From: Bradyrhizobium sp. G127
GTDB taxonomy: Bacteria; Pseudomonadota; Alphaproteobacteria; Rhizobiales; Xanthobacteraceae
NCBI RefSeq assembly: GCF_021502575.1
Contig: NZ_JAKFGN010000002.1
Coordinates: 806,001-870,000, forward strand
Direction: 5' to 3'
DNA length: 64,000 bases
Shown here: positions 1 to 64,000 of the stretch, piece by piece
Layout: the number at the start of each line of letters is the position of its first letter
Numbering within the stretch: the stretch's first letter is position 1
Made by a program: the position numbers and the translations under genes
The notes under the pieces: model-generated
The model's database searches: none
What the model was told of the DNA's origin: nothing
The model's input: the letters and a program-made list of their open reading frames with translations, nothing else

Positions 1-225
1 GGTGCCGCTGGCGATCACATCGAGCGCCTCGGTGACCACAGCGCCTTCGACGCAGCCGCCGGAGACAGACCCCAGAAACGTGCCATCGTCGTTGATGACG
101 AGGCTCGAACCTGCCGGGCGCGGCGCCGACCCCCAAGTCTCGACCACCGTCGCCAACGCCACGCCGTGACCGGACTTCATCCAGTTTTCGGCGGCTTTCA
201 AAATATCTTCGTCGCGGTTGAGCAT
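1..225 (-). CDS. XdhC/CoxF-like accessory protein, N-terminal part (runs off window)
   Basis: The first 75 residues are present; the gene continues past base 1. The N-terminus reads as a typical XdhC/CoxI-family domain, with the conserved SVSGGCVEG stretch near residues 58-66. In this family the protein helps mature or insert the molybdenum cofactor of xanthine-dehydrogenase-type hydroxylases. It starts 10 bases after the stop of the coxE-like gene, so it is the last visible gene of the cox-type operon. The start ATG at 225 is chosen because it follows the upstream stop closely and gives the family's usual N-terminus. Whether it serves a CO dehydrogenase or another molybdenum hydroxylase cannot be told here. 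Confidence 0.85.
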   Translation of the reverse strand, partial: MLNRDEDILKAAENWMKSGHGVALATVVETWGSAPRPAGSSLVINDDGTFLGSVSGGCVEGAVVTEALDVIASGT

Positions 226-235
226 GGCTTTTACC

Positions 236-1447
236 TCAGGCTGCGGAGCGGGCGTCGATACGGCGGGGCCGCGGGTCGGATGACAGCGCGGCGATCAGCC
301 CTTCCATCGACTTCAAGTTATGTACCGGACGGAATTCATCAACATGGGGCAACATCATTTTGATGCCCTGCGCCTTGGCCTCGAAGCCCTCAAACCGCAG
401 CAACGGATTGAGCCAGATCAGGCGGCGGCAGGAGCGATGCAGCCGGTCCATTTCGAATTCCAGCCGGGAATCGGCCTCGCGCTCCAACCCGTCGGAAATT
501 AACAGAACGATGGCACCCTGCCCGAGCACGCGCCGGCCCCACTGGTTGTTGAAGTTATGCAGCGAGGTCGCGATCCGCGTGCCGCCCGCCCAGTCCTCGA
601 CGCTGCTTGAGCATGCTGCCAGCGCCTCGTCGGGATCGCGCGCGCGCAGCGCCCGCGTCACGTTCGTAAGCCGCGTGCCGAACAGGAACACCGAGACGCG
701 CTTGCGGGCATCAGTGATGGCGTGGAGGAATTGCAGGAACAGCCTTGTGTAGTCAGCCATGGAGCCGGAAATATCGAGCAGCGCCACGATCGGGGCCGGC
801 TTGTCGATACGGCCGAGCCGATGGAATTTCACAATCTCCCCACCGGTGCGGAGGCTGCCGCGCAATGTCCGACGCAGGTCGAGCCGGGTGCCCCGCGCAT
901 CGGGCGCAAAACGCCGCGTGCGCAATTCGGCCTGCGGCAGCTTCATCTGCGCAATGGCGCGCGTCACTTCGGCAATCTCTGCAGCGCTCATCTGCGCAAA
1001 GTCCTTGCGCTGAAGAACCTCGCGATCGGAGACCGAGAGCTGCACGTTCTTTTCCTCGATCTCCGGCGCATCGATATTGCGGCTCTGAGCGAAGGCTTCC
1101 TGCACGCGACGCGATGCCGGCGGCGGAGGCTTCTGCGCCTCGGGCGGCAGCGGCACCGAATCCAGCATATGGTCCGTGCCCTCGGCGCGGCGGAAGAACA
1201 GATCGAAGGCCTGCGCGAACACCAGCGCATGTTCGCGGCGCTTGACGAAAATCGATTCCAGCGTGGTGAACAGATCGGCGCGGTTGCCGATATCGATCAG
1301 CCGCATCGCCTTCAGCGCATCGATCACCGCGCCCGGCCCGATCGGCAGTCCGGCCACACGCAGAGCGCGTGCAAAACCGATGACATTATCGGCGATCAAT
1401 CCGGTCGTTGGGGCCCCGATGTCGTTCGCCATCCTGTCACTTGCCAT
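236..1447 (-). CDS. coxE: CoxE-like VWA-domain protein
   Basis: 403 residues. The C-terminal half is a von Willebrand factor A domain with a MIDAS motif DISGS at residues 225-229, followed by threonine- and aspartate-bearing loops. The N-terminal half is the helical region typical of CoxE/DUF58-type partners of MoxR ATPases. In the Oligotropha cox system, CoxE works with CoxD in maturing the active site of CO dehydrogenase; that role is family knowledge, not visible here. The gene lies 19 bases downstream of coxD and 10 upstream of the XdhC-like gene. A second in-frame ATG five codons in is an alternative start. Confidence 0.88.
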   Translation of the reverse strand: MASDRMANDIGAPTTGLIADNVIGFARALRVAGLPIGPGAVIDALKAMRLIDIGNRADLFTTLESIFVKRREHALVFAQAFDLFFRRAEGTDHMLDSVPLPPEAQKPPPPASRRVQEAFAQSRNIDAPEIEEKNVQLSVSDREVLQRKDFAQMSAAEIAEVTRAIAQMKLPQAELRTRRFAPDARGTRLDLRRTLRGSLRTGGEIVKFHRLGRIDKPAPIVALLDISGSMADYTRLFLQFLHAITDARKRVSVFLFGTRLTNVTRALRARDPDEALAACSSSVEDWAGGTRIATSLHNFNNQWGRRVLGQGAIVLLISDGLEREADSRLEFEMDRLHRSCRRLIWLNPLLRFEGFEAKAQGIKMMLPHVDEFRPVHNLKSMEGLIAALSSDPRPRRIDARSAA

Positions 1448-1466
1448 GACGTGTCCCGGATTGCAT

Positions 1467-2375
1467 TCAGACCGCAGGATCGCTGACGGCTTCCTTGATG
1501 ACCTTGTCGAGTGCCGGTCCCTGCATGCGCCCGATGTCGTCCTGATACTTCAACAGCGCGCCGAGCGTATCGCCCACCACCTGCGGCGTCAGCGAACGCG
1601 CGTCGAGTTCGGTCAAGGCCGTAGCCCAGTCGATGGTCTCGGCGACGCCCGGCACCTTGAACAGATCCTGCTCGCGCAGCGCCTGCACGAATCCAACCAC
1701 CTGTTGCGACAGCTTCGCGCTGATGTTCGGCACCCGCGACTTGACGATGGCCAGTTCACGCTCGGCAGACGGATAATCCACCCAGTGATAGAGACAGCGG
1801 CGCTTCAGCGCATCGTGAATTTCGCGAGTGCGGTTCGACGTGACGATGACGATCGGCGGCTGCGGCGCCTTCACCGTGCCGAATTCCGGAATCGTCACTT
1901 GGAAGTCGCTGAGGATCTCCAGCAGATAGGCCTCGAACGCTTCGTCGGCGCGGTCGAGCTCATCGATCAGCAGCACAGGCGGCCCGACGACGTCCGGCTC
2001 CAGTGCCTGCAACAACGGGCGCTTGATCAGATACTTTTCTGCAAAAATGTCTGCCGAAAGCTGCTCGCGGTCGGTTTCGCCGCTGGCCTCCGCCAGACGA
2101 ATGGCGATCATCTGTGCCGCGCTGTTCCACTCATAAACAGCGGAGGCGACGTCGAGACCTTCATAGCATTGCAGGCGGATCAGTTTACGTCCGAGGGCTG
2201 CGGCAAGAACCTTTGCGATCTCGGTCTTCCCCACCCCTGCCTCGCCTTCGAGAAACAGCGGACGGCCCATCTTGAGCGAGAGATAGACCACCGTCGCAAG
2301 CGACCGCTCAGCGAGATAGCCACGGCTGGTGAGCAAATCGAGCGTTGCATCGACCGATGCGGGAATCTTGCTCAT
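1467..2375 (-). CDS. coxD: CoxD-like MoxR-family AAA+ ATPase
   Basis: 302 residues. Walker A GEAGVGKT is at residues 44-51 and Walker B LLIDELD near 135-141, with a sensor asparagine in VTSNRTRE. MoxR ATPases pair with VWA proteins to activate metalloenzymes; CoxD is needed for the [CuSMoO2] centre of CO dehydrogenase in Oligotropha. I chose the ATG at 2375, preceded by GGAG about 11 bases upstream, over an in-frame upstream start at 2426 that would overlap coxM by 32 bases. It is followed 19 bases later by coxE, forming the usual ATPase-VWA pair. Confidence 0.9.
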   Translation of the reverse strand: MSKIPASVDATLDLLTSRGYLAERSLATVVYLSLKMGRPLFLEGEAGVGKTEIAKVLAAALGRKLIRLQCYEGLDVASAVYEWNSAAQMIAIRLAEASGETDREQLSADIFAEKYLIKRPLLQALEPDVVGPPVLLIDELDRADEAFEAYLLEILSDFQVTIPEFGTVKAPQPPIVIVTSNRTREIHDALKRRCLYHWVDYPSAERELAIVKSRVPNISAKLSQQVVGFVQALREQDLFKVPGVAETIDWATALTELDARSLTPQVVGDTLGALLKYQDDIGRMQGPALDKVIKEAVSDPAV

Positions 2376-2394
2376 GCGCACACCAACTCCAATT

Positions 2395-3201
2395 TCAGCT
2401 CTTTGCAGTCGCAGCCTCGACGGCACGGCGCGCGAGCACGCCGATCAGATGTGCGCGATATTCGGCGCTGCCGTGGATGTCGCTGTTGAGGCCGTCGGCC
2501 GGCACCGTCAGTCCGTCGAGCGACTTCGGCGAAAACCGTTTCTTCAGCGCTTCCTCGAACTCGGTGACACGGAACACGCCGTCACCACCCGCGCCGGTGA
2601 CCGCGACGCGGACATCCGACGGACGGCGCGCGACGAACACGCCGACCAGCGCGTAACGCGACGCCTGATTGCGGAATTTCTGATATGCGGCTTTCTTCGG
2701 CAGCGGAAACATCACGCGCGTAATGATCTCGTCGGGCTCAAGCGCCGTGGTGAACAGGCCCTGAAAGTATTCTTCCGGCTTGAGCCGGCGCTTGTTGGTA
2801 ACGATGGTCGCACCCAGCGCCAGCACCGCTGCGGGATAGTCGGCCGTCGGATCGTTGTTGGCGAGCGAACCGCCGATGGTACCCTTGTGACGAACCGCCG
2901 GATCGCCGATCAGGCCGGCGAGTTCGGCAAGCGCAGGAATGGCTTCCCCGACGATGGCGGAGTTCGCGACTTCGGCGTGGGTTGCCGTCGCACCGATCAC
3001 CAGATTGCGACCCTTCATCTCGATGCCATTGAGGCCTTCGATGTGGCTGAGATCGACCAGATGCGGCGGTGCAGCGAGCCGCTGCTTCATAACCGGCACC
3101 AGCGTATGGCCGCCGGCGATCAGCTTGGCGTCCTCGTTCTTGAGGAGAAGATTGGCGGCCTGCCGCACAGTCCCGGGACGATGATATTTGAAATCGTACA
3201 T
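2395..3201 (-). CDS. coxM: Molybdenum hydroxylase FAD-binding medium subunit, CoxM/CutM type
   Basis: 268 residues. FAD-binding motifs of the CO-dehydrogenase flavoprotein family are present: AGGHTLVP at about 29-36 and TIGGSLANNDPTADYP near 108-123. The subunit passes electrons from the 2Fe-2S subunit to FAD and on to the electron acceptor. It begins 24 bases after the stop of the iron-sulfur subunit, so there is no room for the large molybdopterin subunit between them. The substrate of the enzyme cannot be inferred without that subunit; CO dehydrogenase, an aromatic hydroxylase or an aldehyde oxidase are all possible. Confidence 0.92.
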   Translation of the reverse strand: MYDFKYHRPGTVRQAANLLLKNEDAKLIAGGHTLVPVMKQRLAAPPHLVDLSHIEGLNGIEMKGRNLVIGATATHAEVANSAIVGEAIPALAELAGLIGDPAVRHKGTIGGSLANNDPTADYPAAVLALGATIVTNKRRLKPEEYFQGLFTTALEPDEIITRVMFPLPKKAAYQKFRNQASRYALVGVFVARRPSDVRVAVTGAGGDGVFRVTEFEEALKKRFSPKSLDGLTVPADGLNSDIHGSAEYRAHLIGVLARRAVEAATAKS

Positions 3202-3225
3202 AAGAGGTCCTTCGGGAGCGCGTCG

Positions 3226-3711
3226 TTACGCGAGATCGGATTTGGCCATCGCCTTGGCGCCGGCCGCAATCGACAGCACGATGTTCTGATAGCCCGTGCA
3301 GCGGCACAGATTGCCTTCAAGTTCTTCGCGGATCACATGGTCACTCAGGTCGTGCCCCTTGCGATGCACCAGGTCGACCGCGGTCATGATCATACCCGGC
3401 GTACAGAAGCCGCATTGCAAACCATGGTGCTCGCGGAATGCTTCCTGCATCGGATGCAGCGGAGCGCCGTCGGCGGCGAGACCTTCGATCGTCTTGACCT
3501 CGTGGCCGTCCGCCATCACCGCCAGCGTGGTGCAGGACTTCACCGCCTTGCCGTCGAGATGGACGACGCATGCGCCGCATTGCGAGGTGTCGCAACCGAC
3601 ATGGGTGCCGGTGAGCCGGAGGTTTTCGCGCAGGAACTGGACCAGCAGCGTCCGCGAGTCGACCTTCCCCGTCACAGGATTACCGTTCACGATCAGTGAA
3701 ATCTTGGCCAT
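3226..3711 (-). CDS. coxS: Molybdenum hydroxylase 2Fe-2S small subunit, CoxS/CutS type
   Basis: 161 residues with the two [2Fe-2S] clusters of the xanthine oxidase family. The plant-ferredoxin type N-terminal cluster uses Cys40, 45, 48 and 60; the C-terminal cluster uses Cys100, 103, 136 and 138 (CGFC and CRC motifs). It would carry electrons from the molybdopterin site to FAD in CoxM. The ATG at 3711 is preferred to a GTG six bases upstream because AGAGAG lies at normal spacing. It is transcribed with coxM and the downstream maturation genes. The partner large subunit is not in the visible part of the cluster. Confidence 0.93.
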
Positions 3712-3907
3712 CAACACTCTCTTGTTTTCGGCTGAACGCCCAGGTTCTGGCGCTCAAATTTGGCGACGCCGCAGGCACGGCGCAAACGCATTTAAAATAG
3801 TTCCAGATTGATAATATGGGCCATTCCCGCAATGAGCAACCATGCGCGGACCGGCTGCGGACAAGAAGGCTTGATTTGCAGGAGGGGCTGATATGCCGAA
3901 ACGGCCT

Positions 3908-4357
3908 TCAGCCCGCTTTCACTGCGTCCGCGAATTTTGCAAAAAATTCATCGGCGAGCTTCTTGGCGGATCCATTGATGAGCCGCTGGCCCAGTTGCGC
4001 GAGCTTGCCGCCGATCTGGGCGTCGACATTATAACTCAGCAGCGTGCCGCCGTCCTTGTCAGCCAGCGCCACGGTTGCGCCGCCCTTGGCGAATCCGGCA
4101 ACACCGCCCTCGCCCTCGCCGGAAATCTTGTAGCTGTTCGGCGGGTCGAAATCGCTCAAGGTGACCTTGCCCTTGAACCGCGCAGACACTGGGCCGACCT
4201 TCATCTTGGCGACCGCTTCGAACTGGTTCTCCCCGGCCACATTTAACTCCTCGCAGCCCGGAATGCAGGCCTTCAAGACAGCCGGGTCGTTGAGCTTCGC
4301 CCAGACCACTTCGCGGGAAGCCGGAAGCTGAACCTCGCCGGTCATTGTCATCGCCAT
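3908..4357 (-). CDS. coxG: CoxG-like SRPBCC family protein
   Basis: 149 residues. It matches the CoxG/SRPBCC (carbon monoxide dehydrogenase subunit G) family: an N-terminal MTGEVQLPASREVVW-type strand, the PGCEEL segment and a C-terminal helix. In Oligotropha, CoxG anchors CO dehydrogenase to the membrane; several aerobic molybdenum hydroxylase clusters carry homologues of unclear function. The ATG at 4357 is preceded by GGGAGG seven bases away. It lies 196 bases upstream of coxS and diverges from pcaB, so the 170-base gap to pcaB should hold both promoters. Confidence 0.88.
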   Translation of the reverse strand: MAMTMTGEVQLPASREVVWAKLNDPAVLKACIPGCEELNVAGENQFEAVAKMKVGPVSARFKGKVTLSDFDPPNSYKISGEGEGGVAGFAKGGATVALADKDGGTLLSYNVDAQIGGKLAQLGQRLINGSAKKLADEFFAKFADAVKAG

Positions 4358-4526
4358 GAGCAAGCCTCCCAGTTCAATGGCCGCATACCGCGGCCTTATG
4401 TCAGTTCAAGTAAGCCACCGACAGCAGAATTGAAAGAGGACCGTTCGGGCAGTTGCATTGCAAAATCCTCGCCGGCCGAGCGAATCTATTGGCATGCCAT
4501 CGGCCGTTCGTTAGGGTCCGCGCATC

Positions 4527-5882
4527 ATGAGCACGTCCCTTTCGCCCCTGCTGGCGCCCATGCTGTCGAGCGCCACGATGCGCGCCGTCTGCGATGATGC
4601 CGCCTTCCTGCAGCATATGCTGGATTTCGAAGGTGCGCTTGCGCGCGCGGAAGCTGCCACCGGCGTCATCCCCGCCAGCGCGGCAGACGCGATTTCAAAA
4701 GCCTGTCAGGCCGGGCAATTCGACATAGCAACCCTCGCGGACGCAGCGACGAAAGCCGGCAATCTCGCTATTCCACTGGTCAGGGCGCTGACCGCCGCTG
4801 TCGCGAAGACCGATGCCGAAGCGGCCCGATATGTTCACTGGGGTGCGACCAGTCAAGACGTGATCGATACTGCCACCGTGTTGCAGTTGCGCGCCGGCAT
4901 CGATGCGCTGCTGAGAGATCTTGACCGCGCCGTCGCGGGCTTCGCCAAGCAGGCGCAGCAGCATCGCCAGACCGCCGCCGTCGCACGCACCTGGCTGCAA
5001 CATGCGCTGCCGATGCCGTTCGGCCTGAAACTCGCGGAGTATGCTGCGGCGCTGCATCGCTCGCGCGTGCGCCTGACCCGGTCGCACGCCGAGGCATTGG
5101 TCTTGCAATTCGGTGGCGCAGCAGGAACGCTGGCTGCCCTTGGCGATAAAGGAATGATCGTCGCGGAACAGCTTGCCAAGGAGCTTTCGCTGCGGCTGCC
5201 GGATGCTCCATGGCATACGCATCGCGACCGCATTGCCGAGGTCGCCTCGACCTTCGCGATCCTCGCAGGCAGTTGCGGCAAGATCGCGCGCGACGTTTCG
5301 CTACTGATGCAAACCGATGTCGCGGAAGCCTTCGAGCCTGCAGGCGAAGGCCGCGGCGGCTCCTCGACCATGCCGCACAAGCGCAATCCGGTCGCGGCAG
5401 CAACCGCGCTTGCCGCAGCAACAATGGCGCCAAATCTCGCGGCAACGATTCTTTCGGCGCAGGTACAGGACCACGAGCGCAGTGCGGGCCCGTGGCACGC
5501 CGAATGGCCCACCCTGCCGATGCTGATGCTGGTCACGTCCGGCGCACTCGGCTCCATCGTTGAGTTGGCCGAAGGATTGGAGGTCGATGCCGTACGGATG
5601 CGCGCCAATCTCGACTCCACGCAAGGTCTTGTCATGGCTGAAGCCGTCTCGATGGCGCTGGCGGAAAAGACCGGCAAGAGCGAAGCCCATAGCATTGTCG
5701 AAGCCGCAAGCCGCAAGGCGATCGAGTGCAAACAGCACCTTCGCGATATTCTCGGTAAAGACCCGCGCGTGACAGCGCATCTCAGCGCCGATAAACTCAA
5801 GAGCCTGTTCGAGCCGATGTCCTATCAGGGTGTCTCGCAGTCGCTGATCGACCGGCTGCTTGCGTCGCTTGATGACGAATAG
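4527..5882 (+). CDS. pcaB: 3-carboxy-cis,cis-muconate cycloisomerase
   Basis: 451 residues of the fumarase/adenylosuccinate lyase superfamily, with signature GSSTMPHKRNP at 278-288. The bacterial PcaB-type N-terminus and the neighbouring pcaD and pcaC identify it as the enzyme converting 3-carboxymuconate to 4-carboxymuconolactone in protocatechuate breakdown. It differs clearly from the purB product encoded at 17.6 kb. A palindromic intergenic repeat separates it from pcaD. No pcaG, pcaH or PcaQ-type regulator gene is visible in the window, so ring cleavage must be encoded elsewhere. Confidence 0.95.
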   Translation: MSTSLSPLLAPMLSSATMRAVCDDAAFLQHMLDFEGALARAEAATGVIPASAADAISKACQAGQFDIATLADAATKAGNLAIPLVRALTAAVAKTDAEAARYVHWGATSQDVIDTATVLQLRAGIDALLRDLDRAVAGFAKQAQQHRQTAAVARTWLQHALPMPFGLKLAEYAAALHRSRVRLTRSHAEALVLQFGGAAGTLAALGDKGMIVAEQLAKELSLRLPDAPWHTHRDRIAEVASTFAILAGSCGKIARDVSLLMQTDVAEAFEPAGEGRGGSSTMPHKRNPVAAATALAAATMAPNLAATILSAQVQDHERSAGPWHAEWPTLPMLMLVTSGALGSIVELAEGLEVDAVRMRANLDSTQGLVMAEAVSMALAEKTGKSEAHSIVEAASRKAIECKQHLRDILGKDPRVTAHLSADKLKSLFEPMSYQGVSQSLIDRLLASLDDE

Positions 5883-5912
5883 AATCGTGCGCGCCACAAG
5901 GAACAGAAGCTT

Positions 5913-5994
5913 CATTGCCGGGCTTGACCCGGCAGTCCATCATCTTGAAAGATTCATTTCAGGATGGATGCGCGGGTCAAGCCCGCGCATGACG
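5913..5994. repeat. Palindromic intergenic repeat (family with the one at 13789)
   Basis: Two inverted-repeat arms, TGCCGGGCTTGACCCGGCA and TGCGCGGGTCAAGCCCGCGCA, are separated by about 36 bases. The copy at 13789-13871 has the same architecture (GGCCGGGCTTGTCCCGGCC and a second GC-rich arm ending in GGGCATGAC). Such extragenic palindromes are common in Bradyrhizobium relatives. This copy lies inside the pcaB-pcaD interval and could act as an mRNA processing or stability element; that is inference. Confidence 0.75.
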
Positions 5995-6017
5995 ATCAAA
6001 ATGCGGAGAGATGCTTA

Positions 6018-6800
6018 ATGCCCATGATCGATGCCGACGGTTGCCTGCTCAATGTCTCGGTCGAAGGCCGCGACGGCGGACCGACCGTCATGCTGTCGAA
6101 TTCGCTCGGCGCAACCATGCAGATGTGGGAGCCGCAGATGTCGGCGTTGACCAAGCTGTATCGTGTCGTGCGCTACGACCGGCGCGGCCATGGCAAGTCC
6201 GGCGTCCCGCCCGGACCGTATTCGATGGAGCGTTTCGGCAAGGATGTGCTGGCGATCCTCGACGACCTCAATATCGAGAAGGTGCACTGGTGCGGATTGT
6301 CGATGGGCGGCATGGTTGGCCAGTGGCTGGGAGCAAATGCGCCGGAGCGAATCGGCAAACTGATCCTCGCCAATACCTCCTGCTACTATCCGGACCCGAC
6401 CAACTGGCACAATCGCATCAAGGCGGTGAGCGAAAACGGCCTCGCATCGATCGCCGATACCGTGATCGCCGCGTGGCTGACGTCGGATTTCCGCGAACGC
6501 GAGCCGCAGATCGCGGCAAAGCTGAAGGCCATGCTGATCGCCACGCCACAGCAGGGTTACATCGCGTGCTGCGAAGCACTGAGCCGACTCGACCAGCGCG
6601 ACCTGTTGCCGCGCATCAAGGCGCCCACGCTGGTGATCGCCGGCCGTCACGATACATCCACGCCGGTCGAAGCCAGCGTGTTCATCCGCAGCCAGATTCC
6701 AAATGCGAGCATGACCCTGCTCGACGCAGCTCACATTTCGAACATCGAACAGCCGCATAACTTCACCGAGGCCGTGGTCGGATTCCTGACCCAGCGCTGA
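6018..6800 (+). CDS. pcaD: 3-oxoadipate enol-lactonase
   Basis: 260 residues, alpha/beta hydrolase fold. The nucleophile elbow GLSMGG has Ser95, with Asp212 (GRHD) and His239 (DAAH) completing the triad. It hydrolyses 3-oxoadipate enol-lactone to 3-oxoadipate. The ATG at 6018 has GGAGAG eight bases upstream; in-frame sequence further upstream runs through the intergenic palindrome and is not coding. pcaC starts 9 bases after its stop, so the two are co-transcribed. Confidence 0.94.
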   Translation: MPMIDADGCLLNVSVEGRDGGPTVMLSNSLGATMQMWEPQMSALTKLYRVVRYDRRGHGKSGVPPGPYSMERFGKDVLAILDDLNIEKVHWCGLSMGGMVGQWLGANAPERIGKLILANTSCYYPDPTNWHNRIKAVSENGLASIADTVIAAWLTSDFREREPQIAAKLKAMLIATPQQGYIACCEALSRLDQRDLLPRIKAPTLVIAGRHDTSTPVEASVFIRSQIPNASMTLLDAAHISNIEQPHNFTEAVVGFLTQR

Positions 6801-6809
6801 GACCGATCA

Positions 6810-7202
6810 ATGGATGACAACCAACGCCGCAATGACGGCACGGCGCAGCGGCGCAAGGTGCTTGGCGATGCCTGGGTCGATAAATCCGTTGCGGGAAAGT
6901 CCACGTTCAATGCGGATTTCCTCGATCTCATCAGCCGTTATGCCTGGGGCGAGATCTGGACGCGGCCGCATTTCGACGAACGCACCCGCCGCGTGCTGGT
7001 GATCGGCACCATGATGTCGCTCGGACAGTGGGATGAATTCCGCCTGCACGTCCGGGCGGCGCTCACCGAAGGCGGCTTCACGCCGGACGACATCAAGGAA
7101 ATCCTGCTTCAGCAGGCAATTTATTGCGGCGTCCCCGCCGCCAACCATGCCTTCAAGGAAGCGGCTGGCGTGATTCAGGAGTTGGGGCTGCTCGACAAAT
7201 AG
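6810..7202 (+). CDS. pcaC: 4-carboxymuconolactone decarboxylase
   Basis: 130 residues, the usual length of free-standing PcaC (CMD/AhpD-like fold). Characteristic stretches are TRPHFDERTRR, GQWDEFRLHVRAAL and the C-terminal YCGVPAANHAF, which supplies the active-site histidine. It decarboxylates 4-carboxymuconolactone to 3-oxoadipate enol-lactone, the substrate of PcaD just upstream. Its last 28 bases overlap the 3' end of the convergent membrane-protein gene on the other strand. Confidence 0.95.
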   Translation: MDDNQRRNDGTAQRRKVLGDAWVDKSVAGKSTFNADFLDLISRYAWGEIWTRPHFDERTRRVLVIGTMMSLGQWDEFRLHVRAALTEGGFTPDDIKEILLQQAIYCGVPAANHAFKEAAGVIQELGLLDK

Positions 7203-7705
7203 CCGTGATGCGGTTCTGGCGAGGTCTGTTTTTTACGGGATGCCATGACCTGCGGATCGGTATCGACGATCAAGATGATCGCGCCCCCAATCAGCAACAG
7301 CGACTCGCTGGCATGAAGCCGCAGCGCCGCCAGTTCCCCGACTTTCGATGCGGCAATCAGGCTGGCCATGCTGATGAATGCAGCAAGCCCCAGCGCGAAA
7401 GCGAGCGCCTCATCGGCGCCGCCCTTATTCCGGATCGCCGCACGGATGACCAGCAAGAGGAACACAAGGAAGAAGGCGGCGACGATGACTTTCCCCAGCG
7501 CCAGCAGCCACGCGAGGCGGATGGTATCGATCGAGGAAAGAGAGAGAAAGTCGCTGGCATACATCGCCGCGGCGATATTGGTGCGATCGTAGAAGCCGCG
7601 GATCGGCGAAACCCATATCTTCATCGCCGACAGAACCCAAGACGGGATGAAATAACACGCCAGAAGCACGCCATTATACGTGCTGATCCGCCAGTCGTTG
7701 TACAT
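7175..7705 (-). CDS. Predicted integral membrane protein, unknown function
   Basis: 176 residues with about four hydrophobic segments, near residues 12-30, 64-88, 100-118 and 132-150, ending in a hydrophilic serine/proline-rich tail. I do not recognise a domain. The reading frame is convincing because the hydrophobic segments are well formed and no gene is on the other strand between 7203 and 8346. Its 3' end overlaps pcaC by 28 bases in convergent orientation, so the tail may be shorter in relatives. Function unknown. Confidence 0.7.
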   Translation of the reverse strand: MYNDWRISTYNGVLLACYFIPSWVLSAMKIWVSPIRGFYDRTNIAAAMYASDFLSLSSIDTIRLAWLLALGKVIVAAFFLVFLLLVIRAAIRNKGGADEALAFALGLAAFISMASLIAASKVGELAALRLHASESLLLIGGAIILIVDTDPQVMASRKKQTSPEPHHGYLSSSPNS

Positions 7706-7833
7706 CTGCCGCCTGCTCCAACGTGAAGCCGGAGCTAACTCCCCTCAACTGGGAGCGGCAATTTAAACCCTTTCTTAACCTTAATACGGCGGCCGGCCTG
7801 TGGACAACCGAAAGCCGGACGCATCCGCGCAAA

Positions 7834-7859
7834 AAAATCCCGCCTTTCGGCGGGATTTT
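7834..7859. terminator. Rho-independent terminator-like hairpin
   Basis: A perfect 11-bp stem AAAATCCCGCC / GGCGGGATTTT with loop TTTC. It has A/T-rich flanks on both sides and so could act in either direction. It lies downstream of the small Gln/Asn-rich gene on the minus strand and upstream of the leftward membrane-protein gene, and most plausibly ends the Gln/Asn-rich transcript. Confidence 0.7.
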
Positions 7860-7890
7860 CTCAACTCAACCACTCCGAACGCGATCAGGA

Positions 7891-7931
7891 CATGATCAGA
7901 AAAGCGGAAACGGTTTTCTGACCTGATCATG
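7891..7931. repeat. Imperfect palindrome of the rhizobial intergenic type
   Basis: Arms CATGATCAGAAAA and TTTTCTGACCTGATCATG enclose a GC-rich centre (GCGGAAACGG). The wording is close to a very common extragenic repeat of Bradyrhizobium and related genomes built on GATCATG, AAA and TTTTC blocks. It lies just downstream of the stop codon of the small Gln/Asn-rich gene. Role unknown. Confidence 0.6.
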
Positions 7932-7940
7932 CCGGCGATG

Positions 7941-8108
7941 TCAGTGGCCGCCCTTTTGGCTCTGCTGACCCTGCTGGCCCGGCTTGTGGCTCGGATCCTG
8001 CTGCTGCTGACCGGGTTTTTGACCACCGCCCTGCTGCTGACCCGGCTTCTGACTTGGATTCTGGCTCTGTTGGCCGGGGTTCTGGTTCGGATTGTTCTGG
8101 TTGCCCAT
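7941..8108 (-). CDS. Small Gln/Asn/Gly/Pro-rich low-complexity protein
   Basis: 55 residues, beginning MGNQNNPNQNPGQQSQNP and built from imperfect repeats of Q-K-P-G-Q-Q and Q-N-P-G-Q type; almost no hydrophobic residues, so disordered. The start at 8108 is supported by a strong AAAGGAG 8 bases upstream. In-frame sequence upstream of this ATG has different composition and is unlikely to be coding. Similar short QNPGQQ-type proteins occur in Bradyrhizobium relatives, without known function. A terminator-like hairpin lies downstream at 7834-7859. Confidence 0.75.
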   Translation of the reverse strand: MGNQNNPNQNPGQQSQNPSQKPGQQQGGGQKPGQQQQDPSHKPGQQGQQSQKGGH

Positions 8109-8346
8109 GATGGCATCTCCTTTGTTGAACGAAGAACCAACAGCCGCCGTTGTCATTGGTTGCAATGGAACACCGTGTTCCTCCATGAACTTTTCATCGC
8201 ACCGCAAACTTCGCGTGGACGACGACCCCACGCCGCACCCCTGCCAGTTGCCGCACCCTGTTCCCACTGTTAGAAAATGGGACGACGCGACGATCCGGCT
8301 GCCGGGGCCTTCGACGTGTCGATCTGTTCCTCGAACACGGCAGCCC

Positions 8347-9261
8347 ATGGATTACTTCGCCCAGCAACTCATCAACGGATTGGTGCTCGGTTCGATCTAC
8401 GGGTTGATCGCGATCGGCTATACGATGGTCTACGGCATCGTCGGCATGATCAACTTCGCCCACGGCGACATCTTCATGATCGGCGGCTTTATCGCCCTCA
8501 TCACTTTTCTCATTCTCGTGTCGATCGGTTTGACGGTCGTACCTGTCATCCTGCTTCTGGTGCTGCTCGTCGCCATGGCAGTTACGGCGCTTTACGGCTG
8601 GACCGTGGAGCGCATCGCCTATCGGCCGCTGCGGCAGTCGTTCCGTCTGGCGCCGATGCTTTCCGCCATCGGCATGTCGTTCGTGCTGACGAACTATGCG
8701 CAGGTGGCGCAGGGCGCGCGCGTCAAGCCGGTGCCCCCCGTCATTACTGGCGGCTATACGCTGTTCGAGAACGACGGCTTTGTGGTGAGGCTGTCGAACA
8801 TCCAGATTATCGTCGTCGTCACCACCGTGATCCTGCTCGCGATCTTTTCCTGGCTGGTGGCGCGCACGCGCCTCGGCCGCGACATGCGCGCCTGCGAACA
8901 GGACCAGACCATGGCCGCCCTACTCGGCGTCGATGTCGACCGCACCATCTCCATGACCTTCGTGATCGGCGCGGCGCTCGCCGCCGTCGCGGGCATGATG
9001 TACCTGCTCTATTACGGCGTGGTCGATTTCTTCATGGGCTTCATCGCCGGCATCAAGGCGTTCACCGCCGCGGTGCTCGGCGGCATCGGCTCGCTGCCCG
9101 GCGCGATGCTCGGCGGATTGCTGATCGGCCTGATCGAAACCTTCTGGTCTGCCTACTTCACCTCCGAGTACAAGGACGTCGCAGCGTTTTCCATCCTGAT
9201 CGTCGTCCTGATCTTTCTTCCGACCGGCCTGCTCGGCCGTCCGGAAGTCGAAAAAGTCTGA
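8347..9261 (+). CDS. livH: Branched-chain amino acid ABC transporter permease LivH
   Basis: 304 residues, polytopic inner-membrane permease of the LivH family, with the N-terminal QQLINGLVLGSIYGLIAIGY signature and the coupling region ARTRLGRDMRACEQD. It pairs with LivM to form the channel of a high-affinity importer for branched-chain or related amino acids. The ATG at 8347 gives the normal family N-terminus; the open frame further upstream has no liv similarity. livM begins 8 bases after its stop. Confidence 0.94.
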   Translation: MDYFAQQLINGLVLGSIYGLIAIGYTMVYGIVGMINFAHGDIFMIGGFIALITFLILVSIGLTVVPVILLLVLLVAMAVTALYGWTVERIAYRPLRQSFRLAPMLSAIGMSFVLTNYAQVAQGARVKPVPPVITGGYTLFENDGFVVRLSNIQIIVVVTTVILLAIFSWLVARTRLGRDMRACEQDQTMAALLGVDVDRTISMTFVIGAALAAVAGMMYLLYYGVVDFFMGFIAGIKAFTAAVLGGIGSLPGAMLGGLLIGLIETFWSAYFTSEYKDVAAFSILIVVLIFLPTGLLGRPEVEKV

Positions 9262-9269
9262 GAGGCAGC

Positions 9270-10604
9270 GTGGCGCGCCCTGTCCATTCCGCTCACGCGT
9301 CCAAAGCTGCCGCAAATCCGCACGGCATCGCCTTCATCCTGAAGAAATCCCTCATCAGCGCCCTCGTGGCGCTGGTTTTGTTTTCGCTGATGATCGGCGT
9401 CCGCACCGAAGCCGGTCCGGAAGGCCAGTTGATCTACTGGACGCGATTCGGCGATCTCGCCGTGCTGGTGGCTGCAGTGTTTTTTGGCAGCATCATCGTC
9501 GAGTTGCTGCGGCAATGGATCGGTCCCTCGAAGACCATCTCCCTTCTTCCTGAATCCGCCAATAGCACGCTCGCGACGATGCGCCGCTTTCTTGCGCCGG
9601 CGCTTCTCGTTTTCACGCTGCTGGTGCCGGTGATCTTCTACGACCAGCGCTACATTCTCGATCTCGGCATTCTCGTTCTCACCTACGTGATGCTGGGATG
9701 GGGATTGAATGTCGTGGTCGGCCTCGCCGGTCTGCTCGATCTCGGCTACGTCGCATTCTACGCGGTCGGCGCGTATTCCTATGCGCTGCTGGCAACGACC
9801 TTTGGACTATCATTCTGGGTCTGCCTGCCGCTGGCCGGAATCCTCGCCGCGTTCTGGGGCGTGCTGCTCGGCTTCCCGGTGCTGCGGCTGCGCGGCGACT
9901 ATCTGGCCATCGTGACCCTGGCCTTTGGTGAGATCATCCGCTTGATCCTGCTCAACTGGCAGCATGTCACCGGCGGACCGAACGGCATCACCGGCATTCC
10001 GCGCCCGACATTCTTCGGCATTCCGCTGACCAATACCGACGACGGCCTCGCTGCGATGCTCGGCATCGAGTTCTCCGCGACGCATCGCGTGGTGTTCCTG
10101 TTCTACCTGATCTTCGCGCTCGCGCTGCTGACCAACTGGGTCACCATCCGTCTGCGCCGGCTGCCGATTGGCCGCGCGTGGGAAGCCTTGCGCGAAGATG
10201 AGGTCGCCTGCCGCTCGCTCGGCATCAACACCACCACGACGAAGCTGACCGCGTTCGCCACCGGCGCGATGTTCGGCGGTTTTGCCGGCGCGTTCTTCGC
10301 CACCCGTCAGGGCTTCATCAGCCCGGAGTCGTTCACGTTTCAGGAATCTGCCCTGGTGCTGGCCATTGTGGTGCTAGGCGGCATGGGTTCCCAGCTCGGC
10401 GTTGCGCTAGCCGCGCTCGCCATGATCGGCGGGTTCGAGCTGTTCCGCGGCCTCGAGCAATTCCGTATGCTGGTGTTCGGCGGCGCGATGGTGCTTCTGA
10501 TGATCTGGCGGCCGCGTGGCCTGATCGGTCATCGTGCGCCGTCGGTGTTTCTCGAAAAGCCCACCGAAATTTCATCCGCGATGGTCAAGGAAGGCCACGG
10601 ATGA
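9270..10604 (+). CDS. livM: Branched-chain amino acid ABC transporter permease LivM
   Basis: 444 residues from a GTG start at 9270, with GAGAGG just upstream. The first 130 or so residues form an extension with two or three extra hydrophobic segments. The conserved LivM core follows (NVVVGLAGLLDLGYVAFYAV, then LRLRGDYLAIVTLAFGEI). The C-terminal part has the coupling segment IGRAWEALREDEVACRSLGI. Its stop overlaps the livG start (ATGA), indicating translational coupling. The N-terminal extension is common in LivM of this bacterial group. Confidence 0.92.
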   Translation: MARPVHSAHASKAAANPHGIAFILKKSLISALVALVLFSLMIGVRTEAGPEGQLIYWTRFGDLAVLVAAVFFGSIIVELLRQWIGPSKTISLLPESANSTLATMRRFLAPALLVFTLLVPVIFYDQRYILDLGILVLTYVMLGWGLNVVVGLAGLLDLGYVAFYAVGAYSYALLATTFGLSFWVCLPLAGILAAFWGVLLGFPVLRLRGDYLAIVTLAFGEIIRLILLNWQHVTGGPNGITGIPRPTFFGIPLTNTDDGLAAMLGIEFSATHRVVFLFYLIFALALLTNWVTIRLRRLPIGRAWEALREDEVACRSLGINTTTTKLTAFATGAMFGGFAGAFFATRQGFISPESFTFQESALVLAIVVLGGMGSQLGVALAALAMIGGFELFRGLEQFRMLVFGGAMVLLMIWRPRGLIGHRAPSVFLEKPTEISSAMVKEGHG

Positions 10605-11436
10605 CCGGCACAAGCGACGACATTCTCGACGTCGATCATCTGTCGATGCGCTTCGGCGGCATCGTCGCGGTGAACGATCTGTCGTTCACCGCGAAGCGCG
10701 GCGACATCACCGCGCTGATCGGCCCCAACGGTGCCGGCAAGACCACCGTGTTCAACTGCATCACCGGCTTTTACAAACCGACCACCGGCATGATGCGACT
10801 GATCCACGAGGACCGCCGTGAATTCCTGCTGGAGCGTCTGTTCGACTACCGCATTTCGAAAGTCGCGAAGGTTGCGCGCACATTTCAGAACATCCGGCTG
10901 TTCGCCGGCATGACGGCGCTGGAAAACCTGATGGTGGCCCAGCATAATTCGCTGATGCGCGCGTCGGGCTACACATTTCTCGGCCTGATCGGCGCGCCCG
11001 GCTTCCGCCGCGCCGAGCACAGCGCCATCGAGCTCGCGCGTTACTGGCTCGACCGCATCGGCCTGACCTCGCGCGCCGACGATGCAGCAGGAAATTTGCC
11101 CTACGGCGACCAGCGTCGGCTGGAGATCGCGCGCGCGATGTGTTCCGAGCCCGCCTTGCTGTGCCTCGACGAACCCGCCGCCGGCCTGAACGCCCGCGAA
11201 AGCGACGAACTGAGCCAGTTGCTGCTGGCGATCCGCAAGGACCACGGCACGTCCGTGCTTTTGATCGAGCATGACATGTCGGTGGTGATGGAAATCTCCG
11301 ACTGCATCTTTGTGCTCGACCACGGCGTCAAGATCGCCGCCGGAACGCCGCGGCAAATCCGCGACGACCCTAAAGTCATCGCCGCCTACCTCGGCGCCGA
11401 CGAGCAAACCGCCATCGAAGTGATGGAGGGCGGCAC

Positions 11437-11440
<4 letters not shown>
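10601..11440 (+). CDS. livG: Branched-chain amino acid ABC transporter ATPase LivG
   Basis: 279 residues, a cytoplasmic ABC ATPase. Walker A is GPNGAGKTT near residues 45-53 and Walker B is LLCLDEPAAGLN. The signature reads LPYGDQRRLE, the LivG variant of LSGGQ. An insertion between Walker A and the Q-loop (about residues 65-105) is typical of LivG. It overlaps livM and livF by four bases each (ATGA), so the operon is tightly coupled. Confidence 0.94.
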
Positions 11441-12170
<730 letters not shown>

Positions 12171-12171
<1 letters not shown>

Positions 12172-12530
12172 TGTCGCTCTACTCCAACGAATCCATCTTC
12201 CAGGTGCTGTTCGTCACCCTGGTGCTTGGCGCGGGCTGCGCGTTGCTCGCAGGCCGAGCCATCGCGCTCACCTGGCGAAGCATCTGGGTCGCGGCGGTCG
12301 CAATGATTCCGCTGGGACTGGCGGTACGTTTCGTGCATTTCGCCTTGTTCAACGAAACCCTGTTGCAGCCGCAGACCTATCTGGTTGAAACCGCCATCCT
12401 GATCGCGGTGGCCTGCCTGTCTTTTCAGCGCACCCGCGCCCGGCAGATGGTCCGGCAGTACTACTGGCTGTACGAACCGAGTGGTCCGCTCGGCTGGCGG
12501 CTGCGGCAAGATGCGCCAGCCAAGGCGTGA
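12171..12530 (+). CDS. Small membrane protein of the DUF6867 type in the liv operon
   Basis: 119 residues with three hydrophobic segments (about 10-30, 38-58 and 68-85) followed by a basic C-terminal region. A gene of this kind sits between livF and the binding-protein gene in many alphaproteobacterial liv operons, where it is annotated as DUF6867; I assign it from that context and its general look. The start overlaps the livF stop by one base. Its contribution to transport is unknown. Confidence 0.8.
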
Positions 12531-12645
12531 GCACGACCGAAAATTGCCGATGACTTGCCGGTAAAATCAGCCGACAATACCCGCGATTTGTTCGCCCGGC
12601 GGGCCGACTGGCCGCGCCCTTCGAGATTTGCATAAGGACAGCCCC

Positions 12646-13761
12646 ATGAAACCCACCCACATCCTTGGCCTCGCACTCGGCGCGTCGATTGCCATGTCGA
12701 CTGCTGCGTTTGCGCAAGACATTTCCGTCGCTGTCGCCGGTCCGATGACGGGCAGCGAGTCGGCATTCGGCCGCCAGATGAAGAACGGTGCCGACATGGC
12801 GGTCGCCGATCTCAACACCGCGGGCGGCGTTAATGGCAAGAAACTCGCCTTGCAGATCGGCGACGATGCCTGCGATCCGAAGCAGGCGCGCTCGGTTGCC
12901 GAAAAGCTCGCGAGCTCGAAAGTGCAGTTCGTCGCCGGGCACTTCTGTTCGTCGTCGTCGATCCCCGCATCCGAAGCCTATGCCGAAGGCAACGTGCTGC
13001 AGATCACCCCGGCCTCGACTAATCCGGTGTTCACCGAACGCAAGTTGTGGAACGTGCTGCGCGTCTGCGGCCGCGATGACCAGCAGGGCCTCGTCGCCGC
13101 GCAGTACATCCAGAAAGCCTTCGCCGGCAAGAACGTGGCGATCCTCAACGACAAGACCACCTACGGAAAGGGTCTGGCGGACGAGACCAAGAAGGCGCTG
13201 AACGCCGCGGGCTTCAAGGAGAAGCTGTTCGAGTCCTACAACAAGGGCGACAAGGACTTTAACTCGATCGTGTCGCGCCTGAAGCGCGAGAACATCGATC
13301 TGGTTTATGTCGGCGGTTATCATCAGGAAGCCGGCCTCATTCTGCGCCAGATGCGCGATCAGGGGCTCAAGACCGTGCTGATGGCTGGCGATGCCATGAA
13401 CGACAAGGAATTCGCCTCAATCACCGGCGCCGCTGCGGAAGGCACGCTGTTCACCTTCGGACCCGATCCGCGCAACAAGCCGACCGCGAAAGCCATCGTC
13501 GAGAAGTTCAAGGCAAAGGGCATCGATCCCGAAGGCTACACGCTCTACACCTACGCCTCCTTCCAGGTCTGGTCGCAGGCGGTTGCAAAGATCAAGAGCA
13601 CGGATCCGAAGAAGGTCGTCGAAGCCATCAAGGGCGGCGAATGGGATACCGTGCTAGGCAAGCTGTCGTTCGACGCCAAGGGTGACATCAAGCTGCTCGA
13701 CTACGTCGTCTACAAGTGGGACGCCAAGGGCAACTACGCCGAGCTGGGCAAGGGGTCGTAA
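12646..13761 (+). CDS. livK: Branched-chain amino acid ABC transporter periplasmic binding protein
   Basis: 371 residues. A cleavable signal peptide is clear: basic MKPTHIL, a hydrophobic core and AFA-QD near residues 24-26. The mature part has the type I periplasmic binding fold of the LivK/LivJ family, with VAGPMTGSESAFGRQMKNG at its start. It delivers the amino acid to LivHM. The ATG at 12646 is preferred over a TTG 18 bases upstream because it starts directly with the signal peptide. A 115-base gap separates it from the DUF6867-type gene, so it may have its own promoter. Confidence 0.94.
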   Translation: MKPTHILGLALGASIAMSTAAFAQDISVAVAGPMTGSESAFGRQMKNGADMAVADLNTAGGVNGKKLALQIGDDACDPKQARSVAEKLASSKVQFVAGHFCSSSSIPASEAYAEGNVLQITPASTNPVFTERKLWNVLRVCGRDDQQGLVAAQYIQKAFAGKNVAILNDKTTYGKGLADETKKALNAAGFKEKLFESYNKGDKDFNSIVSRLKRENIDLVYVGGYHQEAGLILRQMRDQGLKTVLMAGDAMNDKEFASITGAAAEGTLFTFGPDPRNKPTAKAIVEKFKAKGIDPEGYTLYTYASFQVWSQAVAKIKSTDPKKVVEAIKGGEWDTVLGKLSFDAKGDIKLLDYVVYKWDAKGNYAELGKGS

Positions 13762-13788
13762 GGAGTACGCTCCTCATCTAACAAGATC

Positions 13789-13871
13789 GTCATGGCCGGG
13801 CTTGTCCCGGCCATCTACGTCTTTGGATACCATTTTGAAGGCGTGGATGCCTAGACAAGCCCGGGCATGAC
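13789..13871. repeat. Palindromic intergenic repeat (second copy)
   Basis: It starts GTCATGGCCGGGCTTGTCC and ends ACAAGCCCGGGCATGAC. Each end folds on itself and the ends are mutually inverted (GTCATG...CATGAC). It has the same layout as the element at 5913-5994. It lies between the convergent livK-type and ccdA genes and may serve as a bidirectional transcription or mRNA-end element. Confidence 0.75.
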
Positions 13872-13889
13872 AATTTCAAAGACGCGGCG

Positions 13890-14624
13890 CTACCCGAAAT
13901 TCTGCAACGCCGGAAACGTCTCCAGCAGCCAGATGCTGACGTTCGATACCGCACCAGTGAGAAATCCGATCCCCACCAGGATCATCAGCACGCCCATGAT
14001 ATGCTCGATGGTGGCAAGATATTTCTTCATCCGCGCGAACACCGACGAAAACTGTTCCACCATGAATGCGGCGATCAGGAATGGAATGCCGAGGCCGGCG
14101 GAATAGACCGCAAGAAGCCCGGCGCCCTTTGCCACCGTGGCCTCCGAGGCTGCGACCGAAAGGATCGCCGCCAGGATCGGCCCGATACAGGGTGTCCAGC
14201 CAAACGCGAAGGCCAGCCCCATCACATAGGCCCCCCACAATCCGACCGGCTTTGGAATCGGCAGGCGGCCCTCGCGCATCAGGAAGCGGATACGCGTGAG
14301 GCCGAGGAAATGCAGGCCCATCAGAATGATTGCGACGCCCGCGATGATCGAGAGTTGCGCGGACCATGCACGGATCAGGCTGCCAATCAGACTGGCGCTG
14401 GCGCCGAGCGCCACGAACACGGTGGAAAACCCGGCCACGAAGACCAGCGCCGACAGCATCACGGCCCGCTTCGAGACCGACTGTTCCTCGTCGCTGGCGA
14501 CATGCTCGATGGTCGCACCGGTCAGATAGATCAGATAGGGCGGCACCAACGGCAGCACGCAAGGCGAAAGAAAGCTAATGATGCCGGCGGCCAGCGCGGC
14601 GGGGATCGAAACGTCCTGAATCAT
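13890..14624 (-). CDS. ccdA: CcdA-type cytochrome c biogenesis / thiol-redox membrane protein
   Basis: 244 residues, six predicted transmembrane helices. The two essential cysteines of the DsbD/CcdA family are in SPCVLP (Cys22) and FGWTPCIGP (Cys146). Such proteins move reducing power from cytoplasmic thioredoxin to periplasmic thiol enzymes, notably for cytochrome c maturation. No other cytochrome c biogenesis gene is nearby. It diverges from the S58 peptidase gene. Confidence 0.92.
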   Translation of the reverse strand: MIQDVSIPAALAAGIISFLSPCVLPLVPPYLIYLTGATIEHVASDEEQSVSKRAVMLSALVFVAGFSTVFVALGASASLIGSLIRAWSAQLSIIAGVAIILMGLHFLGLTRIRFLMREGRLPIPKPVGLWGAYVMGLAFAFGWTPCIGPILAAILSVAASEATVAKGAGLLAVYSAGLGIPFLIAAFMVEQFSSVFARMKKYLATIEHIMGVLMILVGIGFLTGAVSNVSIWLLETFPALQNFG

Positions 14625-14714
14625 GCCGCTTATTGCACCGGGGCCACTATGCTATGCAAGCGCCGCGCCCTGCCCTTCCGCGTGTTGTGATCGAGATTTA
14701 TCCCAAGGCAGCCC

Positions 14715-15716
14715 ATGAGAAATCTGCTTACCGACATTCCCGGTGTCCGCGTCGGTCATGCCGACGACGCTGCGCTCGCCTCCGGCGTGACAGCTATTGT
14801 CTTTGACCGGCCCGCCGTGGCCTCAATCGATGTGCGCGGCGGCGGGCCGGGCACGCGGGATGTCTCATTGCTCGATCCCGTCAATACGGTGGAACGTATC
14901 GATGCGATTGCGCTATCAGGTGGCTCGGCTTTCGGCCTCGAGTCCGGCGGCGGCGTGCAGGCATGGCTGGCCGAACAGGGCCGTGGCTTCGCGGTGGGCG
15001 ATGCGCGGATCCCCATTGTTCCCGGCGCAGTGCAGTTCGATATGCTCAACGGCGGGAACAAGAAATGGGGCCGCTTCCCGCCCTATCGCGATCTGGGCTA
15101 CGCGGCGGCCGAAGCAGCGACTGACGGTGCGTTCGCACTCGGAAGCATCGGCGCGGGCTATGGTGCGACCACGGTCAACTTCAAAGGCGGCGTCGGCTCG
15201 GCGTCAGCCATCACAACGGGCGGCGTTCGCGTCGCCGCCATCGCCTCGGTCAACGCGGTAGGCAGCGTCACTGTCGGTGACGGCCCCTGGTTCTGGGCCG
15301 CGCCTTTTGAGATCGGCAACGAATTCGGCGGACGTGGATGGCCGCCCTCCTTCACGCCGGACATGCTCGCGATGCGGCTCAAGGGCGCGCCGGCCGCGAC
15401 GTCCATCGAGAACACTACAATTGCAGTGGTCGTGACGGACGCGATCCTCACCAAGGCGCAGGCCCAACGCATGGCGATGATTGCGCAGACCGGCTTTGCG
15501 CGCGCGATCTATCCGGTCCATGCGCCGCTGGATGGCGACGCTGTGTTCGCGGCGGCGACCTGTGAGAAAGAAATCGACCCCCTGTATGGCCTGACCGAAC
15601 TCGGAGCTGTCGCGGCGAACGTCATTGCGCGTGCGATCGCGCGCGGCGTGTATGAAGCGACCGCACTGCCGTTCGCCGGCGCGCTGCCATCGTGGAAAAT
15701 GCGGTTTGAAGAATAG
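14715..15716 (+). CDS. P1 family (S58, DmpA-like) peptidase
   Basis: 333 residues, matching the DmpA/beta-peptidyl aminopeptidase family. The N-terminus LLTDIPGVRVGHADD, the ALSGGSAFGLESGGGV segment and the NTTIAVVVTDA region are characteristic. In this family the chain cleaves itself before a Ser or Thr that becomes the N-terminal nucleophile; here the Thr in NTTIAVV is the likely site, inferred by analogy. There is no signal peptide, so it is probably cytoplasmic. Substrate unknown. Confidence 0.88.
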   Translation: MRNLLTDIPGVRVGHADDAALASGVTAIVFDRPAVASIDVRGGGPGTRDVSLLDPVNTVERIDAIALSGGSAFGLESGGGVQAWLAEQGRGFAVGDARIPIVPGAVQFDMLNGGNKKWGRFPPYRDLGYAAAEAATDGAFALGSIGAGYGATTVNFKGGVGSASAITTGGVRVAAIASVNAVGSVTVGDGPWFWAAPFEIGNEFGGRGWPPSFTPDMLAMRLKGAPAATSIENTTIAVVVTDAILTKAQAQRMAMIAQTGFARAIYPVHAPLDGDAVFAAATCEKEIDPLYGLTELGAVAANVIARAIARGVYEATALPFAGALPSWKMRFEE

Positions 15717-15757
15717 TCCCGATTGTGACTCGCGACAGATGCGGTCTGCAAATAGCG

Positions 15758-16504
15758 TCAGACCTTGACCGAGACTGACTGCTTCGCCGCGCTGGCAAGC
15801 GCGTCCGCCTGACGTTGCACCATTTTCTCGACAAGATTGTACTGCGACGACGCGGCGCCTGATGCTGTCGATGACGCGGGCTGACTCATGGTCAGCTTGG
15901 TACCGTCGGCATAGGTCAGCGTGGTGGTGACTGAACCGTCGCTGTTGGTGGTCGTGGTGCTGGAGGCGCCCTGAAGCGCCTGCAGAAGCGCGTCCGCGCC
16001 GCCTCCACCACCGCCCCCGGAATGATGCGCATGATGAGCGCCCTTGCCTTTCAGCGCCGCCGCCATTTCGTTCATGCTGACGGAGCCGTTGCCGTCGGTG
16101 TCCATCTTGTCGAAAACATTATCCGCCGCTGCGATATTGGTACCGCCGGCCCCGAGCTTGTCCTCGAATTCGACCTTGGTGATCTTGCCGTCACCGTTGC
16201 CGTCGATCTGCGCGAACAGGTGCTTCAACGCATCCGTCGGGCTGGAAGACGCGGTGTCCTGGGACGCAAGCAGCGCGTTGAACGTCGCAGGGGACAGGGT
16301 TCCGCCCGGTGCCGATCCGGTCGAGGACGCAGGCGTCAAAGTCTGGGTATTTTCGGTCGGTTTGGTCAGGCCGAAGATTGAACCGGCTTGCTTGATGCCG
16401 GTTGTCGCCGCTCCCGATTTGCCGGATGTCAGCGACGACAGCAGATCCAATGCTGGGCCAGCGGCGGCAGCGGCAGCTCCAATCGCACCAGCAGCAAAAA
16501 ACAT
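15758..16504 (-). CDS. EF-hand calcium-binding protein
   Basis: 248 residues. Two canonical EF-hand loops are present: [12 protein letters not shown] at 101-112 and [12 protein letters not shown] at 135-146. They are flanked by an alanine-rich hydrophobic N-terminus and a Ser/Thr/Gly/His-rich linker with a (G)8 run. The ATG at 16504 has GGGGAG seven bases upstream and is preferred over one 20 codons earlier. Likely exported or surface-associated, and calcium-binding by family knowledge; exact function unknown. Confidence 0.85.
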
Positions 16505-16786
16505 CGCGATACTCCCCGGAGCCGCGGACAAGCGGCTCAGATCAACCCGAAAACTATCCAGCAATTGCCGTGCCGCTTCAAAAACTGTTTAGAAATGGGC
16601 ACTTCTCATTGTGAGCGGCAGGATCTGACGCGGCAATTTCTGCCCGTTTCGGCAGGAATTGCCGTGAGCGGAACGCGAGTTCTGTGTACGTCCTGCACCT
16701 CACATTGCCCGCGCCCGGGCGGCGTGTTAGGCGAAACTCGTCCGTCACCGCTGGCCATCAAGGCAAGGAAAGCACCGGAAGCAGCC

Positions 16787-17488
16787 ATGTCCCAGCCGTT
16801 TGCACCGCGTCCCCTGATCATCGCGCCGTCGATCCTGGCGTCGGATTTTTCGAAGCTCGGTGAGGAAGTCCGCGCCGTCGATCAGGCAGGCGCCGACTGG
16901 ATGCATCTGGACGTGATGGACGGTCACTTCGTGCCGAACATTTCCTACGGCCCCGACGTCATCAAGGCGATGCGCCCGCACTCGAAGAAGATCTTCGACG
17001 CGCATCTGATGATCGCACCGTGTGACCCGTATCTCGAGGCCTTCGCCAAGGCCGGCTGCGATCACATCACGGTCCACGCCGAGGCCGGCCCGCATCTGCA
17101 TCGCTCGTTGCAGGCGATCCGCGCACTGGGCAAGAAGGCTGGCGTGTCGCTCAATCCGGCAACGCCCGCAAGCGCGATCGAATATGTCATCGACCAGATC
17201 GATCTCGTGCTGGTGATGTCGGTCAATCCCGGCTTCGGTGGGCAGTCGTTCATCCCTGCCGTGCTGGAGAAGATTTCCCAGGTTCGCGCCATGTGCGCGG
17301 GGCGGCCCATCGACATCGAAGTCGATGGCGGCGTGACCGCAGACAATGCAGCAAAGATCTCCGCGGCCGGCGCCAACGCTCTGGTCGCCGGCTCCGCCGT
17401 GTTCAAGGGCGGCACGATGGACAGCTATAAGGCGAACATCACCGCGATCCGGAACGCGGCCGCCTCCGCGCGCGGCGAAGCGATCTAG
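16787..17488 (+). CDS. rpe: Ribulose-phosphate 3-epimerase
   Basis: 233 residues, TIM-barrel enzyme interconverting ribulose 5-phosphate and xylulose 5-phosphate. Signatures are [28 protein letters not shown], the [12 protein letters not shown] phosphate-binding region and EVDGGV. The ATG at 16787 gives the standard length; the longer open frame upstream has no family similarity. purB follows about 100 bases later on the same strand. Confidence 0.96.
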
Positions 17489-17590
17489 GCCAAAAGCCCC
17501 TGATTTTCCGGGCAGATCGCGCTCCAAGGGTGGTTTCGCCGGGCGCGATCTGCTAAAGCGCGGCGTAATCTCCAAGCTGTGAGCTAGTGA

Positions 17591-18898
17591 ATGATCCCAC
17601 GTTATTCCCGCCCCGAAATGGTCTCCATTTGGGACCCGCAAACACGCTTCAAGATCTGGTTCGAGATCGAGGCGCATGCTGCGGACGCCCTGGCGGAACT
17701 GGGGGTGATTCCGAAGGACGCCGCCAAAACCATATGGGCCAAGGCCAAGGACGCGATCTTCAACGTCGAGCGCATCGACGGGATCGAGCGCGAGACCAAG
17801 CACGACGTCATTGCCTTCCTCACCCATCTGGCGGAGATCGTCGGCCCGGAAGCGCGTTTCGTGCATCAGGGCATGACATCGTCCGACGTGCTCGACACCT
17901 GCCTCAACGTCCAGCTCTCGCGCGCCGCCGACATTCTGATCGCCGACATCGACAAGGTGCTCGCCGCACTGAAAACCCGCGCCTTCGAACACAAGATGAC
18001 GCCGACCATCGGTCGTTCCCACGGCATCCATGCCGAGCCGGTGACGTTCGGCCTCAAGCTCGCCTACGCCTATGCCGAGTTCACCCGCGCCCGCGAGCGC
18101 ATGGTCGCCGCGCGCAAGGAGATTGCCACCTGCGCCATTTCCGGGGCGGTCGGCACCTTCGCCCAGATCGATCCGCGGGTTGAAGCGCATGTCGCCAAGG
18201 CCATGGGCCTCGCGGTCGAGCCGATCTCGACGCAGGTGATCCCGCGTGACCGCCACGCCATGTTCTTCGCAACGCTCGGCGTCGTCGCCGCATCGGTGGA
18301 GCGCCTTGCGGTGGAAATCCGTCACATGCAGCGCACGGAAGTTCTGGAAGCCGAGGAGTTTTTCTCCGAAGGCCAGAAGGGCTCATCGGCCATGCCGCAC
18401 AAGCGCAATCCGGTGCTGACGGAAAACCTCACCGGCCTGTCGCGGATGGTGCGTGCCTACGTGACGCCCGCGCTGGAAAACGTCGTGCTCTGGCACGAGC
18501 GCGACATCTCGCACTCCTCCGCCGAACGCATGATGGGCCCCGATGCGACGGTCACGCTCGACTTCGCGCTTAATCGCCTCGCCGGCGTGGTCGAAAAACT
18601 ACTGGTCTATCCGGCCAACATGCAGAAGAACCTCGACCGCCTCGGCGGCCTGGTGCATTCGCAGCGCGTCCTGATTGCGCTCACGCAAAAAGGCGCATCA
18701 CGCGAGGACGCCTACACGCTGGTCCAGCGCAACGCCATGCCGGTCTGGCGCGGCGAAGGCGACTTCCAGTCCTTGTTGAAGAAGGATGCCGACGTGAAGA
18801 AATATCTGTCGGACAAGGAGATCGAGGAACAATTTGATCTCGCGTATCACTTCAAGCACGTCGATACGATCTTCAAGCGTGTCTTCGGAGCGTCCTGA
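17591..18898 (+). CDS. purB: Adenylosuccinate lyase
   Basis: 435 residues with the superfamily signature GSSAMPHKRNP and the bacterial PurB N-terminus MIPRYSRPEMVSIW. It catalyses two steps: SAICAR to AICAR, and adenylosuccinate to AMP. Other purine genes (purL, purQ, purS, purC) lie 11-18 kb further on. The MOSC gene begins 4 bases after its stop, so the two are probably co-transcribed. Confidence 0.97.
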   Translation: MIPRYSRPEMVSIWDPQTRFKIWFEIEAHAADALAELGVIPKDAAKTIWAKAKDAIFNVERIDGIERETKHDVIAFLTHLAEIVGPEARFVHQGMTSSDVLDTCLNVQLSRAADILIADIDKVLAALKTRAFEHKMTPTIGRSHGIHAEPVTFGLKLAYAYAEFTRARERMVAARKEIATCAISGAVGTFAQIDPRVEAHVAKAMGLAVEPISTQVIPRDRHAMFFATLGVVAASVERLAVEIRHMQRTEVLEAEEFFSEGQKGSSAMPHKRNPVLTENLTGLSRMVRAYVTPALENVVLWHERDISHSSAERMMGPDATVTLDFALNRLAGVVEKLLVYPANMQKNLDRLGGLVHSQRVLIALTQKGASREDAYTLVQRNAMPVWRGEGDFQSLLKKDADVKKYLSDKEIEEQFDLAYHFKHVDTIFKRVFGAS

Positions 18899-18902
18899 AC
18901 CG

Positions 18903-19442
18903 ATGGGTGTCGTCACCGCAGTCAGCCTGCGCAAGGGCCATCACTTCAGCAAGACCAATGCCATGAGCATCCGGCTGCTCAAGGATCTCGGCGTCGACGG
19001 GGACGCGCATATGGGCGAGACGGTGAAGCACCGCTCGCGCGTGGCGAAGGATCCGAACCAGCCCAACCTGCGTCAGGTCCATCTGCTGCACGAAGAACTG
19101 TTCGAGGAACTTCGCCCGAAGAACTTCATCGTCCGCCCCGGCGACATGGGGGAGAACGTTACCACGCGCGGCATCGACCTGTTGGCGCTCCCCACCGGCA
19201 CGCGGCTGCATCTCGGCGACAGCGCCGTGGTCGAGGTCACCGGCCTGCGCAATCCCTGCATTCAGATCGACCGCTTTCAGAAGGGCCTGATGGCTGCGAC
19301 CCTGGACAAGGACGCCGACGGCAACCTGATCCGCAAGGCCGGGGTCATGAGTGTGGTGCTGGCCGAGGGCGACGTGCGTCCCGGCGACGCCGTCCGCGTT
19401 GAACTGCCGGACGGGCCGCACCGGCCGCTGCAGCCGGTGTGA
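18903..19442 (+). CDS. MOSC domain-containing protein
   Basis: 179 residues. It matches the small MOSC (molybdenum cofactor sulfurase C-terminal) family: GDAHMGETVKHRSR near the start, the GENVTTRGIDLLALPTGT segment, and the conserved cysteine in TGLRNPCIQIDRFQKGL. Small MOSC proteins are linked to molybdenum-cofactor or sulfur-transfer chemistry, but the reaction of this subgroup is unknown. It starts four bases after purB. Confidence 0.88.
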   Translation: MGVVTAVSLRKGHHFSKTNAMSIRLLKDLGVDGDAHMGETVKHRSRVAKDPNQPNLRQVHLLHEELFEELRPKNFIVRPGDMGENVTTRGIDLLALPTGTRLHLGDSAVVEVTGLRNPCIQIDRFQKGLMAATLDKDADGNLIRKAGVMSVVLAEGDVRPGDAVRVELPDGPHRPLQPV

Positions 19443-19484
19443 GCGCCGCCGCGACAACAGACTGGTAACCGCCATCCTGCTATC

Positions 19485-20285
19485 ATGGCTTTCGTGTCCC
19501 ACACGCCCACCATCCTTGTGTTCGATTCCGGCCTCGGCGGTCTCACCGTGTTCCGCGAGATCGTCAAGCTGCGGCCGGGCGCACGCTATGTTTACGTCGC
19601 GGACGACGCCTATTTCCCGTATGGCCAGCACACCGAGGACGAGATCGTCGCACGCGTGGTGCCATTGGTTGGCGACCTGATCGCCGAGCACCGGCCGAAC
19701 CTCGTGGTGATCGCCTGCAACACGGCGTCCACACTGGTGATGACGCATTTGCGCGAGGCCTACAGCGTGCCGTTCGTCGGCACCGTGCCCGCCATTAAGC
19801 CGGCCTGCGCCTCATCGAAAACCAAACGTGTCTCGGTGCTGGGCACCAAAGGCACCGTGAAGCGAGAATACACCAAGAAGCTGATCGCCGATTTCGCGCA
19901 CGATTGCGATGTGACTTTGGTCGGCGCGGAGAATCTCGCGAGCCTTGCCGAGGCGACGCTGCGCGGCGAGCGCGTCAGCAACGACGCCATCGCAGCCGAG
20001 ATCGCGCCGTGTTTTCTCAATGGGGATGCGCGAACCGACACAGTGGTGCTGGCCTGCACGCACTACCCCCTGCTGCTCGACCAGATGGTTGCACTGGCGC
20101 CGTGGAAGGTGGACTGGATCGATCCCGCGCCCGCGATCGCGCGCAGGGTGAGCGACTTGCTTGGAGCGGCCAACGGCCTTGGCGAGCCCATCGGAGGGCG
20201 GATTATCTTCACTTCGGAACAGGCACCCTCGCCGGTTCTGGCCAAAGCGCTGATGCCGTTCTTCGGCGCGAGCTTCGTGAGTTGA
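19485..20285 (+). CDS. murI: Glutamate racemase
   Basis: 266 residues. Both catalytic cysteines are present: Cys78 in IACNTAS and Cys191 in ACTHYPLL; the DSGLGGLTV start motif is also clear. It makes D-glutamate for peptidoglycan. It lies 42 bases after the MOSC gene, so co-transcription is possible. Confidence 0.96.
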   Translation: MAFVSHTPTILVFDSGLGGLTVFREIVKLRPGARYVYVADDAYFPYGQHTEDEIVARVVPLVGDLIAEHRPNLVVIACNTASTLVMTHLREAYSVPFVGTVPAIKPACASSKTKRVSVLGTKGTVKREYTKKLIADFAHDCDVTLVGAENLASLAEATLRGERVSNDAIAAEIAPCFLNGDARTDTVVLACTHYPLLLDQMVALAPWKVDWIDPAPAIARRVSDLLGAANGLGEPIGGRIIFTSEQAPSPVLAKALMPFFGASFVS

Positions 20286-20369
20286 TAACCACCCTTCCGC
20301 AGATACTGTCCCACTGCTAGCCTCCTCCCAGTCTGTTCCGGAAAGAGAACAGCAACGGGAGGATTTAGA

Positions 20370-20771
20370 ATGTTCAAGACGACAGTGCTCTGCACCTCGA
20401 TTCTCGCTCTCGCCGGCATCGGTGCGGCGCTCGCCCAGCAGCCGCCTGCAGGCATCAAGCGCACACCACTCCAAACCATCGCCTTCCCGGAGGGCTACAA
20501 CACGGTCACCGGCCTTGCAGAACTCGCGCCGGGAACAAAGGCCGGACGGCACACCCATCCGGGCATCGAGACAGGCTATGTCCTGGAGGGCGAACTGGTG
20601 CTCTCCATCGACGGCCAGCCCGACAAGACGCTGAAGCCCGGGGAATCCTATCAAATCCCCGCCGGAGCCATTCACGACGCCGCCGTACACGGCGATAAGC
20701 CTATGAAAGTGCTTGGAATTTACGTGGTGGACAAGACGAAGCCACTGGCCTCGCCGGCTCCGGCGAAATAG
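20370..20771 (+). CDS. Secreted cupin-domain protein
   Basis: 133 residues. Signal peptide residues 1-22 (MFKTTVLC...ALA-QQ). One cupin domain, with metal-binding histidines in RHTHPGIETGYVLEGELV and the second motif in LKPGESYQIPAGAIHDA. A GGGAGGA ribosome-binding site precedes the ATG. Periplasmic single-cupin proteins of this kind have unknown or varied functions. No clear partner nearby. Confidence 0.85.
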   Translation: MFKTTVLCTSILALAGIGAALAQQPPAGIKRTPLQTIAFPEGYNTVTGLAELAPGTKAGRHTHPGIETGYVLEGELVLSIDGQPDKTLKPGESYQIPAGAIHDAAVHGDKPMKVLGIYVVDKTKPLASPAPAK

Positions 20772-20819
20772 CCGAACTATTTGACTTATCGGCCTTTTCT
20801 ACCTATGAACACGTTGCTC

Positions 20820-20916
20820 GCGGGCCGGTTTCGGCCCGCGTTGCGTTTCGCGACCCGTGGTCCTCCCCATCAAGCTTATGAGGCGGACCTGTCAGCACCG
20901 GGACCATTCCCGGTGC
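20820..20916 (+). promoter_or_regulatory. Two perfect hairpins in the rpsD leader region
   Basis: Hairpin 1 is GCGGGCCG-GTTT-CGGCCCGC at 20820-20839, which may be the terminator of the cupin gene. Hairpin 2 is GCACCGGGA-CCAT-TCCCGGTGC at 20895-20916, 48 bases before the rpsD ATG, in what is probably the 5' leader. S4 represses its own synthesis by leader binding in other bacteria, so autoregulation is a possibility but not shown here. Confidence 0.5.
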
Positions 20917-20964
20917 ACAGGAGGGCGCGTTTCCTCAAAACTCAAACTTACGAAAGAGGACGCG

Positions 20965-21582
20965 ATGACTAAGCGTAGTGAGGCGAAGTACAAGATCGAT
21001 CGCCGTATGGGCCAGAACATCTGGGGCCGCCCGAAGAGCCCCGTCAACAAGCGCGAATACGGCCCCGGCCAGCACGGCCAGCGACGCAAAGGCAAGCTCT
21101 CCGACTTCGGCACCCAGCTCCGCGCCAAGCAGAAGCTCAAGGGCTATTACGCCAATATTTCCGAGCGTCAGTTCCACGCGATCTACGTGGAAGCCAGCCG
21201 CCTCAAGGGCGACTCGGGTGAAAACCTGATCGGCCTGCTCGAGCGCCGCCTCGACACCGTGGTGTATCGCGCGAAGTTCGTGGCCACCATGTTCGCAGCG
21301 CGCCAGTTCATCAACCATGGCCACATCAAGGTGAACGGCAAGCGCGTCAACATCGCCAGCTACAAGGTCAAGGTCGGCGACGTCATCGAGATCAAGGAAT
21401 CGTCCAAGCAGCTCACCTTCGTGCTGGAAGCCAATCAACTCGGCGAACGTGACACGCCCGACTACCTCGAAGTCGATCACGGCAAGCAGATCGCCAAGGT
21501 GACGCGCATTCCGGGCCTCTCGGAAGTGCCGTTCCCGGTGCAGATGGAACCGCACCTCATCATCGAATTCTATTCGCGCTGA
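20965..21582 (+). CDS. rpsD: 30S ribosomal protein S4
   Basis: 205 residues, full length. N-terminal S4 region begins [20 protein letters not shown], with [14 protein letters not shown]; the S4 RNA-binding domain covers about 95-155 ([32 protein letters not shown]). It is a primary 16S rRNA binder. The ATG at 20965 has GAAAGAGGA upstream. It stands alone, away from the main ribosomal clusters, as is usual in alphaproteobacteria. Confidence 0.98.
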
Positions 21583-21611
21583 TTTCTTCAGCGACGGATC
21601 ACGGAAATGCG

Positions 21612-21640
21612 AAAGGCCGCCCACCGGGCGGCCTTTTTCT
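21612..21640. terminator. Rho-independent terminator of rpsD
   Basis: An 11-bp perfect stem AAAGGCCGCCC / GGGCGGCCTTT with loop ACC is followed by TT and TCTT. It is placed 30 bases after rpsD and just before the stop of the convergent hydrolase gene, so it may work for both directions. Confidence 0.88.
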
Positions 21641-21658
21641 TGAACCCTGGTTGAACTG

Positions 21659-22954
21659 CTACTTCAGCGCGCCGTAGATCATGCTTTTGAGCGCCGATTG
21701 AATGCGCCCGCGCTGCGACGGCGACTGGATCATCAGGATGGCGAACATGTCTTCCTTCGGATCGACAAGGAAGTATGTGCCGCTGCCGCCGCTCCATTCG
21801 TACTCGCCCACTGAGCCAGCCCAATGGCTGACTCCAGCCTCGGTGCGCACGGCAAAGCCCAAGCCGAAGCCATATCCCGCACCGGGAAAATAATAGACCC
21901 ACGGCTTGATGCCGGTGTCGCCCCCGATATGGTTCGACATCATCAGGTCCACGGTCTTGCGCGCCAGAATCTGCCGGCCGCCAAGCCCGCCGCCGTTCAG
22001 CAACATCTGCAAAAAGCGCCCATAGTCCGCAATCGACGAAACCATTCCGCCGCCGCCGGACTCCCATTTAGTGACGATCCGCGGATCGCGCTCGATCTTG
22101 TCGTCTTTGTTGCGAAGCGGTTCGGCCAGCAGAGCCTGCTTCGCGGGATCGGTGACGAAAAAACTCGTGTTGGTCATGCCGAGTGGATCGAGCAGATTGT
22201 CCTTCTCGAACTGATAGAGCGACTTTCCCGAGGCCACCTCGATCACCCGGCCGAGCACGTCGGTGCTGTGGCCATAGACCCACTTCTCTCCGGGCTGCTC
22301 GATCAGCGGCAGTGTCGCGATCTTGTCCGCAACCTCCGCATTGGTGAATTTTCCGGACAGCAGATCGGCGTCGACATAAGGTTTCTTCACGACACCGTAC
22401 GCCAGCGATGCGTAAGGGATGCCTGCCGACTGCCGCAGCAGATCGTGAATCAGAATCGGACGCTTCGGTGCCACCAGATCGAGCACCGGCTTGCCGTCGG
22501 TACCCTGCTTCTCCTCACCGACCTTGATGTCGTAGAAGCCGTGAATGTATTTTCCGACCTCGTCGTCGAGCGCGAGTTTGCCCTGCTCCACGAGAATCAT
22601 CGCCGCGACTGACGTGATCGGCTTGGTCATCGAGAACAGCGTGAAAATGGTATCGCGTGTCATCGGCGCCTTGGTTGCGACATTGCGGACGCCGAAACCT
22701 TCATAATAGGCCGGCTGGCCGCGGCGCTGCACCAGCACGACGGCGCCCGGGATCTTTCCCGTCGCGACTTCGTTCCTGAAATATTCAGTGATGCGCGCAA
22801 GCCGCTGCGGGAAGAATCCCGCCTTGTCCGGATTGGTCCGCGCCAGACTTTCTGCCACGGCTGGCAACGCTGGCAGCAAGAGGACTGCGAAGGACATCAA
22901 TGCAAAAAGCAAGGCCGAGCCAATACGCCTGCCGGTATCTGAATAAAACAACAC
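21659..22954 (-). CDS. Secreted serine hydrolase, beta-lactamase (class C/esterase) family, copy A
   Basis: 431 residues from a GTG at 22954 preceded by GGAG; an upstream in-frame TTG at 23014 is less likely. A signal peptide ends near PAVAES (residues 32-37). The SxxK motif SMTK is at 108-111, with Tyr-Gly-His in WVYGHSTD as the second motif. Members of this family are penicillin-binding-protein-like esterases or peptidases rather than true beta-lactamases in most cases. It is a clear paralogue of the next gene and in the same orientation. Confidence 0.88.
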   Translation of the reverse strand: MLFYSDTGRRIGSALLFALMSFAVLLLPALPAVAESLARTNPDKAGFFPQRLARITEYFRNEVATGKIPGAVVLVQRRGQPAYYEGFGVRNVATKAPMTRDTIFTLFSMTKPITSVAAMILVEQGKLALDDEVGKYIHGFYDIKVGEEKQGTDGKPVLDLVAPKRPILIHDLLRQSAGIPYASLAYGVVKKPYVDADLLSGKFTNAEVADKIATLPLIEQPGEKWVYGHSTDVLGRVIEVASGKSLYQFEKDNLLDPLGMTNTSFFVTDPAKQALLAEPLRNKDDKIERDPRIVTKWESGGGGMVSSIADYGRFLQMLLNGGGLGGRQILARKTVDLMMSNHIGGDTGIKPWVYYFPGAGYGFGLGFAVRTEAGVSHWAGSVGEYEWSGGSGTYFLVDPKEDMFAILMIQSPSQRGRIQSALKSMIYGALK

Positions 22955-23075
22955 CAATCTCCGCAAATCCGGTCCAATGAGGCCGGACTTTAGCGGCTGG
23001 CCAACAGCGCGCAAGGAAACGAAAAATGATCAGCCCGATGCGTCCGCACCGGGCTGATCCCTGTCGTTCGATGGG

Positions 23076-24359
23076 TTACTTCTCAAAAGCCCCGTAGACC
23101 ATATTCTTCAGCGCGGTGCGGTGGCGTCCGCGGTGCTGCACGGTCTGCGACATGAAGACCACGAACATATCTTCCTTTGGATCGACCCAGAACGTCGTGC
23201 CGCCCGCCCCCGACCAGTTCATCTCGCCGACGCTGCCTTCCATGACGCTGACACCAGGCTCGGTCCGTACCGCAAATCCGAGGCCAAAGCCAAAGCCGGG
23301 ACCCGGCAGATAGTAGGGGCCGTTCACGACGCCCGACGCCGGGCCGATGTGGTTCGAGCCCATATAGGCAATGGTCTTCGGGCTGAGATAGCGCTTGCCG
23401 TCCAGCGTGCCGCCGTTGAGCAGCATCTTCGCGAACCGCGCGTAGTCGCCGATGGTGGACACCATCCCGCCGCCGCCGGACTCCCACTTCCGCACGACAT
23501 GCGGATCGTTCATCTCGGCGTCGTTGCCGATCTTGCGGTCGTTCGGGAACGGCTCGGCGATCCGCGACTGCTTCGCCTGGTCCGTGACGTAGAAGCTGGT
23601 GTCCTTCATGCCGAGCGGATCGAGGATGCGCTCCTTCTCGAACTGGTACAGCGACTTGCCGGAGACGACTTCAACCACGCGGCCGAGAATGTCGGTGGAG
23701 TGGCTGTAGTCCCACGTCGATCCGGGCTGATAGGCCAGCGGCAATTTCGCGATGCGATCGGCAAACCCGGCATTGTCGACATCCTCAGAGAATATTTTGG
23801 CGTCGACATAGGCTTTCTTGACGAGGCCCTCGCCGAAGAATCCATAGGTGATGCCCGAGGTATGCCGCATCAGGTCCTGCACCGTCATCGCCCGGCGCGG
23901 CATGACGAGATCGAGCGTCATCTGTCCGTCATCGCCCTTCTTCTCGACGCCGACTTTTACATCCTTGAAGGCTGGGATGAATTTAGCGACCGGATCGTCG
24001 AGTTGCAGCTTGCCTTCCTCGACCAGCATCATCGCCGCCACTGTCGTGACCGGCTTCGACATTGAATAGATGCGGAAGATCGTGTCCGCCGTCATCGGCG
24101 CCTTGGTGGCGGGATCGCGCACGCCGAATGTTTCAAAATACGCGACTTGGCCGTGGCGCTGGATCATCGCCACAGCGCCCGGAATCTTGTTGGTGGCGAT
24201 TTCGTTCTTGAGATAGGCGCCGATCCGCGCGAGCCCCGCAGGTGAAAGCCCCGCCTCGGCGGGACGGGTGCGGACAACACTTTCGGCAAATGCACTGCTC
24301 GCAGCAACGAGCGTGAGGGCAGCAAACAGGGACGCCCTGATATGGCGAGACACGAACAT
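23076..24359 (-). CDS. Secreted serine hydrolase, beta-lactamase (class C/esterase) family, copy B
   Basis: 427 residues. Signal peptide to about residue 25 (AFA-ES). The SxxK motif SMSK is at 99-102, and YSHSTD is the second motif. It shares long stretches with copy A ([23 protein letters not shown] and the C-terminal VDPKEDMF). CGGGAGGATTT precedes the ATG. It precedes copy A by about 120 bases in transcription order, so the two are a tandem duplication and may be co-transcribed. Substrate unknown. Confidence 0.92.
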
Positions 24360-24510
24360 ACAAATCCTCCCGGTTCTTTATCTGACTCAAGTCTGGTCAG
24401 ACGAAGCCCCGGATCATGAGCGTCCGGGGTTGGGAGAAAGTGTATCGGTCAGTCAAAGAGTCGCACAAGCGAGGCGGCCCGCAGAGCCGCCGTCGCGCAA
24501 ATGCAAACCT

Positions 24511-24846
24511 TTAGCCGGCAGCCTGCTGAACCGGTACGCCCTTGTCGGCCAGCAATTGCTGCAATTCACCAGCCTGGAACATCTCGCGGATGATGTCGCA
24601 ACCGCCGACGAACTCGCCCTTGACGTAGAGCTGCGGAATGGTCGGCCAGTTCGAGTAGATCTTGATGCCGTCGCGCAGTTCGCCGGATTCGAGAACGTTC
24701 AGGCCCTTGTAGGCGATGCCGACGTGATCGAGAATCTGGACCACCTGGCCCGAGAAACCGCACTGCGGAAACTGAGGCGTGCCCTTCATGAACAGCACGA
24801 CGTCGTTGGACTTCACTTCGTTTTCAATGAACTGCTCGATGCTCAT
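24511..24846 (-). CDS. grxD: Monothiol glutaredoxin, Grx4/GrxD type
   Basis: 111 residues with the CGFS active site (Cys29) and the [17 protein letters not shown] motif that binds glutathione. CGFS glutaredoxins carry [2Fe-2S] clusters with BolA proteins for iron-sulfur trafficking. The ATG at 24846 has AAGGA seven bases upstream; the longer upstream frame is not coding. A BolA-family gene lies 3.8 kb away rather than adjacent. Confidence 0.95.
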
Positions 24847-25154
24847 AATCGCGTCCTTGGTGATTTTGCCCACGGCACGGCCGGGACTTGCCCGTTTGCC
24901 TGTCGCTCTGGCCATATATGTAGCCTGAAACCGTTCCGCATCCCAATCAAATTGCCGAAGGGGTGCCATGCCGGCCTCCCAAGGCCCCTGTCTGCCATCG
25001 AAGGGCTCCATCTGAAACCGGAATGAGTGCGTCGACGTACTCACTTTGTCTCCGGCCCGGCCTTTTAACGGCGAGCCAAGCACCCCATTTACGAACATCT
25101 ATTCTCCGGAACCGATCCGGGGAAGCATCGTTCTCTCCCGAACCGGAGATTCGC
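24847..25154. other. Divergent intergenic region, grxD / egtB
   Basis: 308 bases without a convincing gene. It must hold the promoters of grxD (leftward) and egtB (rightward). Open frames from both genes extend through it but lack family similarity. No clear operator or riboswitch seen. Confidence 0.5.
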
Positions 25155-26426
25155 GTGACGAAACAAGCCTCCCAACCAGAAGCGCGTGTTGCCAGCCCTT
25201 CCCCGTTTCCGGCCAATTCCCGCCACGAATCCCGCGATGTACGAGCTGCCAGGCTGCTGAAGGCCTATCGTTCCGTGCGGGAGGAGACCGAGCGGCGGGC
25301 CGCGCCGCTATCACCCGAGGATCAGCTCATCCAGTCGATGCCGGACGCCAGCCCGACCAAGTGGCACCGCGCCCATGTCACTTGGTTCTGGGAGCAATTC
25401 CTGCTCGGCGAGCATTCGCCCGGCTATATGCCCTACCACCCGGACTACGCCTACCTGTTCAACTCCTATTACGTCAGCGCTGGTCCCCGCCACGCCCGCG
25501 CCCAGCGCGGCCACCTGACCCGCCCCGGTGCTGATGAAGTGACGGCCTATCGCAAGCATGTCGATGCCGCTGTCGCGGCATTTTTCAACACAGCCGATGA
25601 GGCAACGCTCGCGAAACTGGAGCCGCTGATCGAGGTCGGCCTCAACCACGAGCAGCAGCATCAGGAATTGCTGCTCACCGACATCCTGCACGCCTTCGCG
25701 CAAAACCCGATTCCGCCCGCCTACGACCTGGACTGGGCTTTTCCAGCATCAAACCGCACTGGCGATGCATGGGTCACGCTGCTGGAAGGCATCCACACCA
25801 TCGGTCACACGGATGAGTCGTTTCACTTCGATAACGAGAAGCCGGCGCACCGCGCGCTGGTCGGCCCGGTGAAGCTGGCGCGCAACCTCGTGACCAATGG
25901 CGAGTGGTTGTCGTTCATGAAGGATGGCGGCTACGCGAAGCCCGCGCTGTGGCTGATGGACGGCTTCGCCACCGTCGAGCGCGAGGACTGGCAAGCACCC
26001 GGTCATTGGCGCAACGTTGATGGCCAGTGGAAGATCATGACCCTCGGCGGATTGCAGCCGGTCGATCCTGCGGCGCCGGTGTCGCATGTGAGCTACTACG
26101 AGGCCGACGCCTTCGCGCGCTGGAGCGGGAAACATCTCCCCACGGAAATGGAATGGGAGGTTGCCGCTCGCGCCGCCCATCTCAACGATGCGTATGGCGT
26201 CGTCTGGCAGTGGACCCGCAGTTCATACGCACCGTACCCGGGCTACCGCGCCATCGAAGGCGCACTCGGCGAATACAACGGCAAGTTCATGGTGAACCAG
26301 TACGTGTTGCGCGGCTCATCGCTGGCGACACCGGACAACCATTCGCGCGTGACTTACCGCAACTTCTTCTATCCGCATCATCGCTGGCAATTCACGGGGC
26401 TTCGCCTCGCCGACTACGCCGTCTGA
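25155..26426 (+). CDS. egtB: Ergothioneine biosynthesis protein EgtB
   Basis: 423 residues from a GTG start with CGGAGA upstream. The N-terminal DinB-like domain carries the iron-binding HxxxHxE motif (His165, His169, Glu171) and a likely third His at 71 or 74 (KWHRAH). The C-terminal formylglycine-generating-enzyme-like domain is clear (FSxFHFDNEKPAH region, HLPTEMEWEVAAR, LRGSS). EgtB joins a thiol donor to hercynine by oxidative C-S bond formation. egtD follows after 22 bases. Neither egtA, egtC nor egtE is visible. Confidence 0.93.
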   Translation: MTKQASQPEARVASPSPFPANSRHESRDVRAARLLKAYRSVREETERRAAPLSPEDQLIQSMPDASPTKWHRAHVTWFWEQFLLGEHSPGYMPYHPDYAYLFNSYYVSAGPRHARAQRGHLTRPGADEVTAYRKHVDAAVAAFFNTADEATLAKLEPLIEVGLNHEQQHQELLLTDILHAFAQNPIPPAYDLDWAFPASNRTGDAWVTLLEGIHTIGHTDESFHFDNEKPAHRALVGPVKLARNLVTNGEWLSFMKDGGYAKPALWLMDGFATVEREDWQAPGHWRNVDGQWKIMTLGGLQPVDPAAPVSHVSYYEADAFARWSGKHLPTEMEWEVAARAAHLNDAYGVVWQWTRSSYAPYPGYRAIEGALGEYNGKFMVNQYVLRGSSLATPDNHSRVTYRNFFYPHHRWQFTGLRLADYAV

Positions 26427-26448
26427 CCTCCGAACCAACGAGATCGTC

Positions 26449-27417
26449 ATGAATGTGCATATGACCGCGCTGGCCCACGAGCTTCTTGATCCGAAAGACT
26501 GTCCATTCGCGAAGGACGTTATCGCCGGACTGTCGCAACAGCCAAAGCGGCTGCCGCCGAAATACTTCTACGACGAAACCGGATCGAAACTGTTCGAGCA
26601 GATCACGCTGCTGCCTGAATACTATCCAACCCGGACCGAGTTGCGGATTCTGCGCGACCGCGGCGCGGAGATCGCGGCGACGATTCCGAAGAATGCCGCA
26701 CTGGTGGAATTCGGTGCCGGTGCCACCACCAAGGTGCGGTTGCTGCTGCAACAGTGCGCGTTCGGCGCTTACGTGCCGGTCGATATTTCCGGCGACTTTC
26801 TCAACGGACAGGCTGACGAGCTACGCAAGGATTTTCCGGACCTCGCGGTCTATCCGGTGACGGCCGATTTCACGACGCCGTTCGAACTTCCGCCGAAAGT
26901 GAAGAGTGTGCCGAAAGTTGGCTTTTTTCCCGGCTCGACTATCGGCAATTTCGATCCGCATGAAGCCTGTGCCTTCCTGCGCAGCGCACGCGCCATCCTC
27001 GGCGACGGCGCGACACTGATCGTCGGCGTCGATCTGGAGAAGGGCGAGCGCGTGCTGCACGACGCCTACAACGATGCCGCTGGCGTGACGGCCAGGTTCA
27101 ATCTCAACGTGCTAGTGCGGATCAACCGCGATCTCGGCGGCAACTTCGACCTGTCTGGTTTTAGGCATCGTGCGATCTACAATCGCGAGCGTCACCGCAT
27201 CGAAATGCATCTCATCAGCCGCAAGGCGCAAACCGTGCGCCTGCTGGGTCAAACCTTCTCGTTCCGTACCGGCGAGACGATCCATACCGAGAGCAGCTAC
27301 AAATACAGTCTCGATCGCTTCAACGCATTGGCGCTTGGCTCCGGCTGGACGCCGCACGCGTCATGGACCGATCCGGATGCGATGTTCTCGGTTCATGCGC
27401 TGGTCGCACAAGACTGA
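26449..27417 (+). CDS. egtD: L-histidine N-alpha-methyltransferase EgtD
   Basis: 322 residues, SAM-dependent methyltransferase that trimethylates histidine to hercynine. Typical segments are PKYFYDETGSKLFEQIT, LPEYYPTRTE, LVEFGAGATTK and FFPGSTIGNF. It lies 22 bases downstream of egtB, the order expected for a two-gene ergothioneine operon. Its stop is one base from the stop of the convergent ltrA-like remnant. Confidence 0.95.
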   Translation: MNVHMTALAHELLDPKDCPFAKDVIAGLSQQPKRLPPKYFYDETGSKLFEQITLLPEYYPTRTELRILRDRGAEIAATIPKNAALVEFGAGATTKVRLLLQQCAFGAYVPVDISGDFLNGQADELRKDFPDLAVYPVTADFTTPFELPPKVKSVPKVGFFPGSTIGNFDPHEACAFLRSARAILGDGATLIVGVDLEKGERVLHDAYNDAAGVTARFNLNVLVRINRDLGGNFDLSGFRHRAIYNRERHRIEMHLISRKAQTVRLLGQTFSFRTGETIHTESSYKYSLDRFNALALGSGWTPHASWTDPDAMFSVHALVAQD

Positions 27418-27418
27418 G

Positions 27419-28592
27419 TCAAATCTCGTCCGACTTCGTACTGGAGCCGAGCGAGATCGCTTCCCACGCCGCGACAACCAGGATGATGAGGGTTGTCGCC
27501 GACGACAACGCGAGTGGCGACAGGTAATGCGCGAACGGCATCAGCGCGACCAGCAGGCCGATGCCGACCATGTGCGAGAGCTGGAAAATTCCGCGAATGC
27601 TGCGCTTGAACAGGATGGTGCCGATGAGGAATAACAGCGGCCCGCCGATCATGCTGAGAACAGCCTTCATGTCGGAATGGCCTTCGGGATGCGCGAGCAG
27701 CAATTCATCCCCCACGGCCGACACCACAATGCCGGCGACGATCGGCAAATGGAGATAGGTGTAGGCCAGCCGGGCCAGCCGTCCGGTTTCTTCGGAATGC
27801 GAAATATGTTCGGCGCCCGCCTCCGCGCCGATGTGGAAATACACCCACCACATCGCAATGCTGCCGATCAGGGCGACCACAAACGCCGTGATCGTCGGCG
27901 TGGTCCAGGCCGTTGCCGCGAAGGTCGAGCCGGTGACAACGATGGACTCGCCAAGCGCGATGATGATGAACAGCGCGCAGCGCTCGGCCATATGCCCGCC
28001 CTCGACCTCCCAATCGTCGAGAGGCGTCGCGCCGAAACCAGAAACGCATTGCCGGTCCGCAATACTCGATTCCCACCGCGACGATCCACAACGCCAGTCT
28101 GGCCTGTCCTTCGGCAAAGCCGCCGGCAATCCAGAACACGCCGCTGCACATCAGCCAGCAGGTGATGCGCAGCAGATTCATCTGCCAGCCAGGCTGCGAC
28201 TTTGGGATCGAAAAGAACGTGAAGGCCGACCGGCCGACCTGCATGGCGACAAAGGCCAGCGCGAATGCCAGTCCACGCGTCTCAAATGCTTTGGGAATCG
28301 ACGTGGACAGCAGCAGGCCGAAAATCATCAGCACGAACAGCATCACCCGGACCGGCGTGCGCTCCGGGTCGAGCCAGTTGGTGATCCAGGAAGTGAAGAT
28401 CCAGACCCACCACACCGCCAGGAACAGGATGGTGGTCTGCAAGACGCCGAGCGGCGTGAAGTGCGCCAGCAGCGTGTGAGAAATCTGCGTGATAGCGAAA
28501 ACGAAGACCAGATCGAAGAACAACTCGACATAGGTGACGCGGTGATGCTGATGCGGGGCGCGCGCCCGCAGCAAGTTCTCGTTTCTCGCCAC
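27419..28592 (-). pseudogene. Low-temperature-requirement protein A (LtrA)-like membrane protein, frameshifted
   Basis: The LtrA family reading is clear but split between two frames. The N-terminal part runs from 28592 (VTYVELFFDLVFVFAITQIS) to GPAMRFW near 28038. The C-terminal part continues in another frame from GFGATPLDDWEVEGGHMAER to the stop at 27419. Family members read FW-V-P-G-x-G at the junction; here the bases TTCTGG run straight into TTTCGG, suggesting loss of a few bases in a small direct repeat. Together the halves would give a polytopic membrane protein of about 390 residues. Either a real inactivating mutation or a sequencing error. Confidence 0.82.
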
Positions 28593-28613
28593 CCCGCCCC
28601 TCGCTTTCGCCGA

Positions 28614-28850
28614 TCAGGCGTCAGGCACGCCGGTCTGGAGCGCCAGCGCGTGCAGCACGCCGCCCATCTGCCCCTTCAGCGAATTGTAGACGATCTGATG
28701 CTGCTGCACCCGGGACTTGCCGCGAAACGATTCCGAGATGACGGTGGCCGCATAGTGGTCGCCGTCGCCCGCGAGGTCGCGGATGTCCACCTGCGCGTCA
28801 GGCAAAGCAGCCTTGATCATCGTTTCGATGTCCCGCGCGTCCATTGGCAT
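28614..28850 (-). CDS. BolA family protein
   Basis: 78 residues, the size of short BolA/IbaG-type proteins. The SFRGKSRVQQHQIVYNSL region holds the conserved histidine of the helix-turn-helix-like face, and MDARDIETMIKAALPDAQV is the typical start. These proteins partner CGFS glutaredoxins in iron-sulfur cluster handling, so grxD nearby is a likely partner. AGGAG lies nine bases before the ATG. Confidence 0.9.
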   Translation of the reverse strand: MPMDARDIETMIKAALPDAQVDIRDLAGDGDHYAATVISESFRGKSRVQQHQIVYNSLKGQMGGVLHALALQTGVPDA

Positions 28851-28983
28851 TCCCGAGGTCTCCTGATTCTGCGCCGCCCATAGCGCACCAAAATATGACT
28901 GATTCTAGCCTCTGCAACCCGCTGCGTCACGCGAGCATTGCGCCGGATCAACCCTATATTGCTTCCGAACAGGAGAGTTTCCC

Positions 28984-29352
28984 ATGAACGTTCGGATGAA
29001 GATTCCCGGCCCCGACCACCCGATCACCATTGCCCCGAACCCGAAACGGGTCCGGGTGAGCGCCGGCGGCGAGGTCATCGCCGAAACCGGCCGCGCCCTC
29101 ACTCTGAAAGAGGCGAGCTATCCCGCTGTCCAGTATATCCCGCGCGAGGACGCCAACCCGTCCAAATTGCAGCGGACGGCACATTCCACCTATTGCCCCT
29201 ACAAGGGCGATGCGAACTACTTCAGCATCGTGTCCGGCGGCAAAACGCTGGAGAATGCGATCTGGACCTACGAAAGCCCCTACGATTCTGTGAAACAGAT
29301 CGCCGGGCATCTGGCGTTCTATCCGGACAAGGTCACAATCGAGGAACTGTAG
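28984..29352 (+). CDS. DUF427 domain protein
   Basis: 122 residues matching DUF427: HPITIAPNPKRVRVSAGGEVIAET is the usual start (quoted in part here as HPITIAPNPKRVRV), then YIPREDAN, STYCPYKGDANYF and WTYESPYD. Function unknown; widespread in actinobacteria and alphaproteobacteria. A strong AGGAGAG precedes the ATG. Confidence 0.9.
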   Translation: MNVRMKIPGPDHPITIAPNPKRVRVSAGGEVIAETGRALTLKEASYPAVQYIPREDANPSKLQRTAHSTYCPYKGDANYFSIVSGGKTLENAIWTYESPYDSVKQIAGHLAFYPDKVTIEEL

Positions 29353-29478
29353 AGCCGCCCGCCGTCCCTATGCGTATGGGAGCATAAATGCTCCTGCAAA
29401 ACTCCGAAACGCATGGAACGACCGTATGCTGCTTCCGTTGCCTCCCTAGCGGTACTTTTGCCGGGTAGGAGACATACG

Positions 29479-29796
29479 ATGAGACATTTCACAGTGGCAC
29501 TTTTGGCGGGTGCGGGCGCTGTCTTGGCGAGCAGCGCAATCGCAGCGCCCGTTATAAATGGCAGTTCCGGCGCGAAAGCCGGTTCGGATATCGAACAGGT
29601 CCGGATGGTGTGCGACGAAAACGGCCGATGCTATCGATCACGCGGCGCTCGCCGCGTCATCGTTCAGGACGATTCTTATGCTTATGCGCCGCGGCGGCGC
29701 TACAGAGAGCGCAGCTACTACAATGAAGGTCCCGGTATGGGCGTCTATGCGCCGGGGATCGGCGTCGGCATAGGTGTCGGCGGCAATCGTTGGTGA
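29479..29796 (+). CDS. Small secreted Arg/Tyr/Gly-rich protein
   Basis: 105 residues. Signal peptide 1-23 (MRHFTVALLAG...AIA-AP). The mature part has a VCDENGRCYRSRG motif with two cysteines, an Arg/Tyr-rich middle and a Gly-rich tail ending GIGVGIGVGGNRW. Similar short secreted proteins are frequent in Bradyrhizobium relatives; function unknown. TAGGAGA precedes the ATG at 29479. Confidence 0.8.
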   Translation: MRHFTVALLAGAGAVLASSAIAAPVINGSSGAKAGSDIEQVRMVCDENGRCYRSRGARRVIVQDDSYAYAPRRRYRERSYYNEGPGMGVYAPGIGVGIGVGGNRW

Positions 29797-29819
29797 CCTG
29801 ACCAACACGGCCATCCAAA

Positions 29820-29848
29820 GAAAGCCGCAGGCGCGTCCTGCGGCTTTC
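29820..29848. terminator. Bidirectional terminator between convergent genes
   Basis: A 12-bp perfect stem GAAAGCCGCAGG / CCTGCGGCTTTC with a five-base loop, centred between the small secreted-protein gene and the stop of purL. Confidence 0.82.
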
Positions 29849-29853
29849 CTGTG

Positions 29854-32067
29854 TCAGTTCTTTCCGGCCATATAAGCCGGCAGCCAGCCCTCGAAGCCGG
29901 CCTTGAGCGAAGTGATCGACACCGGCGCCTCGCCCTCGACGGAGATATCGTGGCCGCCGGTCTTGCCGATCACATGGCAAGGCACGTCAACAGCCTTCAG
30001 CTTGCTCAGCACGGTGAGCAGGTGCGTCTCCGGGACCGTCACGACATAGCGGGCCTGATCCTCGCCGAACCACCAGGCATGCGGCACCAACTCCTCAGGC
30101 GCTGCATCGAGGATCGCGCCGATACCACTGGCCATCGCCATTTCCGTCAGGGCGACCAGCAAGCCGCCGTCGGAAACGTCATGCACAGCCGACGCGGTGC
30201 CCGCATGAATCATTCCGCGGACGACGTTGCCATTGCGCTTCTCGGTTTCGAGATCGACCGGCGGGGGAGCGCCCTCTTCCCGGCCGCAGACCTCGCGCAG
30301 GTACACCGACTGGCCGAGCCAGCCCTGCGTGTCGCCGATCAAAAGGATGGCTTCGTCCTTCGCCTTAAAGGCGAGCGTCGCCGACTTGGTGAAATCATCC
30401 AGCAGACCCACGCCGCCGATCGATGGCGTCGGCAGAATGCCGCGTCCGTTGGTCTCGTTGTAAAGCGACACGTTGCCGGACACGACCGGGAAATCCAGTG
30501 CGGTACAAGCCGCGGCGATGCCCTTCAGGCAGCCGACGAACTGGCCCATGATCTCGGGGCGTTCGGGGTTGCCGAAATTGAGATTGTCGGTGATGGCGAG
30601 CGGACGGCCGCCCACCGCGGTGATGTTACGCCACGCTTCAGCCACCGCCTGCTTGCCGCCCTCGAACGGATCGGCCTCGCAATAGCGCGGCGTCACATCG
30701 CAGGTCAGCGCGAGGCCTTTCGGGCCGTCCAGCACGCGCACCACCGCTGCATCGCCGCCGGGACGCTGCAGCGTGTTGCCGCCGATGACATGATCGTACT
30801 GCTCCCATACCCAGCGCTTGGAGCACAGGTCTGGCGATGCGATCAGCTTCGACAACGCCTCAGAAACAGACACCGGCGGCGTTACCTCGCGCGCATGGAT
30901 CACCGGAAGTTGCGGCGACGGCACATGGGGCCGGTCGTACAGCGGCGCTTCGGATTCCAGTTCCTTGATCGGCAGGTCGGCCATCACGTCGCCGCCGTGC
31001 TTGACGACGAAACGCTGTGACGGCGTGGTGTAGCCGACCACCGCGAAATCAAGCCCCCACTTTTTGAAGATCGCCTCGGCCTGCTTTTCCTTCTCCGGCT
31101 TCAGCACCATCAACATGCGTTCTTGCGATTCCGAGAGCATCATCTCGTAGGCGCTCATGCCCTCCTCGCGCGTCGGCACGCTGTTGAGATCAAGTTCGAC
31201 ACCGAGGTCGCCCTTCGCGCCCATCTCGACGGCGGAGCATGTGAGGCCCGCAGCACCCATGTCCTGAATCGCGATGACGCAATCGGCTTCCATGATTTCG
31301 AGGCAGGCTTCGAGCAGCAGCTTTTCCGCGAAGGGATCGCCGACTTGCACGGTCGGGCGCTTCTCGGCGCTGTCGTCGTCGAATTCGGCGGAGGCCATGG
31401 TCGCGCCGTGGATGCCGTCGCGGCCGGTCTTGGAGCCGAGATAGACGATCGGCATGTTCACGCCAGAGGCCGCCGCGTAGAAAATCTTGTCGGTTTCCGC
31501 GAGACCCACCGCCATCGCGTTGACGAGAATGTTGCCGTCATACCGGGTATGGAAGCGCGTCTGGCCGCCCACCGTCGGCACGCCGAACGAATTGCCGTAG
31601 CCGCCGATGCCCGCAACCACGCCGGAAACGAGGTGGCGGGTCTTCGGATGTTTCGGATCGCCGAACGAGAGCGCATTCAGGCACGCAATCGGCCGTGCCC
31701 CCATGGTGAACACGTCACGCAGGATGCCGCCCACACCGGTGGTCGCGCCCTGGTACGGCTCGATGTAGCTCGGATGGTTGTGGCTCTCCATCTTGAAGAC
31801 CACAGCCAGTCCGTCGCCGATGTCGATGACGCCGGCATTCTCGCCCGGTCCCTGGATCACCCACGGCGCCTTGGTCGGCAGGCCGCGCAGATGCAGCCGC
31901 GAGGACTTGTACGAGCAATGCTCGTTCCACATCGCCGAGAAGATCCCGAGTTCCGTGAAGGTCGGAACACGCCCGATCAGCTTGAGGATACGCTCGTATT
32001 CGTCAGGTTTGAGACCATGGCTGGCGACGAGATCGGGGGTGATCTGGGGTTCGTTCCTGATCGTCAA
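29854..32067 (-). CDS. purL: Phosphoribosylformylglycinamidine synthase subunit PurL
   Basis: 737 residues, the size of the small PurL used with separate PurQ and PurS. Marker segments are [33 protein letters not shown] and [16 protein letters not shown] near the N-terminus, with a duplicated AIR-synthase-like half later. It converts FGAR to FGAM using ammonia from PurQ. The other two subunits are encoded 2.3-3.3 kb away on the same strand, separated by two genes of opposite orientation. Confidence 0.97.
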
Positions 32068-32302
32068 GGCGACGTCGCTCCGGGGTCAAATGCTGCAGCT
32101 TCCCCAGGATGGCCGGGGGCCAGACGGGCGGAATAATGCGTGATTCCGAGCTTCCTTGTGCACGGCGGCCCGTGCCGCGGCAAGCATCAGATAGGCAGAA
32201 ATCCCGTCCAAAAAAGCCCCGGTTGCCGCACGGCGCCATCGTCTCTAAGACTTCCCGGAAACGCGCCGATTTCGGCACCAAAATCTTCAGGACATCGCCC
32301 CC

Positions 32303-32764
32303 GTGAACGTCTCGCCTCCCCAGATCGGCCGCCCTCGTCCGGACCTGTACATCGCCACCGAAGGCGAGTTCGCCGGATGGCGGACCTGGAAGCGCGACAG
32401 CTTCGAATCCAACAACGGCCCCTTCTGGCACAAGGTCGAGGACGACGGCACCGTCCGCTGCGCCTTCCGGGTCGAGAGCAAGCACCTCAATGGCATGCGC
32501 AATGTCCACGGCGGCTGTTACATGACGTTCGCGGATTACTGCCTGTTCGCCTTCGCCATTCACGAACTTGAAGCCCCTGCGGTGACCGTATCGTTCGCGT
32601 GCGAATTTCTCGACGCCGCCAAGGAAGGCGAACTCGTCGAAGCCATCGGCGGTGTCACCCGCGCGGGCGGCTCGCTGATCTTCCTGCGCGGCACGCTCGT
32701 GACCGGCAACAGGCCGCTGTTCACTTTCTCCGGTACCATCAAACGGATGAAAAAACGGGCGTAG
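32303..32764 (+). CDS. PaaI-type hotdog-fold thioesterase
   Basis: 153 residues from a GTG start. The hotdog signature NVHGGCYMTFADYCLFAFA and the strand TVSFACEFLDAAKEGELVEA fit the PaaI/YbgC-like acyl-CoA thioesterase family. Substrate unknown. It diverges from purL across 235 bases and precedes the chemoreceptor gene by about 215 bases. Confidence 0.85.
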   Translation: MNVSPPQIGRPRPDLYIATEGEFAGWRTWKRDSFESNNGPFWHKVEDDGTVRCAFRVESKHLNGMRNVHGGCYMTFADYCLFAFAIHELEAPAVTVSFACEFLDAAKEGELVEAIGGVTRAGGSLIFLRGTLVTGNRPLFTFSGTIKRMKKRA

Positions 32765-32981
32765 CTAAAATTTGTGCAAAGAAATCCGTGCCTTGCCGAT
32801 GGCGCATGGAACCCATTTTAGATTGCATTAACCAAACAATACTAACCATTGTTATGCCAGCGCTTCTTGACCGCGCCCGGCACGCCGATCAGCCCTTCAC
32901 ATCGGACAGCGTGGCCGACTGCCTGCTCACGGCAAGCGGAAACGAGTTGCCGTGTCATTTGCAAGTCAGGTTCCCCCCGCA

Positions 32982-34331
32982 ATGAACGATACCGACACTC
33001 TCGCTTCCCGTCTGGCCTTCAACGGGATCAATGACGCATCGCGCGCAGTACTCCGCGACGTCCGCCCGGTGGTGATGGCAGCGCTTCCCCCGATCCTCGA
33101 TGAATTCTACCGGACGATCGCGAAGTTTCCCGAAGTGAGCCCCATGTTTCCGCGGGCAGAACTGGTCGCCCATGCCAAGGCGGCGCAACTGAAACATTGG
33201 GATATGATCCTGTCGGCCAAGTTTGACGAGAGCTACGTCCGCTCGGTGACCCGTATCGGGGAAGCCCATCATCGGCTGGGTCTTGAGCCCCGCTGGTATA
33301 TCGGCGGCTACAAGCGGATCATCTCTGGCCTCGTTCATCATGTCGAGACCAGCATCACCGCGCGGTTTGCGGGCCGTGCGCTGTTCGAGAAGAAAGCGGT
33401 GATCATCGACGCCGTGATCAGCGCGGCGATGCTCGACATGGATTTTGCCATCTCCGTCTATCTGGATGCGGGGAAGCGCGAAAAACGCGAGGCGCTGGAC
33501 AAGCTGGCCGGGCAGTTCGAGCAAACCATCGCCCAGATCGTCCATCGGGTCGGAACGACCACGAAAGATCTCAACATCGCAGCGGACGCCTTAAAGTCGA
33601 CGGCGGATGAAACCCGCCTGCTGTCGACGTCCGTTGCCGCGGCGTCCGAGGAAGCGTCGGCCAGCGTGCAGTCGGTCGCGGCGGGCGCCGAGGAAATGGG
33701 CTCGTCGGTCTCGGAAATCTCGCGGCAGGTTCAGGAATCGCTGCGTGTGGCGGGCGACGCCGTCCGCCAGGCCGAAAGCGCCAACGGCCGGATGACCAGC
33801 CTCACCGAGGCCGCCGGCCGCATCGGCGACGTCATCAAGATCATCAACGCCATCGCGGAACAGACCAACCTGCTCGCGCTCAACGCGACCATTGAGGCCG
33901 CCCGCGCCGGCGAAGCGGGCAAAGGGTTTGCCGTCGTCGCATCGGAGGTCAAGGCGCTCGCATCGCAGACCGCCAAGGCAACGGAAGAGATCAGCACGCA
34001 GATCGGCGAGATGCAGACCTCGACCGGCGAAACCGTCGCAGCGATCACCGAAATCGGCAACACCATCGGCTCAATCTCGAAAATCGCCACCGCCATTTTC
34101 GAGGCTGTCGATCAGCAGAATGCGGCAACCACCGAAGTGGCGCGCAACATCCAGATGGCCGCCACCGGCGCATCAGACGTTGCGGCGAATATCGTCCGCG
34201 TCAACAAGGGCGCCGAAGACACCGGCCAGGCTGCTGCGAACGTCTTTGCCTCGGCCCATTCTCTCGGCAGCGAGAACCAGCAATTGCAGACCGACGTGGA
34301 TCAATTCCTCGCAACGCTGCGCACAGCATAA
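32982..34331 (+). CDS. Soluble globin-coupled methyl-accepting chemotaxis protein (HemAT-like)
   Basis: 449 residues from the ATG at 32982; an in-frame GTG at 32952 is an alternative. Residues 10-180 form a globin-coupled sensor domain with the [20 protein letters not shown] signature (haem-proximal His96 most likely). The rest is a cytoplasmic MCP signalling domain with hairpin tip [20 protein letters not shown]. There are no transmembrane segments. By family knowledge it senses oxygen or another gas and signals to CheA. No che gene is nearby, so it must act through a remote cluster. Confidence 0.92.
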
Positions 34332-34344
34332 GAGAGAAATCCGG

Positions 34345-34372
34345 GACGCTTCGGGATCGTGCCCGGAGCGTC
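34345..34372. terminator. Hairpin between chemoreceptor gene and purQ
   Basis: An 11-bp stem GACGCTTCGGG / CCCGGAGCGTC with one G-T pair and a six-base loop lies between the convergent stops. There is no long T tract, so termination strength is uncertain. Confidence 0.45.
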
Positions 34373-35072
34373 AGGCCGCGGCCTTCAGATGCTCCACCAA
34401 GCCTGCGAACAATCCGCGGCCGTCGGTGCAGCCCATGATATCTTCGACATGGTTCTCGGGATGCGGCATCATGCCGAGCACGTTGCCCTTGTCGCTGACA
34501 ATGCCGGCGATAGACGCTGCGGCGCCATTGATGTTGTGGGTGTCTCCGACCTCGCCCGAAGCGCTACAGTAGCGGTAGAGCACCCGGCCCTCGCCTTCGA
34601 GCCGCCGGATCGTGTCCTCGTCGGCAGCATAGTTGCCTTCGCCGTGTGCCACCGGCACGCGGATCACCTGCCCGGCGTTATAACCGCGCGTGAACGGCGT
34701 ATCGGACCGCTCGACGCGCAGATGTACGTCGCGGCAGATGAACTTGAGCTGCGCATTGCGCATCAGCACGCCGGGCAGCAGGCCCGACTCGCAGAGGATC
34801 TGGAAACCGTTGCAAACGCCGAGCACAAGGCCGCCCGCGGCGGCATGGGCGCGAACCGCGTCCATCACCGGCGCACGCGCAGCAATCGCGCCACAGCGCA
34901 GATAGTCGCCATAGGAGAAGCCGCCCGGCACCACGACCAGATCGGTGCCCTTCGGCAGCGACGTCTCGGCGTGCCACACCATGGTTGCTTCGTTTCCGGA
35001 CGCGAGCTTGAGGGCGCGCGCCATGTCGCGCTCGCGATTGATGCCGGGGAAGACGAGAACTGCGGATTTCAT
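34371..35072 (-). CDS. purQ: Phosphoribosylformylglycinamidine synthase glutaminase subunit PurQ
   Basis: 233 residues, class I glutamine amidotransferase. The catalytic nucleophile is Cys87 in GVCNGFQ; the His-Glu pair is in MMPHPENH near the C-terminus. It supplies ammonia to PurL, with PurS as the bridging subunit. It follows purS by 25 bases in the purC-purS-purQ operon. Confidence 0.97.
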
Positions 35073-35097
35073 CGGTCGTGCGCCTTAGCCAAGAAAA

Positions 35098-35340
35098 CTA
35101 GCCGAGTACCTCGACGCGATAATTCTCGATCACCGTGTTGGCGAGCAGCTTGTCGGCGGCCGCCTTCAGCGCAGCTTCGGCCTTCGCCCTGTCCGCGCCG
35201 GCGACCTCGATGTCGAACACCTTGCCCTGCCGCACGCTGGCGATGCCATCGACGCCGAGCGATTTCAGCGCGCCTTCGATGGCCTTGCCCTGCGGATCGA
35301 GGATGCCGTTCTTCAGTGTGACGGTGACGCGCGCCTTCAT
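35098..35340 (-). CDS. purS: Phosphoribosylformylglycinamidine synthase subunit PurS
   Basis: 80 residues, the normal PurS size, with KARVTVTLKNGILDPQGKAI and the VRQGKVFDIEV strand. It is required to assemble the PurL-PurQ complex. It lies five bases downstream of purC. Confidence 0.95.
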   Translation of the reverse strand: MKARVTVTLKNGILDPQGKAIEGALKSLGVDGIASVRQGKVFDIEVAGADRAKAEAALKAAADKLLANTVIENYRVEVLG

Positions 35341-35345
35341 TGCAA

Positions 35346-36143
35346 TCAGCTCTTCACCAGCACCGGGCCGGAGCCCGCGGGACGATCATTTTCAATGAGG
35401 ATGCCGAGACGCTTTGCGACTTCGGTATAGGCCTCAAGCAGCCCGCCGAGATCGCGGCGGAAGCGATCCTTGTCCATCTTCTCGTTCGACTTGATGTCCC
35501 ACAACCGGCAGGAGTCGGGCGAGATTTCGTCAGCGACGATGATGCGCATCATGTCGTTCTCGAACAACCGCCCGCATTCCATCTTGAAGTCCACGAGGCG
35601 GATGCCGACGCCGAGGAACAGCCCGGTCAGGAAGTCATTGACGCGGATGGCGAGCGCCATCATGTCGTCGATCTCCTGAGGGGTCGCCCAGCCGAACGCA
35701 GTGATGTGCTCTTCGGAAACCATCGGGTCGCCGAGCTGGTCGTTCTTGTAGTAAAATTCGATGATCGAGCGCGGCAGCTGCGTGCCTTCCTCGATGCCGA
35801 GACGCTGCGAAAGCGAGCCTGCGGCGACATTCCGCACCACGACTTCGAGCGGCACGATCTCGACCTCGCGAATCAACTGCTCGCGCATGTTGAGCCGCTT
35901 GATGAAATGCGTCGGCACGCCGATGTCGTTCAGATGCTGGAAGATGTACTCCGAGATCCGGTTGTTGAGGACACCCTTGCCCTCGATGATCTGGTGTTTC
36001 TTGGCATTGAACGCGGTGGCGTCGTCCTTGAAATGCTGGATCAGGGTTCCGGGCTCCGGCCCTTCGTAAAGGGTCTTGCCCTTGCCTTCGTAAATGCGAC
36101 GCCGACGGCTCATAGGGATGTACCGTGTGTTGTTGAAGTCCAT
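35346..36143 (-). CDS. purC: Phosphoribosylaminoimidazole-succinocarboxamide synthase (SAICAR synthetase)
   Basis: 265 residues from the ATG at 36143; the ATG at 36113 (start [13 protein letters not shown]) gives the 255-residue length usual in related bacteria and may be the true start. Family signatures are [17 protein letters not shown] and [10 protein letters not shown]. It joins aspartate to CAIR. First gene of the purC-purS-purQ operon; the 263-base gap to the divergent zeta-subunit gene holds the promoters. Confidence 0.95.
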
Positions 36144-36406
36144 GAAGTGGGGTGCTCCGGGTGATTTACGCGACCCACGGCGGAGCTGCCGTGAAGCCCG
36201 GAATCGTGAAACAAACCGCGAACCGGACTCGTCGGCAACCTAACCGATTGATCCAGCCGATACAATGTAAGGAAAGACGTTTTACCGGCTGCTTTTAGCC
36301 TTCCTGCGACCTCTCGGACGTTGCTTTGCCCACGGCCAAACCCCTATATGCTGGGCCTGCGCCGCCGCTTCTGGCAAATCCAAAATTCAGCTTACGGAAC
36401 AGATAT

Positions 36407-36721
36407 ATGTCGACTTTTGACAAGCGCGAGGAAGGCTTCGAGAAAAAGTTCGCCCTCGACGAGGAACAGAAGTTCAAGGCGGAGGCCCGCCGGAACAAGT
36501 TGCTGGGGCTCTGGGCTGCCGAAAAGCTGGGCAAGACCGGCGACGATGCCGCAGCCTACGCCAAGGAAGTGGTTTCGGCCGATTTCGAGGAAGCCGGCGA
36601 CGCCGACGTGCTGCGCAAGGTCGTGCAGGATCTCGCCGGCAAGGCCACCGAGCAGGAAATCCGCGTAAAAATGGACGAACTGGTGGCGGTCGCTGTTGCC
36701 CAGATCAAGGCCGGCCAGTAA
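36407..36721 (+). CDS. DUF1476 protein, F1F0-ATPase inhibitor zeta subunit homologue
   Basis: 104 residues, helical and charged, starting MSTFDKREEGFEKKFALDEE. This is the alphaproteobacterial zeta family (DUF1476), shown in Paracoccus denitrificans to inhibit the F1 ATPase through its N-terminal helix. The role here is by homology. It is followed by a strong terminator. Confidence 0.9.
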   Translation: MSTFDKREEGFEKKFALDEEQKFKAEARRNKLLGLWAAEKLGKTGDDAAAYAKEVVSADFEEAGDADVLRKVVQDLAGKATEQEIRVKMDELVAVAVAQIKAGQ

Positions 36722-36740
36722 CTCCTCCGCGCTCAAACAG

Positions 36741-36777
36741 AAACGCCGCGCGATCCGATCGCGTGGCGTTTTGTTTT
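36741..36777 (+). terminator. Rho-independent terminator after the zeta-subunit gene
   Basis: A 14-bp stem AAACGCCGCGCGAT / ATCGCGTGGCGTTT with one G-T pair and loop CCG is followed by TTGTTTT. Confidence 0.9.
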
Positions 36778-36788
36778 CGTGCAAATGG

Positions 36789-37280
36789 TTACTTCAGCGC
36801 GTCCTGAACCTTCGCGATGCCGGCGAGGACACACACCTCGTCCTTCTCGCCGCCGGGCGCGCCCGATGCGCCGACCGCCCCGATGACCTCGTTGCCGACC
36901 TTGATCGGAGCCGCCCCGCCGACCCCAACAACACCGGGGATCTGCCTCAGGTAGGCGGTTTCAGGCTTCTCGGTCAGCTTCATGAATTCCAGCGAGGTCT
37001 GCCCGCGCGTGCGCGAGGTGTAGGCCTTCAGCCGGCTGAACTCCATGGTGTGCGGATTGGTGCCGTCGCCGCGAACCTGGGCCGCGACAATGCCGGCCTT
37101 GTCCACGACGGTAACGGAGACCTTGTAGCCGTCCTTGGTGCACTGTTCGATGGTGCCCTGGATGATGGCCATGGCCATCGCCATCGACACGTTTTTCTCT
37201 ACCTGCGGCGCCTGCGCGTGAGCCGGACCGGCGACAACGATTGCTGCAGCCGTCAATGCTGCAAGACCAAGTGAACGCAT
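36789..37280 (-). CDS. Secreted GlcG/HbpS-family heme-binding-like protein
   Basis: 163 residues. Signal peptide 1-22 (AHA-QA). The domain is GlcG/DUF336: VTVVDKAGIVAAQVRGDGTNPHT, then GGAAPIKVGNEVIGAVGASGAPGGEKDE (each quoted in part). Such proteins bind haem or cobalamin in some cases; function here is unproven. Convergent with the zeta-subunit gene across the terminator at 36741. Confidence 0.85.
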   Translation of the reverse strand: MRSLGLAALTAAAIVVAGPAHAQAPQVEKNVSMAMAMAIIQGTIEQCTKDGYKVSVTVVDKAGIVAAQVRGDGTNPHTMEFSRLKAYTSRTRGQTSLEFMKLTEKPETAYLRQIPGVVGVGGAAPIKVGNEVIGAVGASGAPGGEKDEVCVLAGIAKVQDALK

Positions 37281-37491
37281 AATGGAAGCCTCCCGGGTTT
37301 GTTGATTTTTGTAACAACTCTTCCTAGCGCGCTTTAGTCCATCCAGAAATAAATTTCCTGCTTCGCTGGCCCAACTGAAGGCCGGCGCAAGTCGATATCG
37401 ACACGCGCCGGTTTCCCGTTCAGGTCTTCTGTCAGTCCACTCTCATCATCGGAGCGAAGCCGCGTCGCACGAGCGACCCGATAAGCCTCGC

Positions 37492-38985
37492 CTACTCCGT
37501 GCCCAAAATCTCCTGGATCTTCTGGGTCGAAACCGAGGGCGACCACAAGGCATCAATCGTTTTTCGTGCATCGCGATGCGCGTCGTCTGTCGCCGCAAAG
37601 GTAAACTTCGGTCGGGTCAAACCGGCCGCATAGTGCTTCGCAAGTACGGCCAGAACCTTGCCGCGCCCGCTCAGATCGGTGAATTCGATGTAATCCTTGA
37701 ACTTGTAGACTTTGGTTTCCGATCGGGTACTGGAATATTCACCCGAACCTCCAACGCGCCAGTATCCAATATAGATGCCGGCATCAGCGCCGCCTTCAAA
37801 GTGATCGTAGAGATAATCGAGCGAGTCACTGTCTGCGTAGATGCGGAATGTCATGCCACGCCCGACCATCAGCGTTTTCGGTATCAGTTCCAGTTGCCCG
37901 TTGGGCCCCCAAACAGCATCGAAAGCATCACTCTTCAGCTTTGGCGCAAATCTGCTGACAAGATTTTCGTCGAACCATTCGCCGCGAACGATGTTGAAAG
38001 TATCGACGTTGGCAAAAGAGACTTCAATTCGTGTCGCATGGTTTTTGACGTGGGTTTCCCTCCGGATTTGCTCCGCAGAGGCACCCCCCGCGCGAAATAA
38101 TCCGAGAAAGCTCACGCTCACGCTCGCTTTCCACTTCTGCTCGAAATATGTCGAGGTCTGCGAAACTTCCTCGATTTTCTGCGACTGACGATTTTTCTCC
38201 TTTAGAAAGGCAAAGATGTCTTTGTCTACGTATGAGATGAAGTAGGGCTGCCATCTTTCAGGATCGTTCAGTACTTCGCGGATGGGCGGAAGAGTGATCT
38301 TCTGCTTGGGATTATTGAATTTGATCTGCGCGCGCTTCAGCAACTCGATGTCGGGATCGTTCAAATTCTTTGTCACGATCTCAAGGGTCTCCAGCGCCTT
38401 GTCCAAACGCCTTGCGCTGATGTCGATCTCAGCCGCCCAGCCATACCCTCTGGGGGGATTTGAGTAGAATTCCGTTTTCGACCGACGTTTCGATGGCGGT
38501 GTGTTGTTTACGTATTGGCCGTAAGCCCTGAGCGCTTCATCCTGTTTGGAAATGTATTCCGCGCGGGTGAATTGAACTTCCTCTGACGCTCGCTTCAACG
38601 CGTTCTTCAATTCGGCCGACGCTGTGCCATTGGCGTCGACGGCAGCTACCCACGCTGCGTTGAGAAAATACTGATAGCCCTCACTGATGCGCCGTCCCGA
38701 GTTTGGTGCGTATTGCCAGGCGTTCGAGGGCGCCCAGTCGCCCCAGCGATGCATTTCCACGAGTCGAAGCGTACTTATCGGATCGTCCCATGCAGCATTG
38801 GTGGCGATCGGCAAAACCTGAACCATCTCGTCTTTCGCGATCGCGCCGAAGCGCGATTCAAAATACTTGAACATCCGGCTCCACGCCGGCTGCCCGAAAT
38901 CCCCAAATATCTGCTCACTATGGGCTAGCGGCGCGGCGCCGAGAACTGCGAGGACGATTACAAAGCATTGAAAAACAAAGCGCAT
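37492..38985 (-). CDS. Unrecognised secreted protein, 497 residues
   Basis: A signal peptide is clear (residues 1-23, ending AHS-EQ), and GGGAGG lies seven bases before the ATG. I recognise no domain. Residues 24-220 are mostly helical and charged. Residues 270-450 look strand-rich, with SVSVSFLGLFRAGGAS, VGRGMTFRIYADSDSLDYLY and GIYIGYWRVGGSGEYSS. There is one conspicuous glycine/serine-rich patch. Codon use and base composition look less GC-rich than neighbouring genes, and the upstream flank is AT-rich, so acquisition by transfer is possible. Real gene by its signal peptide, ribosome-binding site and length; function unknown. Confidence 0.8.
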   Translation of the reverse strand: MRFVFQCFVIVLAVLGAAPLAHSEQIFGDFGQPAWSRMFKYFESRFGAIAKDEMVQVLPIATNAAWDDPISTLRLVEMHRWGDWAPSNAWQYAPNSGRRISEGYQYFLNAAWVAAVDANGTASAELKNALKRASEEVQFTRAEYISKQDEALRAYGQYVNNTPPSKRRSKTEFYSNPPRGYGWAAEIDISARRLDKALETLEIVTKNLNDPDIELLKRAQIKFNNPKQKITLPPIREVLNDPERWQPYFISYVDKDIFAFLKEKNRQSQKIEEVSQTSTYFEQKWKASVSVSFLGLFRAGGASAEQIRRETHVKNHATRIEVSFANVDTFNIVRGEWFDENLVSRFAPKLKSDAFDAVWGPNGQLELIPKTLMVGRGMTFRIYADSDSLDYLYDHFEGGADAGIYIGYWRVGGSGEYSSTRSETKVYKFKDYIEFTDLSGRGKVLAVLAKHYAAGLTRPKFTFAATDDAHRDARKTIDALWSPSVSTQKIQEILGTE

Positions 38986-39103
38986 TTGAACCTCCCAATA
39001 ACTAAAATGATTGTATATATAATAAAATACAGCTTAAAGTTGTATTTCAGACATGTCAACTCGCCGCGTCCCTTCGGTGGGACACGTGTGAAAGAACAGC
39101 CGT
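38986..39103. promoter_or_regulatory. AT-rich upstream region of the 497-residue protein gene
   Basis: 118 bases, with a strikingly AT-rich core near 39000-39055 (TTGTATATATAATAAAAT) unlike the GC-rich surroundings. It likely holds the promoter of the leftward secreted-protein gene and the end of the trmJ transcript. Confidence 0.45.
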
Positions 39104-40300
39104 CTAAGCTGTTACACTGGTTGCAAGCTTGTTCAGCTGCCCATCGAGGTCGGCCTCGATGTCGATGGCATTGAGGCGACACACGCGATAGCCCCGCGCC
39201 TCAAGCCACTCGCGCCGCACCGCGCGATCCCGCTCGATGGTCTCGTTCTCGTTTGCATTGACGATCTCGATGGCGATGCGCTTCGTAAACGACACGAAGT
39301 CCGGAATATGGCGGCCCACCGGCGTCTGCCGCTTGAACTGGGATGCAAAGCGGCGATCCGTCCTCAACGAATCCCACAACATACGCTCGGCATCGGTCGG
39401 ATTCCGCCGCAGCAGCCGCGCCAGGCCTCTCACCGTGCTGCTTTCGGACGGCGCGCGGCCTTCCGAATGTTCGGCGAGCAGCGCACGCAGCCGGGTCGCT
39501 TCCGTCCCATTCAGAACCCCGCCTTTCGCCGGACCCTTGCGGCCCTCGGCGATGGCCATCACCACGCCGTGCAGTGTGTGCATGTCCTGCTTGGTCGGCT
39601 CCATCCGGGTGAAGATATTGCGCAGGTTCACCAACATGGTCTCGCGCTTCTCCGGCGGCCGCAGGAATTCGACCTTGTCGAGTTCGCTGACCAGATTGTC
39701 GAAGAACGCCTGCATCTGGTGGTTCGACGCCCGCTCGGAACGCTCCGGCATCGCGAACGGCAGCGCGTTGGAGGTGGCGAGCTTGAACCATTCATAGCCC
39801 ATCAGCAGGACCGCCTGGGCGAGGTTCAGCGAGGCGAAGCCCGGATTCACCGGGAATGTCACAATGCGGTTAGCGAGCGCGACCTCGTCGTTCTGTAGGC
39901 CGTAGCGCTCGCGCCCGAACATGATCGCGGCGGTGCCGCTGGCCGCGGTTTCGCCAATGATCTGGCGGGCGGCCTCCTCCGGTCCCACCACCGGCTTGGC
40001 CTGATCGTGCGCCCGCGCCGTAGTCGCAAACAGCAAAGAGCAGTCGGCCACGGCCGCCTCGACCGTATCGAACAGTTCGACCTTATCGAGAATATGATCG
40101 GCGCCGGCCGCGGCGCGCTGGGCAGCGATATTCGGCCAGCCGTCGCGCGGATTGACGATCCGCAGGCGGGTGAGCCCGAAATTGCCCATCGCCCGCGCGC
40201 ACATGCCGATGTTCTCGCCGAGTTGCGGCTCGACCAGAACCACCACGGGTCCATCCAGTTCCGTACGCGGCTTGGTCTTGTCGGTGCCTGAACCGGTCAT
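39104..40300 (-). CDS. trmJ: TrmJ-like tRNA methyltransferase with C-terminal DUF559-like domain
   Basis: 398 residues. Residues 10-180 are a SPOUT methyltransferase of the TrmJ/group-1 TrmH type (PVVVLVEPQLGENIGMCARAM, IMFGRERYGL, NPGFASLNLAQAVLLMGYE). Family members methylate the 2'-OH of position 32 in tRNA. A helical region follows to about 290. Residues 293-398 resemble DUF559 (RRNPTDAERMLWDSLR, FKRQTPVGRHIPDFV, ARGYRVCRL), an endonuclease-like fold related to Vsr. The usual ELDGxxH motif of that fold reads EIVNANE here, so nuclease activity is doubtful. The ATG at 40300 is chosen because the family similarity begins right after it. Confidence 0.88.
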   Translation of the reverse strand: MTGSGTDKTKPRTELDGPVVVLVEPQLGENIGMCARAMGNFGLTRLRIVNPRDGWPNIAAQRAAAGADHILDKVELFDTVEAAVADCSLLFATTARAHDQAKPVVGPEEAARQIIGETAASGTAAIMFGRERYGLQNDEVALANRIVTFPVNPGFASLNLAQAVLLMGYEWFKLATSNALPFAMPERSERASNHQMQAFFDNLVSELDKVEFLRPPEKRETMLVNLRNIFTRMEPTKQDMHTLHGVVMAIAEGRKGPAKGGVLNGTEATRLRALLAEHSEGRAPSESSTVRGLARLLRRNPTDAERMLWDSLRTDRRFASQFKRQTPVGRHIPDFVSFTKRIAIEIVNANENETIERDRAVRREWLEARGYRVCRLNAIDIEADLDGQLNKLATSVTA

Positions 40301-40508
40301 GGTCTCTGCTTTGATCTGTCTGTTTTCCCCTGCCGTAACGCAGTTGAAGCCCGACAGGTCAAGACCTTTTCTCGATCGCCCGGAAGCGGCCAAATGCCGT
40401 GCAAGGCAGGAATGCCCGAACCGACGCGTTCGGGTTTTGAACTCGGGCAGCCGATTGGGGTAGTAATTGCGCACGAGGTGACCCTTGACCCAGACAGAGA
40501 CGACCCGC

Positions 40509-41648
40509 ATGCCCCCCAGCACTTCGACAACTCCCGCACCCGGCCCGAACAAACCGGCCACAAGTGCGGCCTTGCGGCGGCTGGCCATTCCCGCTGCGTG
40601 CGTCGCCGTCGCGGCAATCTTCGTGGTGCTGGCGACAGCGCGCTGGGATGAATGGGTCAGCAGCGCGACAATTCAGACAACCAACGATGCCTATGTCCGC
40701 GCCGAGGTTTCGCAACTGAGCAGCCGTGTGGCCGGCGAGGTCAAGACCGTGGCCGCCAGCGACTACCAGCGCGTCAAGGCCGGGGACCTGCTGGTCGAAA
40801 TCGATCCCGCAGATTACGAGGCGCAGGTCGCACAAGCGGAAGCGGCGGTGGCAGGCGCGCAGGCCGCGCTCGATAACCTCGCCAATCAGGTCGAACTCCA
40901 GTACGCCACCATCGCGCAGTCCGAGGCCCAGCGCGCCTCCGCCGAAGCCATTCAGGTCGAAGCCCAGCAGGAATACGACCGTCAGCATGGCCTGCTCCAA
41001 AGCCCCGCCTTCACGCGCCAGCGGCTCGAACAGGCCACCGCAGCCCTCGCCAAGTCAGACGCCGATGTCCATGCCAGCCGCGCCGTCATCGCCGCGCAGA
41101 GGCATCAGCTCGAGGTGCTGGCCGGAACCAAGAAGCAGCGCGCCGCGGACGTTCTCGCCGCGCAGGCCGCTTTGAAGGCCGCCAAACTCAAGCTCGGCTA
41201 CACCCGCATCGTCGCGCCGTTCGACGGCATCGTCGGCGCGCGGCAGGTGCAGCCCGGTGATTACGTCAACATCGGCAGCAATCTGTTCAATGTCGTACCG
41301 CTGCCGAATGTCTACGTGATCGCGAATTACAAGGAGACGCAGCTGACCCGCGTGAAACCGGGGCAGCCGGTGGAAATCACGGTCGACAGCTTCCCGCGCC
41401 AGACCTTGCGCGGCCGCGTGGCGCGCATCTCACCGGCCAGCGGGTCACAATTCGCGCTGCTGCCCCCCGATAACGCCACCGGGAATTTCACCAAGGTGGT
41501 GCAGCGCATTCCGCTGCGGATCGAATTCGACAAGGGGCAACCACTGCTCGACAATCTGCTTCCCGGCATGTCGGCGGAAACGCGGATCAACACCGAAGGA
41601 TCGGTCGCGCCATCCAACACCGGAGCCAAAACCGGTGGCGGAAACTAA
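40509..41648 (+). CDS. emrA: EmrA/HlyD-type membrane fusion protein
   Basis: 379 residues from the ATG at 40509; a TTG at 40485 with GAGGTG upstream is a competing start. There is one transmembrane segment near residues 25-45. Biotin-lipoyl-like halves flank a long coiled-coil hairpin (about residues 95-200) and a beta-barrel region with GYTRIVAPFDGIVGARQV follows. It links the inner-membrane pump to an outer-membrane channel. Its last 14 bases overlap the start of the emrB-type gene. Confidence 0.9.
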   Translation: MPPSTSTTPAPGPNKPATSAALRRLAIPAACVAVAAIFVVLATARWDEWVSSATIQTTNDAYVRAEVSQLSSRVAGEVKTVAASDYQRVKAGDLLVEIDPADYEAQVAQAEAAVAGAQAALDNLANQVELQYATIAQSEAQRASAEAIQVEAQQEYDRQHGLLQSPAFTRQRLEQATAALAKSDADVHASRAVIAAQRHQLEVLAGTKKQRAADVLAAQAALKAAKLKLGYTRIVAPFDGIVGARQVQPGDYVNIGSNLFNVVPLPNVYVIANYKETQLTRVKPGQPVEITVDSFPRQTLRGRVARISPASGSQFALLPPDNATGNFTKVVQRIPLRIEFDKGQPLLDNLLPGMSAETRINTEGSVAPSNTGAKTGGGN

Positions 41649-43218
41649 AATCATCGCCAGCGGGCCGGTTTCCACCGGCCAGCCCGCTCACTATCCGCTG
41701 CTGGCCGTCGCCGCGGTGCTGCTGGGCGCGTCGATGGCAAACATCGACAGCCGGATGTTTTCGATCGGGCTGCCCGATCTCAAGGGCGCCTTTTCGCTCT
41801 CCTTCGATGAAGGTGCGTGGCTCTCGACGGCTTCGACCGCGTCGCAAATCTTCATCGCGCCCGCCGTCGCGTGGATGGCCACGGTCTTCGGCCTGCGCCG
41901 CATTCTCGGCGCCCCCAGCCTCGTTTTCGCGGCGATCTCGCTCATGCTGCCGTTTGTTCGCGATTATCAGGCACTTATGGCCCTCACAATCCTGCACGGC
42001 CTGTTGCTCGGCACCTTCGTGCCGGCCACGCTGATGATCATTTTCCGCAATCTGCCGATGCAGTGGTGGCTGGTTGCGATCGGGATTTACGCGCTGCGGG
42101 TCGGCTTCTCGCTGAACTTCGGTCCCACGCTGGTCGGCTTCTACGTCGATCACGTCGGCTGGCAGTGGCTCTATTGGCAGGACGCGATCATCGCCGTGCT
42201 TATGGCGATCCTGGTTTACCTCGGCGCGCCGCGCGAGCCCGTCAACCGGGCTCTGCTGGAGACGGCGGACTGGGGTGGAATGCTGCTGCTGGGAACCGGG
42301 ATCGCGATGGTCTATGCCGGCCTCGATCAGGGCAACCGGCTGGACTGGCTCGGGTCCGGGACGGTGGTGGCGATGCTGCTGAGCGGCGCGGCTCTGCTGG
42401 TGGCGTTTTTTGTCAACGAGGCGCTGGTCCGGGATCCATGGGCCCATGCGAATGTGTTGCTGTCGCGCAATATCGGCTTCGCCCTGGTGGTGATCCTGCT
42501 CTACACCCTGACCAGTCTTTCCAATTCATCGCTTGTCCCGAATTTCCTCTCCACGGTGGCGCAGCTACGTCCCGAACAGACCGGCCGCCTGCTGCTGGTT
42601 TACGGCGTCCTGCCGATGGCGATCACCTTTCCGGTCTCGATCTGGCTGGCGCGGCGTTTAGACCTGCGAATTCTGCTGGTGATCGGCCTGCTCACCTTCG
42701 CGGCGGCGGCTCTGCTCGGAACCCGGATCACCCACGAATGGGCCCTGACCGATTTCATCCCCATGGTGCTGCTGCAGTCCGTCGGCCAGTCCTTCACACT
42801 TCTTCCGATCATCCTGATCACACTGGCCAATTCCGATCCGACGCGGGCGACAGCTTTTGCCGCCTATATCCAGATCATGCGGCTCGGCGGCGCGGAAATC
42901 GGCATCGCCCTGATGGGCACTTGGCTGCGGGTGCGTGAGCAGGTGCATTCCAACCTGCTCGGCCAGCATGTCACCCACGCCAAGGACCAGGTACACGATC
43001 TTCTGGCCAAACTGTCCGGCTATTTCGCCAGCTACGGAACGGGCACCGCCACCGGGCGCAGTGTGGGCAAACTGGCCGGCATCGTTCAGCGCGAGGCCAA
43101 TGTGCTGGCCTATATCGATGGCTTCTGGCTGACCTTCATTTTCGCGATTGCCGCGCTGCTCGTGGCGGCGCTGATTACCAAGGCCCCGCCCGGACCTTTC
43201 AGCCCGAAAACCCGATAG
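41635..43218 (+). CDS. emrB: EmrB/QacA-type MFS multidrug efflux transporter (DHA2)
   Basis: 527 residues with about 14 hydrophobic segments, as expected for DHA2 drug:proton antiporters. The N-terminus has the motif ASMANIDSRMFSIGLPDL. The GTG start at 41635 overlaps emrA by 14 bases, so the two are translationally coupled. With EmrA it would export hydrophobic compounds. No regulator gene is adjacent, and the outer-membrane factor is elsewhere. Confidence 0.9.
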   Translation: MAETKIIASGPVSTGQPAHYPLLAVAAVLLGASMANIDSRMFSIGLPDLKGAFSLSFDEGAWLSTASTASQIFIAPAVAWMATVFGLRRILGAPSLVFAAISLMLPFVRDYQALMALTILHGLLLGTFVPATLMIIFRNLPMQWWLVAIGIYALRVGFSLNFGPTLVGFYVDHVGWQWLYWQDAIIAVLMAILVYLGAPREPVNRALLETADWGGMLLLGTGIAMVYAGLDQGNRLDWLGSGTVVAMLLSGAALLVAFFVNEALVRDPWAHANVLLSRNIGFALVVILLYTLTSLSNSSLVPNFLSTVAQLRPEQTGRLLLVYGVLPMAITFPVSIWLARRLDLRILLVIGLLTFAAAALLGTRITHEWALTDFIPMVLLQSVGQSFTLLPIILITLANSDPTRATAFAAYIQIMRLGGAEIGIALMGTWLRVREQVHSNLLGQHVTHAKDQVHDLLAKLSGYFASYGTGTATGRSVGKLAGIVQREANVLAYIDGFWLTFIFAIAALLVAALITKAPPGPFSPKTR

Positions 43219-43269
43219 CTCCGGTTCGCCCGCGGATCGGCGCGGGTGTCTGTCCAACACCTGCGTATT

Positions 43270-43446
43270 TTGAATCTGGCGATGAAGACGCTGATTCAAC
43301 CTCCGAACATTTTGAATCAACGCTTGAAGATTCCGATTCAACCGCCGAGCATCTTGAATCAGGCTGTGAAGGTTCTGATTCAATCAGTGAAGACATTGAA
43401 TCAAGACGCGAACAGATTGATTCAAGAGCGGATCGCAATGATTGAA
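43270..43446. repeat. Phased array of 9-bp palindromic sites at exact 21-bp spacing
   Basis: Eight nonamers centred at 43274, 43295, 43316, 43337, 43358, 43379, 43400 and 43421 alternate between TTGAATCAA and its reverse complement TTGATTCAA. Three are exact, the others differ by one or two bases; a ninth weak site is at 43442. Spacing is 21 bases throughout, two helical turns, so all sites face the same side. The 12-base spacers vary but nearly all contain GAA or a close variant. The array lies between emrB and icd. A DNA-binding array or a heptad-coding minisatellite are the two readings; which is right is unknown. Confidence 0.85.
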
Positions 43447-43802
43447 ATTATCTTTATAAATCAAAGGGGTTACTGGATCGTTTGAATCTCGCCCAAAACG
43501 CGAGGTGCCCGGTCCCGTTGCTCTTGCGCGTCGCCGGTGCATGAAAAACACGGCCGGCGGAAGTGCCAGGGACTTTCGCCTCTGCACGGTTTCGCAAAAC
43601 CACTCGCGCGCACCTGGCTGTCCAAAATTCGTGATCTGGAACAACTCGAAATCAGGCTCCCCGAGCGAAGTCCGCCCCGACCTGCCAGAAAGTCTCAGGT
43701 GCCTTGCCTTCCAGCCCGCCGAGACGGGTGCTATAGCCACAAGCTGGAACCTGTTGCGGTTCTCACGCCCTTTCCGCCCCCCATTTTAAGGCCCGATCCC
43801 TC
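43447..43802. other. Intergenic region upstream of icd
   Basis: 356 bases. Open frames exist on the plus strand here (for example 43505-43789) but they start late, lack a ribosome-binding site and have no recognisable similarity. The icd promoter should lie here. Nothing else seen. Confidence 0.5.
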
Positions 43803-45017
43803 ATGGCAAAAATCAAGGTGACCAACCCCGTCGTCGAGCTCGATGGCGACGAGATGACCCGGATCATCTGGCAGTACATCAAGGACAAGCTGATCAACCC
43901 GTTCCTGGATGTGAAGCTCGAGTACTACGACCTCGGGATGGAGTACCGCGACAAGACCAACGATCAGGTCACCATCGACGCGGCCAACGCGATCAAGAAG
44001 CACGGCGTCGGCGTCAAGTGCGCCACCATCACGCCGGACGAAGCCCGCGTGAAGGAATTCGGCCTCAAGGAGATGTGGAAGTCGCCGAACGGCACCATCC
44101 GCAACATCCTCGGCGGCGTCATCTTCCGCGAACCGATCATCTGCAAGAACGTGCCGCGCTTGGTGCCCGGCTGGACCAAGCCGATCATCATCGGCCGCCA
44201 CGCGTTCGGCGACCAGTACCGCGCCACCGACTTCAAGTTCCCCGGCAAGGGCGTCCTGACGATGAAGTTCGTCGGCGAGGACGGCACCGTGATCGAGCGC
44301 GAGGTGTTCAAGTCGCCGGCCGCCGGCGTCGCCATGGGCATGTACAACCTGGACGATTCCATCCGCGACTTTGCACGCGCCTCGCTGAACTACGGCCTGT
44401 CGCGCGGCTATCCGGTGTACCTGTCGACCAAGAACACCATCCTCAAGGTCTATGACGGCCGCTTCAAGGACATCTTCCAGGAGATCTACGACACCGACTT
44501 CAAGAAGGATTTCGAGGCCAAGGGCCTGACCTATGAGCATCGTCTGATCGACGACATGGTCGCCTCGGCGCTGAAGTGGTCCGGCGGCTACGTCTGGGCC
44601 TGCAAGAACTACGACGGCGACGTGCAGTCCGACACCGTGGCGCAGGGCTACGGCTCGCTGGGCCTGATGACCTCGGTACTGCTGACGCCGGACGGCAAGG
44701 TGGTGGAAGCCGAGGCCGCCCACGGCACCGTCACGCGCCATTACCGCGAGCACCAGAAGGGCAAGGAAACTTCGACCAACTCGATCGCGTCGATCTTTGC
44801 CTGGACCCAGGGCCTCGCCCACCGCGCCAAGCTCGATAACAACCCGGAGCTGGCGAAGTTCGCCAAGACGCTGGAGAAGGTCTGCGTCGATACGGTCGAA
44901 TCCGGCTACATGACCAAGGATCTGGCGCTGCTTGTCGGTGCAGACCAGCGCTGGCTCTCCACCACCGGCTTCCTCGACAAGGTCGCGGAAAACCTCACCA
45001 AGGCGATGGCCGCGTAA
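43803..45017 (+). CDS. icd: NADP-dependent isocitrate dehydrogenase
   Basis: 404 residues, type II (eukaryote-like) Icd as usual in alphaproteobacteria. Signatures are [38 protein letters not shown] and the NADP-binding end [23 protein letters not shown]-cycle enzyme making 2-oxoglutarate. A strong terminator follows. Confidence 0.97.
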
Positions 45018-45039
45018 GCTTCGTAGAATAACTCAAGCA

Positions 45040-45070
45040 AAAGGCGCGGATGATCTCCGCGCCTTTTTTA
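45040..45070 (+). terminator. Rho-independent terminator of icd
   Basis: An 11-bp perfect stem AAAGGCGCGGA / TCCGCGCCTTT with a five-base loop is followed by TTTTA. It abuts the stop of the convergent antiporter gene. Confidence 0.9.
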
Positions 45071-46747
45071 TGCCGCCGGCCCCGTTGCTGCGATCTGCGC
45101 GATCATCGCCCTGGCGATTTCCTGCTCGCCCATGATCACGGAATTCGCGCCGTGATGCCTGAGATGCGCGATTTCCTCTTCCGAATGCGCGCGCGCGATG
45201 ATCGGCAGTGTCGCGCTGATGGCACGCGCCTTGGCGACGATCTGGCCGCCCTCGAACGCATCGGGAATCGCCACCAGCAGCCCCCGTGCCGCCGCGAGAT
45301 TCGCGGCCTGCAACATGCCGGCCGCGGCCGCGTTGCCGGTGATGACTTCGACGCCGTCTTTCTTCAGCCGCTCGACGGCCCCGGGGGTATCCTCGATCAC
45401 CAGAAACGGCGTATTTGCTTCCCGCAGCGCCTTGCTCACCACGCTGCCGACACGCCCATGACCCACCAGCACCACATGATTGGAAAGCTGCGACACCGGC
45501 AACTCGACGCGGGGGACCGGCTTCTCCTCGCCTGAAGCCTTTTTCGCACTGGCGTCTCTCTCCGCCAGAAACTTGTCGAGCAGCGCGAACCACAGCGGAT
45601 TCAGCATGATCGAGATGATGGCGCCGGCCAGGACCAGATCGCGGCCGCGCTCCGGCAACAACGCGAGGCTGACGCCCAGACTGACCAGGATGAAAGAGAA
45701 TTCGCCGATCTGAGCGAGGCTGGCCGAAATCGTCAGCGCGGTCGAGTTCGGATGGCCGAACATTCGCACGATGCCGAAAGCCGCGATGGACTTGCCGAAA
45801 ACGATAATAAAAACCGTTGCCAGCAAGGGCAGCGGCTCGCGCAGGATGATGGCCGGATCGACCAGCATGCCGACCGAGACGAAGAACAATACGGCGAATG
45901 CGTCGCGCAGCGGCAGCGTTTCGTTCGCCGCACGCTGACTGAGTTCGGATTCGCTCAGGATCATGCCGGCGAAAAACGCGCCAAGCGCAAACGACACGTC
46001 GAACAGGATCGCCGCGCCGAACGCGACGCCGAGCGAGATCGCAAACACCGCAAGGCGAAACAGTTCGCGCGAGCCGGTATGTGCCACATAGTGCAGGATC
46101 CACGGGATCACGCGGCGGCCCACCACCAGCATGAAAATGATAAACGCTGCGACCTTGCCAAGCGTGACCAGCACCGGCTGCGCCATTGCAAAGAAACTGA
46201 GGCCGTTGGCGCCCTCGCCTTTCAATAATCCCGCCAATGCAGGCAGCAGCACCAGCGTCAGCACCATGGCGAGGTCTTCGACGATCAGCCAGCCGACCGC
46301 GATCCGGCCACGCTCGGTGTCCACCAGCCGGCGCTCCTGCAATGCGCGCAGCAGCACCACTGTACTTGCCACCGACAGCGCAAGTCCGAACACCAGACCG
46401 CCACCCACCGGCCAGCCAAGCCCCCAGCCGAGCCCCATGCCGAGCAGCGTCGCCACCGTGATCTGCACCACGGCGCCGGGCACCGCGATGGCGCGCACCG
46501 AGAGCAGATCCTTCAGCGAAAAATGCAGACCGACACCGAACATCAGCAGAATGATGCCGATCTCGGCGAGTTCGTTGGCGATGTTCTGGTCCGCGACATA
46601 ACCCGGCGTGAACGGGCCCATCAGCACGCCGGCGACGAGATAACCGACAAGAGGAGAAATCCGCACGCGCTGTGCCAGCGCGCCGAGCACGAAAGCCAAT
46701 ACGAGACCGACGACAACCGTGGAAATTAATGGCGTATTGTGATTCAT
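45068..46747 (-). CDS. Kef/YbaL-type monovalent cation:proton antiporter with RCK domain
   Basis: 559 residues from the ATG at 46747. Residues 1-395 form a CPA2-type Na+/H+ exchanger domain with about 12 membrane segments (LAEIGIILLMFGVGLHFSLKD, FDVSFALGAFFAGMILSES). A TrkA-N/RCK domain follows, with the nucleotide-binding motif HVVLVGHGRVGS. The layout matches YbaL/KefB/KefC, which release potassium in response to ligands; YbaL-type is the closest by look. It is convergent with icd. Confidence 0.92.
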   Translation of the reverse strand: MNHNTPLISTVVVGLVLAFVLGALAQRVRISPLVGYLVAGVLMGPFTPGYVADQNIANELAEIGIILLMFGVGLHFSLKDLLSVRAIAVPGAVVQITVATLLGMGLGWGLGWPVGGGLVFGLALSVASTVVLLRALQERRLVDTERGRIAVGWLIVEDLAMVLTLVLLPALAGLLKGEGANGLSFFAMAQPVLVTLGKVAAFIIFMLVVGRRVIPWILHYVAHTGSRELFRLAVFAISLGVAFGAAILFDVSFALGAFFAGMILSESELSQRAANETLPLRDAFAVLFFVSVGMLVDPAIILREPLPLLATVFIIVFGKSIAAFGIVRMFGHPNSTALTISASLAQIGEFSFILVSLGVSLALLPERGRDLVLAGAIISIMLNPLWFALLDKFLAERDASAKKASGEEKPVPRVELPVSQLSNHVVLVGHGRVGSVVSKALREANTPFLVIEDTPGAVERLKKDGVEVITGNAAAAGMLQAANLAAARGLLVAIPDAFEGGQIVAKARAISATLPIIARAHSEEEIAHLRHHGANSVIMGEQEIARAMIAQIAATGPAA

Positions 46748-46909
46748 GCCGCATTTTGCTGCAGGAGGGAGATAGATGCCAGTGCATCTATCGCTACTCA
46801 TCGCCGCACTAATGCGTCCGGCCAGTCCGTAGTCACGACAAGGTTACGACACATCCGCTGAAGACGATGGCACGCTGACGACAGCGAAGTTGATGATCTG
46901 GACCTCACA

Positions 46910-47413
46910 ATGACCATCAAAGCAAATCTGCTCGCATTGGCGTTGATCACAAGTGTGATCGTTGCGCCCACATCCCCCACATCCGCGCAGACGCCGGCCG
47001 CTATCGCCGCTGCCGGCACGGTTGTCCTGACGCTGCACGCCGAAGGCGCACAGATTTACGAATGCAAGGCGGACGCTTCCGGAAAACTTGGGTGGGTGTT
47101 CCGCGAGCCGATCGCGACATTGTTCGAGGATGGAAAGACCGTCGGGCGGCACTACGTCGGCCCGAACTGGGAATACACCGACGGCAGTGTGGTGACCGGA
47201 AAAGTCACGGCGAGCGCGCCAGGCACGAGCGCCTACGATATTCCGTGGCTGAAGCTGGTAGTGGCTGCGCACCGGGGCGCTGGCGTCTTCGATGCGGTCA
47301 CGACCGTGCAACGGATCAACACCCATGGCGGTGTTCTGACCGGCTCCTGCGAAAAGGCCGGCGCATTTTTCAGCGCGCCCTATTCGGCAGATTACGTCTT
47401 TCTGAAGAGCTGA
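46910..47413 (+). CDS. Secreted DUF3455 protein
   Basis: 167 residues. Signal peptide 1-26 (SAQ). DUF3455 pattern: YECKADASGKLGWVFREP, GRHYVGPNWEYTDGSVVTG and IPWLKLVV followed by VTTVQRINTHGG and a second cysteine in TGSCEKAG. Function unknown. Convergent with alaS, only six bases between stops. Confidence 0.85.
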   Translation: MTIKANLLALALITSVIVAPTSPTSAQTPAAIAAAGTVVLTLHAEGAQIYECKADASGKLGWVFREPIATLFEDGKTVGRHYVGPNWEYTDGSVVTGKVTASAPGTSAYDIPWLKLVVAAHRGAGVFDAVTTVQRINTHGGVLTGSCEKAGAFFSAPYSADYVFLKS

Positions 47414-47419
47414 GCGAAA

Positions 47420-50083
47420 TTATCCGCCCATCGCCGCTTCGATGGCCTTCAGTGCGTCGCCTGCCTTCGCGCCATCGGGTCCGCCGGCCTGCGCCATATC
47501 GGGCTTGCCGCCTCCGCCCTTGCCGCCGAGCACTTCCGACGCCTTGCGCACCAGATCGACCGCGCTGAAGCGCGAGGTCAGATCCTGCGTGACGCCGACA
47601 ACGACGCTTGCCTTGCCATCTTCACTGGTCGCGACAAATGCAACGACGCCGGAGCCGAGCTGTTTCTTGCCCTGATCGGCGAGACTCTTGAGATCCTTGA
47701 TCTCGATTCCCTGAACGGCGCGGCCGAGGAATTTCACATCCGCCACGGTGCGAATGTCCGAACCGCTGCCATCACTACTTGCAGATGCGCCGCCGCCCAT
47801 GGCGAGTTTCTTGCGCGCTTCCGACAGTGCGCTTTCCAGCTTTTTGCGTTCATCAACCAATGCAGCGATGCGCGATGGCAAATCGTCAATCGTGGTCTTC
47901 AGTTCCGCCGCTGCTGACTTGGCGGTCTGGATCGTCGCGTTGGCCGCGTGGCGCGCATTGCGTCCAGTCAGCGCCTCGATACGGCGCACGCCGGATGCGA
48001 CCGCGCTCTCGCCGGTCACGGCAATCACACCGATGTCGCCGGTGCGCCGCACATGGGTGCCGCCACACAGTTCGACCGACCAGCCGAGCGTGTTGCCGCT
48101 TCCAGCGCCCATCGATACTACGCGCACCTCGTCGCCGTATTTCTCGCCGAACAGCGCCCGCGCGCCGGACGCGCGTGCATCATCGACGGCCATGGAGCGG
48201 GTCAGCACCTCGCCGTTTTCCAGCACGACATCGTTGGCAATGTCCTCGATGCGGCGCAGTTCATCGGGAGTGATCGGCTTGTTGTGAGCGAAATCGAACC
48301 GCAGCCGTTCAGGCGCAACGAGCGAGCCGCGCTGCGCGATGTGATCGCCCAGCACCTGACGCAGCGCTTCGTGCAACAGATGCGTGGCCGAGTGATTGGC
48401 GCGGATCGCCGAGCGGCGCCCATGATCGACTTCAAGCTGCAGAGGAATACCGAGCTTTAATGTGCCCTGCTCCACCGTGCCGAGATGCACGTAAAGATCG
48501 CCAGCCTTCTTCTGGGTGTCGGTCACGCGCACGCGCACGCCCTCGCCGCTCAGAATGCCGGTATCGCCAACCTGACCGCCGGATTCAGCGTAGAATGGCG
48601 TCTGGTTCATAACGATGGCGACGCTGTCGCCGGCCTTTGCGCCATCGATCTCCTTGCCGTCCTTCACCAGCGCGGTGACGACGCCCTCCGCGATCTCGGT
48701 GTCGTAGCCGAGAAACTCGGTCGCGCCGAGTTTCTCGCGCAGCGGAAACCAGACGTTCTCCGTGGCGGTGTCGCCGGAGCCTGACCACGCCGCGCGCGCC
48801 TTGGCGCGCTGCTGGTCCATCGCGTCGGTGAACGACGCAATATCGACGCCGATGCCGCGGTTGCGCAGCGCGTCCTGTGTCAGATCCAGCGGAAAACCAT
48901 AGGTGTCGTACAGCGTGAACGCGGTCTCGCCGTCGAACATGTCGCCCTTCTTCAGTGACGCGCTTTTCTCGTCGAGGATGGTCAAGCCGCGATCGAGCGT
49001 CTTGCGGAAGCGGGTCTCTTCCAGCTTCAACGTTTCCTCGATGAGGTTTTCGGCGCGCACCAGTTCGGGATAGGCCTGACCCATTTCGCGCACCAGCGCC
49101 CACACCAGGCGATACATCAGCGGGTCTTTCGCCCCGAGCAACTGGCCGTGGCGCATCGCGCGGCGCATGATCCGGCGCAGCACATAGCCGCGGCCTTCGT
49201 TCGACGGCAGCACACCGTCTGCGATCAGGAAGGACGAGGCGCGCAGATGATCGGCGATGACGCGCAACGACGCCTTCTGTTCGCCCTGCGGATCGGCGCC
49301 GGTCAATTCGGCAATCGCGCGGATCAGCGCCACGAACAGATCGATGTCGTAATTGTCATGCTTGCCCTGAAGCACCGCGGCGATGCGCTCCAGTCCCATG
49401 CCGGTGTCGATCGACGGCTTCGGCAAGGCCACGCGATTGCCCGGCGCGATCTGGTCGAACTGCATGAACACGAGATTCCAGATCTCGATGAAGCGGTCGC
49501 CGTCTTCCTCGGTCGAACCGGGAGGACCGCCCCAGATCTTGTCGCCATGGTCGAAGAAGATTTCGGAGCACGGGCCGCAGGGGCCGGTATCGCCCATCTG
49601 CCAGAAGTTGTCCGATGTCCCGATCCGGATAATTTTCGATTCGGGCAGGCCCGCGATCTTTTTCCAGAGCTGCGCCGCGTCCTCGTCCTCGGAATAGACC
49701 GTGACCAGCAGCCGGTCTTTCGGGAGGCCGTAGTCCTTGGTGATCAAATTCCAGGCAAGCTCGATGGCGCGTTCCTTGAAATAATCGCCGAACGAGAAAT
49801 TCCCGAGCATCTCGAAGAAGGTGTGATGCCGCGCGGTGTAGCCGACATTATCGAGGTCGTTGTGCTTGCCGCCGGCGCGAACGCATTTCTGCGACGATGT
49901 GGCGCGCACATAAGGGCGCTTCTCAAGGCCGGTGAAGACGTTCTTGAACTGCACCATGCCCGCATTGGTGAACATCAGCGTCGGGTCGTTGCGCGGAACA
50001 AGCGGAGACGACGGCACAATATCGTGGCCGTTTTTCGCGAAAAAATTCAGATACGCTGACCTGATCTCGTTAACGCCGCTCAT
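47420..50083 (-). CDS. alaS: Alanyl-tRNA synthetase
   Basis: 887 residues, full length. Class II catalytic core at the N-terminus ([33 protein letters not shown]). The editing domain carries [11 protein letters not shown] and CGGTHV, which bind zinc, and a C-terminal DHHA1 domain ends the chain. It charges tRNA-Ala. recA, often its upstream neighbour in bacteria, lies beyond the gcv operon here. Confidence 0.98.
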
Positions 50084-50390
50084 GCTCGTCCAATCGCGCC
50101 CGAAAGTTATGATTTTCTACCGCGTTTTCGTGACGCGAACCGCAGTTCGCCTAGCTTGAAAACGCCCAATTGCACAACCCGCAGTCGTGACGCGTGCAGC
50201 GCAGTTTGTCTCGACCCGTTTCTAGACGGAACGCACCCTTCATGTCCAGAAAGTGTGCAGTGGATCAGCAACTTGCTACCCGTCCCGGAAATGCCGCGAA
50301 GCCGTTGATAATCTCGCAGTTGCGTTGACAGGGCCTCGAAAGGCGTGTTTCCCTGCCTAAGTTAGCTTTGTAATATACTGACAAGTCACG
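50084..50390. other. Divergent intergenic region, alaS / gcv operon
   Basis: 307 bases without a gene. It must contain the alaS promoter and the gcv promoter upstream of the riboswitch. A CTTTGTAATATACTG stretch just before the first aptamer is a plausible -10 region of the gcv promoter. Confidence 0.45.
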
Positions 50391-50566
50391 TCGGGAGAGA
50401 CCGGTCGCTTTTTCACCGAATAAGCTGACCGGCGCCGAAGGAGCAACCGCCCCGGAAACTCTCAGGCAAACGGACCGCGTGACGAACTGAAATCTGGAAA
50501 GAGATGCGGCCGGGTCGCCCGGCGCGGCATCCGCCGACGGGATAATACTCTCAGGCGCAGCGACAG
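50391..50566 (+). promoter_or_regulatory. Tandem glycine riboswitch controlling the gcv operon
   Basis: Two aptamers in series. The first has GGGAGAGACC near 50393, GCGCCGAAGGAGCAACCGCC and ACTCTCAGGCAAA. The second has TCTGGAAAGAGATGCGGC, GCCGACGGGATAATACTCTCAGGC. These are the conserved blocks of the glycine riboswitch. Placed directly before gcvT, it should switch on glycine cleavage when glycine is abundant. A perfect hairpin between it and the gcvT ribosome-binding site is the likely expression platform. Confidence 0.93.
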
Positions 50567-50581
50567 ATGGGGCTTCGACAA

Positions 50582-50606
50582 GATTTCGGGAACTGGTCCC
50601 GAAATC
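50582..50606 (+). promoter_or_regulatory. Hairpin between glycine riboswitch and gcvT
   Basis: A 10-bp perfect stem GATTTCGGGA / TCCCGAAATC with a five-base loop, four bases before the AGGAG of gcvT. There is no T run after it, which favours translational over transcriptional control; that is inference. Confidence 0.65.
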
Positions 50607-50622
50607 CGTCAGGAGCCTGACC

Positions 50623-51786
50623 ATGCTTGCCGCCGAACGCGATTCCTCCACCGGTCAACCCGCGCTGAAGCGCGTTCCACTGCATGACCTGCATGTGGCG
50701 CGCGGGGGCAAGATCGTGCCGTTCGCCGGCTACGAGATGCCGGTGCAATACGCCGCCGGCGTGCTGAAGGAGCATCTCCATACCCGCGCTTCCGCCGGCC
50801 TGTTCGATGTATCCCATATGGGCCAGATCACCCTCAGGGCGAAGTCCGGCAAGATCGAGGACGCCGCCCGCGCGCTGGAACGGCTGGTGCCGCAAGATAT
50901 TCTCGCGGTTCCGCATGGCCGCCAGCGCTATGCCCAGTTCACCAATGACAGCGGCGGCATTCTCGATGACCTGATGGTGGCGAATTTTGGCGATCACCTG
51001 TTCCTGGTGGTCAACGCCGCGTGCAAGGCTGAAGACGAGGCGCATCTGCGCAAACACCTTTCCGACATTTGCGTCGTCGATTCGCTGCCGGATCGCGCGC
51101 TGATCGCGTTGCAGGGACCCAAGGCTGCGGAGGTATTGGCAAAGCACGCGCCCACAGTGGCGGCGATGCGCTTCATGGATGCCGGGCCACACGAGGTGCT
51201 CGGCCTCGACTGTTTCGTCTCGCGCTCGGGCTACACCGGCGAGGACGGTTTCGAGATTTCGGTGCCTGCGAAAGACGCCGAGCGTCTCGCAACCGCGCTG
51301 CTGAACGATCCTGCCGTGCTTCCGATCGGCCTTGGCGCGCGCGACAGCCTGCGCCTCGAAGCCGGGCTGTGTCTCTATGGCCATGACATCGATACCACGA
51401 CCACGCCGGTCGAAGGCGCGCTGGAATGGTCAGTGCAAAAGAGCCGCCGCACCGGTGGCACGCGGGCCGGCGGTTTTCCCGGCGCGGATATCATCCTGAA
51501 GCAATTCGAGACCGGCGCATTGCGCCGCCGCGTCGGCCTGCGCGCCGAAGGCCGCGCGCCGGTGCGCGAAAGCGCGGCGCTCTACGCCGACGAAACTTCA
51601 AACGAGAAAATCGGCACGGTCACATCCGGCGGCTTCGGTCCGACGCTGAATGCACCGGTGGCGATGGGCTATCTGCCGACCGCCCTTGCCGCCAACGGCA
51701 CTGTCGTCTTCGCGGATGTACGGGGGCAGCGGCTGCCGCTGCGCGTCGCGCAGATGCCGTTCGTGCCCAACGGATACAAACGCTAA
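50623..51786 (+). CDS. gcvT: Glycine cleavage system aminomethyltransferase (T protein)
   Basis: 387 residues. Family segments: [38 protein letters not shown] and the folate-binding [15 protein letters not shown]. It transfers the methylene group to tetrahydrofolate. First gene of gcvT-gcvH-gcvP, with AGGAG seven bases upstream and the glycine riboswitch before that. Confidence 0.96.
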
Positions 51787-51806
51787 TTGCAACGCTGAGG
51801 ATACAC

Positions 51807-52172
51807 ATGACCACGCTTTATACGCCCGATCACGAATGGCTCCGCATCGAAGGCGATGTCGCCACCGTCGGCATCACCGACTACGCGCAAACCCAGCTCG
51901 GCGACGTGGTGTTCGTCGAACTGCCCAAAGTCGGCCGCGCGTTAAAGAAGACCGAAGCCGCCGCCGTGGTCGAGAGCGTCAAGGCGGCCTCCGACGTTTA
52001 TGCGCCGATCACCGGCGAAGTTGTCGAAGTCAATGACGCAATCGTCGCCGATCCATCGCTGATCAATTCCGATCCCGGCAAGGCGGCGTGGTTCTTCAAG
52101 CTGCGCATCGCCGACAAGGGCGATCTCGACGGCCTGATGGATGAAGCCGCCTACAAGGCCCATACCGCCTGA
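51807..52172 (+). CDS. gcvH: Glycine cleavage system H protein
   Basis: 121 residues. The lipoyl-attachment site is Lys59 in VESVKAAS. The start [17 protein letters not shown] is standard and follows TGAGGA. It shuttles the aminomethyl group among P, T and L proteins. gcvP begins 10 bases after its stop. Confidence 0.97.
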
Positions 52173-52182
52173 GGAGTTTGCG

Positions 52183-55050
<2,868 letters not shown>

Positions 55051-55070
55051 TCTGAACCAATAACAGGACC

Positions 55071-55221
55071 GTCATCCTGAGGGGCCGGAGCCAACGGGTC
55101 CGCGCAAAGCGCGGCCCGATGATAAACTCCGCGACGGCCTCGAAGGACGGCAAAAGGCGTTTCACGATTCATCGTCATCCTTCGAAGCTCGCCGTAAGGA
55201 CGGCTCGCACTTCAGGATGAC
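55071..55221. repeat. Intergenic inverted repeat after gcvP
   Basis: The ends are inverted, GTCATCCTGA near 55072 and TCAGGATGACG at 55211-55221, with inner palindromes (GGTCCGCGCAAAGCGCGGCC type, TCGAAGGAC versus CCTTCGAAG). This style of mosaic extragenic repeat is common in Bradyrhizobium relatives. It sits between the convergent gcvP and recA genes. Confidence 0.65.
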
Positions 55222-55382
55222 GATTCGTCGATTGGACGACTGAAAAACAAATCGGGCGCTGGGGATGTCGGCAACTCAACATCCACAACGCCCGTTTGCT
55301 TCCGAAGCGCGATCTGATCCGAAAGGATTCCCGTCTTTCGGGATCGCGCCGCAGCCTGAGCCCTGTGAAACTCAGGCCTCGG
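55222..55382. other. Intergenic remainder between gcvP repeat and recA terminator
   Basis: 161 bases. Two further small hairpins (CCGAAAGGATTCCCGTCTTTCGG near 55319-55341, in part, and CCTGAG/CTCAGG near 55358-55379). Minus-strand open frames across it are made of repeat sequence; no gene supported. Confidence 0.4.
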
Positions 55383-55466
55383 AAAAATTTTATCCTGACG
55401 CGTTTTCCCAGCGCGAAGCGGTACTCACCCTCGGGTCGAGCCCGAGGGCGCTTCGCTTGAAAACGC
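55383..55466 (-). terminator. Extended hairpin terminator of recA
   Basis: Three nested arms: GCGTTTTC / GAAAACGC (outer), GCGAAGCG / CGCTTCGC (middle) and CCCTCGGG / CCCGAGGG around loop TCGAG. On the recA strand the structure is followed by GTCAGGATAAAATTTTTCC, giving a U run 12 or so bases later. It begins four bases after the recA stop. Confidence 0.75.
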
Positions 55467-55469
55467 TTC

Positions 55470-56558
<1,089 letters not shown>

Positions 56559-56667
56559 AGTGGTGCTCCTTATGTAAGGGATTCGCCAGCCGGACAAACG
56601 GCTTCCCAAGGTCGGCGGACCGGAATCGGTGAGTTCCGATGAAGCCAATGTACCCCATTTGTTCCCT

Positions 56668-56682
56668 GTTCGCAATATGTTC
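56668..56682 (-). promoter_or_regulatory. LexA (SOS) box of recA, alphaproteobacterial type
   Basis: On the recA strand the sequence is GAACATATTGCGAAC, an exact GAAC-N7-GAAC direct repeat, the alphaproteobacterial LexA site. A third GAAC (in GGGAACA) follows at shorter spacing. It lies 110 bases before the recA start codon. Confidence 0.88.
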
Positions 56683-56765
56683 TTTTTGCTGAGGTGGTAC
56701 TGGCCTGTTTCCGAGCGCAGTGGCCTAATTTAAAATTAACAGTGGCCTAATTTGCGGAGACCAAC

Positions 56766-56981
56766 ATGGCGGGTGAGCGAGACAAGTACGGGACACTGAT
56801 TGATCCAGCCGAGCGCTATCAAGACTTCATGCTCGCGATGTACGACCTTTGGTCTCTGGCCGAAGAGTACGGTTATTCGAATGAGGCCCGGGCAACGATG
56901 AACCAGGCCCGCCTTTCATTTATGGCCGAGTTTGAGGCTCGGCATCCCGGTTTCGGCAGCGGTCGCGCTATATGGGAGTAA
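56766..56981 (+). CDS. Small unrecognised protein, 71 residues
   Basis: MAGERDKYGTLIDPAERYQD at the start, acidic and helical overall, with no cysteine and no membrane segment. GCGGAGA precedes the ATG by six bases, and a terminator hairpin overlaps the stop. Base composition is lower in GC than neighbours. I do not recognise a family. Real gene likely by its signals. Confidence 0.65.
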   Translation: MAGERDKYGTLIDPAERYQDFMLAMYDLWSLAEEYGYSNEARATMNQARLSFMAEFEARHPGFGSGRAIWE

Positions 56982-57007
56982 GGCCGCCTCAGTTGGCGGC
57001 CTCTTTT
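56981..57007 (+). terminator. Rho-independent terminator of the 71-residue protein gene
   Basis: Stem AGGCCGCC / GGCGGCCT with loop TCAGTT, followed by CTTTTC. Almost the same element, including the TCAGTT loop, follows the tiny gene at 58956. Confidence 0.82.
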
Positions 57008-57056
57008 CTCGCAATAAGATAAATCCCGTCGGAACGGGTTGGCGCTTGAGCCCGCT

Positions 57057-57776
57057 TTAAGCGTTTTCTGAAGCCAACGCCCATATCTTCTTGATGGCCG
57101 ACGAACGCTTGGATTCTTGCACTATCAGGAAGGTCAGCGCCGCGGCCGCAATTATACCCGTCAATAACAAACCGCCGCCGCCGCCCCCTGAAGCGGCTTC
57201 CAGAATAACACTGACGCAGAAAATGACTAAAGCTGCGATGAATAGGTACTTGGCAACTCGAGTCGAAGGCACGAACGCGTGCCAGAAGTCGAACCCAATC
57301 ACGGAACCATTTGTAACATTCCGCGCGAATGACAAGTATCCAAGGCTATGCTGCGAGTTCTTAATTGGCCCTATGTAAGTCACACGAAGGTGATGTCCTG
57401 GGGCGGCAGCAAAGCTTTGCACGTTCACGTCAAAGAAATTGCTCTCGCGCCCGTTACGGAAAAATACCCGGTTTAGCGCGTCGCTGTTCGACTGGACTGA
57501 CACAGTCTGGTCGTTTCCAAAATTGTGATAATGATTGAAATTATTGGTCACGCGCACATTGGTGGATCCGGCGTTGTAGCCCTGAACGTCCGTGACCTCG
57601 GCGTCGTACCATCTGATCCAGTACCGTTTTCCAATCGCTTCGATTTCTCGCGTCACATCTTCCATGTCGCCCCCGCTTATGGGGTAAGAATGGCAGACCA
57701 AATCTGGCCAGACAAGTTCGAGGGATTTTGCATTGGCAACAGCCTGATCGGCGCTGCCAGCGTGGTATGTCGCCAT
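57057..57776 (-). CDS. Unrecognised two-helix membrane protein, 239 residues
   Basis: Residues 1-170 are soluble-looking, rich in Asn, Val and Phe (VRVTNNFNHYHNFGNDQTVS). Two transmembrane helices follow, at about 176-195 and 203-219, joined by a (G)6 turn, then a short basic tail. A longer start at 57803 (TTG) is possible. No known domain. It has no signal peptide, so the N-terminal domain is likely cytoplasmic. Possibly acquired: less GC-rich than core genes. Confidence 0.72.
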   Translation of the reverse strand: MATYHAGSADQAVANAKSLELVWPDLVCHSYPISGGDMEDVTREIEAIGKRYWIRWYDAEVTDVQGYNAGSTNVRVTNNFNHYHNFGNDQTVSVQSNSDALNRVFFRNGRESNFFDVNVQSFAAAPGHHLRVTYIGPIKNSQHSLGYLSFARNVTNGSVIGFDFWHAFVPSTRVAKYLFIAALVIFCVSVILEAASGGGGGGLLLTGIIAAAALTFLIVQESKRSSAIKKIWALASENA

Positions 57777-57878
57777 AAGCGACAGACGATTTTTACTGTT
57801 CAATCCAAATACTTGACGAAGAACATCTCTTTATAGGCCATTTACGCTTCCATCCCGCGTCGGGCTTTGCCTCCCGCT

Positions 57879-57900
57879 TCCCCCGGCGCGGGCTTTTTTG
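57879..57900 (+). terminator. Weak terminator-like hairpin
   Basis: Stem CCCGC / GCGGG around TTCCCCGGC, followed by CTTTTTTGG. Short stem; no gene on the plus strand ends just before it, so it may be part of a leader of the next small gene. Confidence 0.35.
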
Positions 57901-57986
57901 GCCGCAGCCCTCCTCATCCGAAAATTGGACTCGATTCTCGGGCGGCGCTGGAACTAGGATGGCATGTCCTCGGCAGGGCGATCACG

Positions 57987-58163
57987 ATGCCTATCAACCA
58001 GCGCATTTGTTCGAAGTGCGGGAAGCCTGTGAAGTTGATGTTGCCATCGGGCGGGAAAGGCCCGCGCACCTATCAGTGCGTCGACTGCGACCGGCCAGAC
58101 CCAATGAAATCGCCACAGATTCAAGGCCTCCTGAAAGGCCTTCTGCACGACAAAAATAAGTAA
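57987..58163 (+). CDS. Small zinc-ribbon protein
   Basis: 58 residues, MPINQRICSKCGKPVKLMLP start. Two CxxC pairs (CSKC and CVDC), separated by about 21 residues, form a likely zinc ribbon; a basic helix ends the chain (GLLKGLLHDKNK). GGCAGGGCGATCACG precedes the ATG. Function unknown; nucleic-acid binding is possible. Confidence 0.75.
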   Translation: MPINQRICSKCGKPVKLMLPSGGKGPRTYQCVDCDRPDPMKSPQIQGLLKGLLHDKNK

Positions 58164-58175
58164 GGTCGTCTTCAC

Positions 58176-58529
58176 TCAGAGGCTGATACCGCCAAACTTC
58201 GCCAACGCCCAAGCGGTGATGAAGTACAGAACCACCGTTAAAGCACAGCAAGCCGCCAAGCTCGGCCAGAAGCCGATCCCGGAACGAAGCATCGCGGGCA
58301 GAACCAGAAACATCGGAAGCGACGGCAGCACGAACCAGAACGTGGATTCCGCGTGACCGGCTATCCGCTCGGCATCACCCGTGTCCCGCCAGAGCCAGAG
58401 GATGCCCAACAGGGACACCAACGGCAGCGAGACAATCAGCGCGCCGAAGGCCGGACTGCGCTTTGCGACTTCCGACACCACTGCAATGATGACGCCCGAC
58501 AGCGCGCATTTAATGATGAAGTACAACAT
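58176..58529 (-). CDS. DUF3147 family membrane protein
   Basis: 117 residues with four membrane helices. The start MLYFIIKCALSGVIIAVVSE and the RSPAFGALIVSLPLVSLL stretch match DUF3147. Function unknown. Its stop lies 12 bases from the stop of the convergent zinc-ribbon gene. Confidence 0.85.
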   Translation of the reverse strand: MLYFIIKCALSGVIIAVVSEVAKRSPAFGALIVSLPLVSLLGILWLWRDTGDAERIAGHAESTFWFVLPSLPMFLVLPAMLRSGIGFWPSLAACCALTVVLYFITAWALAKFGGISL

Positions 58530-58584
58530 ACCCGCTTATAGCAGCAAGGCCGCTTAATTCGCGCCCGGCGATTTCACCACCTGC

Positions 58585-58794
58585 TCATTCCCGCGTCAGG
58601 CTGAGCGAAAGCGATCTTATGGCGGGAGCCGCCAGCACGACCACCGGGAGCATCGCTCCCCAGGAAATCAGCCAGGACATGAGCCAGTGCGTGATCGATG
58701 GATAACTGGCGATTCCTGCCGCAATCAGGCAGGTCAGTCCTGACTGAAGCACGCCAAATACGAAATGACTGAATCGACGTGGAATGTGCGGCAT
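58585..58794 (-). CDS. DUF2798 family small membrane protein
   Basis: 69 residues with two membrane helices; the start MPHIPRRFSHFVFGVLQSG is typical of DUF2798. GCAGGAGG precedes the ATG. It lies upstream of the DUF3147 gene on the same strand; function unknown. Confidence 0.82.
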   Translation of the reverse strand: MPHIPRRFSHFVFGVLQSGLTCLIAAGIASYPSITHWLMSWLISWGAMLPVVVLAAPAIRSLSLSLTRE

Positions 58795-58839
58795 GGTGCT
58801 GACCTCCTGCTTTGCTAGGCAAGCACCGTGCCATTCAGC

Positions 58840-58878
58840 GGCCGGCTTTTTTGCCGCGGGCCCTTCCCGCAGCCGGCC
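58840..58878. other. Large perfect hairpin upstream of the tiny gene at 58956
   Basis: Outer stem GGCCGGCT / AGCCGGCC and inner stem GCGGG / CCCGC. A CTTTTTTGCC tract sits in the 5' side. The wording CTTTTTTGCCGC...CCTCAT...GGACTC also occurs, with changes, upstream of the zinc-ribbon gene (57892-57935). Confidence 0.6.
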
Positions 58879-58955
58879 TCATTTGATGTCTGGACTCTGT
58901 TTCCGGTCAGGCGCAGCGTCCTCCCATCGCACTCTGGTCCTCAAAGGAGGCCGCG

Positions 58956-59099
58956 ATGGACAACTTCATCCACAATGAGAACCTCAAGCTTTTCCGGAAG
59001 GTGCTTGCGGAGACGACCGATGAAGGCAAGCGCAGGTCGCTGCTCGGATTGATCCGCGATGAAATGGCGAAAGATCCGAAGCCAAAAGAAAAAGAGTAA
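58956..59099 (+). CDS. Tiny conserved-type protein, 47 residues (copy 1)
   Basis: Sequence begins MDNFIHNENLKLFRKVLAET and continues TDEGKRRSLLGLIRDEMAK with a lysine-rich end. A strong AAAGGAGG lies seven bases before the ATG, and a terminator overlaps the stop. The pattern FIHNxNLxxxRKxLxETTDE...LLxxExAK is shared with the gene at 59249 and with short proteins I recall from other Bradyrhizobium-group genomes. Helical, cytoplasmic; function unknown. Confidence 0.82.
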   Translation: MDNFIHNENLKLFRKVLAETTDEGKRRSLLGLIRDEMAKDPKPKEKE

Positions 59100-59124
59100 G
59101 GCGCCTCAGTTGGCGGCCTTTTCT
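59098..59124 (+). terminator. Rho-independent terminator of the tiny gene copy 1
   Basis: Stem AAGGC-GCC / GGC-G-GCCTT with loop TCAGTT and one bulge, followed by TTCTTC. Close relative of the terminator at 56981. Confidence 0.75.
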
Positions 59125-59248
59125 TCAAAACTTACCGTCATTCATGACCGCCCTGTGACATCCCCTGCTTTCCGAATCTCGTCGGTTGAACGAGAAAGCT
59201 TTCGGACGTACAAAGTAATTCCTCTGTCTTCGGTGAGCGGGTGATCCA

Positions 59249-59401
59249 ATGGAACGCTTCATTCACAACCAGAATTTGCATCATTATCGAAAGATGCTGG
59301 AAGAAACGACAGACGAAGCGAAGTGCAAAGTGATTCGGAAATTACTGGCCGACGAAGAGGCCAAGGATTTCGTCTCGCCCCCCAAAAAAGCCGACGGCTA
59401 G
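59249..59401 (+). CDS. Tiny conserved-type protein, 50 residues (copy 2)
   Basis: Sequence begins MERFIHNQNLHHYRKMLEET and continues TDEAKCKVIRKLLADEEAK. It is clearly paralogous to copy 1, about 150 bases upstream (shared FIHNxNL, RKxLxETTDE). The match starts exactly at both ATGs, which supports the starts. The ribosome-binding site is weak (GAGCGG). Function unknown. Confidence 0.8.
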   Translation: MERFIHNQNLHHYRKMLEETTDEAKCKVIRKLLADEEAKDFVSPPKKADG

Positions 59402-59524
59402 TTCGAAGCATCCCGACTTCGACGCATTCGCAGATCGGGCATAGATGCATCGATTGATGTGGCTTTTATTGCACGAGTGCCGTGCTCTGCATGGGGCGAC
59501 GGTTCACGCCTACCTCCACCGAAA

Positions 59525-59791
59525 TCACTTCGCGCTGGTCTTGGCTTTCGGCGTCTTGGGGGCCGGCTCGGTGCGCATCGTGGCCCAGGGATCGGAATTC
59601 CCCTTGGCATCCGGGATCTTGGCGCGCGCGGCCCTGGCTGCGTCCTCGTTGGCCTTGTTGCGCGCGATCTCTTCCTCGGTGAGCTGCTTGCCTTCGTTCA
59701 GCTTGAAGCCGGGCATCATCTGGGCAAACGCCGGAAGCGAGACCGGAACCGTCATCGCCCCGACCAGCATCGCCACCCGAAACACACGCAT
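59525..59791 (-). CDS. Small secreted protein, 88 residues
   Basis: Signal peptide 1-23 (PAFA-QM), then MMPGFKLNEGKQLTEEEIARNK and a charged tail with DPWATMR. Proteins of this pattern (MMPG...LTxEEIxxxK...IPDxKxxxDPW) are frequent in Bradyrhizobium relatives; role unknown. The ATG at 59791 has GGGGAGA at normal spacing. Confidence 0.82.
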   Translation of the reverse strand: MRVFRVAMLVGAMTVPVSLPAFAQMMPGFKLNEGKQLTEEEIARNKANEDAARAARAKIPDAKGNSDPWATMRTEPAPKTPKAKTSAK

Positions 59792-60038
59792 CGAAACTCT
59801 CCCCGGATAGATCATCGTATTGAGGCTGTTCATTCTTGAGCCGTCCGCCGGCAGGGCGCCAGCGAACAAAGTCTACCCCAGCGCATAACGATGGCCAAGA
59901 CGGGGCAATGGCTCCGGGCGGGCGTCAGGACTGCGTTTCAGGCAGATGTGAACGGCCTGCCCCTTGCCCGGCAACCGATCCCGCCGGGCGCGGCTCAGCG
60001 CGTCCACAGGCGCGGATCAACGGCAAGCGAGTCCGTCG

Positions 60039-60287
60039 CTAGAAGGCGACGCCGAGGCGGATACCGTTGGTCCATACCACGCGGCATTTCTTTTTCGTGC
60101 CCGAATAGAGAAGCTCGAACCGCTTGGGCAGCAACGTGCCGGGCGCGACCTGCAGACATGCGCCGCCGGCCGAATAATCCACGATGCCGCACTCGATCAC
60201 CGGAGACTTCGAATCGACGATGATCTTGCCGGTCCGCGAGAGATTTCCCGACGGCCGGACACGGATGAAGCGGCGTTCCTGACGCAT
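60039..60287 (-). CDS. PilZ domain protein, 82 residues
   Basis: Single PilZ domain: RRFIRVRP (RxxxR-like, altered) at the start and DYSAGGACL as the D-x-S-x-x-G motif. PilZ domains bind cyclic di-GMP when both motifs are intact; the first arginine motif here is RRFIR. The second PilZ gene lies 40 bases upstream on the same strand. Confidence 0.82.
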   Translation of the reverse strand: MRQERRFIRVRPSGNLSRTGKIIVDSKSPVIECGIVDYSAGGACLQVAPGTLLPKRFELLYSGTKKKCRVVWTNGIRLGVAF

Positions 60288-60327
60288 GAGCCCCCAAACC
60301 TCTCACAGTGTCATTCCCGATATGCCG

Positions 60328-60657
60328 TCAGACCAAGGCTTCCGTCCGCTCCCGTCTCGCTGACGGAGATGCCGTTTTCTTCTTGCATTCGGGCTTCAGA
60401 AAAATCACGCCGATCCGGTCGCCGTTGACGCGCACCATCTTGCATCGGCGGTAGGCGAGACCAGTCGAAGACAGCAGCAGGAAAAATTCCTTGAGGTCCA
60501 GCTCGCCCACCGAGCCCACGACCGCAAGCATTGCGCCGCCTTCGGAAACATCCATCATCCGGCATGAACGGCGCCATGTGCCGTCGATACCCATGATCTG
60601 AACATCAACACCGCGTTCGAAACCGACGCGCGGGTTCTTGCGAAGCTCCTTGCCCAT
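60328..60657 (-). CDS. PilZ domain protein, 109 residues
   Basis: PilZ domain with RKNPRVGFE at the start and DVSEGGAML in the D-x-S-x-x-G position, then a basic tail (PECKKKTASPSARRE). Likely cytoplasmic, with cyclic di-GMP binding possible. With the neighbouring 82-residue protein it forms a tandem pair, probably one operon. Confidence 0.82.
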   Translation of the reverse strand: MGKELRKNPRVGFERGVDVQIMGIDGTWRRSCRMMDVSEGGAMLAVVGSVGELDLKEFFLLLSSTGLAYRRCKMVRVNGDRIGVIFLKPECKKKTASPSARRERTEALV

Positions 60658-61010
60658 TGCACCCTCTCATGAGGTGGGTCGGCTTGCGAAAAAATGCTCG
60701 AAACTGCGGTTTGTAAAATCTGTTGAAATGTCCCGCAGTCCGCAAACGCGACGCAGAAACAATAAAATAATCATCAAACTCTAGCGGTGACCGCTTAAGT
60801 TTCCTTAAGTTGCGGCCGCTTCGGCACCCTACGGCACCAATACGCCACGCGAACAACGCAGCATCGTTAACAGCGCGTAAAAAAACCGCGCGGCATTTAA
60901 CCCAAATCCCACATCCGATTTTGATGTTTGTCTCCTAGCGTCGAAGCATCAGGGACACACAACAACACGCGCGCAAACGCTCCTCAGGAAACTGCGCGCT
61001 TAAAAAAAAC
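60658..61010. other. Intergenic region upstream of PilZ pair and acetyltransferase
   Basis: 353 bases without a gene, AT-rich in the middle. It holds the perfect palindrome AGCGGTGACCGCT at 60783-60795 and, overlapping its edge, CTTAAGTTTCCTTAAG; either could be an operator. Promoters for the divergent transcription units are expected here. Confidence 0.5.
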
Positions 61011-62261
61011 GTGGGACGGGGTCAGGACGTGGTGGAGATTGCCGACGCAGCACAGGCTGCCGCGCGCAGCGAGGCGGGTTTTGCCCGCGCGCAGGCCGGG
61101 GCCGATCGCCCGGCTGGAACGGCCGCCACGCTTCCGCCGCTCGATACCATTGCCGCCGAACGCTGGCGGACTCTCGCCGACAACGCTATCGAGCCGAACG
61201 GTTTTTATCTGCCGGAGTGGGAACTGGCGGTGAATGCCTTCGCGCAGCGACGCACCGGCGTTTCCGCCCTCACCGCCGCCGGCACGACCGCCGGCCGCGA
61301 CGCGCCGCATCTGATCGGCCTCTTGCCCGCGATCTCCGCATGGCGCGCGTATCGTCTTCCGTTGCCGGTGCTGGTCAGCGCCGATCCTTACGGCGAACTC
61401 GGAACGCCGCTGCTCGATCGCGCGCATGCAGACGAGGCCGCGGCCAAATTGATGGCCCAGGCCCGCGCCGCCGGCGCGCATGCGCTGATCCTGCGCAATA
61501 TTCCAATCGATGGCCCGGTGATGACGGCGTTCACCCGCGCTCTGGAGCGCAGTGGGCTCGCGCCGCGCATCCTGCAGAGCCATGCGCGCGCCTGTCTCGA
61601 CGCCACGCGGGACGCCGAAGAATTGCTGCGCGACGCGCTTGGGCCGAAGAAGCTGAAAGAGTTGCGCCGCCAACGCAATCGCCTCGCAGAGCATGGCGAG
61701 GTGATCTTCACCATCGCGACCGCGCCGGACGAGATCGCGCGCGACCTCGACACCTTCCTCGCGCTCGAGGCCTCAGGCTGGAAAGCGAAACGCGGCACGG
61801 CGCTGGTTCAGGACGAGGGTGATGCCGCTTTCGTGCGCCGCGCGGTGCATGACGCCGCAGCAGCCGGCAACTGCGAGATTGTCACTTTGTATGCAGGCGA
61901 CACGCCGGTGGCATCCGGCATCGTGCTGCGTCATCTCGATCGCGCCTTCTATTTCAAGATGGGCGTCGACGAACGCTTCGCCAAATGTTCGCCCGGCGTG
62001 CAGCTGACGCTCGACCTGACGCGCCATCTTTGCGCCGACCCCGCGATCACGATGGCCGATTCCAACGCGATGCCCGGCCACCCGATGATCGATCCGATCT
62101 GGCGCGGACGGCTTGCCGTCGGCGACGTTCTGATTCCGCTCAGCCGCCGCGATCCTCTGATACCGGCCATCCGGCTCGGCCTCACCCTGCGCAGACTCGC
62201 CCGCGAGCCCGCGCGCCACTTAGTTCATTTCATCAGGAAACTCCGGGAGACACGCTCATGA
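61011..62261 (+). CDS. GNAT/FemAB-like acyltransferase (CelD/BcsL family)
   Basis: 416 residues from a GTG at 61011; another GTG six codons later is possible. The C-terminal half carries the CelD/BcsL-type double-GNAT pattern: KKLKELRRQRNRLAEHGEV, FLALEASGWKAKRGTAL, RAFYFKMGVDERFAKCSPGV. Such enzymes transfer acyl or aminoacyl groups, often in polysaccharide or cell-envelope synthesis. Its stop overlaps the next start (ATGA), so the two proteins are made together. Confidence 0.85.
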   Translation: MGRGQDVVEIADAAQAAARSEAGFARAQAGADRPAGTAATLPPLDTIAAERWRTLADNAIEPNGFYLPEWELAVNAFAQRRTGVSALTAAGTTAGRDAPHLIGLLPAISAWRAYRLPLPVLVSADPYGELGTPLLDRAHADEAAAKLMAQARAAGAHALILRNIPIDGPVMTAFTRALERSGLAPRILQSHARACLDATRDAEELLRDALGPKKLKELRRQRNRLAEHGEVIFTIATAPDEIARDLDTFLALEASGWKAKRGTALVQDEGDAAFVRRAVHDAAAAGNCEIVTLYAGDTPVASGIVLRHLDRAFYFKMGVDERFAKCSPGVQLTLDLTRHLCADPAITMADSNAMPGHPMIDPIWRGRLAVGDVLIPLSRRDPLIPAIRLGLTLRRLAREPARHLVHFIRKLRETRS

Positions 62262-63202
62262 ACGCACCCTCCGGCATTGCGCCCGTCATCACCGCCGACA
62301 ATGAATCGCTGAAGCGGGATTTTCCGCTGAAGCCGTTCGCGATCCGTCACAAGCTCGCGGGGCATCCGCTGCTGACGCTGCCGCGCATCGCGCAACTCGC
62401 CTCGGAATTGCCGCGCGACCTGATCGAATACTGGTCCGGCGACGCCGACATCAGCCAGGACCCGGACACGGTGAAGAGCGTCGATCTCGATCCGGTCGAC
62501 GTCGTCAACCGCATCCAGACCGCGAGCGCCTGGATGGTGCTGAAGCGGGTCGAGAAATCGCCGGAGTATCGCCAGCTGCTGGAAGACGCGCTGACTTCGG
62601 TGGCGCGTGCGCGCGGCTTCAGGACCGTCAAGGACGCAGGCTTCGAGCAGATCGAAGGCTTCATGTTCGTGTCGTCGCCGAATTCGACCACGCCATTCCA
62701 CATGGACGCCGAGGACAATTTCTTCGTGCAGATCCACGGCGAGAAGACGTTTGCGATCTACGACAACCGCGACGGCGCCATCGCCGACGACGCACAGGTG
62801 GAATATTCCACCGTCAAGCACCGCAACGTGCCCTACAATGACAGCTTCAAGCCGCGCGGCATTGAATTCCATCTGTTCGACGGCGACGGCTGCTATGTGC
62901 CGTACCAGTGGCCGCACTGGGTGAAGACCGCGGGCACCTATTCGATCTCGATGGCGATCACCTGGAAGACCAAGGAAGTGCGCCGGATGAACGATCTGCA
63001 TCGTTTCAATTCGATGCTGCGCAGCCTCGGCCTGCCGCAGGCGGCGCCCGGCAAGAACCCCACGCTCGACACCGTGAAGCTCGCGATCTACCGCACCGCC
63101 GCGGCCATCGTCGAGCCGCTGCGCGCATCGGAGACCATGCGCCGCATCATCCGCCGCATCGCGCTCGGCAAGAATGCAAACTACTATCTGAAGAAGGCGT
63201 GA
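62258..63202 (+). CDS. Cupin-like/JmjC-type Fe(II)/2-oxoglutarate oxygenase
   Basis: 314 residues. A JmjC-like facial triad is visible: His148 and Asp150 in PFHMDAEDNFF, and His220 in YVPYQWPHWV; the lysine in HGEKTF and strand pattern fit 2-oxoglutarate enzymes. The substrate could be a protein side chain or a small molecule. It overlaps the acyltransferase by four bases. The N-terminal region (LAGHPLLTLPRIAQLASELP) and a C-terminal helical domain are shared with unassigned cupin-like proteins. Confidence 0.82.
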   Translation: MNAPSGIAPVITADNESLKRDFPLKPFAIRHKLAGHPLLTLPRIAQLASELPRDLIEYWSGDADISQDPDTVKSVDLDPVDVVNRIQTASAWMVLKRVEKSPEYRQLLEDALTSVARARGFRTVKDAGFEQIEGFMFVSSPNSTTPFHMDAEDNFFVQIHGEKTFAIYDNRDGAIADDAQVEYSTVKHRNVPYNDSFKPRGIEFHLFDGDGCYVPYQWPHWVKTAGTYSISMAITWKTKEVRRMNDLHRFNSMLRSLGLPQAAPGKNPTLDTVKLAIYRTAAAIVEPLRASETMRRIIRRIALGKNANYYLKKA

Positions 63203-63214
63203 GGGCCTAGGCCC

Positions 63215-64000
63215 TCACCCCACTCCCGCCTCCCGCAGCGAACTCGGCGCGTGCCCCATCGCCTTGCGGAACGCTGCCGAGAACGCGCTCGAACTGCGAT
63301 AGCCGTTGCGTTCGGCGACGCGCGCTATCGGCTCGCCGGCGACGATGGCTTCCAAGGCGTTGTGAAATCGCACGCGCTGCCGCCACGCGGCAAAGCTCAG
63401 GCCAAGCTCCGCCTCGAACAAGCGCGCCAGCGTGCGGGATGACGCACCCGCGGTCTCGACCCAGTGCTCCAGCGTAAGGCGGCTCGACGGATCGGCCAGC
63501 AATGCGTTGCACAGCCGCAAGAGCCGCGGATCGCGTGGCATCGGAATCACCAGCGACAGCCTTTGCGCACGCGCGATCTCACTCAGGATGAGAAGCGCCA
63601 TCGCGCCGCCGCGTCCGTCCTCGTCATAGATCACCGGCTCGTCGATCAACGCCAGCACCAGTTCGCGCAGCAGCGGCGAGACCTCCAGCACCGTCGGCGC
63701 GTCGGGCAGATCGTCACTCGCGCGGCGCGCGATATAAAGCGTGCGCATCTCCACTCGGCCGCGAATGCCGATCGAATGCTCAGTCTGCGCCGGCAGATAA
63801 ACGGCGCGATCCGGCGGCACGATCCACGCCTCGCCTTCGGTGCGCACGCGCATAACGCCGCTGACCGCATAGACAAGCTGATCGCGGGCATGATGATGAG
63901 GGACGATCTCATGGCCGTCGGGAAAACTCTTCGACATCGCCGCCAACGGACGCGGCACGAACTGATAGTCGCGGGCGTCGGTGCTGCGCTTGGAGTTGTA
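63215..64000 (-). CDS. AraC-family transcriptional regulator (5' end beyond window)
   Basis: The frame is open to the window edge (262 codons). A cupin-like N-terminal sensor (HHHARDQLVYAVSGVMRV) is followed by a C-terminal double helix-turn-helix (TLEHWVETAGASSRTLARLF and IARVAERNGYRSSSAFSAAF). A GTG at 63958 could start a 247-residue protein, but family proteins usually begin about 20 residues earlier, so the start is probably outside. It is convergent with the oxygenase gene, 12 bases between stops. Confidence 0.88.
   Translation of the reverse strand, partial: YNSKRSTDARDYQFVPRPLAAMSKSFPDGHEIVPHHHARDQLVYAVSGVMRVRTEGEAWIVPPDRAVYLPAQTEHSIGIRGRVEMRTLYIARRASDDLPDAPTVLEVSPLLRELVLALIDEPVIYDEDGRGGAMALLILSEIARAQRLSLVIPMPRDPRLLRLCNALLADPSSRLTLEHWVETAGASSRTLARLFEAELGLSFAAWRQRVRFHNALEAIVAGEPIARVAERNGYRSSSAFSAAFRKAMGHAPSSLREAGVG

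Follow-up and report, generated by a model that had tools for sequence, protein, structure and literature searches.

Phased GANTC arrays in Hyphomicrobiales suggest a signal of position and orientation in the late-replicating part of the chromosome

The MatP/matS system has several sites that all lie in one terminus-side part of the chromosome and are thought to organise it; matS sites are single palindromic sequences without polarity, dense around dif. KOPS, which orient FtsK, and the sites of the Tus-Ter system are polar sequences related to the terminus, and both flip their orientation there. The iterons of plasmid and secondary-chromosome origins are phased repeats of about two helical turns, some of which carry methylation sites. 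The arrays described here resemble matS in that they lie mainly on the terminus side (96 of 103 placed loci at a fraction of at least 0.48 of the way from parB to its opposite point), but they are phased, polar (70 of 70 further loci co-oriented), made of methylation sites and thin at the terminus. Unlike KOPS and Tus-Ter sites, they keep the same strand on both arms, and unlike iterons, they are not at the origin, several loci lying far from it.

MatP is said to occur only in enteric bacteria and Vibrionaceae (PMC7188993). For ZapT of Caulobacter, a MerR-family protein linked to the Z-ring whose gene adjoins ihfA, ten ChIP sites are reported, nine in the terminus part and mostly in genes (PMC7188993, PMC7858052); according to the excerpted text of one of these reports, no motif was found and the specificity in vitro is low (PMC7188993). 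The arrays share with ZapT sites a position in the terminus half, often within genes, and a ZapT-like MerR gene stands beside ihfA here too, whereas the arrays are known here from sequence and the ZapT sites from ChIP. GANTC is reported to fall short of its expected frequency by a factor of two or more in this class, most orders of which carry the methylase CcrM, and to be hemimethylated in Caulobacter in fewer than 10% of cells near the terminus as against about 80% near the origin (PMC3973325); the same trend is reported for Agrobacterium (PMC11514494). GcrA/CcrM promoters likewise present GANTC to a protein, a putative one in the case of the arrays, but those are promoter sites, and neither a 21-bp phase nor a chromosome-wide polarity is described for them in the excerpted text of PMC3667746.

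Terminus handling in alphaproteobacteria beyond Caulobacter has, as far as we know, lacked a handle, MatP being said to be missing and ZapT having no known motif, and the present array family can be read from sequence. An earlier note on this stretch of DNA knew of no named element like it, which stands as far as our literature search reaches: no description of such arrays was found among the titles and abstract openings listed, most subscription journals being outside its scope.

The array in the window and its neighbours

The window is the whole 64,000-nucleotide stretch analysed, from contig NZ_JAKFGN010000002.1 of Bradyrhizobium sp. G127; its own genus in our survey is Afipia. The features of the array and its surroundings are collected in Table 1. 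The earlier note had described eight nonamers at exact 21-bp intervals, in strict alternation with their reverse complement, followed by a ninth weak site. The steps are exact (43272–43423), and alternation is strict in the window (centres A T A T A T A T), although not in relatives, where 72 neighbour pairs alternate and 18 do not. The nonamers are not identical, TTGAWTCAA being perfect in only three of eight (starts 43312, 43396 and 43417); the outer bases vary in the other five and GAWTC is the invariant part. At the ninth phase position (43440) the sequence reads GATTG, which keeps the spacing but not the core. On the icd strand the unit follows approximately the pattern TGAAGnnnYTGAWTCAAnnn. 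The exclusion of CRISPR in the earlier note agrees with the 9-bp repeats, with the 12-bp spacers sharing TGAAG, and with the neighbours, which can be named as trmJ, efflux genes and icd.

Every core matches GANTC and is therefore a predicted recognition site of CcrM, a point that the earlier note had missed together with the order-wide family and the chromosomal placement. GANTC is halved in the window as a whole, with 146 occurrences against 331 ± 18 expected from 100 dinucleotide shuffles, and its density rises to nine per 200 bp in the array against at most three per 200 bp outside 43260–43500. No other pair of GANTC sites 21 bp apart was found in the 64-kb window, and TRF run on the 64 kb reported a single array, that of the window, with period 42. 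Two further words had gone unmentioned, an out-of-phase GATTC at 43329 and an outlier GAATC at 43484; the outlier word also occurs 63–65 bp from the last core in loci L003–L007, L009 and L011.

Table 1. Coordinates of the array, its cores and neighbouring genes in the window
Feature	Position	Strand	Remark
trmJ (SpoU methylase) with C-terminal DUF559 domain	39104..40300	-	ancestral array neighbour; start placed at MTGSGTDK by comparison
hlyD-type membrane-fusion gene	40485..41648	+	separates trmJ from the array in this species
MFS efflux gene	41635..43218	+	
Whole array	43262..43450	.	eight phased units and a decayed ninth
Core 1, GAATC	43272..43276	.	predicted CcrM site
Core 2, GATTC	43293..43297	.	
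Core 3, GAATC	43314..43318	.	perfect nonamer
Additional GATTC	43329..43333	.	out of phase
Core 4, GATTC	43335..43339	.	
Core 5, GAATC	43356..43360	.	
Core 6, GATTC	43377..43381	.	
Core 7, GAATC	43398..43402	.	perfect nonamer
Core 8, GATTC	43419..43423	.	perfect nonamer
Outlier GAATC	43484..43488	.	in TTGAATCTC, 65 bp from core 8
icd, isocitrate dehydrogenase	43803..45017	+	downstream neighbour of the array

The placement given by the earlier note, upstream of icd or downstream of the efflux operon, is right for the present neighbours but not for the ancestry, the original neighbour being, by comparison of relatives, trmJ. The hlyD-MFS operon (40485–43218) separates trmJ from the array in several Afipia loci and is absent in others, which marks the region as a spot of gene gain and loss; with this operon lying between trmJ and the array of the window, the array now resembles an icd element. 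TrmJ and DUF559 form an in-frame fusion in the window.

Distribution of the arrays and codon choice within genes

A DNA search of 61 genomes combined with a sequence-only model (R1, 81 bp, built from 24 four-unit windows) located the array between trmJ and icd in 26 of 29 Afipia genomes, the window's own genome counted, and the three genomes without a match are only 83–84% complete. The own genome carries one array by R1; a weak match in it (C1:40582, E 0.01) falls within coding sequence, has similar weak matches in other Afipia and was rejected as chance. Among 110 phase positions in 16 Afipia loci, 101 read GAATC or GATTC and two GACTC, a descriptive count since the loci had been found by such cores; L002, a near copy of the window, was left out of the phase counts. 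A second conserved part, TGAAG or TTTCTGAA, lies about half-way through the unit, so that a conserved TGA recurs about every helical turn. The Afipia arrays comprise about three to ten units, with steps of 20, 22, 41 or 43 bp now and then, and two genomes (G013 and G026) retain only a two-unit trace by R1. Their spacers diverge while the 21-bp phase persists, and copy number varies while the phase holds, the pattern that the earlier note had proposed to look for in relatives; this supports the first of its two readings, a binding array. In one genome (G004, L078 4854–6209) the array is divided into two blocks separated by about 1.1 kb, an arrangement that an insertion could have produced.

Outside Afipia, arrays stand directly before trmJ. 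In a scan of TrmJ loci, three cores spaced by 21 bp were found right before the trmJ start in 20 of the best 80 of 321 loci. These 20 include Bradyrhizobium, Tardiphaga and others but no Afipia, and their cores lie in most cases near -61, -40 and -19 from the start codon. The core centres of these leaders are A-T-A in 15, A-T-T in four and A-A-T in one, and the units reach the start codon in varying frames. Eight Rhodopseudomonas loci showed no core pair 21 bp apart within 3.5 kb before trmJ. By this comparison, the site beside trmJ is the ancestral one of the array. A GCTTGAGAAAT-like stretch, possibly a promoter, was seen by eye about 90–110 bp before trmJ, with or without an array (L131, L139, L141, L142 and others).

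A second model (R2, 67 bp) was built from 18 arrays, none from Afipia, oriented solely by the asymmetry of the unit. At E 0.001 it matched 99 of 297 genomes and 44 of 118 genera of the order, and at E 0.005 it matched 101 of 151 genomes of family f24; matching genomes across the order carry from one to about seven loci. With these cut-offs, no array was seen in two thirds of the order's genomes and in one third of f24, which counts against the explanation preferred below. In a class-wide draw, six of 386 other genomes matched, four of them in family f59. The f59 loci, outside the order (L298–L301), hold arrays of the same type with two to three units, and L298–L300 share a related flank and look real by eye. 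The non-Afipia consensus is approximately TTGAATCAnTTTCTGAA per 21 bp. In 16 loci from five genomes of the second set described below, an asymmetric unit of approximately TTGANTCAnTTTGTGAAG stands out clearly in several and faintly in others, with core centres on the reported strand of A in 21, T in 11 and C in four.

Several arrays lie within genes. Recurrent places among 60 loci inspected are within ycjX (DUF463), within a FemAB-like gene, and beside an acetyl-CoA hydrolase gene, a lytic transglycosylase-like gene and others, the names from the lytic transglycosylase-like gene onwards having been read off the translations. In 12 ycjX genes from four families, all 46 Glu/Asp-Ser pairs between FPGDLP and FVRFRPP are written as GANTC (GAATC, GATTC or GACTC), against 14 of 39 such pairs outside this stretch, the limits of the test region having been fixed by the conserved flanking words and not by codons. 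Four array columns, picked since at least three genes carry GAATCA there, are GANTC in 44 of 44 cells, and swaps between Glu and Asp keep GANTC; Glu is GAA in 33 of 33 (243 GAA and 198 GAG elsewhere), and Ser is TCA in 38 of 44 (23 of 414 elsewhere). Five FemAB-like genes show GANTC in 16 of 16 Glu/Asp-Ser pairs of the array stretch and in three of seven outside. The genes are related, and the cells of these codon counts are not independent. We take this as selection on DNA that extends to the methylatable pentamer itself.

Placement and polarity along the chromosome

The chromosomal parB served as the origin mark, and the position of a locus is its distance from parB towards the opposite point, given as a fraction. 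hemE was rejected as a mark: it is near parB in the placed non-Afipia genomes and distant from it in Afipia, and parB was therefore used throughout. Its strand was confirmed by translation in four genomes. The terminus was set by GC skew in G220 and taken elsewhere as the point opposite parB. The best match per locus was kept, weaker overlapping or opposite-strand matches being dropped, and R2 contains no sequence from the genomes of either set below.

The first set was drawn from 25 genomes, namely the few-contig matched genomes and five Afipia, with the multi-contig G223, G262, G275 and G048 not placed. It comprises 16 non-Afipia genomes of nine genera and eight families with 52 loci (E up to 0.05); rounded lengths were used for G184, G193, G135, G248 and G244, from which the exact ones differ by less than 1%. 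Fifty of the 52 loci lie at a fraction of at least 0.48, a cut chosen after this set was known, and the arms carry 25 and 27 of the loci. Every one of the 36 further loci shares the strand of the first locus in its genome, those of the main genus being dependent through synteny, and 47 of 52 are opposite parB. The remaining five are all in G169, which has every locus on the parB strand at fractions of 0.37–0.98, including two at 0.37 and 0.42; this genome speaks against the preferred explanation, and its fractions suggest an inversion that carried the origin along.

The polarity then stood as an advance prediction for a second set of 51 loci from 17 new genera, one genome each (E up to 0.005). 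This set was drawn from 20 genomes. Eighteen of them came from the 20 f24 genomes that matched and had no more than five contigs, leaving out G184 (already used) and G760; the other two were G771 and G854. G836, G771 and G854 were dropped, their parB lying on another contig. Array strands were visible before the choice, the blind part being parB and placement. All 51 loci are opposite parB and all 34 further loci are co-oriented, while 46 of 51 lie at or above 0.48, split 28 to 23 between the arms, with arrays on both arms in 12 of 17 genomes.

Over both sets, which cover 33 near-complete non-Afipia genomes, the 96 loci in the origin-distal half thus occupy both arms, the 70 further loci all agree in strand with the first of their genome, and parB is on the other strand for 98 of 103. 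Of the 26 genera, 25 have all their loci opposite parB, and the remaining one does so in six of its seven genomes. Only four of the 103 loci lie above a fraction of 0.9, and this thinning at the terminus itself is a further point against the preferred explanation. In G220, GC skew in 20 sampled pieces is positive between 3.47 and 1.00 Mb, a span that crosses 0, and negative or close to zero between 1.25 and 3.22 Mb, with parB at 3.38 Mb. One arm therefore holds the arrays at 4.71, 4.90 and 0.09 Mb and the other holds the arrays at 1.56, 1.69 and 1.92 Mb, all on the minus strand. A genome-wide strand bias of the plain heptamer was considered as a cause of the polarity and rejected: 20 pieces of G220, each of 18 kb, gave 11 to 15 and no bias.

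Among the matches listed, contigs with at least two loci outside both sets add, by eye, 24 further loci that agree and one that does not (G748 C34). Exceptions to the polarity are G169, genus g419 and Afipia. Genus g419 breaks co-orientation within a contig in both of its genomes that were inspected, with two plus and two weak minus loci on G836 C1 and one minus/plus pair on G748 C34; on G048 C1, a weak minus match of R1 (E 0.0096) faces a plus one. The five complete Afipia genomes, which leave out the window's own five-contig assembly, each carry a single array at a fraction of 0.55–0.66, on the strand opposite parB in three and on the parB strand in two; the placement fits and the polarity fails, as alternating units would allow. 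The system in Afipia looks reduced to one expanded array by trmJ and icd, with alternating units that have no net direction. hemE is far from parB in Afipia G007, G013, G014, G016 and G028, unlike in the other genera placed.

Proposed function and alternative explanations

The family of phased GANTC arrays suggests a signal that tells the cell the position and orientation of the late-replicating part of the chromosome. The arrays may be sites for a putative protein, cooperative in its binding and sensitive to methylation, by which the terminus-facing half is marked or folded in the manner of matS/MatP or ZapT; we put the chances of this explanation at about even. Such a protein would occupy the 21-bp units along a single face of the helix and add its neighbours cooperatively, with GANTC methylation modulating the binding. 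Contacts between proteins bound at separate arrays would then mark or fold this half of the chromosome, for instance by holding it near the division site. Co-orientation would be expected if arrays were bridged pairwise at a fixed geometry, so that all pairs had to be direct repeats.

Several other explanations were weighed against this one. Control of transcription through methylation, in which the array would act on trmJ (and icd) as a promoter or leader element recognised by GcrA or a different regulator, and other arrays would serve other genes, is unlikely but deserves some weight. It is consistent with the three units just before trmJ in the 20 non-Afipia loci (best 80 of 321), where the last core is mostly near -19, and the use of GANTC sites by GcrA is known; its targets in the excerpted text of that report, however, carry none to three GANTC with no mention of phase (PMC3667746). 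Several arrays lie inside coding genes (ycjX, FemAB-like) or beside unrelated genes, and regulation by itself predicts neither the origin-distal placement nor one strand on both arms. An RNA element, with the alternating complementary nonamers forming hairpins in the trmJ leader, is improbable. The window array does fold better than its shuffles on both strands (z -3.2 and -2.7), nine trmJ leaders form mild hairpins (z -1.1 to -3.0), and complementary neighbours are favoured both in the non-Afipia leaders (A-T-A in 15 of 20) and in Afipia (72 alternating pairs versus 18). Inverted nonamers nevertheless fold on either strand by construction, arrays occur inside genes, and those across the order lack the alternation. 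RNA structure as a common denominator was rejected on the single co-oriented array folded (L063, z +0.7).

The drift of a selfish or functionless minisatellite that tolerates insertion in genes would account for the variable number of units and for arrays in variable gene stretches, but we regard it as very improbable: GANTC is otherwise avoided, the cores are kept while the spacers diverge, codons within genes track GANTC, and there are the placement and the polarity. Least credible of all is the second reading in the earlier note, a short coiled-coil minisatellite gene, or a leader peptide in its place. The heptad frame on which that reading was based does exist, L-(N/I)-Q being open on the icd strand in 13 and on the trmJ strand in 12 of the 15 Afipia arrays, but it fails as a sign of coding, both strands being about equally open, as the composition of the unit would give. 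We infer that the openness follows from the unit itself, in which stops are rare on both strands. Steps of 22, 41 and 43 bp break the frame in some relatives, so that it is not kept by all length changes; the unit is read in different frames at different loci, the trmJ start is met in varying frames, the frame in the window has no Pfam match, and inside real genes the codons track GANTC and not the amino acid. The array is accordingly best taken as a DNA element, and as neither a gene nor chiefly an RNA structure.

Beyond the marking of the terminus-facing half by a cooperative protein, a bolder extension can be offered tentatively, with the balance somewhat against it. The Hyphomicrobiales chromosome may have a handed address system, in which polar, methylation-tagged phased arrays on both arms of the origin-distal half all point one way relative to the origin. 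Left and right, in addition to origin and terminus, would be defined through direct-repeat bridging by a filament-forming protein, and inversions that flip some of the arrays would be selected against. An absolute polarity on both arms is not predicted by the direction of replication, by fork traps or by FtsK guidance. If the polarity is confirmed, a circular chromosome would have a functional handedness, and the proposed function, if true, would give GANTC methylation a use in late-replicated DNA.

As to the protein, our guess is that the likeliest known binder is a MerR-family, ZapT-like protein encoded beside ihfA; if ZapT were the binder, the arrays would join a known system, and their polarity would still be new. 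A MerR-type frame stands beside ihfA in all ten genomes inspected, with a Pfam MerR_1 match in two. A neighbourhood so general says little on the binder, and the gene serves as a lead, not as a test. In loci L338–L347 of f24, visual inspection often shows CCG ahead of GANTC in the first unit, together with an upstream CTTGCCGG or CTTGGCGGCGTT stretch, which may be one more polar part of the array.
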